A DNA stretch of 64,000 nucleotides from Cytospora piceicola (Eukaryota > Ascomycota > Sordariomycetes > Diaporthales > Cytosporaceae). The notes beneath the pieces were generated by a model that saw only the letters and a list, made by a program, of their open reading frames with translations, was not told where the DNA came from and made no database searches. Where the stretch lies: NCBI GenBank assembly GCA_023375675.1, contig JALQBC010000003.1, forward strand, positions 1,674,001-1,738,000. Reading direction: 5' to 3'. Below, piece by piece: positions 1 through 64,000 of the stretch. The first letter of the stretch is position 1, and each line of letters starts with the position of its first letter. The position numbers and the translations under genes are program-made.

Positions 1-1399
1 TGAGCCCTAAGTACGGAAATCGCACCATTTTGATTGATCTTAGCCTTGTAGGGCTATTTGGTATGTCGACGGACACGTTCATGGGCATTGGAGAAGTTCC
101 AGGTTGCTAACAAAACCCTCAGGCGGATACACTGCTCTGTCAACCAAGGGCGTAGCTTCTATGTTGTCTTCTACCTTGTTAGGAGCTTTCACTACGCCGG
201 TGACGTACGTGCTCTTGGTGATCCTACTAGGCACGGCTATCATGCAGGTTCGCTACCTGAATAATGCTTTGCAAAGATTTGATTCGACCCAAGTTATTCC
301 TATACAATTTGTGTCTTTTACGCTGTGTGTTATTATAGGCAGTGCGGTGCTGTATAGAGATTTCGAGCGGACGACCGCAAAACAGGCGGTCAAGTTTGTC
401 GGTGGCTGTCTTCTGACTTTCTTCGGCGTATTTCTCATTACTAGCGGCAGGCCGCCGGCAGACGAGGATGAAGATTTGCTGTCAGACGAAGAGGGCGTCG
501 AGGAGACCATCGGTTTAGCGGCGCAAGATTCGAACGAGCCACAGTCACCTGGGCAGCAGAGGCATCGTGGTACTGAGGCGAAGAATTCAAGACGGTCGTC
601 CCGCGTTAGTTTCATGGATGCTGTCAACAAGCCTTTGACGGTTCTGGCGGAGTACAACGCGCCGACAACAAGAACATCCACATCGAAGACACCCTTACTA
701 CACTCAGGAGAGGCGAGCGAATCGGCACCATTGTTACAGACTCAATCGCGAGAACCACCACCCTTACACGCCGTCCACCCAGGGGTCCAGCATGCTATTT
801 CCTACGAATCAGCAGTATCGGTATCCAGCGCGACACCCATGAACTCGGAACCTTCGACGCACCCAGGCACACCATCGGCCCGTGACATTCCCGCCATCAA
901 CATTCCTGGATCTCCAGTAGCACCAAGGCCAGGAACCTCATCAGCGACTCGGCAACACTCGCAACATTTTACGGGCCCGCTCTTCTCACCCTCGCCCTTC
1001 CACTCAACCGTTAGCGGCTTGGTGCCCGCGACACTGTTGATGGACGGCTCACCCACGACACGAAGACCGACCTCGAGGAGGCATAGCAGGCCCAGTCTGC
1101 GGCAGAGCTTGTACATGTCCCATACTGGGCTGGGGGAAGACGTCCGCGGTGAGGAGAGAGCGGAGGCGATTGGGGCGATGAGCGGCATGGAGAGGAGTCG
1201 GACGACAGATGAGTCCCAAACACATGGAGGTGAGGCAGTCGATGGGAGCAGCAACGGCGTGAGGAGCCGTGCGAGGAGCCTGACACATACGATGGGAGAG
1301 CTTTTTGGCATGAGGGGGAGGCGCGAGACCGGAATTGCTCGGAATGAGGGCAGGGAAGGTACTGGAAGAAACACCAGCATAAGTACGGAGGCGCTGTGA
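1..1399 (+). CDS. NIPA-type magnesium transporter, 3' part (5' end outside window)
   Basis: Polytopic membrane protein of the NIPA/DUF803 magnesium transporter family. The first whole codon is at 3-5. Exons are <1-60 and 123-1399; the 62-nt intron 61-122 has a GTATGT donor, a GCTAAC branch site and a CAG acceptor, and a split Gly codon joins the exons. The visible 444 residues start inside the transport domain (SLVGLFGGYTALSTKG), followed by about three more hydrophobic helices (VTYVLLVILLGTAIM; IQFVSFTLCVIIGSAVLY; GGCLLTFFGVFLIT). A Ser/Thr/Pro/Arg-rich cytosolic tail of over 300 residues follows, typical of fungal members. The helices and the GGYTALSTKG segment are seen; the transport activity is family knowledge. 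Substrate specificity (Mg2+ or other divalent metal) cannot be read from this part. Confidence 0.85.
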
Positions 1400-2125
1400 C
1401 CGACCGGGAAAACTCGAAAATCTCGTCAGAGAGAATGTATTGATCAAGGGTGGTATGTCAACGGGGCTTGGAAACCGAAAGGTTGCATGGAGAAGGAGTT
1501 AAGGTCATCGGATTTGTTTGATCATGCAGAGATAGCGTTGTTCGAGCGTGTTTCGTTTGTTTAACCGGCGAAGATACTGCCGGGGCTTTGAATACCCCAT
1601 ATTTTCCCTGTCATTGTATGTACATATAGAGATGTTGAGTAATCATATACCAGTGTCTGCTGAAGCACATTGCGGAAATCATCGGTCCCAAGCCTAGCAG
1701 ACAGAGAAGATTGAAGTGTTACATGGTAGTCTCGGATGTGGACTAGACTCGGGAGACCTATGATCTGGTGCCAGAGAAGAAAAGAAAAAACCAGGAACCG
1801 GATGGAAGAGATTCGCATGACAATCAAAACAAGGAGCTTGTACCTATAAAGACGTGATGCCCCTACTACACCATAACCCAGAAGGTGATCATCGCTAGGC
1901 AGACTGCCCAACAGAACGAATTATTGTGAGCTTGTCGTGGGGAGAATATTGAGAACAACGGACCATCCGAAGTATTCCCATGAGTAACGTTTGGAGGTGT
2001 CTTACACGTTGATTGAGGGCAACTGGCTGCGATCATGAAATATGTATACCGGTAGCAGTGGAGTGAGGATTAGTGGGTCTCCAGGTACGAGTAATATAGT
2101 AACTTAAGTGAGACCACATTCCAAC
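1400..2125. other. Intergenic: 3' flank of transporter gene, 5' flank of tRNA gene
   Basis: No coding region is supported here. It should hold the 3' UTR of the NIPA gene and the upstream flank of the tRNA gene. No clear repeat was seen. Confidence 0.6.
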
Positions 2126-2132
2126 AGCTACA

Positions 2133-2144
2133 TAGCTCAGGGGA
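2133..2144 (+). promoter_or_regulatory. Pol III internal promoter, box A
   Basis: TAGCTCAGGGGA fits the tRNA box A consensus closely and lies wholly in the first tRNA exon, so the insert does not break it. Confidence 0.7.
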
Positions 2145-2231
2145 AGAGTGAGTCAACCCATAAATATTCTACATGTCAAAATTGACACTAACACCAAATC
2201 AAGGCGCCGGGCTCATAACCCGGAGGTCGCT

Positions 2232-2242
2232 GGATCGAAACC
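2232..2242 (+). promoter_or_regulatory. Pol III internal promoter, box B
   Basis: GGATCGAAACC matches the initiator-tRNA form of box B. The insert moves it about 56 nt further from box A than in an intronless gene, a spacing TFIIIC is known to tolerate in intron-containing tRNA genes. Confidence 0.75.
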
Positions 2243-2264
2243 AGTTGTAGCTACTCCAACATTC

Positions 2265-2280
2265 TTTTTTGTCTTTTTTT
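2265..2280 (+). terminator. Pol III T-tract terminators
   Basis: T6 at 2265-2270 and T7 at 2274-2280, starting 12 nt after the tRNA discriminator base. They are placed as expected for RNA polymerase III termination with a backup site. Confidence 0.75.
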
Positions 2281-2991
2281 GTTCTGGAGGTCTCACATTG
2301 ATTTTGCAGTCAACTACTTCCGGGACCTTATGTTTGTTTTTGCTCTTATTTGTAGCCCTTCACCCCAAGACCGCTCTTTAAGCACAAGACGTACCTACAA
2401 CGTGATTAGTTTTTCCCACTCTTGTTCTATCTATAAAGAATGCAGCTGGATAGGAAGCAAAGTTAGAATGCTATACAAATGTATATACAAAAGGGACGGG
2501 ATAGAGCCAGGATGTTCGCGAAAGTAATTACAGCAACACATCTCGGTCGGAAGACCCGTGGACCGTAGCCAGTATAATTGAATTGTCTACCTTACAATGC
2601 AAACGAAGAAACACCATAAATTCCCCAGGGACTAAGGCGCTGGGAAATCTGGGGGCTGTGAGAGAGAGGTTTTAGCTGTTGAGTTGTTGATGGTAATTTT
2701 GATAGAGGGCGGCCTGAATATATCGCGGATGACAGTTCTACTGTATGATGCTATTTTCACACAAGTTTGTTATAAGACACAGAATAAAAATCCATGGTCA
2801 AGGAAATACAGACGATTTACTCCACATGTATGGTCATAAACCAATGGCTCCGAATACACCAGCAGGAATGAATGTGGGTATCTTCTTATTTTGAACACCA
2901 TCCTTTCCGCATTTACCCCCCCCCCCCCCCACCCCGACCTTTGTCACATAAATACCATTCCCATTATTATCAAGCATTAAGGTCTAAGTCA
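2281..2991. other. Intergenic between tRNA terminator and DUF4203 gene 3' end
   Basis: No coding region seen. Holds a C15 run at 2916-2930 and presumably the 3' UTR of the minus-strand gene ending at 2992. Confidence 0.55.
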
Positions 2992-5900
2992 TTACTGCTG
3001 CGGCTGATCCACCTGGCTGGCAGTCCTCTGGATCTTCCTCATGGCCCGGCGGTGCAGCTCCATCAGGTCGCTGTCCGTCCTCATCCTCTGCTCGAACATC
3101 CTGCCCGCGACCTCCCTCTCGTTCTTCAGCGTCTCGCGCTTCTGGGTCTCGGCCCTCCTCTGGCTCATCAGGAAGTGCCGCTGCACGTCCATGTCGCGCT
3201 GCACCTCGGAGTCGTGGCTCTGCCGCACCATGTGCGGCGGCAGGGAGTTGCTGGACGACGTCCCCGGGATGCCGTAGACGGAGTTGATCAGGGGCCCCTG
3301 CGGCTGAAGGTAGAAGCCCCCGCCGTGCGCGTTCGCGTTCTTGACGGCGGGCGGCCCGGCCGGCGTGGCGCGGGGGTCCTTCTGGACGGACTGCCGAGGG
3401 TTGCCGAGCTGCGAGCCCCGTACCGCCTGGGCCGGGGGTCTGGTCTCCGGCTGAGCCTTCCGGGGGTTGTGCGAGGTGACGGCCGCGGGGGCGGCGAGGG
3501 AGTTACTGCTACCGCCGCCGATGGGGTTGTGGCCGATGCTGCTGCGCCGCGGATTACCCCTGCTGATGTTCCCACCACCGATCGACGCCATGCTGTTCCG
3601 CCTCAACACCGCCTTGCGCTGGCTCAAGGGCAGGTCGTCAAGATCATTCGGTTCGCTGCTTATGGCGCCGGTGTTGACCGCGACAGGTGGGCCCAGGGCA
3701 GCCACAGTCCCGTACTCGGCGCTGCGCACAGAGCCGGCATCTGAGGCCTCGGCTGAGTTAGAGCTTGGGCTGTCCATCTTGCCGGGCTGGACAGAGTCTG
3801 GGCGCAGACTTGCATGCTTCACCCGCATGAGCATGTCCCGCTTTCCCATCAGGGTCTGTGGGCTGTTGTAGGAAATGACGCCGGGGATCGGAGGCTTCGA
3901 GGAGACCGGCCTCGCTGCTGCCTGTTTGCCGTGGCCATCTGATGGGCTGGGCGAGAATTTCTTGCCCTCTCCGCCCGCCAGCGCGGCAGCAGCAGCTCTT
4001 CGACCTGCCTCGACGGATTCGTCGCCGTCTTCTTCGGCGATTGCTTCCACAGGCCACCCGGAAGCCCGTCTCGGGTCCGAAGAGACTCGTCGTGAAAGGT
4101 GGCCCTGAGGCGATTTCGCAGGCCCTCCATTGGTAGGCGCCTTGACCGAGACTCTACTGCCTGGCACTGCCAAATTCGCTGGACGCGTCGACATCGCAGA
4201 GGCTGACCTGGGCATGGCTGGAGGGGGAGCAGCGTTTTCTGCGGTCTTGCGAAGTTCCTCCACGTCCACTGGTACCGCCCTTTCTTCCTCTTCCATCGTT
4301 TCCGTCGGTTGTGCCTCGGGTGCAGATGAGATTAGTTGCTCTTCTGGTGGAGGCAACTCGGCGTGGCTCAGATGCTTGGCCCATTCGTTCGTACGGTAAG
4401 TCAGAGCAACCCTGGAAAGCCCTTGGGGAAGCCGGTCCTTTGTCAGGCTCGCCGGACCAGACTCCGTCTCAGTTGCCGTCGACTTGCCAGCTTTAGATGC
4501 ACTGCCATCTTCGACAGGCGGCAGCTCCTTTTGTTCCTCAATTTGCTCCTCCGAACTGGGCTCAGTCGACACAGCAGCATCTGACATTGCTTTTCCCGGG
4601 GTCAACTCCGCTGGCTCTACCAAACTCTCGTCTTGCGTGCCGCTGTCAGCCAACTCGGCTCTTATCTCCATGTTGAAAGGCCCTTCGAGCGAAGTCATAT
4701 AGTCTCCTCCATCCGAGCTCTCATCAAGAGTGGCGACAACAGATTCATTGTCGTCCTTGGATGGGACCGCGAACCTCTCCATACTTTCACGGTTGCCATA
4801 GGCTTCAGATTCTACCTGTTTTCCCAAAGGTTGGGACATCCTCCGGAAAAGATCAGCCGATCCTACAGATAAGCGCTTCGCGAACGAGCTCCTCTTGCTC
4901 CCCATAGTCCGTGACTCAAGCAGTTCGCCATCTTCGTCGGCGATCGCAACCACAGATGATCGTCCGTCGTCGTCTCTCGCGCCAGTCTCGCTGTAAGGTA
5001 CCTTGAACGGCAAGGGGACAAGGTTCGGCGCCGGTGTGGCGGAATTCGGCCTCAACTGCTCTGCCGGATCCCTGGCGACAAGTCGAGCCTCCCCGTCCCC
5101 GCCAACAATCCAGACCATCTTCTTGTCTTCGGTCGAACCTGTCGAAAATTTGTTATCGAGTTCGTCCACCGCAACATTGGTAGTGCCCTTGCCATCTGTA
5201 TCTTTGTCAAGACCCTTCTCTGCTGCCGTGCTCGATTTGGGTGAAACTTCGGGCTCGTCCCCATCGAGCTCGACCGCCTCCCAACGACTACCTTCTGTCC
5301 CTTCGGTGGTTGTTATTTCGGTCATCTCAATACCGTCTCCTTCTTCGTTCCCTGAGCAGCGTGTTGTCGTAGCTGTGACTGTCGTCCCGCTGTCGCGACC
5401 CTTCTCCTCGCTGTCTATGTCACCAATCCCAGAGTCAGGTGAGACGTGCACGCTCATTGGGCTTTTTGGATCTCCATAGACAGCTTCCCACTGGTCCCTC
5501 TCACGCGCGTTCGCCATCTCGATATCCCTGCCAACATTCGCCTCGTGTTCATGGTGTGCTGCCTCAGCTTCGACCTTTTCCTCATCCTTCTTTGTCCGGT
5601 GCTTCTTGATGATGCGCCAAAGCTTTATCTGGGAAACAACCCCGACCAGGGCAAGGAGTACCGTTAGAGCTTGCTCAACCTTGATGCCCCTCGTCAAGGG
5701 GTACGTATTCGCACCCATAGGGAATAGTTTTCCATTCACATCCCAAATCCATGCCCAGTACTCCTTCAGACCTGCACGGGTGAAGCAGTCAATACCAATG
5801 ACAATCGCCGTTGCTCCGCTGAAGGAGATGCAAGCTATCATATAGTATGATCTCGTCCACCGGCTGAAGTAGCCTACGAAACCGGCAGCGGAGAAGACGG

Positions 5901-6662
5901 CAATGAAGACGATGACCTTGCTGCCCCCTGAGCCAAGCAGTCCTCCTTCTTTCAGCGTCAGGAGCCACATAGACAGGCAAAAGCCTCCCAGCAGACAGCC
6001 CAGGCACTCTGTAATATCTTTGAAGACTAGGCCTCCGCCGCCGAGTAACGCTCCTGTCCCCACTACAGCAACGACATAGGCGCCCTGTATACCATTGCTG
6101 ATCGGCGGGTTCATGACATAGATGATAAGCAACGTCACCCCAACGGCTGCGAGGTAGGAGACAGAGAAAAAGCAGTGGATCCACCGAGTCTTGATACCTA
6201 TCAGGGTGTAGGCAATGCCGGTGAGGATGAGGATAACGCCGGCGACGCAAAAGCCTGGAGTGATCTGAGGCTCCAAAGGCAGTTCGCCTGCAGGAATTGT
6301 GACTGTGCTGTCGTGTCAGCCCATAGTCCTGCAATATGTATATGGTGTCACCTACCATTGAATGAACTGGTGTTGACAGAGCTGGTGCCACCTGTCACGG
6401 TCGAGGATGCAGAAACGCCGGAGGATGTCGTGGACACTGAGGACGCAACAGAGGACCCGGACGTGACAGAAGCTGTCGTGCTGTGCGCCGAGGCGGATGA
6501 CAAGGCCACATCCTCAGTCGCAGACGGTGAGACCGTAGCGGCAGTCGTACTGGAGTCATCCTGTCGCGGGAGTGGCCGCGCAACACCCGCCAGGACGATG
6601 TTGAAGCACAACAATAAGCAGAGAAGAGCCCTCCATGTTCCTGGTGTTGGAGTGACCCGCAT
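2992..6662 (-). CDS. DUF4203/TM198-like seven-helix membrane protein with long cytosolic tail
   Basis: Model of 1208 residues: exon 1 6662-6352, exon 2 6307-2992. The start at 6662 (MRVTPTPGTWRALLCLLLC) gives a clear signal peptide; an in-frame ATG 16 codons upstream (6710) is possible. Residues about 30-105 are a Ser/Thr-rich, probably O-glycosylated ectodomain. Residues about 120-335 hold about seven hydrophobic helices typical of DUF4203 (TM7S3/TM198-like), for example FCVAGVILILTGIAYTLIG. After about residue 340 comes some 870 residues of charged, Ser/Pro-rich, probably disordered cytosolic tail. Reading phase needs a GTGACA donor (intron 6351-6308); the stronger-looking GTAGGT four bases upstream does not keep frame. 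Function is unknown; a surface or endomembrane sensor or scaffold is only a guess. Confidence 0.75.
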
Positions 6663-7807
6663 CTTGCAAAGGAGAAGACCTGGTACCGGAGCTCCCCAAC
6701 GACCTTTCACTTTCCACGCTCGCCAATGTAGATATTACGGCAAGTGATGACTCCAGAGAAAGAGGGGAATGGGAGTTCTAGAGAAGGGGTGAAAGATGTG
6801 GACTCATCCTCCATGGAGGACGGAAAGGGAAAGTATAGGCCGATGAAAACAGGCACTCAGCGAGTAAGTAGAGTACAATGCAGAAATATCAGCTAGAGCC
6901 AGACAAGACTATGTAGTCATCGGACGACAAACACCAGTAATTGTAGTAAGATGATATCCTCTGCAAGTCGAGCAGGACTCGAGGGCGGCTCAAGACTGCG
7001 AAAGCTTCTGGTAACAGTGAACAAACGAATGGACGGGGGAGCACGATGTATAGAGCGACGGAACCGGCTAAGTTGATGGCCCAGGCTTTGGACAGAGTCG
7101 TTCGATTGGTGATCAAGGTCTGAGGGTAGGAAAGAGAAGAAACAGGAAACTGGGCGGGTCTGCATATCCCAGGCGGAGAAAGACCGACTTGTCCGCAGAA
7201 CAGTCCATGATGTTAGTGTACTGTATACACATGATGATGGTACGAGGGAAACCCCTCCCCCTTCTGTCAATCTTCAAGTGCCTTGCATGTGCCATGGACA
7301 GTACCACAGTAGTGTACAAGTTGACCGTATAACAACTACCATATGGTAGGCCGGAGGGAGGGGAAGGTGGGAGGTTGTAGCATGCAGCACGAACGCGGTC
7401 AGCGTCTGTCTGCGTCCAACCGGTGAGCCGCAGCCGCAGAGACCGGCTGTTCTCTGCTGGCGGTTGCAGTCACGAGAAAAGATCAAATCTCTCTTCTGCA
7501 CTGTATGTCCATTTTCTCTGTCATCACAACCTACCTTTTCCTCCTTCTTCACCCCGACCCTGCATATTGTGAGGCTCAGATTGGCCGGATCTTGCAGTTG
7601 GGAAATTGCATCGTTGCTGTAGCACCATATTAAACTAGATCGGGAGAGAATGTGCATGGGTTGATGTTCCCAAAGAAGGTTCTGACATACGGGGAATACT
7701 GGGATATTCCTCGAAAAACAGGTTGACTTAGATACTTGGGGCCTGTGCGGAGTGCCGGTGCCTGAGATTCGAGACCAACACTAGTCCTTACTTGGTGATA
7801 ACCAATT

Positions 7808-7827
7808 TACTACACTATAGTGTAGTA
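7808..7827. repeat. 20-nt perfect palindrome
   Basis: TACTACACTATAGTGTAGTA is fully self-complementary and lies about 1.1 kb upstream of the DUF4203 gene start. It could be a dimeric transcription-factor site or a chance hairpin. Confidence 0.6.
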
Positions 7828-8426
7828 GATCGCTGACAGGGATGCGACCGTGCAGCCGGTCTGGCAGGAGAGATCAGTCCAGCCGGGGTGGAGAGGTGAC
7901 GGACGGGTGACAAGGTGCGACGACTGCACGTCAGTCACTCAGTCAATCAATTTCACCACTGTATCTCTCACCTTGTCAAAGTGAGTCGAGACTGGTGCTG
8001 GGTGGCCGTTCATTACGGATGTGCGTATATATCCGGCGCACATGATGCTCACCATTAATCATCACCAGGCTCCCTGTCACGGAGAGGGTGGATGAAGTCC
8101 TGGAGAGCCTCGTTTCAATGTTAGAGGTTGAATATGAGGCAACGAGTCGGGTATCACAGGTCCCTCGTGATGTCGTCTAGTCCGGTCACACCTCTTACGT
8201 ACACCCCAGTTGAGGAAGTGTGACAGTATGTACGTCCGTATTTCCCAGGCTCACCACACCTTGTACGAGCGTGAATGGCTAGCGTTGAAGCGTTGAAGAG
8301 ATCCATACCGTAATGGACAACAGAAGCCTGCAGAGAAGCTTTTTTCTCACGTCGCGCGACATCACACTATTGGACGCGTCTTTGTGTCCACCGTACTGTA
8401 GTACAACTGAATACCCAATGTACACA

Positions 8427-8447
8427 CCTACCTAGGTACATAGGTAT
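8427..8447. repeat. TACCTAGGTA-type palindromic motif
   Basis: ACCTACCTAGGTA followed by CATAGGTA; one of about twenty noncoding occurrences of this motif family in the window. Confidence 0.55.
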
Positions 8448-10006
8448 GTATCACCGCCGTATTCCAGATGTCTCCTTCCAAGGTTGCCAGCTAAGCACAA
8501 CTTTCGATGGGCTGTTGTTCTTCCCGGGCTCAAGTTTCTTCCCGGGCTGAGAGGAGAGGAAAACACCAACCTGGATGCTTCGGAGTACGGTAATTCAGGA
8601 ACTTTCCCCGGTGACAATCTCGAAGCACTGACCCGACTCGCGGCCACTGTGCTTGAAACACGTCTCTTTCTCTCGAGCCTTTGAGCTTTCCAGATGTCTT
8701 CTCGTCTTCTTGTCAAGTGTGGGACCCCCCATCTCGGTTCCACAAGCCACATGGGACCTTGACCACGCTTGTATGCAGGCTTTCTTTCCGATTATCGAAT
8801 CGATAAACCGAAAATCGATTCTCGTGGGGTTGTCTCCAGCGATCGGCGCCCACTACCCGAGTAAGCGGTGATGAGGATAGTCAGCCTCAAAACAAGGTTC
8901 AGCCGACATCCTCCGCCAAGGACGTCGCAAGCAAGAAGTTGCAATATTTAGACTCTCTTAGTTGAGACGAAAACGACGGTCAGCTCTTCTCCACCGTCCT
9001 TTAGGTAGCTGCATGGCCCCATGGCCCCCCTTGAATGCTGCTGCACGATGACGGGACATTTCCGTCAACTTGCACGTATTCCGTGAACTCAAATGGTTTC
9101 GAGCACTTCAGCATTCGGTCCATCCTCCGGGGACCATGCCCTCCTCAGTTCTATCAAGGTTCACCGACAAGGTCGGAAGAGTGCAAAGTCGTATGACGAT
9201 ACAGTCAGACAGGGAACAAGGTGTAGAGTCAAACGCATGACTATCCGGACAACCGAGCATCAAAGCTCCGAGAATCCACAGGGCCGCCCCGACGTTTTGG
9301 TCCGATGGGGCCCAGCTCCTTCTCCGATACTCCCACCAACCCTCATCATAACCAAAGCCGGGGTCGTGGCCAGGAACGAACTATTTCGTCTTTTCAGATG
9401 GTCTGTTTTGCTGCGGCTGAATCCAGGCACTCCAAGACTGAGGTTTCCGCTTGACGTATCTGTATGTATGCATGCTATATATACCTAGGTACCTATCAAC
9501 TGTGAGAGTACTTCACAATCTGAAAATCTTGCTTTCAACTTCCGCCCAAGGTCTTAGTGATTTGATTTGAAGTATGAATACAACCCGGCTTCTTCTCTGC
9601 AACGTATTTTTTCGTCTAGACTACAACCTCCCGGTCCGGATACAAGAAGGCAAAGGTGTTTGTGACAGACCCAACAGTCTAGACTATTATGCCAGGCGTA
9701 TGGACCCACACCCTTATTGACACATTGAATACGCCCTCTCTGTGGCTCGTGTTCATTTGGAAGACAGCAGTGGTAATGGGCAATGAAGATGCAGTGAAGA
9801 CGGACGAAGAACAGGGTGGTCAATGTCGCGAGCCAGAACATTCCCTTCTTTTATTTTCGCACTGAACTCCACATTCGAAAATTCCTTGATACACCATCCT
9901 TTAGCATTGTAGTTAGTATCCATGTTCCAGTCGGAAGCCCAGTGGTATCATCTTTCAATAATGCGCCGGCCGTGTTGTGAAACAAAAGAGAGCAGAGCGA
10001 AGAGCC

Positions 10007-11683
10007 TTATGGACTATATCGTCTCGAAAGTCTAGAGGGCACCCGGTCTCTAAACCGATCCCTCTCGGAGCCCGAGCCGGTCTTGGTGCCCTTTCCCCCG
10101 TGGTTTCGACCCGACCGCGCCGTCCCGCTTGTGCTCGAATTGCCCTCCTTGTGCGACCCCTTCCGAGACCAGAGCCTTGCAAGGGTACGGAATGGCCACA
10201 CGATGACAAACATCGCTGCGTGGTAGGGAATCAATACCATTGAGACAAGCGAGTCCACGACCCATCCTATCAACAAAGAAAAGCTCCCCTGCGCCTGACT
10301 GTTCTGCTTCGCCGCTACCGCAGCCAGAGCTATCGCATCATCGAGCCGGGTGTCCACAGAGCCCAGCCTGGACTCTGTCTGCAAGGCAAGTACAGTCGCC
10401 TTTTTCTCGTAGCGACGCACCGCGCGGTTGAGTGCGTCCAGCTCAGGCTGGATCGCGTTGCGTACATCTCTCACAATGGCTGCCTCTTGTTTGCTGTTTG
10501 TGGCGCCGTTCTGATGCTGCTTCTGGGTCTCTCTGGCCAATGCCTGTGCAGTGACTTCCTCGGTCGCCTCGGCACGGTACTCAAGCTGTGCGAGACGTTG
10601 CTGCATTTCTTCGAGCTGGGTGTTGGTGGAGCGTGGAATGGGCGTGGACTGGACAGTCCTCTGCAGATGAAGCGTGCGCGCCTGTAGAAGTTTCAGTGCG
10701 TGGGATAGCGGTTTCAGCTCGGCTGCGAGGAGGAAAACGGTAATGTTGAAGTCTGTGAGCAGGCCCTCGGAGGGGCGGCTCAGCTGGCCGCGGATGGCGT
10801 GGAGCAGGTATGCGCCGACAACAGGGCTGAGAAAGCAGGAGATCAGAGCCAGGACTTCATGGACGTAGAGCTCATTGATGGCTGCTTCTTGCAATCGCGT
10901 GTGGTTGTGATTCTGCCCGGAATGCCTCCTCGATCCTTTCCTATCCGACTCTGATTCTGCGCGTGTGACATGGCTCGTGTCCTGCTCATCCTGCTCAGTC
11001 TCCTCTGGAACATCATCCAGCGTCACGATGGACGAACTCCTCCTTGGCGGACCGTCTGTGTCGCTCTCATCTTCAAACACGGGGTCCAGCCCAATCTCTT
11101 GCCTCATGCGTACTTCCTGAGCCGCATGATACCATTGCCAGGGCTGTGTGATTGTATAGCGAAGAAATACGAAGACTAGGCCCAGCAGCATCACGTCGGT
11201 CGTGATCGCGTTGCCGCCCTCGAACAGTACTCCAAACAACGCAGGTAGGAGCGCGAAAGCGACGGGCAAGGCCGCCAGGGCGCCGGAGTTGCCATTGGAC
11301 ATCGCATGCTTCGCCCCGCTAGGGTTCAGTATATCGTCGGTGCTGTCTCGCAGATTCCTCCGAGCCTCTGACAGGCTGAAGTCGGATAGTGTAGAGCTAC
11401 GTCGCTGCAGGCGCTGGGATGGGGACTCGGCGTAGTCGGATGAGGGGAAGGAGACTAGGGATGGTTTGCGACGGAACTGCGAGGCCTCGTCCACAGTCAC
11501 GGAACGCCGGAACGCATGGCCCGGCGGCGCCGGCTGCGAAGCGGACCCGAAGGGGAGGGCGAAGGAAGTAGTCGTGGTACTGTTACGCGGAGAGGCAGGG
11601 TGAGCCGGAGGAGAGGACCGTGCTGGCGGTGCCGCCGTTGGAGCCGTTGGAGCCGCGGCCTCGGGCGTTACACTCTCCATCAT
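10007..11683 (-). CDS. Membrane protein of unknown function with central coiled coil
   Basis: Single-exon gene of 558 residues. The first ATG of the MMESVTPEAA start is chosen because the sequence upstream of it in the same frame looks like untranslated leader. The first 100 residues are Ala/Pro/Ser-rich. Hydrophobic segments follow: LAALPVAFALLPALFGVLF and VMLLGLVFVFLRY, then HEVLALISCFLSPVVGAYLL and FNITVFLLAAELKPL. A coiled-coil-like stretch comes next (TQLEEMQQRLAQLEYRAEA), then a hydrophobic hairpin (LLIGWVVDSLVSMVLIPYH with MFVIVWPFRTLARLW) and a strongly basic C-terminus (RDRFRDRVPSRLSRRYSP). I do not recognise the family beyond a conserved fungal hypothetical. The architecture suggests an organelle membrane protein with a cytosolic basic tail. 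Confidence 0.72.
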   Translation of the reverse strand: MMESVTPEAAAPTAPTAAPPARSSPPAHPASPRNSTTTTSFALPFGSASQPAPPGHAFRRSVTVDEASQFRRKPSLVSFPSSDYAESPSQRLQRRSSTLSDFSLSEARRNLRDSTDDILNPSGAKHAMSNGNSGALAALPVAFALLPALFGVLFEGGNAITTDVMLLGLVFVFLRYTITQPWQWYHAAQEVRMRQEIGLDPVFEDESDTDGPPRRSSSIVTLDDVPEETEQDEQDTSHVTRAESESDRKGSRRHSGQNHNHTRLQEAAINELYVHEVLALISCFLSPVVGAYLLHAIRGQLSRPSEGLLTDFNITVFLLAAELKPLSHALKLLQARTLHLQRTVQSTPIPRSTNTQLEEMQQRLAQLEYRAEATEEVTAQALARETQKQHQNGATNSKQEAAIVRDVRNAIQPELDALNRAVRRYEKKATVLALQTESRLGSVDTRLDDAIALAAVAAKQNSQAQGSFSLLIGWVVDSLVSMVLIPYHAAMFVIVWPFRTLARLWSRKGSHKEGNSSTSGTARSGRNHGGKGTKTGSGSERDRFRDRVPSRLSRRYSP

Positions 11684-13939
11684 GGCTTCGTGGGGAGACG
11701 CATTGGCAAGGCGCGAAGTTGACAAACTCGATGGGAAGGAGTGGCACCGAGGATATGGAAAAGAGGGAGGGTGGAGGAACTTGAAGTGGACCAGCGGTGA
11801 CACGTTAGCTCTGTCCCGCCTTTTTGTGTCGTACTTGTGCTAGATAGAAAGCAGCACGACAAGTGAGAAAGCGCGTTGTAAGGTCTGCAGGTCTGGTGGT
11901 TCAATGTTGTGGATGTGGATGTATGTGGATATGGGGATCCAAGCTGGCAAGTTTACACCTGGAAGATCCTTGAATATTTTTGGGGATTCGCGACGTCACT
12001 TGTCTTTTCCCCCATTTTCCGTGGCCTCTACTGTGTGCGGAATACTGAAGGAATGACTTGCAAACACGACCGAATCATGAATGTCCAGTCACCTTGGATG
12101 ATTTGGGTGGCTTGCACAGACTGGAACACTTCCAAGGATGCTGCCATTTGGGTACACAACGTCCACGGGACTTATACATACCTAGGTACCTCTCAGTGGA
12201 AAGGTACATACATGTTGTCTTGGTTGCATCGTTGAAGAGGACCATCACGGCTCACGAGCCTTCGTTCCGAAATATCGTCCAGCTTGTCAGTGTCATCTCG
12301 ACCAGACTCTTCCATGCTCCTCTTCGAGTACAATACTGGGATGTCTATCAGCTCCAAAGCGCTGAGGCGGCAACTAGGAGCTCCAATACATATTTACCAG
12401 ACTTATAAACAGTAGAGTGGGTCCTGACAGCTCGGGTCGGCCCATATTTTTAAGTAGGAGGGTAGTGGTCGCTACGTGTAGGTTTGGAGAGCTGAGAGCG
12501 GCGATTCTTACTCCCTGTCACTTACTCCCTGTCGTCACAAAAGTACTACTAAAACAACACATCAATTTTCCACCCACATACTTTTAGGTCGGTCGTACGG
12601 CGCGCGAAATGGTTCGTGCTAGAGAGGGAGTCAGTGACAGGGAGTTAGTGACAGGGAGTCTCTCCTAGGTTTGGGATGCGTTTCCTCTTGCTCAGTTGCT
12701 TCTGCAAAAAGCTGTCGATAGTCCCTGATCACGACCTAGGTACTTCTGCAACACTTGCCAGCCAACAATCCAACGGAGTCTTGCCAGAGGGTGTCCGCAG
12801 GACAATAACAATATACGTAGTCTTGAGGAGTAGCCATGATGACGAGGATGAGAAGCACTTCGTAATGTCGCGCAACTGTTCCTCGATACCCCGGAAATGG
12901 CCTTTGTTGTGGAGATTTCCGATCTTGATCGAAACCTCCTGTAATAGATGCCTCCGGATGACGAGATTTCCGGCAAAGAAAGACATGGTTGACATGGATA
13001 TTTGTGCTATCGCTGCATGACGAACCGTGCATGGTACAGATCTGTACACGTCAAACCCGGAAAGCTGGTTTCTATGTTGTCAGCTACTATATAGTACACA
13101 ATATAGGTGATCAGGCTGGTTCGGAGTTGACGAGATGACAGCAGGGGAAATCAATCTTCGACCAGGGAAAGATGGATATTGACCAAGGCACTGTGCGCCA
13201 TCTGGCCCCGCCCAGCCCTACCAGTTGACGCAAGGACGTGTTTGGTCCGTATTTACGTCGATACGTCGATGTCTATCTACGTATGTAACGTAAGAATCTA
13301 ATGCAGCCCAGCAGCCAACTGCAAGGCACGTCCGCATACATTGGAAGCAGGCCACATCACATAGACAGTAATGAAGGGGCCAGGTTAATAAATTGCCGAC
13401 GCTAATAATACACACAGGAAAGTTTAAAAACACCACAGGGAGAGGACTGACGACATGGTGCCTTTGCCGAAATACATACATAGTATGGTAGGTAGTAGCT
13501 ACCTAGGTACTTATAGATGTGTAGATATCTCCATGTGTCTCAGCCCCCAAGAGGCACAATGTGTTTTGTATGTAAGGCTCGCTCGGTTCACGTTACTTTT
13601 TGAGCCTGGCCAAAGTACGGATTGCATGTCGACCCCTAAATAGTCTTCGTTTCTATCGACCTACCCATCTATCTGCCCACATACTATCCTGTGTGTCTCA
13701 CCTTTTGCCAGTCAGTCCATCTTTGCATTACTCGAGTACTTAAGAACAGAGGCCAAACCCAGGGTCGGACTCCTGGGGAATCTTGCCTGCTCGTCTCTAC
13801 TCCCTTCTTCCCAGCCATCGACAGGTCAACCTCTACACGCAGTCTGAGCCCAACTCTGAAACCCAACTTCTGAGCATTGTGCCTGTGCCTGACCCTACCT
13901 AAAAGGGGGAGGCGGCCGTTTTGAGTTGGTAGCGGCATT
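11684..13939. other. Intergenic region with inverted-repeat element
   Basis: Divergent promoter region between the minus-strand membrane protein and the Erf4 gene. It holds TACCTAGGTA-type motifs at about 12179-12190, 12734-12744 and 13487-13512, and the inverted-repeat element 12510-12659. The open frames on both strands near 12680-13050 have no recognisable product. Confidence 0.5.
12510..12659. mobile_element. Small inverted-repeat (MITE-like) element
   Basis: A 24-nt arm at 12510-12533 is the reverse complement, with one mismatch, of 12636-12659; about 100 nt lie between. Each arm contains two copies of a 14-nt unit (like GACAGGGAGTTAGT), and a third partial copy precedes the right arm. 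No coding capacity and no convincing target-site duplication are visible. It may be a MITE-like remnant or simply a long hairpin. Confidence 0.4.
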
Positions 13940-14565
13940 ATGGTGCGGTTGGGAAGGGATTTGGAAGCGACCATTCTTCTTCCTCTTTTGCGCTTGGCCT
14001 CGCACTCGCCCTCGCCCCTGATTTGTCTGATTTGCGGCACGATAATACCCTGCGATATCGATTGCCATCTCGACTGCAACCCTTTTATCAATTTCAACAA
14101 CGCACCGTTTCTTGGCCTGCTGCAGCAGGAGCCCTTTCTAATTTATCCACTACTGCAGGTGGCAGAAACAGCGCGGGAGCCAACGACGTTGAAGAAGCAG
14201 TACTCGTACTCCCGACCTCGACTTCTTCAGCAGCATAATAAAGTCGTATCTCACGACCGAGTCATCGTCACTGACCCTGCCAAAGTCAGGCGGCAACACC
14301 GGTCAGGCGCTACTACAAAGGCGAATCCCTACTGCCGGGCCCAGGCGCTGAATCGCAGGCACCTAATTTCCACTACTGGCCCTTCTCCACTGCAAAACTC
14401 GAGCTTACCCAACCGCCCAGGCCGCCGTGCCAGTTTAGACCCGGTCCAGCGTGTTACTCCTGCTAATCAACACCTACTACTGGTGCTGCACCATCGACCA
14501 CACCAGGCACACCTGCAGAAGCCACACGCCCAACCCCAACGGTCCATCTTGCTGCAGCTGTATAA

Positions 14566-16347
14566 ACGACAGGAACGGGATCGGGAACCGGAGCCCGAAC
14601 TCACAGGTCCATTTCTAGTTCCAATCACACTCAAGCCGAGGCCGAAGGGCATCGAGGCCGTTTCGACGGCTACAGGTCTGTTCCAACGGCTTCACACGCT
14701 GCACCAACGGACAACCATCGATCAATTGAACTCACCGCCCTGACTCCTACCGATCCCGATGCTTCAAGACACCACCCCATCAGCCCTCGCCTTCAACGCA
14801 CTTTTGAGCTGCCAAACTACCCGGGGCCCTCGTCGCCAGCGCCAGCTCCCGCCGCGGCACCTCCGCTAGGCGCTGCGGTCCTTAGCACTCCGCCGCAATC
14901 TCGACCCCCACACCAACACCACAGGTTCCAGAGCCAAAGCCAATTGCAGCAGCAGTCTCCCTTCCGGATCCGCGACCCTGCAAGTAGCAGCACCCAGCAG
15001 CACGTTTGGCGTACCTCTGCCTCCCGACTTTGGAATCCAACCAACTCGACACCGCGATTTGTTTTGGACTCTCCGCCCAGACGCCGCCGACCATCGACCC
15101 CCACTGCGCCACCGATACCCATCTCGTATCCTGCTCTTGACGTATCACTCCCGTCGGTAAATCTTGGAGCTGAAGTCGCATTTGCTGGAGAGACTCCGCT
15201 CCTGACGCACTCGGAGCAGATACAAGGCGGCACTGACTTCGCTGGTCCGCGAAACAGTCTGCAAATCGCCGGAGACAGGAGGAGTCTGCCCAGATCTTTG
15301 AGGCATTCCTACGACGAGAAGCGCAAGAGCAAGGGGACTCTTACTCCATCGCCTACCTTCCCAGAGGAGCCGGAAGCAGGGCCATCGTCAGTGCAGCCTC
15401 AGGCGGTACAGGAGACGGGCGCTTCACAAATCAGGTCGACTCCCAAGCTCAGGCGACGAGACGAAGTTATCAACCCGCAATTAGTGGTTACGAGTATGAG
15501 CCCGGAAGACGGTTCACAAACCTTGGACAAAGGAAAGGGCAAGGCAATCATGACGGCTACCGACGATGCCTCACAGCAACAACCCGGAGCGTCGTTTGAC
15601 CGGGATCTCGAGCGAGGACCAGATGACCATGAGCGGCGAGACTCGATGGGCTCCGGGATAGGATCCGCCGTATCATCAAGCGACTCATCCATCATGGGGG
15701 ACCCGAACGGACAGGCCGACGACGACGAATGGGGGCCTCAACACCCTTGCTTCCCACACTTGAACCCGCACGTGCCCATGGACTCGCCAGAGTACGTCAA
15801 CACGCGGATAATCAGGATCAAAAGGGACTGGCTAGTCGAAGGCGATCTGGCACCGACCTTTTCGAACATGTATCCCGAAATTCTCGACCCCGCGGGCTTA
15901 TCTGAGGTCGAGTTCCGCCGAGTCATTGATAAGCTGAACTCCGAACTCGTGCCGATATTCAGCCCATACAGCGCCAGAAATATTATGGATGGCGTCTTTG
16001 GTGTGCTAACGGGATGGTTATGGGAGGATTTGGGGCTCACGGGTGCGAAGACCAGGCTAGCGAAGCTGGAGAGGTGGATTGAGAGGTGGAACAAGGAGAT
16101 GGAGAAGACGGCCGGTGGGGACGACAACATCATGCCGCCCAAGATTGTCCCCTTGAGGCAAACGGCATACATGACGGTGAGTGATCCCATGTGCGACTTG
16201 TGTGACTACGATTGCTGACGATGGTTGAAGCTCGACATCCAAATCTTTGATCCTGAAATCCTTCCTGCGCCAAGCACGAGAGCGACAGATTCTCGAGGGA
16301 ACGACGGCATGCCAGCCGAACCACCGGCTACCGTCACAGCGCCCTAG
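14566..16347 (+). CDS. Erf4/Golgin-A7 domain protein (Ras palmitoyltransferase accessory subunit), 5' exon unresolved
   Basis: The Erf4 domain is at 15735-16302 (GPQHPCFPHLNPHVPMDS, RIIRIKRDWLVEGD, NIMDGVFGVLTGWLWEDLGL). In yeast Erf4/Shr5 binds the DHHC enzyme Erf2 on the ER and is needed to palmitoylate Ras; fungal homologues are much larger. The last intron is 16177-16230 (GTGAGT, GCTGAC, AAG; phase 0), with the final exon at 16231-16347. The frame is open from 14566 and reads as a Ser/Pro/His-rich leader, but there is no in-frame ATG before 15496. The only upstream ATG (13940) opens a 267-codon frame that is in another phase and overlaps. The true start therefore needs an upstream exon or a frame correction that I could not place. 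The domain call is firm; the 5' boundary is not. Confidence 0.72.
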
Positions 16348-17359
16348 CCCGGCTTAATCCTGCCACCATCACGATCACGCCTTGAACGCATTCAACCGAC
16401 TTGCTCTAATAACCCTAATTGGCGAGGAATGACTTACGATTATACCCCGAGGTTTCAGAAACTTTCCCTACTAATGTTAAATTTTTACTCTGGATATATG
16501 TACTACTACGTCGCATGAGCGTATGGCGTTTTGAATCGGCTTTCCATTTCCCACACGTTTTGGACCTCACTGCTAGCGAACGTCAACTTCGTAAAGTCTC
16601 TCATGCGAATGATAGGCGAAGGCGGATAGTGAAAAGGGAATAAAGAATATTGTTCTCGTTCTTCCTTTTCCTCCTTTTTGTCACTCAATTAAATTGAGGA
16701 GATCAAGTGTTCGTCTGTCTACTGTTCGGTGTCTCTGGAAACTTAGGCACAGCAGTGAGTAGGAGTGAAGATACCTGAGCAGTATCATCAGAGTTCCTCC
16801 CGCCTTTTCTTTTGGAGAAGCCCGTGATGTTTGCATGGCGATTCTGATTCCAGCGACAAGTAAACTTCCCTGAGGATAGCTTCCTCCGTATCAGTCGATA
16901 TGCTGCGGAGATAAGTAATGACCCACAAACACCATTTGCCCGGGCTCCTGCGAACACCACCAATTTTTCAAGACAGCCTCACATTTTGAGAATTGTTCAT
17001 ACCAGACCTTCTCAAATCACCCCGAAATGAAGTATTTACCATCGGTTTCCCTGATATTCTGATGGCGGCTGCCGATTGTTGACTGGTTTTTCGGATGTAC
17101 GGCAATAACACGACGTGGGTCAATTGCATTTTCCACGACTCTTTCAGCGGTGACGATTAGCAATAGACACTAGAAGTCTTCTCACCCCATTTTTTCTTCT
17201 TTCACGGGAATAAAACATTGGCCGAGGAGTGGGATGGAATCCCTCTTTTGCTTACTTCCCCCTGATTATGGGATTGTTGTTATGAACACGATACTATCAC
17301 GAACCTCACCTTGTTGCTCATTGGTGTCTCTGCCAGCAACGCCGTAAAACCAAAACCTG
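16348..17359. other. Intergenic, 1.0 kb
   Basis: 3' flank of the Erf4 gene and promoter of the transporter that follows. AT-richer than the genes; nothing further recognised. Confidence 0.55.
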
Positions 17360-19027
17360 ATGGTTGTTACCAAGATGTCGGCTGAAGCCTTGGCTCGGCC
17401 TGCAAATGAAGAGGCCAAGGCCGAGGAAGTTCGAAGGAACCCATGCGTTGTACTCATCCTCAAAGTCTTGAAGATTATCCTAGATCAATGGTTGATTATT
17501 GGATTCGCGCTCGCCTGTGTGTTTGGTTATCTGTGGCCAAGTAGGTCCTATTCCCGGATACAATCCCCCCTTTCATCCGAACTAGTTTTGTATATAAGGA
17601 TAAGTTGGAAGCTGACACCTCGTGTTCACACAAAGATGTTGCTTCAACCGGCGGAGTGATCAGGGCCCAGTACTCCATTCTTTACGGCTCTGTGGCCATC
17701 ATCTTCATCGTCAGCGGGTTACAACTTTCCCCACAGAAGCTCCGTCAAAACCTCGCCAACTGGAGGCTGCACATACTCACCCAGGGCATTAGTTTCGTAG
17801 TGATACCGGTCATATGGCTAAGTAAGCGACGCATATCTCCCCTGTTGAACTCTCCATTTCACCAGAGTCCAGCTAACGGATGCCTGCTCATAGTCATCAT
17901 GTGGATCATCATCGCAGCCGGCGACCTCCGCACCAATGTTATTGACATCCCCATCCTCCTCGGCATGCTCGTCCTCAGCTGTCTTCCCACCACCATCGCT
18001 TCCAACGTGGTCATGACCCGTAACGCGGGCGGTGACGATGCGGCGGCCATCATCGAGGTGGTCCTCGGGAACGTGTTTGGGAGCTTCCTGTGCCCGATGC
18101 TCATCTATGGCTTCATTCCCAACAGGCCAGAGTTCGACGCTTGGAGGCCGTCTTCCCTGAGCGGCTTGTCCCAGATGTATAAGGACGTGGCCATGCAGCT
18201 CGGGTTGAGCGTGCTTGTCCCGATAGTGGTGGGCCAGACTCTTAGGGTCTTCTTCGAGAAGAAGGTATTGTGGTGCTTGGAGAAGTTATACCTGGGCAAA
18301 ATCTCGACCTTCTTCCTGTGTACGCTAATTTGGTATGTCTCATTCTCTCTCAGCCGGCCCCTTGCGTCAAACATTGAAACAGAGACATTGCGGGCTAACC
18401 TTGCTCTCCAGGTCAACATTCTCCAACGCCTTCCAGACCGGCGCCATCTACCAGATCCCCAAAGGCTCGATCATTTTCAACGTCATCATGAACGTCTTCC
18501 TCTATGGTCTATTCACCGTCATCTGCTTCACCATGGCCCGGCCACCGTACAGGCTCGTCGTGGCCTTCGAGAGGCGGTTCGCCGGCGCGACCTGGATCCC
18601 CCGCTTCGTGCGCAGGATCATCACGCCCAAGCAGATGAGCAAGGAGCAGACCATCGCGGTGTGCTTCTGCGGCGCGGCGAAGACCACCAGTGTCGGCATC
18701 CCGCTCGTGTCGGCCATGTGGGCGCAGAAGGACGACCTGACGCGGGCCTCGGTGGCGATCCCGGTCATGCTGTACACCATGGAGCAGGTGTTCCTGGCGC
18801 AGGTCCTGGTGTATGCTTTCCGGCACTACCTGAAGAGGGGGGAGACGCGCAAGGAGAGCATGGACCTGGAGCGTGTGTCTGTCGGGGTGGATGAGGTTGA
18901 CGGGGCGGATGACAGGGTGGATGAGAGGGCAGATGAGAGAGCGGATGAGAAGACGGGGGAGCATAAGTCCTCGGACGACCAGCTGAGGAAGAGGACGGGG
19001 GAGGGTACTACTGTTTCACTGGAGTAA
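17360..19027 (+). CDS. SLC10A7/Rch1-type transporter (bile acid:sodium symporter superfamily)
   Basis: Model of 473 residues. Exons: 17360-17540, 17636-17821, 17894-18332, 18412-19027, with introns GTAGGT, GTAAGC and GTATGT all in phase. About ten hydrophobic segments fill residues 30-420. Family-like stretches include NVASTGGVIRAQYSILYG near the first splice junction, and LPTTIASNVVMTRNAGGD and CGAAKTTSVGIPLVSAMW in the core. SLC10A7 in animals and Rch1 in yeasts sit in plasma or secretory membranes and limit calcium entry; a bile-acid substrate is unlikely. The C-terminus from about residue 425 is hydrophilic with a run of repeated Asp/Glu/Arg units (RADERADEK). Translation could instead start at the in-frame ATG five codons later (17375). 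Confidence 0.85.
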
Positions 19028-19513
19028 GGGTTATGTGACTGGTTTAACGGGGTAACGTATCTTATCTATAGACACGATGGAAGTACATCCTTTTTCTTTC
19101 AGCACCCTTGAGATACCCATAGTTGTCCTTATTTATTCATGCTTTAGCAATCGTGATACACTGTTCTTCACCACCAGGTGTTCTCCGGTCCGACCCGTCC
19201 TATGACAGTAGCCGGGGCCATGTGTGGCCCCGAGAGACAGTTGCCCTGCCGTTGTTCATGAGCCTGAGCAGGGACGGGAAACTACCGCCCAAGAGACGCA
19301 ACTGTTTATTGATATGTAGACACAGAGCTGCATATCCATGCTGTCTCTTATATACTTGGTGTTTTCGAGACGATACCCCAATTTCCGAGAAAGACACGTA
19401 TGTTTCTAAGTTGTAAAGGAATATTCCAATTATATCAACGGCAAGCCGCGCTGTGTCCATCTCCTGAGCGTCCCCCAGTCGTGAAGACGATAGCACCGAA
19501 GACGGAAGATGGC
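19028..19513. other. Convergent intergenic, 0.5 kb
   Basis: Shared 3' flank of the plus-strand transporter and the minus-strand beta-glucosidase. No gene seen. Confidence 0.6.
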
Positions 19514-21091
19514 CTAATCCTTTTCAATGAGGCTACCGAATAGCGCCTCCAGACTCTTTGCGCTCTTCTTGGGATACCGCTTCTGATCATGCTCATAGTC
19601 CACAAAGGTCACGCCAACTGTAAGGTCAACTGGTGTCAGTCAAGGTCCATAACGGCAGAAAGAAGGAGGGGGGGGGGAAACCACCTACATCTCGTTTCAT
19701 AACCCTCCGCCCACTCGAAGTTGTCCATCAACGACCAGGCCAGGTACCCCTTGACATTTACACCATCCTCCTGGGATGCCAGCGCCATGGCCTTGACATA
19801 GCCATCAAAATACTCGGCACGGAAGTCATCCTCGACGATCTGCTCCAGGTTCATATCGTTCTCGCCCTTGAGACTCGTCCCATTTTCCGTGACATAAATC
19901 TTGGGGAACCCGTACCTCTTCGAGATCCACACCATCAAGTCCCTGAACCCCTGCGGGTTCGGCCTCAACCAGAAGCTCTGCGTCTCGGGGCCGATGCACT
20001 CGCCCTTCTTGGAGTGGAACAGCGTCTCCAGGTTTCCCAGGAAATCGCCCTCGGGCGGCGTCCCCGTCCCGTGCCGGATGTAGTTGGCCGTGTAGTGGTT
20101 CATGCCGTAGAAGTCGTTGGACCCCTTGACGAGCGCGACCTCCTCGGGGGTCCACTCGGGCAGCCGGGCGCCGAGCTGCCGACGCATCGACTCCGGGTAC
20201 CTGCCGAAGTAGATGGGGTCGGCGAACCACGAGATGGCGAACTCGACCTTGCGCTCGCACGCCTCCACGTCGGCCGGGTCCTCGGGGTCCCACGGGTAGA
20301 CGGCGTCGCCGTTGAGCGTGATGCCGATCTCGCCGCCCTGGGCGGCCTTGAAGCCGTCGCGGTAGGCCCTGACGGCGCGGCCGTGCGCGAGGAGCAGGTT
20401 GTGGCCCACGAGCCAGGGCTCGCGCGCGCTGTCGCCCGCGGCGGACCGGGCCCGGTCCGACGTGCGGCCGGGGGCGAAGTAGCCCGTCGAGTAGCCCAGG
20501 ATGGAGCTGCACCAGGGCTCGTTGAAGGTGATCCAGTGCTTGCACCGGGGGATGGCCGCGAAGACCACGCGCGCGTAGTGCTCGAAGTCGAGTGGGAACT
20601 CGTCCCGGTTCAGGAGCCCGCCGTAGCGCCGGTCCAGGCCGTCCGGCAGGTCCCAGTGGTACAGCGTGATGAAGGGCTCGATGCCCGCGTCGAGGAGGTC
20701 GTCGACGAACCTGACGTAGTGGTCGAGGCCCTTCTGGTTGACGGGGTCGCCGCGCCCGCCCAGGGGGATGATGCGCGACCAGGAGAGGGAGAAGCGGTAC
20801 GAGTTGCAGCCGAGGGACCTCAGCAGGTCGATGTCCTCCTTTGTCCGGTGGTACGAGTCGCAGGCCACGGCGCCGGAGCTGCCATCGGCGATCTTGCCGG
20901 GGATCTTGCAGAAGGTGTCCCAGATCGACGGGCCGCGGCCATCCTCGTCAGCAGCGCCCTCGATCTGGTAGCTGTGGGAACAAGTTAGCACTCTGTTTTC
21001 GATGCTTCCGTTTAAGAAGAGGTCTATATAGACTACTCTGAACTCACGATGCCGTAGCGAATCCCCACTTGAAATCACTTGGGAGAGACAT
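19514..21091 (-). CDS. GH1 beta-glucosidase, intracellular
   Basis: Retaining glycoside hydrolase family 1 enzyme of 476 residues, cleaving beta-glucosides such as cellobiose. Exons: 21091-21048, 20971-19689, 19617-19514, with introns GTGAGT...CACAG and GTAGGT...ACAG. The first exon [15 protein letters not shown] joins YQIEGA, the standard GH1 N-terminus, and gives no signal peptide, so the enzyme should be cytosolic. Catalytic acid/base Glu166 lies in HWITFNEPW and nucleophile Glu377 in IYVTENGTS. The aglycone-side motif DNFEWAEGY is present and the length matches fungal intracellular GH1 enzymes. The second intron contains a G10 run (19668-19677). The main exon is GC-rich, and this creates a long spurious open frame on the other strand. 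Confidence 0.95.
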
Positions 21092-22556
21092 GATGGTGCT
21101 CCTCGCCTGTTCCTGGGGGTTTTTACGACGGTGAAGAGGTAGAAGGGGGCCACACAGTTCGTTCGATTAAGGCGGCCCTTTCAAAAGAAGTGGCAAGCCT
21201 TAAATATATATCTTGGAAAGCGTAGAACTCTGGAAATGATCTAGAAGGGTGGAGGGTATCTAAATTACAGAGAAGAGGATATGCGAGAAAGGGATGCTGG
21301 ACGAGGCTGTTTCAGAGGAGGGTTATCTGCACCTATATATACTTATACCCAATAGTTACGGAGGCTCCGAGAGTAACCCGCACGCATTCGAACATCCATA
21401 ACCGAGCGTGACCTACTAGTAAGACTGTTGGTTTGTCCGACTTAGATTGCTCGGTGCTGTACTTGGTCGTTTTCCAATCGTGCCTTTTCTCGGACCGTCA
21501 CGGCCGAGGAGAGCTAGGTATAGCCTCCTTTTCTCAACGTCTCACCCATAACGACAGTTGCGTGCTTTGGTTGGATCTACTGCTTCTCGGACTATTAACC
21601 ATATGCAGTGTATATCACCTGTAAATCTTACTGCCCCCACTCGAACGCGGGGTTTGACTACAATGTATGGCTCGAGGGTCTGCTTTTTGCCCGTCTTTTC
21701 ATCGACCTTCCAGACCAGTCGCCTTGCTCATCATGGCTTCCAAAGTTTCGGTTGTCCAGTCCGAAAAAGCTTCCGGTCTTGGCAGATCATGGAGAGGGGT
21801 TTATCAGCGACTCACATATATGTAGTCCTCCTGTATTCCCATCCCCGTGAGACTGCGCCCCGGCCCGGCAAGCCGTGAGCATCCGCTTGGCTTCTTCGGG
21901 GTTGCCTAAACTTCGGGATAACGCGAGATGGCACTGTGCCCACAGTAGTGGCCATGCAGGAAGTTGTGTTCCCCTGCCTTTGATCCCGGCAGCCTTCATG
22001 TCCCGTCCCGGATCCGGCCTGCTGTTCCGAGTGTCTATCACGTCCCCAAGTCCTGCCGTCGCCCCGGCGTCTCTTCTGCCGACGGCTTAACTTCGGCCGC
22101 TGTTTGGGAGGAGTCCGCCACATCGCGTTGGATAGTCGTCCCGGGTGCGCGTCAGTGTAATCTCAGAATGTATTTATTGAAAGTCATTGCAATAGCCCTT
22201 TTACCTCTCCAGTGTTACACACCGCTCATTATGCTTTTGCCGCTGCCAAAGTCCTCTGATGACAGTTTCTCGACCACCTAACGCCTAACGATATTCCATA
22301 TACATGGATATTCTGAGTAGAAGTTACCTTTCCACCCCAGATCAAGCGGTAGGATCACCCTGTCGGTCCTTCTTTAACAACGCCACCCGCTCAAGCAAAT
22401 ATCAGCTTCCTTCTTTCGTAATTCATCGTAAGTGATCATGTAACCCTCTGTAGAACTCCTGGAGTATCGATCTTTTGAAATCGGCTTGGAATGATGGGTG
22501 AAGCATGGCTGTGGTCACGGGCCTATAAGGTGTACCGTCTGTCAGGTCTGCCGCAG
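21092..22556. other. Intergenic, 1.5 kb, with putative TATA region of the beta-glucosidase gene
   Basis: Promoter of the minus-strand beta-glucosidase and 3' flank of the next minus-strand gene. AT-rich TATATATTTAA on the minus strand (about 21200-21213) lies roughly 110-120 bp before the start codon and could be a TATA box. No gene supported. Confidence 0.45.
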
Positions 22557-23419
22557 TCATTGCTGGCTGACACCCGCCATTTGGTGATCATCGGTGTCGT
22601 CTCGATCACTCAGCTTCCTCTTCCCGTTGCTACTCGGAGGGCCGCCAGAATCGTCGTCGTCGTCTCCCTCGCCATTGTATTCCACGATCTCCCACTCAAT
22701 CCTCGTCGTGCCATCGGCGCTCTGGCGGGTTCCCTTGGTGCCTTTGAGCCTGCCGCCGAGACTGCTGCCTTCCACAAGGCTGTCAATCCAGGGGATGCTT
22801 AAGGTCTCGCGGCCCACAGGCTGCCGGGCTGCCGGGGTCGCCACAGGGGCTTGGTCTCCCTGGCCCGCCGCCTGGTCATGCTCCCTCCCTCCTCCCGCCG
22901 GCAGCTCGAGCCCCTCGCCCTCGGAGCTCGGAGAGCTTGGGATGAGTCCCATCTCCTCCAGATCGCCGAGGTCCTCCCGGCACAGGCTGCCAATGGTGAC
23001 TTGGATGTAGTCGGCCTCGCTTCGCGGTGTCTCGTGCCAGTACGTCAGTGGCGTCCCGCAGAAACCACAGAAATGTCGGCGGGCATGGCCCTCGAAGGGG
23101 TTCTCATAGAGGCGGCGAATGGTGGAGGCCGTTTCGTCGGGGAAGAACGCGAAGGTTGCAGAGTGGTACCAAGTCAGGGGTACTCTGACATGTGCTACAA
23201 GTGGATTGGCCTGGGCGGTTCCTACAGGGTGTGTTAGTATGGAAGCTAAGGTATAGCAAAGCCATGGGGAATTCAGAAGCTGAACTGGGGCTTACTGTGT
23301 GAGGGATCAGTTCCAAAGAGGACCTGGGCAACATCAGTTGCACCCTCTGGAGCTCGGATGAAGTACTGGTTTCTGTGACAGGCACAGGAGCCTCGAAGAG
23401 GCCTTGAGAGGAGGCTCAT
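22557..23419 (-). CDS. GFA/CENP-V family zinc-binding protein
   Basis: 262 residues from exons 23419-23296 and 23221-22557; the intron has a GTAAGC donor and a TGTAG acceptor and a split Arg codon closes the frame. The family is named after glutathione-dependent formaldehyde-activating enzyme and binds zinc through Cys clusters. Visible ligands are Cys12 and Cys14 (GSCACH) and Cys93 and Cys96 (FCGFCGTPLTYW), plus the family-like PLTWYHSATFAFFPDE. The start MSLLSRPLRGSCACH is the nearest ATG giving a normal N-terminus. After about residue 140 the protein has a low-complexity tail with an acidic run (GEGDDDDDSGG), longer than a minimal GFA domain. Most fungal members have no known substrate, so a formaldehyde role should not be assumed. 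Confidence 0.85.
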
Positions 23420-23690
23420 GTTGTTGGTTTTGGGTGGGTAGGCAATAGAGCTGCTGTGTTGTCTTGCTGACGACCAAGAGTCTTTGGTTGAAGGCCGGAT
23501 TTGAAAGTGAAAACAGACAGAGAGGACCACGGTTTACTGGCAGTCAATTGAAATAAGAAGACTTGTAGGTGAGTAAGTGTATTTAGAAAGGCAAGTGGTC
23601 AATCGTTGGCTGCTTTGTTGCTCATTGAGGGCAGATGCACGTATGATGGAAGTACTGCGTAGGGCTTATTGTGCACTGTAATTGTAGGGT

Positions 23691-23706
23691 ACAGTGTACA
23701 CTGTAG
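23691..23706. repeat. 16-nt perfect palindrome
   Basis: TACAGTGTACACTGTA, fully self-complementary, about 270 bp upstream of the GFA-family start codon. Confidence 0.55.
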
Positions 23707-23898
23707 TGCGGTGTACTCCAGAGGCAAGGTCGAACCCCCACCGGGTTCTATGGCTGGACCCCACAGTGGCAGATCAGGCAACTTGTGCTGTCATTCAGCC
23801 CTAGCTTGACCTGGAGTCTTCGTGATGTTTCTCTGCATTAGCTCGGTACCTGGGGTATCTTCTTCCCAGGTAACTTACGTTGTTACTTACCATAAATA

Positions 23899-23939
23899 CG
23901 TACCTAGGTAGGTAACTAGGTAACTACTTAAGTAGGTAG
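23899..23939. repeat. TACCTAGGTA motif cluster
   Basis: Runs of TACCTAGGTAGGTAACTAGG and related units; noncoding, between divergent genes. Confidence 0.6.
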
Positions 23940-24628
23940 TGCTTGGAAACTTCTAGTACTCTGGACCATCTCACGATGACAACTATGCCACGGTCACCCA
24001 TGGGCTGCCATCAATCATCCACCCGCAGAGTACGGCGTCATTCCCACCGCCGCAACGGATGGTTGCAGGATGTTCTGACGAGAAAGAGACGGATGTATGA
24101 GATATACCAACGTCACTCAGTCACACAGGAATATAGTTGCGAAGAAATTGAGCCAAAAACGAGATACAGCAGTGATTGATATATGTACGTATGTGCACAC
24201 TACACGAGGGACTACCACGCAAGCAAGCGAGGTTCTGACTTGTCATATCTACCAGATCCTCGGGCCTCGGCAACCACGGCAGGTTCGCAGGTCAGCTGAG
24301 TTTCGTGGTAGTGGCAGCTAGGAATTGAATATATCTTGGCTACTGGGTGTGTAGCCTTGTACAGAGTCGCAGTAACTATTCCCATCCGTTGATTCTATTG
24401 GAAACGGATTGAATTGCCTTTCGGCGGTCGGCAGCCAGCCAAATAGTTCGCCGAGGGATAGCGTGCGTGCGTACGTGCATAGCTGAGCTGACGATGGCTT
24501 CACCAACGACGGAGCTGGAAGGGGAATAACCGTCACGTTGGAGCTCGGCTAAGAGGAAACGACTATCAAGGCGAAGTAACTAAGTAACCTTGGAAGGTAT
24601 TCGGTTGGGGTAATTGCAGCGGAGGACA

Positions 24629-24663
24629 TACCTACCTACCTACCTAGGTACCTAGGTAGGTAC
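24629..24663. repeat. TACCTAGGTA motif cluster with 26-nt perfect palindrome
   Basis: Positions 24637-24662 are perfectly self-complementary around GGTACC, with ACCTAGGTAGGT as the right half. One of the strongest members of the dispersed motif family. Confidence 0.65.
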
Positions 24664-24987
24664 ATGATGTACTTGCATTGATACCAAACCGAAGGGGTCA
24701 AGAGCTGCTCCCCCGCTCTTCGAAACCTCCAACTTCTCCGCCTTGATCTGCACCCCAACTCAACTCTGGGGTGACTTGGCCAGAGGACCCATTTGTTGAG
24801 GCCGCTGCGTATGTTCACAACTGCTCCCCGGCCTACGGGATCTAACCTGGTTGTCCATTCTACTTCTACTGTACTCATCTAGATACGGCGAGGCAACTTG
24901 GTCGCGAACCTCACCCTGCTTATATGCTGTATTCTAGATACATCCGCCCTGCCTGAGGAGTATATTGAAAATTAAAACACGATCAAC

Positions 24988-26899
24988 ATGTCCGGCCCTC
25001 CATCTCGTCTCCGGAGTATTCTGGGCCACATCTTGCCATCAACCCTGCCCCCATCTCGACCCTCAACCCAGCCGTCATCGTCATCCTCCTCTCCCTCCAT
25101 TGGCACCGGAGAAACGCACCAGCACACTCATAACACCCACACACTCTCGCCGACCATATTCCTTCCCCGGGCTGCCTCAATAGAGCCCCACGCCGAGGCC
25201 ATAGTCCACATCACCGTCAACGGCACAACTCTCCGCCGTACCTATCAGGAGTTTGCCGACCGGGCACGGGGGCTGGCCTACTACATCAAGACGCACGGCT
25301 TCAAGCGGGTCGGGGTGCTGATGCCAAACACGCCTGCATTCCTGGAGTCTGTCTACGGGATTGTTGCGGGCGGTGCGGCCATCGTGCCTGTGAATTACAG
25401 ACTGAAGGAGGATGACGTGCGCTACATCTTTGAGTTTTCCGACGTCGAGATTGTGCTTGTGGATTGGGAACTCGAGGAATTGTTGACGACTTTCAGGAAG
25501 TCGAGGCCTGACGTGAAGGTGATAGTCGACACGGATACCGATGCTACCGAGGGCGAGTTGTGTGGTCCCTTCGACGAGATCGTCCTCGAAGGCTTGACGT
25601 ATGACCGGCAGAATGGCAGCAAAGGATGGGAAGGGCTCCATGTCCAAGCCGAAAATGAGGACGACATGCTCGCCATCCCTTTTACATCAGGGACGACTTC
25701 GAAGCCCAAAGGAGTCGTCTACACCCACCGCGGTTCATATCTGGCAACTCTGGGCAATGTGATAGAAACGGGGCTAAACGTCCAAGACGGGCGGTGCAAA
25801 TACCTCTGGACCCTACCCATGCAAGTCTTTTACCTTCTCTGCGTCTGACCATATAAGCTTACCTCATCTGATAGGTTCCATGCCATAGGATGGACCTTCC
25901 CGTGGGCCACCGTTGCTGTCAGAGGGACAAACGTCTGCCTGCGAAAGATCGACTACCCTCTTGTGTGGCGTCTCCTCAAAGAGGAACACATTACACACTT
26001 CAACGCGGCGCCCACAGTGAACACTCTACTCTGCGCTGATCCTAACGCCGAGCGCCTCGAGCAGCCCTGTCATGTGACAGTGGCAGCATCACCACCCACC
26101 CCCCATCTATTCGAGCAGATGACCGCCCTCAACTTGCGTCCAGTGCACGTGTACGGCATGACTGAAACATACGGGCCCATCACTAAGGGCTACATCATGC
26201 CCGAGTGGGAGGCTCTGGAGCCGAGCGAGAAGTACACCCTGATGGCTCGGCAGGGCCACGGGTTCGTGACGAGCCTCCCTGTCAGGGTGATCAAGGTGGA
26301 CCAGCCAGAAGGGGTCCTGGTGGACGTGGCCAAGGATGGCATCGAGATTGGAGAAATTGTCTTATTCGGGAATCTCTGCGCCAAAGGGTATTATAAAGAC
26401 CCGGAGGCAACAAATAAGTTGTTTGCGGGGGGCGCATTGCACTCGGGTGACTTGGCGGTCTGGCACCCCGACGGTGCCGTGCAGATCTTGGACCGGGCGA
26501 AGGACATAATCATTTCCGGTAAGACATTCGTTGTATCCCGATGGTGTGTCACTTCGTGTTTGGGGGGACTCACTACTGACTTTGTTAGGCGGTGAAAACA
26601 TCTCCTCGGTAGCCCTCGAGAGCATGTTGGTGGAGCACCCGAACATCCTCGAGGCTGGCGTGGTGGCGGTTGCAGATTCTCATTGGGGAGAGAGGCCAAA
26701 GGCCTACGTGACGGTCAAAGAGGGAAAAAAGGTCGAAGGGAAGGATGTCGTGGACTGGGCGAGACACCAGAGCCAGATCTCCAAATTCATGGTCCCAAGG
26801 GAGGTCGAGATCATCCCAGAGCTTCCCAAGACCTCAACGGGCAAGATCAAGAAGAACATACTCAGGGAATGGGCGAAACACGGCCAGCACAAGCCATAG
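24988..26899 (+). CDS. AMP-binding acyl-CoA synthetase-like enzyme
   Basis: ANL-superfamily adenylating enzyme of 595 residues. Exons: 24988-25820, 25875-26518, 26589-26899. The first intron (25821-25874) uses a GC-AG pair with donor GCAAGT, and the joined ATG codon continues into FHAIGWTFPW. The second is GTAAGA...TTAG. Motifs seen: P-loop-like PFTSGTTSKPKG (about 231-242), YGMTET (371-376), HSGDLAVWHPDG, and the C-terminal lysine region LPKTSTGKIKK. The pattern is closest to medium or short-chain acyl-CoA ligases (plant AAE type); the real substrate cannot be told. The first 50 residues are Ser/Pro/His-rich, and RLRSILGHILPS could act as a mitochondrial presequence. The C-terminus (GQHKP) lacks a peroxisomal SKL-type signal. 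Confidence 0.9.
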
Positions 26900-27834
26900 A
26901 GGCCAGCACAAGCCATAGAATAGAGTTCTTCAAACGAAGAACATTGGATATCAGTAAGGGCGTCCTCAAGGACGCAGCCGAGCCGACGAGCATGTAGGAT
27001 GGACGGCCTGGCTGCCCAGAACGGTGCCACCCTGTATATCCTTTCCTGGCACTGTTCGGTCAAATAGCTTCAACTTCCTCGCACCCACGGCTGACCCAGC
27101 CGACGGAACGTTCCGTCTAAGAGATTCTGGAGGCCTTGGAAGGCTGTCGTGGAACATGGGCTTCGACTTGAGGATTGCCAGTAGGGGGACGGGGATCCGG
27201 GCCGACCAACCGGAGTCGCCGGCTGATGGGTAGACGGGAGGAAACTCCTGTGATGACTTGATAGAGGCAGCTCAAGGCATACTAGAACAATTTGCTTCGC
27301 GACTCATCCTGCTATTTCAGGCAGAAGAAACACCACGTTGCAAACAATAGTCTTCTGCTCCTATACGTATGATCTGTGATTGCATATTGAATCTCTGCAT
27401 TCGGAACGGGCCGCAGTGGGGACACATTCCAAGGCACCTAGAGTGAGTAAACCAGGGGTTTTTTGCAGCAACGGGAAGCAACATTCATGTAAATGAGAAG
27501 GTGCAAGGGCCATTGGATAACAATGACGATGGGACCAACCCTGATCATGATGCGAGTAACAAGGTAGAGGGCAACGAAATAACGAATCGTAAGCGTTCGA
27601 AGGAAGAACCCATGAACTGATGAGTACGTTAAGCAGCAGAAGATACAGTAGAGTACAAGTCCGTCACCTCTCCAAATGCTCATGCAAATGCGGTCTATAC
27701 CTTCCTCGACAAGGAGAATGCTAACGCCATATCCCAATGCTAACGACAAAAATGGAAACGCTGCGTGATCTGCCTCCACGGAAATTGCACCAGAATCTCG
27801 TGTACAACTCGGTGGTCTCTTCGAATGTAATGTC
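26900..27834. other. Convergent intergenic, 0.9 kb
   Basis: 3' flanks of the synthetase and CLC genes. Just after the synthetase stop, an 18-nt piece including AGGCCAGCACAAGCCATAGA is a near-duplicate of the end of the gene. No gene supported. Confidence 0.55.
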
Positions 27835-30813
27835 CTACATATGACCTTGCTTCTCTTCTATCTGCCTCATGTATTTGGCAAATGTCTTCTTATGTGTCTA
27901 GAATTTGTTGTCAGTGTCGTCGATATGGCAACTTGTAGTTGGACGAGGGTACGATACTTACCATGCCGGCGTATTTACCATCTCTAAGGACACAGATGTA
28001 CCTTAGTCCCAATTTCACGAAACACTCATAGATGAGGTCCATGGGTGAGTGGATATCCAAAGCCACAGGCGCCTACCGCCACTGTCAGTAATGCTTCACA
28101 AGGACTCAAGCGGTAGAAGCACTTACCGGATCGATATATCTAGTGAAATCAGTGGGGTCGGGACTGCCATCGTCCGAGTCATCAATGGAAGGCACTTGCG
28201 CCATAAGGCACAAATCAGAGTCCTCATCGGTGAGCTGATCTAGTGCATATTCCAGATCCGGTGCTGGAATGAGCCCCACGAGGATCCCGTCTCTAAGAAT
28301 AGGAAGCCCACCGTCAAGCTCGCCAGCCGCATGAAGGCGCTCGAGTTTCCTGCGCAGCCCTCCAGCCGGCACGAGCGGGGAGTTGGTGATGTCAATGACC
28401 CTTTCACGGCGCACCCTAGGCACGATATCGGCAAGATCGGCCGTGAAGATGGGCTTGTGCTTGTTGTTGAGGAAGGGATACGAGTTCAATTCCGTCAAGA
28501 GATCCTATATAAAGTTAGTCAAGGCTCTCAATACCACCCTAAGCGTCGACTTACGTATATACTCAGTGGCTCGATGAAGTCTGATGTCCACTTCGCCACA
28601 AGAATGGCTAACGAGAAGGGCAGCACATAGTCGAGACTGCCTGTCAGCTCAAAGAGGATGACGGCCAATGTAACTGAGAGTCGAGTCACGCCACACATGG
28701 TGGAGCCGGCTGCAATCAAGGCGTAGACACCCGGTTGAATGCAAGTCGTATCTCCTATCCGCGAGCATCTGTCCCAGACGGAGAATGTGTCGAATCTCAT
28801 CACCAGGTATTGGACAACATGCCCAATCAGACGGCCCATCAAACCGCCTACAACCATGGACGGAACGTAGATACCCGCTGGGACTTTCTGTATGTTGATA
28901 CAATTAGCCTTCCGTCTGATGCTGATGCAATATGCCCGACAGAAACAAAGCTGGGAATGTGGTTGGGTCATGATCAACTTACAATGCCAAAAGTGATGAC
29001 AGTCAAGAAACCCTTGATAAGGAAAGCCACCAAGAGGTTCATGAGAACGGGAGGAATTTCTCCCATCGCACCCGGACAGAGACCGACCTCATCTAAGGTG
29101 TTGTCTGATGGGTCACAAGGTGCAGCGAGGTTATAGAGCAGTTTTGCAACCGGCAACTTCGTCAATAAGTTCCAGTATCCCATCATTCCACTGATAAGAG
29201 CCACTAACGCCACCTCCACGATGGGGAATCTCTTGATGGCGGGAATCTTGCGGAATGACTTGGCCCAGTACCTTGAAGCCTTGATGAACAGGGCGCCGAG
29301 TGAGCCACCCAATACTCCCACGATGACGAAGCTGACCAGCTCGAAGTATTCCCAGTCGACTGAGTAGTGAACTTGAAACATAACAATCTTGTGGGTGCCA
29401 TAAGGATTGAGGAATTTGAGAGTCAAGGCGGCAATGATACAGCAGAAGAAGGTCCTGAAGAGCGTCTTCGAAGGGAAGAAGTACGCCACTTCCTCAAGGC
29501 CGAACAGGACGCCTCCCAAAGGTGCTCCGAAAGCGACGGCAACACCAGCAGCAGCGGCGGCCGACAAGACCTCACGTCTTTTTCCGTCGTTGCGATCGTA
29601 CTTTTCAAACAGACGACAGGCGATATTGCCCACGCAGGTAGCGATATGCACATAGGGACCCTCCTTGCCCAGACTCATACCGGATGCCACGCTGAGCACA
29701 AGGCCGACTGATTTTATTACAAGGGTCTTGAAGCCCAGGAAGCCGTGCAGCACAAAGCCACTGAGGATAACGCGCACTTCGGCTACTCCACTGCCGGCTG
29801 CCGAATAGTATATCATAGGTGGCGAGGAGGGGGCGGCAGGAAGACTGTCGATGCGCTGCTGTGGGCTGACATCGCCGCTTTCATGCTCTGGTTCATTATC
29901 TGGTATGGCAGCGGGCTGGGCTGCCAGATTCTCGTCCAGCGTGGACAGTCTGTATGCAGATGGTACTACAGTCTTGGTGAGGAGCGTGAGGAGGCAGGCG
30001 GCGATGGCGAACACGTTGACCCAGAAGATGTATATGGCCCACTCTCTCCACTTCGCGTCAAATGGTAGGTCGTTGGCGACCTCGGACCACGACACCCAGT
30101 CGGTACAGTCGCCCAGGGGGCAGCATCGCTTCTCGCTCAGGTACCATTTGTTCGAGCAATAGCCGTATTTCCAATCAAACAGGGTTTGCTCGGATACGTT
30201 GATAACATACGCTATGACGGCAACAATGAAGCCGACCAAGGCCGAAAGGATCCAACCTTGAGCGGCATCGAAAATAAGGTATACACGGCCCCAAAAGTCC
30301 TTTCGGCTCCGGAGAGCTTTCGCGCGGTGGGCATCGGCGATACTGTCGTGGACCCAGTCGGTAGAAGTAAACTGGTCGTACCAGACACGGTCGTCTTGCA
30401 ACAGTGAATGCCTGGAATCGGCCAAGGAGTCTTCGTGGTAGGATATTGCCTGGATTAATTTCGTGCTCCATGAACCTTTCCGGTTGTGGTTCCTTGTTGG
30501 TAGGTCGCTGCCTGTTCACGGTAGGACGATATGGTCAGCCGTGATTGCCAGACCACAAGAAGAGCAGGACAGGTTGCGAACCTAGATGGCTGTCTCCTCG
30601 TGACAGCTGGCCACGTGGAGGAACCGCTTCATCCGAGATCTTTATGCGTGCCCTCGTGGCCGCCAGCAGTGATGTTCTCTCGCTTGGTTCCTCGGTCATG
30701 GAATTCCTCCTGCTTTGCATTCGTGAGGATGGGCGCGAACGTCGTCGATGACCAACAGGCGAGTGGGGCGCCGTCAAATGACGTCTATCATCGCGGCCCC
30801 GATCGTCTTCCAT
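27835..30813 (-). CDS. CLC-family chloride/proton antiporter (CLC-3/Gef1 type)
   Basis: 881 residues in six exons: 30813-30582, 30511-28983, 28887-28555, 28504-28127, 28072-27962, 27897-27835. All junctions are in phase; most donors are GTAAGT, and the first is an unusual GTTCGC. Selectivity-filter motifs are present: GSGVAEVRVILSGF (about 317-330), GKEGPYVH with the gating Glu at about 361, and AGIYVPSM. The gating Glu favours a Cl-/H+ exchanger of endosomes, vacuole or Golgi rather than a channel. GSGVAE replaces the more common GSGIPE. Two C-terminal CBS domains follow (PIFTADLADIVPRV region and the VALDIHSPMDLIYECFVKLG region). The N-terminus MEDDRGRDDRRH is charged and cytosolic. The gene is divergent from the NRDE-2 gene. 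Confidence 0.93.
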
Positions 30814-31750
30814 CTTGAGCTTAACCTTGGTGTATTGATGTGTTGATAGGGTGGGCAGCTTAGTGACTTTGTCCGTGTAAGCCGAGGTGAGAATGTACCG
30901 CTTCAGTTGTCGAACATGACTGTATGGCGCCCTCCCTTGTCTCACCGACTCAAATCGGTGTTCATTGCTCTGGAATTTCTCTCAAGGAATGTTGGAAGGT
31001 ATGCGTACGATGGCAATGAAGCAGATAGGAGAGGAAAGTGAAATGGGGGGAGAGGGAAGAGGATACAGCAAGGCGTCAACTGATCCAGTCTTCGAGTTGG
31101 AGCTTGGAGCTGGAGGACGGTTTGGGCCCACTGTTGGCCGGGGCGGGCTGGCGGGCTGGCGGGACGACAGCACTTGCGACGGCTAAAGGCTCGCGTACCG
31201 CGGCGTTGGCTCTTTTTTCGTTGTTGTCTAACTACACAGTAGCTCTACCTAAGTACCTAGGTACTTGAGTAGCCAGTCAGTGACAACGACTCGTTAAATG
31301 GGCCTTGCTACTATGTATGCTATGTTCTCATACTCTGAGAAAGTGTGGCCCCCAAGCGAAGTACCTACCTTTACACACGAGACTTGAGAACTGCAAGAGT
31401 TCGTTTCAAGGAGGAACAAGGAGGAGCGTGAGTTTGAAACTTTGTGTTACTGGAGTCGAGCTGTCGACTCCCTTGCTATTTAAAATACAACTGGTTGCTA
31501 CCTAAGCCCAGATTACTGTTATCCATGGATCTCTCAAAGGTCGACAATGAGGCTTAAATCAACCTAATTGCGCAATTCTTGCCGTGTCAGGTGACAAATA
31601 CCACTACACTACCATGCACACTTAACTCCCACGACGATTGTAGCACATAAAACGCAGTGGTGTATTTCCCCTATGTACCCAGATAGACGGTAGGAACCAT
31701 GGAAGATCTTGATGCAGGCAGGCGGTCGGTACTGCGTTGTACATAAACTA

Positions 31751-31786
31751 AGGTACCAGGAGTACCTAAGTACTTAGGTACTTGGG
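31751..31786. repeat. TACCTAGGTA-type motif cluster
   Basis: AGGTACCAGGAGTACCTAAG followed by TACTTAGGTACTT; self-complementary variants with TAAGTA or CTTAAG cores. Confidence 0.5.
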
Positions 31787-32082
31787 GGTATTAGCCCAAC
31801 AGCTAAGCCTAGGCAGCCTGTCACCATGCTGGATGAGGTCATGAGTGGCCCTGATGGGACCCCTAAAAATGTCACCATCCAGCCAGCCCATCCAGCCCCA
31901 TCCAAACATTCCCCAGATCGGAGGATCAGCCGAGTTGACCGCTGGAAAGGCCACCTGAGCTCCTGCACCTGGTTATAAAAATAAAACGATCCTTTTGCAA
32001 AGTATGTGTGTGAAGGGGGGGGGGGGGAGGAAATACTTTGATAAGCACGTACCCGAGTCGAGAAACGCCGAGGATAAGATTA

Positions 32083-32160
32083 TAGGTACGTACTTATTAG
32101 TAGATAGTACCTAGTGGTGGTGTGATACTGCCCAGGTGTATACCTACTAGGTAGGTAGTG
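32083..32160. repeat. TACCTAGGTA-type motif cluster
   Basis: Scattered TAGGTACGTACTTA, TACCTAGT and TACCTACTAGGTAGGTA units upstream of the NRDE-2 gene. Confidence 0.5.
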
Positions 32161-32653
32161 TACGGGAATAAGCTCTTCAGGTCATCAGTGCCCAGCACAT
32201 GCCCACCTGCAAGTGACAGGTCAACGACCAGGGTTTGGGTTGTGCACGATGCCGGAGGGGGGCCGCTAACCCTGATGTTCAACCCCGAAACAATTCCATC
32301 TGCAAGTGGGCGGATCGGGAAGGAACCGAGTCGAAGCATCTCAGAAGCTTCCAAACAATCCATTTCTCACGCTGATGCTGCCAGCTGCCAACACCAACAC
32401 TTCCACTAGTGCTAGATACATATCTGCAGTGTAACCTCAGTGGTTTGATTTTGATAATCAACCGTTCTACATTTCGCACTAATCAGGGACTACCGTACCG
32501 TTCCACGATCCCCTCTGTTGCAAAAACATCGATCCACCTGCAGTATCTCCAACAACTCACCCACACCCAACAAGCTTTCAATGGCAGTGCATTACGTGGA
32601 TCAGTCTATAGCCGTGTGACGAACCCTACGGTCGTACCAGCGGCCGCCCTACC

Positions 32654-35600
32654 ATGGATAAGAGGCCAGTCGCTCCAAAGTTCGCCTCCTTCAAGCCAAC
32701 CCCGGAAACAGCGTCCAATACTCCTGCCCCCTCTGCGGCGAAGGATGTTGATGAGACCGGGAAAGGTAGACCTGCCCCAAGCTTCGCGTCTTTTAAGCAG
32801 AAATCCGACGACGTATCCAACTCTCCTGCTCCCCATTCAGAGAGAGAGCCTCGTAGGGGGCGTGGTAGACAAGAGCGTGAACGCCAAGACCACCGCCGCC
32901 ATCGCAGTAGGCATACCAAATCCCACTCTCATCATGACCGTCTTGAGCGCCAACGTTCACGCAGTGCTGAGACGCTGCCACCAGTCTCGAACCTCAAGGA
33001 AGAGCCTTTGTTCGTCATAGATAAACGAGGAGACCCGTTGATTGCGAGCTACGGGTCAAATGAACGCTCTAGGATTCCCATCTATCGCCGGAGTGGTTCA
33101 GGTAGGGTGATGGGAGCGTCAGGTCGTCTTCGCTTTGTTTACGATGGACCAAAGGAGTTCTTCAGTCTCGGAACCAAGTTCGGAGAGGGGCCATCTGCAT
33201 TCCGCGACAGGGTCCTTTTGAGTAAAGCTTCACGGAAGAAGTCACGCGTCTTCCGGCTACGCCCAGTACAGGTTCAGGAATCAACGCCGCCAGTTGAGGA
33301 CTGGTATGACTTCATTCCCTTGTCAGGAATCCGCAAACGGGAGAGGCGCAGTGATGACCCTGGGGATAAGTCCGATCAAGACCAGCCTAATTATCGATCC
33401 ATTCAAGGAAAGGCCAAGGATCGTGATTATGTTGAAAGCGATCTTGAGTCCGCGGACTCTTCAGACTCCGAGGTTGAAACGGGCAACGACTTCTTAGAAC
33501 CAGTCAAACAGAGGTCTATCGAGTTATCACGCCGAGTAAAGGACCATCCAGAGGATGTCGACGCCTGGCTGGAACTCGTCAATTTGCAAGAACCTCTATT
33601 GCGGCTGGACGAACATACTCGCCAAGAAAGGACGAGCAATGAAGTCAAAGCTTTAGCAAGTATAAGAGTTTCACTCCTCGAGGAAGCCTTGGCGGGCCAC
33701 CCAGATGTTGAAGGCCGGGAAAGGCTACAGATGAGACTCATGCGAGAGGGTGCCCGCATCTGGAATAGCAAAAAGCTCGCCTCACTCTGGTCCGATATCA
33801 GCCTCAGTCACTCACGTTTCGCCCTATGGAAGGCCCGCGTAGATCACGAGCTTTCCAACATGACTGGGTTCAAATACGACGAACTCCAAAAGATTTTTCT
33901 CGAGCGTATACTCATCCTCCAACGGCATCTATCCGAGATTACCGAAGATGCTGTGCGCCCCGGAAGTTCCGACTCAGTGGCCGCGGTCTGCGACGAACTT
34001 ATTTACGTGTTTCTGCGAACTACAAGATTCATCCACGATGCTGGCTACTCGGAGCTTGCTGTTGCTGCCTGGCAGGCCATGCTGGAGCTTACTTTTGCTC
34101 GACCTAAGGAGGACAGCGATACAAACACTGAAGACTTGATGTCATCATTTAGTGACTTCTGGGAGAGCGAGATCCCACGCATTGGAGAGGATGGCGCAGA
34201 AGGCTGGAGACGTTTCACTGAGATGGAGCAGATGGCCGACTTACCCGAGTCGAAAACGGAAGCAGCTCCTGTTGTACCTGACACCAGGGATGTCTACAAG
34301 GCCTGGGCAGCTGTGGAAAAGCATAGAGGTAGCAATGCAGAGCTGCCGGCCCGGACGCTGGATGAAGGTGCAGAAGATGACCCGTTCCGTGTGGTCTTGT
34401 TCTCTGACGTGCAGAAATGGCTGTTCCATATTCCCTCAAGTCTTCTTGAAGTAAACAGGGGATCACTTCTTGATGCTTTTCTGCTTTTCTGCCGGTTGCC
34501 TCCTGCTTCGAAGAACCCCAGTGCCATGATCCAGAAGGCCTGCAACGACCCGTTTCTATATGGCAATACCACAAGCTGGGAGAATATGGACCCTACACAG
34601 CACCCTGATACGGAGGGTGCGAAGAACCCCCCGAGATTTTCAAGTCCGGGTGGTCGTCTAGCCATGTCTGCAGACGTGCTTTTCGCAGGAGCAGACTGGT
34701 TCAGTTATTTCGACAAAACCCCATCCCCAGTGTTCGATTTTGTTCTTAAAGCCACAACACAGCTGGCCTTGAAATTCGACTTTGAACCCGTCGCTGAATA
34801 CAGCCTGGCTTTGGCGTGGAAGAAGCATCCAACTGGCGTGAAGAAAGCGGCCAAGGCTCTTCTCAAGCGCTATCCATCCAATACATCATTGTACAACGCC
34901 TACGCGCTGGCAGAGTGTCGGAACGGAAAATGGGATGTGACACAAAATATACTTTCGACAGGCACTTGTCAAAACCTGGGCAACAAGCAACTTCTCTGGA
35001 ATGCACTGTCATGGCTGGGACTGGAAGCTGGCGACACAAAGAGGGCTCTTGCATGGTGCATCTGCTCGGTCGAGCAACTGGGCAGCATCGGCCAGTCTGA
35101 CCAACTAGAGGCAATTGTCACCCCAAGCCAGATCTTGAAGGCGCGACAGAAACTCTCGACCACTCGAGACTTCCTACTCTCTTCGGGTGACCTTTCCCAA
35201 GCCGCAGAGTTCGCCCAGACACTGGCACTATTCGAGTACATGTCTGCCGAGGGCTCTACGGAGCCGACATCAAACAGACAGGGAAATATATCAGCAGCAA
35301 TGGCCAGCATCGACACATTTGCATCCGATGCTGTTGTCCGCGGCCATGGAAAGTCTGTTGGTCTAGAAGACCTCCTGCAGTTTGCCGCGCATCTTCTCTA
35401 CACATATGCTAGCCGAGGACCATTTCGACCGCCATTCCTCCGAGATCAACTCCACAAATTCATCACTCTCTTCCCATCAAACACCATCTTTCTCAACCTC
35501 TTTTCCTGGGCAGATACGAGCCTCCTGATCAACGACCCCGTCCGCGAGACTCTCCGCACGCTGGTGCTGAAAGACCCTCACGATTGTGTGGGCAACCGCA

Positions 35601-35965
35601 TATTCTCCATCCTGCACGAGATGGACGCCGGCACTGTCCACTCCGCCCGCGCGGCCTTTGACTACGCCCTCGACAGTGACGCATGCCGGGGCAACGTGGG
35701 CCTGTGGCTGACCTACATCCGCTTCTGCCAGCAGCACCGGAAGGAGTTGAAGGGCAAGGCCAAGGAGGTGTACTACATGGCCATCGGCAGCTGTCCCTGG
35801 TCCAAGGAGCTTGCCATGGAGGCTTTCACGACGCTCCTGCGGGATATGGACTCGGGTGAGCTAGGGGCCGTGTTCAACACGATGACGGCCAGGGGGTTAA
35901 GGATCCATGTTGACTTGGAGGATTTCAGTGCGGAGCGGTCTAGGATCTCGGGCAGGCCGAGTTGA
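32654..35965 (+). CDS. NRDE-2 family RNA-surveillance protein
   Basis: Single-exon gene of 1103 residues. NRDE-2 homologues are nuclear proteins: in worms they act in nuclear RNAi, in fission yeast (Nrl1) and animals they work with Mtl1/MTR4 and splicing factors to control RNA processing and R-loops. Seen here: start ATG in an ACCATGG context; two N-terminal tandem units (APKFASFKP and APSFASFKQ); an Arg/Ser/His-rich stretch about 75-105 (RRHRSRHTKSHSHHDR); then the conserved region WYDFIPLSG and RSIELSRRVKDHPEDVDAWL. A long alpha-helical half-a-TPR (HAT)-like body extends to the C-terminus (KGKAKEVYYMAIGSCPWSKE). The length matches the family and no frame break is seen. Confidence 0.92.
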   Translation: MDKRPVAPKFASFKPTPETASNTPAPSAAKDVDETGKGRPAPSFASFKQKSDDVSNSPAPHSEREPRRGRGRQERERQDHRRHRSRHTKSHSHHDRLERQRSRSAETLPPVSNLKEEPLFVIDKRGDPLIASYGSNERSRIPIYRRSGSGRVMGASGRLRFVYDGPKEFFSLGTKFGEGPSAFRDRVLLSKASRKKSRVFRLRPVQVQESTPPVEDWYDFIPLSGIRKRERRSDDPGDKSDQDQPNYRSIQGKAKDRDYVESDLESADSSDSEVETGNDFLEPVKQRSIELSRRVKDHPEDVDAWLELVNLQEPLLRLDEHTRQERTSNEVKALASIRVSLLEEALAGHPDVEGRERLQMRLMREGARIWNSKKLASLWSDISLSHSRFALWKARVDHELSNMTGFKYDELQKIFLERILILQRHLSEITEDAVRPGSSDSVAAVCDELIYVFLRTTRFIHDAGYSELAVAAWQAMLELTFARPKEDSDTNTEDLMSSFSDFWESEIPRIGEDGAEGWRRFTEMEQMADLPESKTEAAPVVPDTRDVYKAWAAVEKHRGSNAELPARTLDEGAEDDPFRVVLFSDVQKWLFHIPSSLLEVNRGSLLDAFLLFCRLPPASKNPSAMIQKACNDPFLYGNTTSWENMDPTQHPDTEGAKNPPRFSSPGGRLAMSADVLFAGADWFSYFDKTPSPVFDFVLKATTQLALKFDFEPVAEYSLALAWKKHPTGVKKAAKALLKRYPSNTSLYNAYALAECRNGKWDVTQNILSTGTCQNLGNKQLLWNALSWLGLEAGDTKRALAWCICSVEQLGSIGQSDQLEAIVTPSQILKARQKLSTTRDFLLSSGDLSQAAEFAQTLALFEYMSAEGSTEPTSNRQGNISAAMASIDTFASDAVVRGHGKSVGLEDLLQFAAHLLYTYASRGPFRPPFLRDQLHKFITLFPSNTIFLNLFSWADTSLLINDPVRETLRTLVLKDPHDCVGNRIFSILHEMDAGTVHSARAAFDYALDSDACRGNVGLWLTYIRFCQQHRKELKGKAKEVYYMAIGSCPWSKELAMEAFTTLLRDMDSGELGAVFNTMTARGLRIHVDLEDFSAERSRISGRPS

Positions 35966-37004
35966 TGGCCCGTGATGTACGTTGATGTTCGAGGTTTTAA
36001 GGTCAAACGAAGCTGGCCTCAGAGAAAGGGTTCGTCTATGACAGTAATATGAATCGTAGGACTTGGTATCTGCAACTGTGTTTTCTACGTATACCTCGGT
36101 AGATCTGAACTTGTCACTTCGATCGCATGTTGGGGTAACTTGGCGTCCTTGCCGATTGGGTGCATCTCAACCCTTGAAAGCTTTCCATGCGGCCTTTAAA
36201 AATAGAATTTAGGTTTGTGGAGATGGACGGGGCGGGATCTGGGACATCCCTGCATGCATGCTCCTCGAACCCCCCACCCACCACACATGGGGGAGACACG
36301 GCGTATTATATCCGAGTACCTTTTTGTAACTCTTGGTCGCCTCCAGCTCAGAAGGAGAGAGAGAGAGAAAAAAGAAAAGGCTTGAGACACGCCTTTGGCC
36401 CAATCTCGATGTTGGAGAGCGGTGAAAGATGCCAACGTACTGAGGATTGCAGGATGATGACTGACAAGGAGGATGTCTGCGTTGTACGGTTCTAAGCCAG
36501 TTCACGCCGATTGTGAAAAGTTTCCGCTATCACTGCACAGAAGCAGCCTCTCCTATCCCATGCCGGATTTTACCCCAGCCGTAGGCGTCAAGGGAGCAGT
36601 GCCAGAACCGAGGCCAACGCACCGAATAGGTTGGGTCGGCGAAGCATCCCATGTCGCGCAATATTACACACTGGCCGACTGGTTGGCAGAACCGACGCGC
36701 TGTTCAACCAACTCCAGGCGACTGTATTCCTCTATAAGTAGCCATGAATCCCATGACCGTATTTTTGTTACCAGTATGAAGCCCACAATGCCCCACTCCC
36801 CCCGCGACCTCCTACCTAGCCAGATGCAAAATCTCAAACACCAACCCAGCGCATGCCCACCACAAGAAGTCCCGCAGAGCTCTAATTCAACCCTCATCGA
36901 CCCGGCTCACATTAACCCTCATAAACCAGTTACACCTTCACACACACAAAACAAAGCAAAAGGCCTAGAGGTCGCTACGGGAACGACGACGCCATTACTT
37001 CCGC
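35966..37004. other. Convergent intergenic, 1.0 kb
   Basis: 3' flanks of the NRDE-2 and Whi5-like genes. A plus-strand open frame running from 36473 into the Whi5-like gene is judged an antisense shadow. No gene supported. Confidence 0.55.
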
Positions 37005-38220
37005 TCAGAGCGGTGACCCCTGCGAGAGGCTCAGCAGCCCTTTTGCAGCCCCACCCCTCAGCGCGCTCGAAGTCAGCCTCGCCTCCTCCTCCTCCTGCTC
37101 CTCCTTGTTTCTTGCTTTCCGGGGTGTCGTCAATGCCGAGGCAGGTGTCAGGACGTTCGTCACCGGCGGTGACGGCTCCCCAGCCGCCTTGTCATGACTC
37201 GGGCGGCCCTCCCCAGGAGCGGCGACGACATCCCTGCCGCCGGGTGGGGCGCGCGACGAGCGGTACCATTGCTGCGCCGGCGTGGACCTCTGGATCGTGT
37301 GCGCCGACATGGATGGCAAGGGTGTCCGGTGGCGGGCCATACCGGGCACGGGGCGGACCTGCAGTTTCTCCAGGGGCACGTCGGCCTGGCCGGTCTTGAC
37401 CTTGTATGTCGCAAGGCTGAGACGAAGCTTGAGGATTTCGGCTTTCTGTAGTGACGTGTCAGTGTCAGTATCAACATTCAGGTTGGTGAATGATATGGTA
37501 TGGGACAGGAAGCATGTGCCAGGAGCAAATCGTACTTGTCTAAATTCCTCACGCGTCGGCACCCGACGCGGTGGTGGTGGTGGCGGCGGCAGAGATGACA
37601 ATGCCTCTAATACGTAGGAAGGTATAGAAACAGGTGCGGTGGCGGTGGTCGTGATGGTGATGGGCGCGTTGGTATCAGGCTCGGTAATAGTCGTGTCTTG
37701 GGATGTGTTCATCACTGAGGCATCGAAGACGGAGCTCGCGTCAGGGGATATGGACCTTTGTCCTGCGGTAGGCTGGGAGGCAGAAGTTGAATCCTGTATT
37801 TGAGCAGTCAGCACAACGCTCTGTCGCATGACTGGCAGGGCCATCCATGTTGTTGTGATGAGTTGGGCGGCAAGATGATATGCATACCTCATCCGTGTCC
37901 TGCACCGTCGCGTTCCTCTCAGTAGGCTCGACATTGGCCGGGGTACTGACTTCTGCTGTCGCGGTCGTGGACTCGGAGCACAGTTTCTTGGGAGTTGGCG
38001 CCACACCGCCGCCCTCTTCTTCCAGAGGCCTCTTCTTGGGGGTTTCCTCCACCAAAGTCGGCTTCCGTGGGGAACAAGTCGCGTGGTGGGAGATGCCCGC
38101 GGTCACCTGGCGGCTGGTAGCCTTCTTCAGCGGGCTGCCAGACACCTTGGATGACCTCGGCGACATCTGGATGTTGAGGTCCAGCGATCCGAGAACGCGT
38201 CTCTTCGTTGGCGTCGCCAT
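37005..38220 (-). CDS. Whi5/Nrm1-like G1/S transcription repressor
   Basis: 343 residues, exons 38220-37888, 37793-37536, 37445-37005, all phase 0 (donors GTATGC and GTACGA). The short Whi5-type motif spans the last junction: EEFRQ joined to KAEILKLRLSLATYKVKTGQ. Whi5 and Nrm1 bind SBF/MBF and repress G1/S genes until CDK phosphorylation; this motif is the shared signature. Supporting features are many S/T-P sites near basic residues (MSPRSSK, GSPLKK, CSPRKP, ETPKKRP, PTPKKL, TPRKAR), the pattern of a CDK substrate. The rest is low-complexity and probably disordered. The ATG at 38220 (MATPTKRRVLG) is preferred; another lies three codons upstream (38229). Whether it is the Whi5 or the Nrm1 counterpart cannot be told. 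Confidence 0.75.
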
Positions 38221-39252
38221 TACGTTCATAATAAATTTGTATGACGAGTCTGTTCGAACGCGATGCGATGCTGCCGTGAACAGGTGGGCGTGAACGGGCA
38301 GGGGGGCAAGTTCCGTTGGTGGGGGTTTGTTGCAGTGCGCAGATATTAGGTGCAGGCGCGTCTAACGAACGTGCCGCTGCAGTCTGAGATGTAGCAAACA
38401 GGCAGCTTGATGATTGACGCAAATATGGGCTGAAATGTGTTGGCTGCTTCTGCAATGAGCGAAATATAGGGAAATGCGAAATATGGTACACAAGAAAGAG
38501 CGAGAAAGGCAAAGGTGGGCAGAGCGACGTGATACGCGTTGTTGTTTGGCGCGGTGCGGTGCAGTGAACCAGGACCAGGACGGGACATGGAATTGTTACA
38601 TGGGCGTCAAGAGCAGACACAGGTCGCGTTAGAATTTGTCCCCTGTAATAGGAATATTTACTTGGTTACCCCTTCGGGCATAGGGCGCTCCACCTTCCTC
38701 AGGCAGCCTGTCATTGGAGCAAATGCCGTTCAGTACAGTACCTACAGTACCTAGGTATACCTTACCTATAGTAATTACCTAGGTACCTACCTAGGGTGAG
38801 TAGACATTTACTTGGTTGGCATTATAACCTTGAAGACCACAGGCCGGTCCCTCAATCAGATAGAACACCAATGTTAATAAACGGTCAGCTGCAACTGCCA
38901 GACATATACGATTTCTTTTCTTTCTTCTCTCTCTCTTCATAACGAGCCTAATAGATAGCTGACCCATATTCCCTTATATACCTGGATAGGCCGGAAAAAA
39001 TAACAGAAGAAACTAGGCATAGAAACTAAGCATTATGAACAAAGCCGCTCGCGGGTATCATCCTTGAAGCCCCCCCCCCCTTAAAACCATATTTTGCTAC
39101 CCCGTACTCGACATATTCCCCATACCACCAGTCCGCAACTCCGTCGAAAATTCCAATCCCGCAAGTGACATATAATTTTTCAAGAAAAAAGGGAGAGAGA
39201 ACAACCCGACAACTCAGGCCATCCAACACCCCTTCTTAGCCGCCTCTGATTA
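38221..39252. other. Intergenic, 1.0 kb
   Basis: Promoter of the Whi5-like gene and 3' flank of the Mediator gene. Contains a TACCTAGGTA cluster at 38735-38796 and a C11 run at 39070-39080. No gene supported. Confidence 0.55.
38735..38796. repeat. TACCTAGGTA motif cluster
   Basis: Several TACAGTACCTAGGTATACC-like and ACCTAGGTACCTACCTAGG units about 515-575 bp upstream of the Whi5-like start. Confidence 0.6.
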
Positions 39253-42200
39253 CTAGGCCTCCAGTCTGTAGAGCGACGAGTCCAACGATGTAAATGGCTT
39301 GTCCATATCGGCTAGCAAGTCCTCGGTGATGTGCATGTCGTCGTCCGCCATGACTCCAAAACTGTTCAGATCCATGTCCACGCCGAAAGCCGCCATGCCA
39401 TTCACAAGCGTGGCACCGTCGTAGTTTGCCCATTTCATGTCGATCTCCAGGTTTGCCGTCTCGGGAATATCGCTGTTAGGCTCGGACACCCCGCTCTCCT
39501 TGCTCGCACTCGAATTGGGCGTGTCCTCGTTTGGCGTCGTCGATCGATACAAGCTCATGTCCGAAATCACCCCACCTGCCGAAGCATCGAAAAAGTTGAG
39601 CACTGGCGCCATCAGACTCTGAGGGTCGATCGTCGTGTTCGCCTGAGGATCGATAGTCATCTGAGGCTGCTGCGGCAATGTGGCGGCTTGACCGGGCGTG
39701 CTCTTGTCCGCGGGCTTTGAGCCGGTTGCCATCTTGTCATCAGCGTTGGCAGCTTGTGTTACCGGCCCGCCTGGAGCACTGCCTTGCCCCCTCATCGAGT
39801 TCTCGCGTGACATGGGCGTTTCTGCTTCAGGCCTTGGTTGCGTCTTCGATAAACCATGCTCGTCTAACCCGAAAGCTGCCGCCACGGACTGTTCGAGGAA
39901 CTGCTGCGGGTTCTGGTAAGGCAGGACATGTACCTCTTGGTGGTGCTGTTTGCGTGCATCCTCTGTAGGGAATCCCGATCCAGCCAGATCGCAACCCGGT
40001 TCTGTGCACATGAATGCTGGCTTGCTGGGCGCTGCCTTGGCTTCTTGCCTCTTGAGCTCCGGAGACATTACTTTCGGCTGCGGCGATGCATGCTGGCTCG
40101 AGACCACAGGCGAAGATGTCTGATTATTCGTCTTGACCCTCTTCCGTGCTACAGGGATCTGCAGATTGTCTTGTGTCAACGGAGTCGGTGCCGCCCAGAT
40201 AGGCTTGCCATCGGGTGATGCTGCGCCGAATTGAAACGGTGGCTGAGTTGATGTCGGCGCCGCTGGAGGCTGGCCTCCCCTGCTGTTCGATCTCTGATGC
40301 ATCTTATTCAGAGCTTGAGTTTGCTTGGCGAGGTTCGCTTCATTGAGGGGTGTCGGAGCTTGTTTGGGCCCTGGTTGGTTCTGCTGCGGCGGCTCCTGAT
40401 CCGCAGCAGCTCCTCCAAGATGAGGCGGTCGGCCAGTGTTTGAAGCAGACAAGTCCTTCACCATGCTCTCGATAAGCTGCCTCGATTGCAAGACCTCGGA
40501 TATAGTCATCGTAAGCTTGTCCTTGAGAACCTGCGCTTGCTCTCCATCCTGGAACTGGCTTACAAGTCGCAAACGCTGCTACCGTCAGTATTCATTGCCG
40601 ATATGAGGAAGCAAGAGAAATATAAACTTACCGCTTTGATAAATGCCCTGAGTCGGCCATCGTCTCTAGTACGCCCGAACCACTGTCTCAGGATCTTCGA
40701 AATTTTGTTGAAGTCTTCGATAGCCTTCGAGATAACGGGCATGATTTGGGCTTTGTTGTCTGCAGTCAGGGGAAGATCAGGGAACCTCTGTGCTTCGAAA
40801 GCTTGCTTTTCCTCCTGATAAATAGCCCTGAAGAGCATGATGTCCTGCTGGCCTTGTTGCTGTTGCCGCAAAGCGGCCTCGTATCTCTGCCTCTGCGCAG
40901 GAGGCATCTTGGCCAAGTGGTCGGCGGCAAGGATCGGGATAGGTCTGCCTGGGGGAACCTGGCCGGGTTGAGACTGGGGCCTTTGACTATTCGCATTTTG
41001 CTGTGTTGTCGCTTCAAGATCGTCACTGCTGGGACGTTTGAGGCTTTTCGGTGCTGTGGCCGGCGAAGGATTAGGAGGTGCAGGCATGTTCTGCTGAGGT
41101 GGACGGTTGGCTTTGAGTCCCGGTGCCAATACGGAAGCATTTTGAAGGGGCTCGGGCGCGGGGACGGGGGCCGGAACTGAGTGACCTTGCGGAAAACCTT
41201 GCGGGCCTCCGGTCGCAGGAGGAGCTCCTGGTTGTGTGGTCACGGGTACTGCGGTTTGGATGGGGTGTTGTGGAGCCCCGGGACCTTGGTTGGCAGGACC
41301 CTGACTTTGCATTCTCTGGAACTTGATCCTTTGAATGATAGATCTGATTGACTCATCCGGAGCTTCCCTGAACTTCTCGTGAGCCATGCGGAAAGCCTGT
41401 ACTTCCTGAGGGGTGACGGGGGGTAGTTGAACATTGGGTGGCAGATTTGCCAGTGGATTTGGCCTGTGAGCACCGGCTTGTTGTGGTCCAGGCATGGGAC
41501 CCATATTACCGCCAACCGCCTGTGCCGTCATCAATCGTCGATATTGCTGCAACTGAACGTTTTTCAACGACTGCTTCATTTGATCAGGTATGTTTGTGTT
41601 CGTCTGTTGGATCCAGGCCTTGAACTGATTCCACTTCTTGACCTCTGGCGGTATACCATTTATACGTTGGGCCACTTGTTGTGGCACATCCATATTTTCC
41701 ATGATCATTTGTGCCTGTGGGTGCTGCAGCGGGTTGCTCGCCGCCGCCCGTTGCCTCAACTGTTGCTGCAGCATAATCTGCTGCATCTGAGGGTTCATGC
41801 CCCCGTTGCCCTGCTGCATTGGCATGCCCATAGGGTTTGCCGGGTTTCCTGGGTTCATAGGCATTCCAGGCTGAGGCTGACCGGTACGGCCTTGCATCGT
41901 GCCTCGCTTCAATTTCACGAGTATCTCGTTCAGCTTGTCTGGGGGCAGCTGCCGAAACCTCTGTTGCTGCTCCGGTGACAGTTGAGCGAGCATGGCTCTG
42001 AGGCTGGGATCTAGTGGACCGTTGGGGTTGCCATGCATGGAGCCTGGGGCGCCTGGCTGGTTGAAGCGAGGATCGAGGCCTTGGCCGAATTGAGGGTTAC
42101 CAGTTGCTGCTGGGTTGGCACCCACCTGGCCCATGGCGACAGGTGGTTGCCGGACAGGAGCATTCAAAGTATCCATCCCTGGACTTTGTGATGCAGGCAT

Positions 42201-43797
42201 CGGGCCGCTCAGTCCTCCTGGCTGGCCTTGGAGGCCTTTTGCTGCAGCTTGTGCCCTTAATTGTGCTTGTGCGTGAGCGTGAGAGGCTTGCATCTGTTGC
42301 CTAAACCGTTCCTGTTGCTGTGGATCGAGGCCATTTGGCATCTGTGGCCGCTGCGCTTGGTTTGGGCCCTGGGGGAAGGTGTTTTGAGGCTGCATACCCG
42401 CAAGGGGTTGAGTGGCGTTGCGGCCTTGGCCAGAGCTTGCTGGCACAACAAGCTGTCCAGCCTGCTCTGCCATGAAACCCTGCTTCTGCTCATTGACGAT
42501 GCTCTCCATGTTACCGAAGGGGCCCATTTGTCCTCCTGGTTGACCTAGGTTGTTCATCATGACTGGGTTCATCGGACGCTGTTGGCCAGGCTGCATTGGC
42601 ATACCTTGCGTGTTGGGGGGCATTCCTGGCTGCTGCTGTTGCTGGTGTGCTTGTTGCTGCTGCTGCATTTGTACCTGCCGTGCTTGAAGGATCTGGTTGG
42701 CATTCTTTTGCTGGAGAAAGTAGAGTAGTAGATCTGTGCCTTCGGCGCGCATTGCTGCGAGGCGTTGAGGAGGTAGCCGAGATGCCAAGTTCTGCAGCAT
42801 TTGCTGTTTTTGAGCCTCACTCGTTGTTTGTAGAATTTGAACCGCCATTTGATGCGCCCTTTGCTTATCCATATCAGACAGCTGCGCTTGATCGGGTACA
42901 CGCTGGGGACCACCGGGCATAGAGAATCCTGCTTGACCTGGGCTTGCCTGAGGTGTCATACCGTTGCCCAGGTTGAGGCCCATCTGCGCTGCTTGTTGTG
43001 GTAGCGGAGACACTTGCATGGGGTTTTGCAGGTGTTGGAACCCCTGCTGGCCAGGGCCGACACCCCTACCTGCCATCTGAGCCTGCATAATCGCATTCTG
43101 TCGTTGTTGGCTGATCATCATCATCTGTTGCTGGGCCGCCTGTGCATTCATCGTTTCTTGGAGTTGAGGCACATGGCCCTGGCGTCTGGCATGCATTTCT
43201 TGACTCTTCTGCCTCATTTTCTGATCGTATTCGGCCTGCATCATTTAGTACGAGTCGACTGAATGAAGAGTGCGGCTGCTCTGCTGGGTTGCTCACCTTA
43301 TTTGCTGAATTCCTGAAGTTCTCCTGCTCAAACTGAAGACAGACTTGTGCGATTCTTTGCCAGTTCGGTTGTGGAGTTGCAAGCACAGCGCTTGTAATAC
43401 TGTCGAGGTTGATCAGTAAAAGTTCACTCAAGTCACTTCTCAAGAAAAAGAGAAATTTCTAGATTTGAAAAAAGAAAAACAGCACAGGCTATTCAGGTCT
43501 TTTCAGGAACCATCTCAGTAGCGCTGCCCCGGCGTACGCAAGGGCCCCAAAAATCGGATGACGGACAATGGAAGGCGTGTAATAGCACAACAGGGGAACT
43601 CACAGGTCTTGGGCCTTGCCCACACGTTCTGCGATCTGCACGCTCGCTTGCCAGCCAGGCCCAACATAAGGTGTGCTCTGGATGAACTGAAAGGCGATGC
43701 GGCTAAAATCCATCCCCTGGGCTCCGCCCATGGGAAAGCGGCCCTGCTGTTGCGGCATGAGTTGGCCACCGGCCATCTGTTGCATAGGTGCGGCCAT
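39253..43797 (-). CDS. MED15: Mediator complex subunit 15 (Gal11-like, KIX domain)
   Basis: 1407 residues, exons 43797-43604, 43399-43297, 43235-40632, 40575-39253, all in phase; introns are 204, 61 and 56 nt. Mediator tail subunit that links DNA-bound activators to RNA polymerase II. The KIX-like fold is assembled across the first three exons: GPGWQASVQIAERVGKAQDL, LATPQPNWQRIAQVCLQFEQ, then ENFRNSANK joined to AEYDQKMRQKSQ. The middle 700 residues are Gln/Met/Pro/Gly-rich. A conserved helical block is near KKWNQFKAWIQQTNTNIPDQ, followed by QVQAFRMAHEKFREAPDESI-like activator-binding segments. The acidic, hydrophobic C-terminus (DDDMHITEDLLADMDKPF) resembles a transactivation-type end. The family call rests on the KIX pattern and overall composition. 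Confidence 0.82.
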
Positions 43798-45910
43798 TGC
43801 CGCCAGAATAACTGGAGTAACTGCCCAGAGTCAAAGTGCTGCGAAGTACTCGCACAGCGAGTCTTCCAAGTCAAGACGCTGATGCGCTATGCCTCTCGCA
43901 GTCCACCGTTAGAAAGGGTTGTCACCGGGGAACGGAGACGTTAAAGATGCGGTAGTCGATGCGTGGGTGGGGGGCTGAAGTGCAAGTGACTTCGTCGTCT
44001 GAGTGCTGACAAGGCAGTGAGGGGCCGCCACCGTGCTGCAGGCTCCTTAACGTGACTTATCCGGGGACTCATAAACCAGGCTCAGGGCCGTAATATCTTT
44101 TCCAAAGCAGCCAAGCCGACACAGTTGCGCCTTACCACTGAAACGTTCAGGGATCTCAGAGCAGAATCACAAGCAAGGTTCTCAGGCCAAAGCGAAGGGA
44201 CGTGAGGAACGAATTATCCACCGACAGCAAAGTATTGCAGTATTCCAGGCGAGCCTTCAAAGATTGTCCTCCCCAAAAAACCTCGACAAAGGCGACAAGC
44301 GTTTCGAATCGTATCCCCCTGCCAAAGGGCTACCAGTATCTCTATCGAATCGGTCGGAAAGTGACGGTCGTGGTGAGTCGAAGAGCTAGTCGTCGTGGTG
44401 CTCAAAGTCGACTGGCTCTTGGTGATATAAGTAGAAAGTATTGGGGGTACCTTTTCCTCCTCAAGATGTCGATACAATATGTCCCCACGGGAATCACAGC
44501 TACAGGAGGAGACTTTTTTTTTCTTCTTTTTTCCCAAGTGAACCCGGACTTGGAATGCGTTCGAGAGACGATCGTGTCTTTAGCAATGACGTGCTGCGTG
44601 CAGCCAGGACAGAACTTGGAATCGAAGATCGTAGATACTCGGTATATAAAAAGGCTGCGTGCGTCGATACGAGTCGTGCACGGTTCTCGTAGAAAGGGTT
44701 CGTCGCCGTCGTCGTCGCACGAAAGTGAACAAAAGGGCCCAAGTAATGAGGCACAGGCGTGGTCGTGGTCGTAGTTGTGGTTACGTGCTGAACCAAAGTC
44801 GGCCAAGTCGTCGCGGCGTATGTGGAGTACGGGCAGCTTCAGCACAGTGGCTCGAGTCGTAAAGCGAGAGACAAAGTCAGAGACAGATGTGGAGAGGTCT
44901 AGGCAGAGAGGCAGAGGCAAAGGGAGGCAAAGCTGAAGGAAGCGACTTCTTGTCGGCCACACGACGCAATCTCTGTCGACGTGGGAGAGACGACGAGAGG
45001 AAAGCAATGCGGCGGTTGACCGCTGTGTGTCGAAGGTGAAGGTGTGCAGGGAAGAAAAGCAAGAGGAAAGAAAGTGGGTTTCGATTGAAGAGAGTGAGTG
45101 AGACTGGAAGAGGCAGAGAGGCGGCGGAAACAAGACCTGGCGCCCCTCGCTGGTGCAAGTTTAGCGTAATGAGAAGCGGCACTTGAGGAGGTACCAAGGT
45201 ACTGCGAGTGTACTTGGCGTGTACAACAGCTACATGGCTTCAGCTTTGCAGGGTTGCCCAGGTGGGTCACAACGTCCCCGATGGCAGACGTACCCTTGGT
45301 CCTGCCCTGGAATCATCCAGGCGGTTTCGCTGCTGGAAATCGAGCTGCAATGCTGTTCGCAATTCAGGTTTCTGATCGAACTAGCAGGGGATTTCATCTC
45401 AATCGATCGGAAGTTAATTTGCTTCTTTTGCTTTGCAGAAGAAGTTCGGAATCAAGAGTGTCGTAGTAGGGCCGCGGGCAGGCAGTTGCTGAGCCTGGCT
45501 TGAGATAGTTGGAGAGTGACACCTGGGCACTTCCGAGCACGAACCTTGCAAGTACTGCGTAGTTACTCTGAAGTACCCAGAAGTGGGACTGGCAACAGGG
45601 ATGCCTGCTTCTCTCAGGTCGCCCCATGACACCCACACGCCTCACCTCCGAATCTGCGTGTGTTGCGCCCGACAGAATGCTGCTGCTCTTTTTTTTCAGC
45701 AGCAGCAGCTTTGCGCCCATATGATCACGGGGCCTGGGAGAGTCACACTATATTTTTGCGGCTCGTGGTCTTGATCGGCACCAAATAAGATGGGGGTTAC
45801 CCATATGAATCGAGAAGTTTTTGACTTGATGATATCTTGGGCCGCTCTGGGCACACCTGGATGGAGTGCAGTACCAGATTGCAAGTACCGTAACGGGAGA
45901 TATGCAATCG

Positions 45911-45960
45911 TACTAGGTACCTAGGTATATACCTATCTAGGTAGGTAACTACTTGGGTAC
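45911..45960. repeat. TACCTAGGTA motif cluster
   Basis: TACTAGGTACCTAGGTATAT followed by ACCTATCTAGGTAGGTAACT; noncoding. Confidence 0.6.
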
Positions 45961-46686
45961 CAGATCCCCTCCCCAATAGGAGGCTGGGTCACTTTGGGCT
46001 GCTACCGGTACAGCACACGCAGCTGCCCCGAAAAAGGAAACGAGTACATACAGATAGATGGCAAAGGTGTGTTGGGGAATACCATTACGACTTGGCTTCA
46101 CTTTCCTGATAACAAAGGGCCCGGGGGGGGGGGGAAGGCTGGCGTCTCTTGATGGATCGTCCTGGGCGGCGTCTAACCTGGAGGCTCGCAGCGCTTACGC
46201 TTACTTCCAACCTTGCCTATGGACAGGCAAGCCAAGCAGATCGAAAGAAGCGGCGAGCAAGCGAGCCTGGTGAGGCGGTTCCGATGTTGCCTGCCAAGGT
46301 GCACAGGTGGTTTTCAACGGACTACCAGAATGACAAACGGAGGCTATGCCCATCAAAATAGCCTGCCAAGTCTGTCTGCCTACCTTAGGTAAGTAAGTAG
46401 GTACCTTGCAAGCAAGTGATGATGATTGATGATGACGATTGATGCTCGCTCCCCAGGTCATCATCACTCAGTCGCTTCATGAACGCCATTGTCAAGGGTG
46501 AGATGAATCACAATCAATTGTAGGTAATAACCATGCATGCCTTTTGTTTCGTATGCCTATTGCCGCGACCAAAAGGGTGTTGGTAACGTGGTGTTGGGGC
46601 GGCGTTAAGACCGAGTGATGAAATAACGCCTGAAGGAAGAGTGTGCGCTGTGTGTGCGTGCTGGTCCCTGGATCGTCGCGCGTCTT

Positions 46687-46718
46687 CGCAGATTCGCAGA
46701 TTCGCAGATTCACAGATC
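46687..46718. repeat. Tandem 8-nt repeat (CGCAGATT)
   Basis: Three exact copies of CGCAGATT and a fourth degenerate copy (CACAGATC) in noncoding DNA. Confidence 0.75.
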
Positions 46719-49700
46719 AGAGTCCAGACAGGACAGGGACAGGTGGGTTCCGCCCTGTCGCTTTGAGTGGCCGGGACCTCAGCTCTTGCAGCCGCTATTC
46801 CCTTTTCGCACTTGGGCTTGCCCGTGCTTGCAAGGATAGGGTACATTGTCGTAGTTTTTAGTGTACGAATTAGTGTGGTAGCAGACCCCCAAATCGCTGA
46901 TTCTCTTAGTGACAGTGGACACGGTTCAAGATCACTTTTTTTCCTCTCCTTCTCTCTCCTTCTTGACTGTCTGTTTCGAGGGTGTGATGGATGTTATAGA
47001 GGATTCTCTCTGTGACGGAGGCTCCTGCGGTGAAGACTGGATCAGTAGTTATTTATGTACACGGTGTCAGTTGTTGGTAGCCACAAAAACACTACCGCCT
47101 GACGTGCCTGTGGGTAGGCCATGTTCAGTGGGGACAGTCTCGCGCAACCATCGTGAAGGGGTCTGTGCAAGATGACCCGGCACCTGCTAGGGTCCTGGGG
47201 GTCAGGGGGGTCATGGAGGTCCTGCGGGTCCTGGACTGCCATTCAGACAACCCCCGTTATCAAACCCACCCGCACCACCCGCACCACACCGCACCACACC
47301 ACGAACCACACTAGAGACTGCTCTCCGGACGATGGTGACACTCTAGAATGGTCTCGCCGGGCTTCACAAACCTGCTCTGAACTAACCTTCTTGACATTGA
47401 TTTTATTCTTTTTTTATATAAGAAAAAGAAGGCATTCTCCTCAGAAGGCACCATATCTCTCTTCTTTTCATCGTCCATGTCCGAGCAATCGGTGCAGTCG
47501 TGGCTTGTCACAAACACATTACAAGTCCCCCCAGGGCCGAGGTTGGTGGGGGAGTATATAGGTAATCTTTTGGCTAGTACTATTACTGCATAGTATGCTT
47601 CGGGTGATCTGCACCGACATCTGTCTGTCTGTATCTGGTACCTACACCACGGTACTATCAGACCAGGGGTTTGGCTGGCAAATCCAAATGTTCCCTTTCG
47701 CCGAGGACTGCATTATGGATGGCTGATCTGAGTTGGCAACTCACACACCTAGCCACATTTGGATTGGTTGTCACGCAACGTCGGCATCGAACGTTTTGTG
47801 CCAACCTTGGAATGCATCCCTCACCTTCGATAATCAACCCAGACCAGACCTCCTCGTTGTTATCAGCCATCGCCGGTGAAGGCAAAAAAAAAAAACTGGT
47901 TTTGGGTCTCAATGGAGGGAGAGAAAGAGAGGAAAACCCCTTGATCGCTAACTTACCGTCCTACTGTGTACAAGCACACCGAATTACAACATCTCGAGCT
48001 GCAAGGCCCGGCCCGTGGAGACCCCTAAAAATATTGGGAGGTTCAAGATAACTCCAGACCCTGGCTGTCAGGGGCACATACTCACGAGAGGGAGGGGAGG
48101 GGGGCGTAGTGGCTTGATCCCCAGAGAATCGGGAGCCGTCAGTATACCCAATATCAGCTGCAGCATAAACAGTACCCGACCTGCCGACCTGCCGACCTGC
48201 GCTGTGCTGCACTGCCCAGGTCCTACCTAGGTCCTACCTACCTAGTAGGTACTTGAGTACGTTGCAGCACTCCCGCATATGCGCAGAAACTCTCAGGATG
48301 AATGGATGGGTGGGTGGATGGGTGGTGGATAAATAAACAGCAATACTGTACATCCTTTGACAGCTAGGTGCTGTCCAGCAGCATATCGGCCCTGTTTCCA
48401 AGTTGAACACGGCTCTGTTGCTGCTGTCGTTTTCAAACTAGGCCATTGTTTCACCCACGCTTCCTTGTGGCCATTTGTGGGGGGCCACTCATACATAGAG
48501 AATCGACGTTCAACCCTCTGGGCGATCCAGACACGCCCTGCTCGCTCACCTCCAAGGAAAAAACAAGTGACCCATTTTTATATGCGTCAGGATGGAGTCT
48601 GTTTCGTGAATCCATGCAATCACGGCCTCTTTTGCCGTCCTGTCTCTGTATGACCACCATCACGAGCCTCGAGTCCAGAGATTATGGTACATGATCCCCT
48701 GCCGCCAGTGTCACCCATGCCGGGCAATCCTTAAGAGAGTCTCCAGATCAGTCAGGGTTTTTCTTGCAGCACGAAAACCGGTCAGCAAGGCGGTCAAATG
48801 CCATGAGTTCTTTGCTCGTCCACCGCCAAAGAGATTGGATACTACCTAGGTATTCATGTATGTGTGGTCGTCGCAACTTGGAGACCGTCATCCGTGGTGG
48901 AAATGGCTTGTCGTCTTTCTACCCAGTACTGTAGTGTACAGGGGGGGGGTGAGGGTGGAACCCCGTCGATCTCCTAAGGTCGACTGGTGCCTCTGAAAGT
49001 TCGAGAGTCTATCCAGGACCCACCATGGCTTATCGGGTTTGGTTCGGAAATTCCGGAATTCAGGGTCCTTACTCCATGTCGTAGCCATCCAGGCCACCGA
49101 AAGGAGACATCGCTGCGAGCCCCTTGCTGGCACGGTCATGGTATCATCGACCACGAGGAATTGGTTCCAGTTCGAGCATTTTGTAGGCCAGGAAATGATG
49201 CTGCGATTGCGAGAAATCTCATCTCAGGATGTGCTGTATGGTGGGACACACAGCATAATCAAGATTGGAGCCTGATATTTCGCTGCCCCACTTGCAAGTC
49301 CAAAAAGAGCAATGGTTCTCTTCCCTTCATCAATCAACCTTGTTATCAAATATCCCAGCCCCCGCAAGGTGGTTGACCTGGTCAAAAAAAATAGACGAAG
49401 AGAAAAAAACTGCAAGAAAGAGAGTATTTTGGATCGCGATTCCCGTATCCCAGTTGGATCCCATCATTCATTCCATCCATGGCTGCCGAGCATCTTCCTC
49501 AACACCTTGGGCAACCCGACTTCACACAATCCTCGACTCACAGCTCACCGGCAACAGTGACACCACACCGTCCGGTGCACACCCGTCAAACATGCATGAG
49601 TACCTGTCAGACACTCCTCATGAAACATACCCAGTATACGCAACGCGGATAATATCGCAGACACTATCCCGTACTATCCCGTACCTGATATATACCAAGG

Positions 49701-50170
49701 AAGAGCTACTTAGAAGGTACTTTGCATGTGCTCTTGTGGCCCCCGTTTAGCACGTGGTGTACATACTTACTTAAGTACCTAACTTAGGGATCTATAGGCA
49801 TGTCATGGTCAATGGCTCATTAGTCAATCGGAGTGCCTGAGTACCCAGGTATCTAAGCATAACCACTTGCCGGTGGCATCAACCCTGGGAGATCTCGGGT
49901 CCGAGTCTTGTGGTGCTCGGGCACCATAGGCATCCAGCATCCTTTACCAACGGCAAGTGGTCGCCACTCTATCTCCGGAAAATCGCCCGATCGACAAGCT
50001 GTGCTTGATGCTGTTGGCCCAGGCCAGGCAGCCTCAGCGAGGAGGGAAGGGTAGCACAAACTCGCGGGAACACATTCGATAGGACGTTGGTAACCGCCTC
50101 ATGCAGGACAAAAGGCCTGACTTGCTCGTTTCCGTTCTACCCGCTAATGCATCGCGTACCTGGGCATCTT

Positions 50171-50217
50171 CATCATTATCATTATCATTATCATTATCAT
50201 CATCATCATCATTATTA
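50171..50217. repeat. Microsatellite (CATTAT/CAT)n
   Basis: CATTAT units passing into CAT units, about 500 bp upstream of the aspartyl aminopeptidase start. Confidence 0.85.
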
Positions 50218-50706
50218 GTGCGTGTTCTCGTACACAGTAAAGAGGAGGTAAGGGGTGTGCTGTGCTGTACTGTGCTGCCCCTGAACTTGACACATTGGCT
50301 CAGGTCAGGGCTCCGACACATAAGAAGTCAAGTCTAATTCTATTTTCTCTAGCAACATCGCACATAAGTGTGATTGGAGTAAGGCTGAAGGATCGAGCGC
50401 ATGTATGTATAGTTTCATCAATTGATGGCCCCCAGCACCATCCCCCCTAGCAACGCACGCACCTAAATAGATCTGGGAGTGCACCCTTGTCGCTCGGGCC
50501 GAATTTATGGGGCAAATCCTGACGCTATCCCAGAGCATTGAATGTCATGGCCGATCCGGAAGGGGAGGGGCAAGGCAAGCGCGCCGGATTATGTACCGGT
50601 ATCATTTCCCGTGATCGTAACGTCGTGTCTCACATCCCACCTCGATACACCTGCCACGCCCTGAACTGCAACCTTTCTGGTGTTGTATTAAAGACCCGAC
50701 TGCCTT

Positions 50707-52604
50707 ATGCCAAACAACGGCTTTGTATTGGGCTCATATAGATCAGCTTCCATCAGAATAACTCGTCCAAGCACCCTCGTCTATCGCCGCAGCTTCTCAG
50801 CCACCTCTTTCAATATGGCACCCCCCAAGTCTGCCCAGGAATTCCTTGACTTCGTGAACGCGTCACCAACTCGTAAGCATCAGCATCTCGAAACACACAA
50901 TGCGTAACCCTTTTCGCTCACCCCTTTTTGATCAGCTTACCATGTTGTCGCCTCATCTGTGACCCGCCTCGAGGCTGCTGGCTTCAAGGCCATCAAGGAG
51001 AGGGACAACTGGTCCTCGGAGCTCCAGCCCGGCGGCAAGTACTATCTCACACGGAACGGTTCATCCATTGTCGCCTTCGCCATCGGCAAGAAATGGGCCC
51101 CCGGCAACCCCATCGCCATGATCGGTGCTCACACCGACTCCCCCTGCCTGCGCATCAAGCCCGTCTCCAAGAAGACCAATGCCGGCTTCATGCAGGTCGG
51201 CGTTGAGACGTACGGTGGCGGCATATGGCACTCTTGGTTCGACCGTGATCTCTCCATCGCGGGCCGTGTCCTAGTCAAGGACGCCGCGGGGAACTTCTTG
51301 CAGAAGCTCATCAAGGTCGATAAGCCCATCCTGAGAATTCCTACCCTGGCCATCCACCTTGACAGGGCGTCCAACTTCGACCCGAACAAGGAGACTGAGC
51401 TGTTCCCTATCTGTGGACTTGCCGCTGCTGAGCTGAACCGGACCGGGAAGACGGAGAAGGAGGCGAAGGCGGAGGCCGCGGAGGCCGCGGAGGTCGAGCA
51501 GGGTGGGGATTTCCAGCCGCTCAAGGCCATGGTGCAGAGGCATCATCCCTATCTGATCGATGTCATTGCGCAGCATGCTGATGTCGAGGCCGACGGGGTT
51601 GTCGACTTCGAGCTGGTGCTGTACGACACGCAAAAGTCCTGCCTGGGTGGTCTCAACGACGAGTTCATCTTCTCCCCACGCCTCGACAACCAGGAAATGA
51701 CATACTGCAGCGTCATGGGGCTGATAGAGTCCGTGAAGCCCGACAGCAGCCTGGACGACGAGTCCTCTATTAGACTGATCACATGCTTCGACCACGAGGA
51801 GATCGGATCGACCAGTGCGCAAGGCGCCAACTCGAACCTCCTGCCCGCTGTTATTCGGCGCCTGTCTGTCCTTCCCCGGGGTAACTTTGCCGATACTGGC
51901 TCCGAAAAGTCGTACGACCATGTCAATGCCGAAGAGGTTGCCACAGCATTCGAACAGACTTTGTCGACCTCTTTCTTTGTTTCCGCCGACATGGCACAGT
52001 ACGTCCCTTTCCCGCCCAGAAATCTCCATGAGTCGGTTTCTGAAGTGATGTCTCAAGAGGGCTCTCCCTGAGATATGTTTCACTGTTTCCTGAGACAATT
52101 ACTCAGACATCCGACCTTGATCAGAAAGCTTACTGACGAAAACTGTTGTATAGCTCGGTCAACCCGAACTACCAGTCAAAATATGAGTCGAACCACCAGC
52201 CGGAGATGAACAAGGGCACCGTCATCAAGAGTGAGTCGTCCTCCCTGACGAAGATGCAGCGTACAAATAAAGACTAAACAACCCAACCCAAACCAACAGT
52301 CAACGCGAACCAACGATACGCAACCAATTCCCCCGGAATCGTCCTCCTCCAGGAGGTGGCAAAGAAGGCGGGCGTGCCTCTCCAGCTGTTTGTTGTCCGT
52401 AACGACAGCTCCTGTGGCAGCACCATCGGGCCCATGCTGTCGGCCAAGATGGGCGTGCGGACCCTGGACCTGGGCAACGCGCAGCTGTCCATGCACTCGA
52501 TCCGCGAGACGGGTGGGTCGTACGACGTCGAGCACGGCATCAGGCTGTTTGAGTCGTTTCTGTCGAATTACGCCGGGTTGGAGTCCAAGATCCTCGTGGA
52601 TTAA
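50707..52604 (+). CDS. Aspartyl aminopeptidase, M18 family, with possible mitochondrial presequence
   Basis: Metallopeptidase removing N-terminal Asp/Glu (yeast Ape4, mammalian DNPEP). Exons: 50707-50872, 50936-51998, 52154-52230, 52300-52604, all in phase, 536 residues. Metal and catalytic residues seen (536-residue numbering): His121 in GAHTDSPCLRIKP, Asp306 in PRLDNQEMTYCSV, Glu343/344 in CFDHEEIGSTSAQGA, and the C-terminal His of QLSMHSIRETGG. The usual cytosolic protein would start at the internal ATG 50815 (MAPPKSAQEFLDFVN, 500 residues). The upstream in-frame ATG adds 36 residues rich in Arg/Ser with no acidic residue (RSASIRITRPSTLVYRRSFS), which looks like a mitochondrial targeting signal. 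An Ala/Glu-rich insertion (EKEAKAEAAEAAEVEQGG) is also present. Family assignment is firm; start choice is open. Confidence 0.93.
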
Positions 52605-53848
52605 GGCAAAGCATATTGACCCACTGGGACATGGCTGACTGATAGAAACAAGATTTACCATTTTTTGTCGCAGAGCGAAGGAACTTGTATCGATTAGAAC
52701 ACCCGTCAATCATGTTGAACTGCCAGTGGCTGTTGTAGATATCCTCTACTCCTACTCAGTCTTAGCCCTCAACACATTGGTAATGTGTCCAAAATTTTCA
52801 AATATATGACCACAAAATACATACACCAAACGGCTTAGTCGTACTTGAAGCCTATAATGATCCTGTTTTCAATCATCAGTCGTTCTTCCCTCGAGTATCT
52901 ATTCAAAAGTCCACGCAGAGGCCCTTGTCTATGTCTACAGTGCTTACTAGAACACGCAGGTCTACTATAATTTGGGGCAACCGCAAATACTTGCAGGGGT
53001 AAAATATTCTTCAATGCAGATATGTGGTGGTGAGAGTAGCGTCAAACTTGACGGGCGCATGATATGGGGAGATGTTCCTTTCCCAGGAAGATCTGGGAGG
53101 ACACTATTAATAGTAAAATCCCCAAATGCTGGTGCAAGTAACTGGATGGGCTGCAAGATTTTCCATCAAAAACAATGTATTTTCTCCCCCCCCCCCACCA
53201 ACACCCCCCCACCAACACTCGAAGGGATATATACACTTGTGTCATTAGAGAAGTCTACTGTCTGGTTCGGAGCTGTCAGGTAACTCAAAAAGACCAAGGG
53301 CAAACAACGGGCAGCAGGCTCCTTGGCCCAGCAAAACCAGTGACATTTCCGGAACATACAGGGACCCAATGAAGTCGGGCTTCCAACAGTGAACACACTT
53401 AGATTATAGACAGGCCGGTGCAAATCAACAGTCATATCTATCGTGTGGTGGGCGGAGGTGAAGCCTAACACACAATCGAAGTTGTAAATGGACATGCCAA
53501 TACTGGGGGAATCTTTTTATCTTTCTGTCTATTTATGCATCCAGAGACAAGCCCTTCCCTACCATTCTCCCCTGAACACGAAAGCTTCCCAAACTTGACC
53601 TGCCTCCTTCAAAAGTTCCGGGCATACTCCATGAATAGTGATACTAATCTTGATGCGCCCACCACTTCCTATTATCAAAACACAGTTGTCTGTGCAGAGG
53701 GGTCCGGCCGGCTCAGTCCCGCAAACGAGACAAGGCGACTCTTTGAAGGTGGTAACCTTCAATCACCACATTAACCACTGACCGTTTGGCCTCCTCCCGT
53801 TGACCGAGGCTCACCAAAGAACCACCGAGGGCAAGAAGCGGCACCACA
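52605..53848. other. Convergent intergenic, 1.2 kb
   Basis: 3' flanks of the aminopeptidase and Los1 genes. Contains C-rich tracts at 53186-53210. No gene supported. Confidence 0.55.
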
Positions 53849-56800
53849 CTATTTGCTCCCACTCATCCTCGTGAGGTAGTTCGAGAAAGCTTTCCTGTCC
53901 GTAGACAAGCAGTGTAGGAACTCTGAGCCATCGATACCAAAGCTTGGGAAGAGGGTGCTCTGGAGGTTGCGGATGAAGACCTCGCCAGTCTTGGTGTAGA
54001 TTGTCTGCTCCAGCTGCACAATCTCGTTCATGACCTGCCTAGTCTGGGCATCGGACGGGTTAAACTGTGGGTCCTTGAGGACCTCCCAGCAAACGGGGTG
54101 GAAGCGTTCAACGATGAACCCATCGAAGCCCGGGATGAACGGAGTCGGGTTCGCTGTAGGTGGCGTTGGAGGGGATGAGATGGTGGCCACATCTGGGCCG
54201 CCCCAAACGGACGTCATCTTTGTCAATAGCCCGAAGGCCAACCTGCTCGTGGCCATGTTGCCGTGCGAAATTGTTCTGGCCAATGTGATAATGGAGGATA
54301 TGAGGGACTCGAAGTATCCCTGGTTCGTCTCGCTGACTAACACGTTTCCGAGGTCGTTTTGCAGGATGATCTGAATGAAATGAAGATACTCCCTCCTCAG
54401 CTCGCCGAGCTGGATGTCATCATCCGTGCCAGTGGCCGGCTGGGACAGGCCCTCAAAAATGCGCTGCAGAAGTGGCGTGAGAAGCATGTTCAGTATTTCG
54501 TAGATCTCACCCTTGAAATTGAACACAATTTGTTCTAGTAGCCGGAGGAACATGGCCATCTCGTCGTTTGATGAACTCTGCGAGAGCAAGCCTTCAATCC
54601 ACTGCGGCAGCTGAGGCAGCACGGTAACGCCCAGCACGCCGAGCAAACGAGAGAAAGCCGATCTGCAAGCGGTACGAATCTCGCGGTTCGTGTTCAGCTC
54701 CTTGAGCGCTACGAGGATAGCTTCCGCAACGCGTGAGAATACCTCAGAGATCTCCTTGGCCGGTGCTGGCTGCTTGTTGACGTTGTTGCCCGTTGGGGAA
54801 TCAGCATATCCATGGGCTAATATTCCCAGTGCCGTGATGATGTGGTGAACCTGGAGAATGGCCTGCGAGTCACCAGACTTCGCTCTTGGCAAGTTCTGCT
54901 CCATGTCCGTGAACAAAGGCTCCATGATGGAACGAGCGTACAGCACCTGCTTTTCTACAGGGGTGCCGGTGGTAGAGGAGATGCAGCCGATAGCCTCAAA
55001 CAAGTAGCACTGGTTTGTGAACATGGCATCTGCTGAATGATCCGACTCATCGGAGGACATATCGTCATCTGCCTCGTCGCTTGTGACTTCGGCCTTTATG
55101 GATAGCAAATCGCCAATGGATTGTATGACAGTTTCTGTCATGTTCTGTACTTGAGCCCGCAGTTGCTTGACTAACCGGTAGAACAAATACCACGAGCGTA
55201 CGCGCACTCGAACGTGGTCATGGTGCACCAAGCGCACAAAGTTTTCCAGTACACGTGGTATATACTCTTGGCGGGTTTCGAAGAAGACGGCATAGCGAAC
55301 GCAGATTTCCATGTACTGCAGAAGAATCGCGGGGTGTGGGAAGTTAGAAATGTCTGTGAAAACGTATCAGCAATCAACTCCAAATATGTGCGTCGGCCGA
55401 TTTGCCTTGATTGCTTACCTGATTCTACCATCTTCGACATGATGAGCAGGAGCCTCTCAGCAGCAGCAGAACTGGGTTGAGATTTGCCAGCCAACCCTGA
55501 ATTCGGAAGCGCAAGCTCGCCAAACAAATACATCTCGTGCAAAGCCAAGTCTACATCCCTCCAGTCCATTTGAGCCCCTTGTTGGTCAAGCGTCTGGAAT
55601 GTGTTCGCGACAAGGTTGCTAAGGGTCTCCAAGTAGAGGGTTTGATCGACCGCCGCTACACTCTTTTGAAGATTCTGCAGTCGCTTTCGCAGTTCTTGGA
55701 ACTCTGCCTCGTCGGTTTGCTCATCCTCATCGCCCCATGATGCTGTCTCGTCATACCTCATCTTCATGATGATGGCGTTCAGAATGCTGGGAAGCATTTC
55801 GGAATAGCGAGGCGGCAAGGGCGTTATTTTGCGGAAGAGAGTAAGGATATCGGTTAGGGATGGGATGACAGAGGAGCAGACCTCGTCAAACTCATCGGAG
55901 AAGAAGCGGAGGAGGAGCGGAACAAAGTCATGCAAATGCTGCTCAGCCTTGGAACCGGCGTCCTGGCTGAACATTTCAAGCACCTTCACGACGTCCGTCA
56001 TCACCACGTTGACAAGCTTCGCCACGGCTTCCGCCAGGTCTGTATCATATTTGGGCGTACCCCTGTACTGGTTCAAGGGCGGGCTGTTGACAAGCTCAGA
56101 AACAATTGGCTGAAGCCCGAGAAAAGCGATCAGCTCCATTTTGTCAGTGGGCTTCATCTTCTTCGAGGTGATCTCGGTGTAGGCGTCGACAGCGGCATCT
56201 CGGACCTTGTCAGTGTCGCCTTTGGTCCGTCCAATCAAAGGAAGCAGCAGATTGATCATGTCCTGTTGGATAACTAGGGTAATATCAATCCATTGTACCC
56301 ATTTGCCCAGAACCTTCAGGGTCATCTCGATGATTCTGTCATCCTGATTCTGATATTGCGCGAGGATTTCCTGCCAGGAGCGAACGACCTTCTGCATATC
56401 CCTTTCCCTGACAAGGTCTTTGAGGTCGACATTGCGGTTCGCCTCGTCCGGCTGTCTAGAGAGCAGCTGATCTGCGATCTCGTCGTGAACGGCAAGCAGT
56501 ATGCGGAGGTAGAGGACACAACCGGCAGGGTTGTCCCTCCTGTCACTCCCAGGCAGGCTGGTCAGGGACAAGAAGTCATCCATGAAGCTTTCCCATCCTT
56601 GTTTGTACAGCCGGACAAACAGCAGTGTCAAGGTCTGTGTAAGTTTATTCTGTAGAGTAGGCGAATCGATCTGCTCGGGGTTGCTGGCGTAGCTCCGCTT
56701 CACGTAGTCGAGTAAGGCGTCTTTCAGGATGGCTAGCTGGCTCGCATCGCTCTCGATCATGATTGCATTGTTGATAGCATCAAGGCAAACGACACGGACG

Positions 56801-57108
56801 ACCTCGATCGGGGAAGGGTCCCGGACGAAGAGGGAGACACAGGCCTGCCATGCTTGAGGATCAGACCTCAGGTTGTTGAGGAACTCGAAGGCCTGTTGCT
56901 TGAGGGCTTGGTCGGAGTGAGGGTCCCAGCCTATCTGGATAGCATTCTCGATCTGCAAACACACAACCCCAAGTCAGATTTTAAGGTCCAGTGGTCTAGG
57001 TTGAAAGGGGCTTTGGAAAAGGAGCAGCACATGGCTTGGTGGGTTGGGTTGGAAAATGTCTTGCGTGACTGGACACAGCACACAAATCTGTCGTACCTGG
57101 CTCTCCAT
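53849..57108 (-). CDS. LOS1: Exportin-T, nuclear tRNA exporter
   Basis: 1016-residue karyopherin-beta that carries mature tRNA out of the nucleus with Ran-GTP; yeast Los1 loss also disturbs tRNA splicing. Exons: 57108-57097 (12 nt, MESQ), 56952-55419, 55353-53849. Introns are GTACGA...TGCAG (144 nt) and GTAAGC...CACAG (65 nt), all in phase. The N-terminus reads MESQ joined to IENAIQIGWDPHSDQ and ALKQQAFEFLNNLRSDPQAW, the family start. HEAT-like repeats fill the protein, for example DRIIEMTLKVLGKWVQWIDI and EYLHFIQIILQNDLGNVL. An acidic loop lies between repeats (TSDEADDDMSSDESDHS). Length matches fungal Los1. The only oddity is the four-codon first exon. Confidence 0.93.
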
Positions 57109-58177
57109 AGTGACGGAGGCTCCTTGAAGGAGTTTCGTCGTGAAAGGGCGTCTATGGTGTCTCTAAATATTGGTCTTGAGGGCTGCTATGACGTTTGTTT
57201 TGTCTTCGTATGTCGTGGGCAAGCATGCAGCATCGTATCTTTGAGAGTGAAGGTGGGGCAGACGTGCAGTGCAGCAGCTACCGCAAGCTCATATGGGGGG
57301 AAAGTGAGTGAGCAAAGAAGGCAAGGCTGAGCTCGGCAAAGGCTGATATTACAACCACCACAATGGTTTTTCAGGAAGTACGGAAGTAACCGTTGGCTCT
57401 GTCGTCACTGGACTGGTGTTGGGAGGTTTGCAAAATGAAAGACCGAGGTGAAGTGCTGCAATTGCGTACCAAGTTACGGTACTTAAGGCACCTGGTCACT
57501 TAGTGGGGCAGTCAAAAATACTAGTAGAAGGGCTTGCAGCAGTGCAGCACTGTAGCACCGAGTCTGGGCACCGGTTGGGCTACCCCTCACATCGCTATTT
57601 AGGCTGCCTAAGCACCAGACACCCCTGCGTACTCTTCAGCTGCCTACCTAGGGAGGTAAGTACTTAGGTAGGCTGTTTGGTAGGCAAAGCCACAGGCTAC
57701 CTAGGTACCTACCCAAGTAGGTACAAGTACTATAATATTAGTCTTTGACAGTATATGCTCACATGCCAATTTCCTTGAGTACCTAGGTGGATACCTTGGT
57801 AAAGACTTATGTATAGTGCATTTAGTGAGCTTCTTTTTGTCTGTTGACTTCATTTTGTAATCCCAAACTTACGTGACTCTGACGGTATCTCTCTGAGATT
57901 AGATATAATTCAACAGCCATCGGCTGGCCTCTATCAGGACAAGGCAACTCCTGATACACGGCAACTAGAGTGAAACATATACAGAGCCTAGGTCAAACAC
58001 TGGAAAGTAAAGGAGAGCTCATCCTGTATTGCATCGCAAATCAAATCTCAATGCTGCCCTGAACATCCCGTCATTATTATCCCGATACCTAGAACGCCCA
58101 TCTCCCCTGAGTTTTTAGCCTCCCAAAGCCCATTGATCCAGACATTTACGCCCCTCGAAGGAGGGCGTAGGATTCGT
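57109..58177. other. Intergenic, 1.1 kb
   Basis: Promoter of LOS1 and 3' flank of POB3. A dense TACCTAGGTA cluster lies at 57643-57730, with another copy near 57780-57790. No gene supported. Confidence 0.55.
57643..57730. repeat. TACCTAGGTA motif cluster
   Basis: CCTACCTAGGGAGGTAAGTA and CTACCTAGGTACCTACCCAA units about 535-620 bp upstream of LOS1. Confidence 0.6.
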
Positions 58178-59983
58178 CTAGCCGGTCTTCTTCTTCTTCT
58201 TTGGAGGCGCATCATCGTCGTCACCGCCACCCCTACCCCGCGCATCCTCATCATCGACACCACTTTCCGCATCTGAACCACTGGCGGATCCGTCGCTCTC
58301 GTGAGCCGAATCGTACTCCTCGGCAACGTCCGACTCGGTCTCAGTCCTGAAGTCCTCGTCGACGCTCTCCTCATCCTCGTCAGCCGAGCCCCGATCAGCA
58401 CCGCCGCCTACAACTTCATCATCGGAGCTAAGAGCCTGTTCGCGCAGCGCCTGCTTGAGCAGCTTGTCGTCCTCGTCAATCTCATTCTTGACTCTGAGAC
58501 CCTTGAGCTTGAAGAAGGACTCCAGGGCCTTCAGGTCATCCCTGTTAATGTTGCTGAACTGAGAGGACCCTGCACCCTTCAACTGCACAGTGATGTCGAA
58601 AGTGGAAAGTGCTGATACGGCGCCGCTGACACGTGAAAATGTGACCGATTGCGTCTGCTCAAAGGATATGTAGGTAGCTGGTTTGGGCACGAACATGAAT
58701 GCCTTCTCCAGCAGGTAGAGGAAGCCCTCGCTGGCCTTGATGGAACACTTGATTGCCTGCTGTTGACGGTGGCTGTTTCTAAATGTTAGCTGACAGTTCT
58801 TTGCAATAATGCGGAGGTCCGAGTTGAACTTACGTCTCAAAGTCTTTGGCCGGCGTGGACACCTTCTTGTTGGATAGGCCCCGGAAGATCTTGGTTACCA
58901 CCTGGTGCATGGGCTCCTCGTAGTGTGCCTCCAACTTTCCTTCAAATTTCTCCTTGCGCGTCTCCTCGCTCATGTTCAAGTCGATGGTACTCTCGTCGTC
59001 TCTCTTAAACTGCATCACCACGAAGGGGTACCGTGTCTGACCCTGTCGTAGGGGAGGATCAAGACCAATGCAAAGCAAGAAGTGCATCTCATCGGGTTTA
59101 GGCAGGACCATAAACTTCTTGACTGCCTCGTATTGGATCTTGTAGTCGTAGGTCTTGCCACGCAGTCGGAAGGAGGTAAGGTACATGTCAATGTCGAACC
59201 GGCCTCTTGGCGTAAGGTGCAGGACATCCTGGAAAGTAGCCACGGTGTCTCCGGCCGTGTCGCCGATGTCTGCCTTGTCCATCAGGGTCTGGTAGAAGAG
59301 CTGAGCGGCTTGTACCTCCTCGTCACCGGCGTCACTCGCAGCCTCGTCGCCCTCTGCTTCTTTCTTTGTTGTCGTGCCCGGGATGTAGAGCCGCATCTCG
59401 ACCATTTGATCCGTAGCTGCAGCCGCTTTGTGACCCTTTGGTGCGGGGTGTCCGTCGGGCTGCTCTCCGTCGGCGTTGGCGAACTCGACAGCGATCTCAT
59501 TGCGACCAGCCAGATTGGTGTTGGAAATCTCAGAGTAAGGAATCTCGAAAGCGGGTCGGTTTTGAACACTGAAGGTAAGCTCGCCTTTGGTGAACTCCGC
59601 CTTGCCCCAGTTCCATCCTCGGACGGAGTGGTCCTTGGTCTCGAGCGTGTGTCCGTACCAGTTCTTGAAGATTCGGCTCAGCCGCTCGTGGTCCTGTCGT
59701 ACTCGTCAGATAAGGCCACAGTGGAGTGTAGAAAATGCATGTTAACCTCTTGCTGGAAACCATCAAGCTGCAGGACGTCGGAACTGCGCTGCAAAATCTT
59801 GACCTCGTAGCCCTTCGCAGCTCTGCTCCATTGTGCGCCGGCGATGGTGTTCGCTTCGAGTGTGCTCGTCTCGCCGCCGCCCGCAGGCTTCCAGCCCAGA
59901 CCGGCCTCTGAGAATCGGCATTTGCCGCTCTCCTTGGACATGTCCAAGTGGATATTATCGAAGCTCTCCCTAATATTCGCCAT
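58178..59983 (-). CDS. POB3: FACT complex subunit Pob3 (SSRP1-like)
   Basis: 565 residues, exons 59983-59747, 59693-58834, 58778-58178, in phase (donors GTTAAC and GTAAGT). Pob3 with Spt16 forms FACT, the H2A-H2B chaperone of transcription and replication. Domains in order: N-terminal dimerisation domain (ESFDNIHLDMSKESGKCRF; QWSRAAKGYEVKIL), the structure-specific recognition region with pleckstrin-like folds (NWGKAEFTKGELTFSVQNRP; FEIPYSEISNTNLAGRNE), middle domain (GRFDIDMYLTSFRLRGKTYD; QAIKCSIKASEGFLYLLEKA), acidic tail and basic end (PPKKKKKTG). No HMG box, as usual in fungi. Upstream at 60095, ATGTCAAT before GTGAGT could be an extra first exon, but no acceptor joins it neatly, so the MANIRESFDN start is used. 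Confidence 0.92.
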
Positions 59984-60671
59984 CTCGTTAGCTCGACCGA
60001 TCGTGATTGCAAGTTGCAATGAGAACGGCGCAGGGGTTCGGGTTCTTCAGAGGGTTTTAATAAACAGGCAAGATGGGGCTACTCACATTGACATATTGAT
60101 AGCCTGGAAAGTTCGTTGTGGATAAAGAGGGTTGAGGCTTTGTTGTGAGCTGCTGTCGCAAGTGGCGCGCAAGTGAGGAAAAGTTGGAGCTCTGTGCCTG
60201 AGGTTAGGATGCTGAAGGTAGCCAGCCGTACGCGACGCGTTAATGAGTATATGGTCCGAGCTCCAGCCGGGGCGGAATACAGGACCCCACTATTTTGAGT
60301 ACCTAGGTAGGCACATGCCTACCACTGCCTACCTAGGTACCTAGGTACCTAGGTAGGTATACATTTGTGCCGGTTGACATAATTACCTGAGTACTCAAGT
60401 ATACAACAGAGAATGGAGGATATAGTTTCCAAGGTTGATAAATCCACTATCATGCAAGTAACATTTTGGAAAAGAAAGTATGTTCTGACCTGCGGTACCA
60501 AACCCGTCAGTTAGGTCAGGCCATTGCTACTCTCCTCCAAGGTTGGCAACCTTGGACCTTGGAACTGTGAATGATTTACTTGAGTATCTAGATCAAGTTA
60601 GGGTATTTAGGTCCTCTTAAACATGAACGCTCAATCTCCATTAAACTATGTTTACCAATTGTTAATTATTT
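59984..60671. other. Intergenic, 0.7 kb, with strong palindromic cluster
   Basis: Promoter of POB3 and 3' flank of VPS72. Holds the TACCTAGGTA cluster 60299-60361. No gene supported. Confidence 0.55.
60299..60361. repeat. TACCTAGGTA motif cluster with 30-nt perfect palindrome
   Basis: Positions 60328-60357 are perfectly self-complementary around a central CTAG, built from repeated TACCTAGG units. Longest perfect palindrome noticed in the window, about 350 bp upstream of POB3. Confidence 0.7.
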
Positions 60672-63600
60672 CTAGATTGTAGCTTGACCTGCTTCTGCAT
60701 CAGATGCTGACTTAATGGCGGTGTCGGTGGCGGTATTAGTAACTGGACCGGGCACTGGTGCTGTAGGAGCAACTGGTCTTTGTGCCTTTGGGCTGTTCAT
60801 AATTGGCTTGGGATCATCAGGAGTCGGCATCATCAGGGGTACTCCAGCCGGCGGAGGAGTTGGGCCAAGGGCAGGGATGACAGGTGGAGGGCTAGTGTCC
60901 GTACTGGGTGCCGCTGGAGGATCGGTAGGCAAGGGCGGCGCCTCTCCCATGCTTTCAGTCGCCGCAAGGTTGGCCTCTTCCTCAGCAAGCTGCCTCTTCT
61001 TCTCCTGCTCTTTCTGCTCATCTGCCTCCTTCTTCTCCCTTTCGACCCTTTCGATTCTCTCCTTCCTCTCCTCCTCCGTTTCCGGGCGCGTGAACCTCTC
61101 GGGTACACCTTTAGCAGCATCGACTCCTGGGTTTCCAACCCATGTACCCGTCAGCTTGCTCCATCTGAAGTTGCCCGCAATGAGCTTCTGAATCTCTTTG
61201 AACGCGTATGCATTGTAAAATGGCAGCCCTGTCTTGGGGTCTCTATGACGCGCTGGATGGTTTGTGATGACACAGAGTGGAGGATGAGGTGGTTCTTTCG
61301 ATAATCCCGAGTTAGTAAGCACAGACAGGAGTCGGGGCCGCGACATGCGACTTACTGGCAAGTTTGCTCATCTTTCGCCCGAACAAGATGTGTGTCTGTG
61401 TCTCGGGCTTCTTGATGGCTTCGTTATCAAAGTTCTGAAGAAGGATACAGCTGCGAGTCACCTTGCCCTCCAGAGGCGGCTCAGGCTCTGGAGGTTCTGG
61501 GGGAGGTGGCGGGGCTTTCTTGGGGGCAGCTGCCTTGGCAGATGCCTTTCTGGCACCTGCTATGTCATCCTTCTGCTGCTTCTGCTGCTTTTTAGAAGGT
61601 TTGGCGGGAGCGGCGGCGGGAGCGGCGGCGGGAGTAGCAGCAAGGGATGACGTCGGTACAATAGGTGCGAAGCTAGCATTCGTATGTACTATTGATGGTT
61701 GTTGGGTCTGTTGGGTCGGTGGTTGAGTCGGCTGTTGGTAAGGGCTAGGGAAGGCAGAAAGTGGAGTTGGATTCGGGATTGCTGGCGGCTTAGAGACAGG
61801 AGGAGTCGGTGCCTGTGATGATGGACTGAGAGGAGACGGAGAGAGAGATGCGTTAGGGGCAGCAAGCCCGGCGGTCCGAGGTACAGGTGTGGCCGCATAT
61901 CCCAACACCGGCATGGAACCATTGAGTATGCTAGGCATACCAACAGGTGCAGCCAGGACACTCGGCTGCGATGGCTGAGCAAAATGAGGGTTCGGCGGTG
62001 GCATGAATCGTGGCCCTAGATCGGGTCTCAAAGCCAAGGGTATTTGTGTAGAGTTCTGTGGTTCAATCTTGACAGGAGGTGATGGGATCGCAGGTGCGAG
62101 TGTGGATGCTGGAGCAGGAATAGAGAGGGCCGGAGGGCCAGAAATAGGAGCAGAGAAGCCTTGCCCAAGAATTGCTGGAGAGGCCAGTCCAGATCTCGGG
62201 GGCGGAGTTCCGCGCAAGGGAGTAGATACGCTCTGCCCAGGCGTAAGCGATGAAGCCGAATCAGGCCTCGGTGGAGGAGCAGACATGGGCCCAAATCTGC
62301 TTTGCCCAGAAACCACCGGAGAATGAGACCCAAGCCTTGGAGGTATAATGCCCGTTGGAACTGATATGCTTGGGCCAGGAACTGCTGGAGATAGTGGCCC
62401 GGGTACCGGCGAAGGAACTGTGTGAGGGGAAATGGGAATCAAAGCTGGTGGCTCAGTGATAGGTGCAGAGGGTTCTGGCACTAACGATGTCGGTTGTGTA
62501 GGCAAGGAATCCGTCTTGGGAGTTTCCAATTCTTGTGTTGTCTCCGGGACGGGAGGCATGCTAGGTGCTCGCTGTGTCGCAGGTGTGGGCAGGGAGGACT
62601 CTGATGGTGCAGCCTCGGTCTTTGGACTTGCCGTGGTTGTAGTAGCAGCGGTAGAAACAGCAGTGGACGGCCTTTCTATCTTTGGGCTTGCCGCAGCGGT
62701 ATTGGCAGCGGCCGAGACAGCCGTTGACGGCCTCTTCCTCTTGGGCTTCTCCTCCATCGACACCATCTTGCCGACATTCTTCAGCTGAGTCTCGCTCAAG
62801 TCTACTATGCCACTCCAAAATGTGACAACAGGCCCCTCTAGCCTTCGGTTGTTCAATGCCGCCAGCTTGGCCAGTCGCTCTTCCTCACGTTGCTTTTCCG
62901 CCTCTTCCCATCTGTTCAGACTCTTCGCGTTCCTCTTCTCGACGATCTCCGCCTCCCTCAACTTTTCCTCCTGTGTCATGGGAGGCTTCTTCATGGCTTC
63001 CAATCTCTTGGCCTTCTTCTCCATCAACTCTACCTGCTTCTTCCGCCTAGCCTCGCGTTCAATCATCTGCTGATGAAGCTGCTCCTTGCTCAGCTTCGTC
63101 GTCTTCCGCTCAGATGACCGCGTGGGCAAGTCCGTAACGGAAGGCAGCCAACTCGCCCGCTCTGACTTCTTTTTTGGCCGCGGTTTTGGGGGCTCGACGG
63201 TACTGTTACTCGGCGTTTCGGGCTGGCTAATCCGGACCTTCTTTCTGAACTTTGCGGGTATGGCCTCCTGTGCCTTGCGCTTGCGCGCGGCTGCCTTCCT
63301 TTCTCGTTCCTTGCGCTCCAACTCCTTCTCGCCCTCGAGGTCGTCCGGATCAGCCTCGTTTTCGGCCTCGTCGTCCGTTGACTCCATTTGTACATCTGAG
63401 CCATCGTCTTGTTCGTTGTCCGTGAAGCCCGCGTCATCTCCATCTTCCTGGAACAGAAGCTCGAGGTCGTCTTCTTCGTCGGCAGCAGGTCCTTCATTCG
63501 CGAGCATCGACTTCATACGATTGCCGGCAGTGGACCGTTTTGCGCGCCCCGTTGCGAGCCATTCCACCGGCTGTGCCGGAGCTTCGCCGGGACCATCTTC

Positions 63601-63687
63601 TGAACCGCTGCTGTTGGCATCGCTGCCTGAGTCCGAAAGAGTATCGGGAACTGGAGACACCATCGGGTCGTCGGTATCGGTTGCCAT
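60672..63687 (-). CDS. VPS72: SWR1 complex subunit Vps72/YL1 (Swc2)
   Basis: 984 residues, exons 63687-61356 and 61294-60672; the intron has a GTAAGT donor, TTACTAAC branch site and AAAG acceptor, and a split Lys codon closes the frame. Vps72 is the H2A.Z-binding subunit of the SWR1 remodeller. The YL1 nuclear domain is N-terminal (GRAKRSTAGNRMKSML; acidic EEDDLELLFQEDGDDAG; basic RKAAARKRKAQE). The YL1-C domain lies just after the splice junction (CVITNHPARHRDPKTGLPFY; IQKLIAGNFRWSKLTGTWVG). Between them lies a Pro/Ser/Thr-rich linker of some 400 residues with PAAA-type repeats, making the protein long for the family. The ATG at 63687 is the first in frame; the extension upstream of it has no ATG. 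Confidence 0.92.
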
Positions 63688-64000
63688 TGTGCTCGTCTTT
63701 CTACCCTCTACAGGCCGGTCGAGTCGTGACAATGGATGACTGGTCGGGCAGTCATCGACTGTGTCATATTTGAATTGCGATAGAACAGTCTTGCGATTTT
63801 ATTTTTCGTTTCCCTTCCGTTTCCCCTTCGTTTTAGGGGTGGCGTCGTGCCGTCACGTCGTCGTGTTTGCTTCCTGTGATGTTGGTGTTGATCGCAAGAA
63901 AAAAGTCTAGGCGCCGATGTAGCAGAAACGCGGTTGGCGTTACAGTGTAGCTTAGCATGTGACATCACTGGGCAGGGTCCCTGTTAGCACCACGCGACCC
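63688..64000. other. Upstream flank of VPS72 to window end
   Basis: Promoter-side sequence of the minus-strand VPS72 gene. No further gene can be supported. Confidence 0.5.

Follow-up and report, generated by a model that had tools for sequence, protein, structure and literature searches.

A probable spliceosomal intron in the D stem of the initiator tRNA-Met genes found in Cytospora piceicola

Introduction

To our knowledge, the removal of introns from nuclear tRNAs is regarded as a task for the tRNA endonuclease and no other enzyme. A 64,000-nucleotide stretch of contig JALQBC010000003.1 of the ascomycete Cytospora piceicola (the window in what follows) raises the question whether this holds for every gene, as it carries what a preliminary description of the DNA had read as an initiator tRNA-Met gene interrupted in the D arm by an mRNA-type intron. 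Two readings had been offered there, removal of the insert by the spliceosome or inactivation of one gene copy by a recent insertion. In the portions of the open-licence literature consulted no report of a spliceosomal (mRNA-type) intron in a tRNA gene was found, which does not prove its absence from print.

Results and Discussion

The interrupted gene of the window

The gene and its parts are positioned in the window as follows.

2126-2253, + strand: initiator tRNA-Met gene, whole (sequence read; ARAGORN on the spliced form)
2126-2147, + strand: 5' exon, tRNA positions 1-23 (same in 4/4 copies found)
2133-2143, + strand: box A, internal Pol III promoter, entirely within exon 1 (sequence read against the consensus)
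2148-2203, + strand: mRNA-type intron in the D stem, 56 nt, between positions 23/24 (the three remaining copies have homologous inserts of 55-56 nt)
2148-2153, + strand: 5' splice site GTGAGT (invariant across 4 copies)
2188-2192, + strand: branch-site consensus CTAAC, presumed branch A at 2191 (invariant across 4 copies)
2202-2203, + strand: 3' splice site AG (first AG downstream of the branch motif)
2204-2253, + strand: 3' exon, tRNA positions 24-73 (100% identical in 4/4 copies found)
2214-2216, + strand: anticodon CAT (ARAGORN call, position numbering)
2232-2242, + strand: box B, internal Pol III promoter, entirely within exon 2 (sequence read against the consensus)
2265-2270, + strand: T6 run, presumed Pol III terminator (sequence read)

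When 2148-2203 are left out, ARAGORN calls the 72-nt remainder as tRNA-Met(CAT) with a full cloverleaf and intact stems, which confirms the split gene of the preliminary description. By position numbering the spliced form has A1:U72, G29-31:C39-41, the anticodon CAU, A54, A60 and A73, and its D stem is made of the pairs G10-C25, C11-G24, U12-A23 and C13-G22. We take A1:U72, G29-31:C39-41, CAU, A54 and A60 to be the marks of eukaryotic initiator tRNA-Met; all of them are present in the spliced window gene, including the A1:T72 pair, the three G:C pairs of the anticodon stem and the A54/A60 bases listed earlier, and the intact box A, box B and T6 run were likewise located by sequence. Judged by these marks, the predicted product of the gene is a eukaryotic initiator tRNA-Met. 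Part of a published account of tRNA genes (PMC3978253) names A54-U55-C56 among the initiator marks and also gives the location of boxes A and B. In predicted folding of the bare spliced sequence the cloverleaf has -26.7 kcal/mol against a minimum of -27.2, and is thus not the top fold. The unspliced gene is not called by ARAGORN under four option sets, an ARAGORN scan of the 64-kb window finds no tRNA, and an Rfam scan of the window gives nothing above the gathering score. The protein gene at 2995-6662 (- strand) next to it has its best match in Cytospora schulzeri, with 84% identity across the 420 residues used as query, followed by other Cytospora and Diaporthe, as would be expected of a Cytospora-like member of Diaporthales.

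The insert lies on the 3' strand of the D stem. Its boundary is ambiguous by one base, because intron and exon 2 both begin with G; two cuts yield the identical product, and the GT-AG reading corresponds to one of them. Under this reading the insert begins with GTGAGT, ends in AAG and has 11 nt between CTAAC and its end; for a random 56-mer of window composition the chance of a GTRNGT start together with CTRAY 4-14 nt before a terminal AG is about 4e-6. The preliminary description had named GTGAGT, CTAAC and the terminal AG, and these signals recur at three other loci of the genome. The pair 12:23, beside the insertion site, is U-A here and G-C in the ordinary fungal initiator, a compensated change.

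The insert resembles the mRNA introns of the same fungus

Motif-defined intron candidates of 45-59 nt number 20 in the window, against 7 expected. Thirteen candidates bridge open frames; seven of these, longer than 75 nt, were set aside, and the six of 45-75 nt measure 48-61 nt. These six short introns have GTAAGT (five) or GTAGGT (one) as 5' site, CTAAC or CTGAC as branch motif, and AG. The reference among them lies in the neighbouring protein gene:

6308-6355, - strand: mRNA intron of 48 nt, GTAGGT...CTGAC...CAG (3/3 homologous proteins tried jump the gap)

The tRNA insert is like these ordinary mRNA introns in its length (48-61 nt for the mRNA introns), its GTRRGT-type 5' site, CTRAC and AG, although none of the six has precisely GTGAGT as its 5' site. 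CTAAC stands 11 nt from the intron end in all four initiator copies, and the branch motifs of the six mRNA introns stand 5-16 nt from theirs. The earlier statement that 56 nt is a normal length for mRNA introns of this genome agrees with this, and the insert belongs to the class by its ends and branch spacing as well. What differs is the host, a tRNA of 72 nt whose first exon measures 22 nt.

Four interrupted copies with invariant exons

The genome searched comprises 43,645,921 bases on 99 contigs. With the spliced sequence as query four matches were obtained, in each of which the aligned part opens exactly with base 1 of exon 2, and they belong to the following gene copies.

C25:1676126-1676253, + strand: initiator gene copy of the window, intron of 56 nt
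C32:242300-242427, + strand: initiator gene copy, intron of 56 nt
C32:347855-347981, - strand: initiator gene copy, intron of 55 nt
C1:1034462-1034589, - strand: initiator gene copy, intron of 56 nt

The two C32 copies are about 105 kb apart. No site of the exons varies among the four copies (0/72), and all four introns read GTGAGT...CTAAC...AAG and sit at one site (23/24), each with GT...AG ends and the extended 5' splice site. The interiors have diverged: 25/56 columns of the intron alignment are variable and 31/56 invariant, with pairwise differences of 5 to 22 of 56 columns, and the contrast in variability with the exons (25/56 vs 0/72) has a Fisher P of 2e-11. Within the introns, the columns of the splice and branch motifs are invariant without exception (13/13), whereas 25 of the remaining 43 vary (hypergeometric P 1e-4). 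A hairpin of the window intron was dropped from consideration, as the C32 minus-strand and C1 copies do not keep it.

Identical exons beside unlike introns are the pattern that selection on a working tRNA gives. The perfect exons could partly reflect gene conversion, but conversion alone would level the introns too. Flanks of up to 1200 nt gave no alignment upstream among the four copies, and downstream the sole alignment covers 27 bases between the two C32 copies; since the flanks are mostly unalignable, the four copies are not recent block duplicates. As the four introns are homologous, a single gain is indicated, which may then have spread by gene duplication or conversion. The second reading of the preliminary description, a single inactivated copy, is therefore unlikely, as the intron is present in each of the four copies found, and neither the exons nor the splice and branch motifs vary among them; that the insertion was recent is not supported either, the introns differing at up to 22/56 columns between copies.

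On the evidence of the sequence, the insert has what is expected of a U2-type intron, with GT...AG ends, a branch consensus at fungal spacing and invariant motif columns. We consider it highly likely that these are working cytosolic initiator genes, whose Pol III precursor carries a U2-type intron in the D stem that the spliceosome removes. The shared site, the invariance of exons and motifs in four copies and the diverged intron interiors support such removal.

No uninterrupted initiator gene was found

Intact initiator genes elsewhere in the genome, along with the lack of any transcript or joined read from the interrupted locus, had been named in the preliminary description as an observation that would speak against its reading. 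Four different searches of the genome found no uninterrupted initiator gene and returned the same four interrupted loci each time. The pattern CTCATAA-N12..17-GATCGAAAC gives four genome matches and the pattern GGGCTCATAACCC also four, with none for the reversed control of either, and an ordinary fungal initiator sequence, used as query with E up to 10, leads to the same four loci. The genome searches score best candidates only; in the tRNA family search 58 matches came from 63 scored of 1659 candidates, which is no census. Among these 58 matches the CAT tRNAs called by ARAGORN are confined to the C65 locus, which is treated below, and one match (L069) was not called.

These figures bear on the possibility that the four genes are interrupted pseudogenes or relics and that a working initiator gene lies outside the assembly or is too divergent to be detected. 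The small share of candidates scored in the family search leaves some room for it, but the absence of any exon difference (0/72) despite diverged introns, promoter boxes that are both intact, the T runs, and the agreement of four different searches on no other initiator gene make it very unlikely.

ARAGORN calls none of the four copies in unspliced form, so a tRNA finder can miss the initiator tRNA of a genome. Of the three other unspliced copies (L001, L002 and L004), two are below the tRNA cut-off of Rfam. The C32 minus-strand copy reaches 30.3 bits against a cut-off of 29 with intron bases serving as a poorly paired 5' half, and is taken as a weak false match.

In a collection of genome contigs, the 5' exon followed by GTRNGT occurs in at least 118 stretches, plus 42 in viral contigs, which are chance matches: an initiator-like 3' half within 400 nt was present in 0/160 of those matches listed. 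The 3' exon gave no match in viral contigs in each of two scans.

Which machinery would remove the intron

Several classes of intron can be set against the data. Group I and II ribozyme cores measure hundreds of nucleotides, and a self-splicing intron was rejected, 55-56 nt being far too short and no Rfam match being present in the window at gathering scores. The insert is not a canonical nuclear tRNA intron, as it sits at 23/24 and not at 37/38. The canonical introns cut by the Sen endonuclease are likewise found in nuclear tRNA genes; they differ in their position at 37/38, whereas the initiator intron interrupts the D stem, carries spliceosomal signals and, in the minimum-energy folds of the four precursors, does not pair with the anticodon loop.

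More has to be said of an ectopic tRNA intron, for which the tRNA-splicing endonuclease would excise the insert from the D arm and tRNA ligase would seal the exons, in the manner of some archaea and possibly of Cyanidioschyzon. The enzyme is surely present, since many tRNA genes of this genome have introns near 37/38. According to part of PMC3978253, ectopic tRNA introns away from 37/38 also occur in Crenarchaeota, where the D arm is among the named non-canonical sites, in Cyanidioschyzon merolae and in the Guillardia nucleomorph. Such introns use or approximate a bulge-helix-bulge, although many of those of Guillardia form no defined motif. The initiator introns differ, as no bulge-helix-bulge was found and spliceosomal signals are conserved instead. 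Searched as a 4-bp central helix with starts tried at -1 to +3 of each junction, the motif is absent in 4/4 precursors in both cut registers, and a bulge-helix-bulge intron was rejected within these offsets. An endonuclease would moreover not need GTGAGT, CTAAC and AG, which are the conserved parts. According to the review PMC3978253, Sen54 of yeast probably makes contact with both D arm and acceptor stem, and precursors that are disrupted outside 37/38 are unlikely substrates for the complete endonuclease. Endonucleolytic excision from the D arm is thus very improbable.

When the precursors are folded by prediction, their acceptor and T stems persist with a probability of 0.92-0.96, and the branch motif is open with one of 0.85-0.97. 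The 5' splice site, on the other hand, is unpaired with a probability of just 0.22-0.69, which counts against removal by the spliceosome.

Spliceosomes normally act on Pol II transcripts, and as these are their usual substrates it might be thought that splicing takes place on Pol II read-through transcripts of the loci alone, the tRNA being released later. Boxes A and B are, however, present in each copy separately, as is a run of T5 or T6 shortly downstream, Pol III gene features that were recognised by sequence, and the flanks are unrelated bar the 27 bases in one pair. The longest T run within the four introns is 2, and therefore no internal stop is expected for Pol III. We had considered the lack of T runs as a mark of Pol III selection and dropped it, as none of the six mRNA introns contains TTTT either (0/6). 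Since the U6 RNA of S. pombe, a Pol III transcript, has its intron removed by the spliceosome according to part of PMC8917221, Pol II is not needed, and dependence on read-through is extremely unlikely.

The preferred reading, spliceosomal removal from the Pol III precursor, would proceed as follows. Pol III would transcribe the initiator genes from box A in exon 1 and box B in exon 2, and the spliceosome, through recognition by U1 and U2, would use GUGAGU as 5' site, CUAAC as branch and AAG as 3' site. Excision of the lariat would join A23 to G24 and restore the D stem, in which G22-A23 meet G24-C25. End trimming and then CCA addition would follow splicing, in this presumed order.

U6 and other Pol III RNAs

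Introns of mRNA type are present in the U6 genes of some other fungi besides S. pombe, and a 2016 survey reportedly covered U6 introns in fungi. Two U6-like genes were found in the genome:

G000:C68:682185-682400 (approximate), - strand: U6 gene with two apparent mRNA-type introns, inserts of 53 and 60 nt (L234)
G000:C63:24720-24818, - strand: uninterrupted U6 gene, two differences from the family consensus near ACAGAGA (L233)

In the C68 gene the 53-nt insert (GTAAGT...CTAAT...CAAG) is located 3' of the 5' hairpin and the 60-nt insert (GTAGGT...CTGAC...CACAG) between GAAGAT and TAGCATGG; without both, the gene aligns with the uninterrupted U6 over its length. The second, 60-nt insert contains a box-B-like AGTTCAAGTC. 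The C63 gene may have arisen as a copy of spliced U6, or it may be the principal U6 gene.

The U6 gene with two apparent introns and the S. pombe case together make a spliceosome route for Pol III transcripts plausible here. This route is not general to Pol III RNAs, as the gene of the fungal SRP RNA, which we take to be another of them, gave one full-length match (274 bases for 293 model positions) with no intron. RNase P RNA gave one match, of 388 bases for 301 model positions.

The S. pombe U6 gene (PMC8917221, in part) also holds a short GT-AG, branch-bearing intron in a Pol III RNA gene, removed by the spliceosome. The differences are that U6 is itself a part of the spliceosome, whereas here the host is a tRNA, boxes A and B flank the intron and all four copies found are affected.

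Taken together, this fungus very probably has a spliceosomal intron fixed in all its initiator tRNA genes. With the intron present in each of the four copies found, the start of translation would depend on its splicing. It is likely, from the genes as read, that all cytosolic initiator tRNA of the lineage passes through the spliceosome; this would be a route distinct from that of the endonuclease, with initiation under direct spliceosome control, and would show that spliceosomal introns can invade an essential tRNA gene and reach fixation in all its copies. If this is true, the rule of endonuclease-only nuclear tRNA introns is broken in the most constrained of tRNAs, Pol III transcripts besides U6 can reach the spliceosome, and splicing capacity is coupled to translation initiation. 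The genes would also offer a natural system to study how U1 and U2 recognise a short uncapped RNA with a 22-nt first exon.

Other tRNA genes of the genome

The many tRNA genes with introns near 37/38 imply that this fungus must have a working tRNA endonuclease route. From part of the matches listed, among 161, we examined 37 distinct T-arm contexts. For 25 of them an ARAGORN call could be matched, with introns, where given, at positions 33-39 and no D-arm intron among these 25 tRNAs; isotypes are partly misread by ARAGORN, e.g. Val for Thr. The remaining 12/37 contexts are without a call, and several are probably chance matches. A nuclear elongator tRNA-Met did not turn up among the tRNA genes covered.

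The C65 contig (L009, L014, L015, L021, L022) has 135 kb with dense mitochondrial-type tRNAs and near-duplicate tRNA sets, and from the density and type of its tRNAs it probably represents a mitochondrial genome of large size. For one Leu tRNA of this contig, a doubtful call, an intron of 95 nt is given at position 25.

Variation of introns near 37/38 is seen in the tRNA-Val(AAC) genes (L255, L271, L280, L273, L256), where three genes have a long intron, another has one of about 10 nt and the fifth has none. At G000:C20:302850-303300 (L283) there is the 3' part of a tRNA-Thr(CGT) followed by a T run, with no 5' half recognised in the stretch examined; this fragment lies near a full Thr gene on the opposite strand. 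The region G000:C21:384810-398602 (L071, L072) carries a 14-kb cluster of five tRNA-Asn genes together with single Lys and Val genes.
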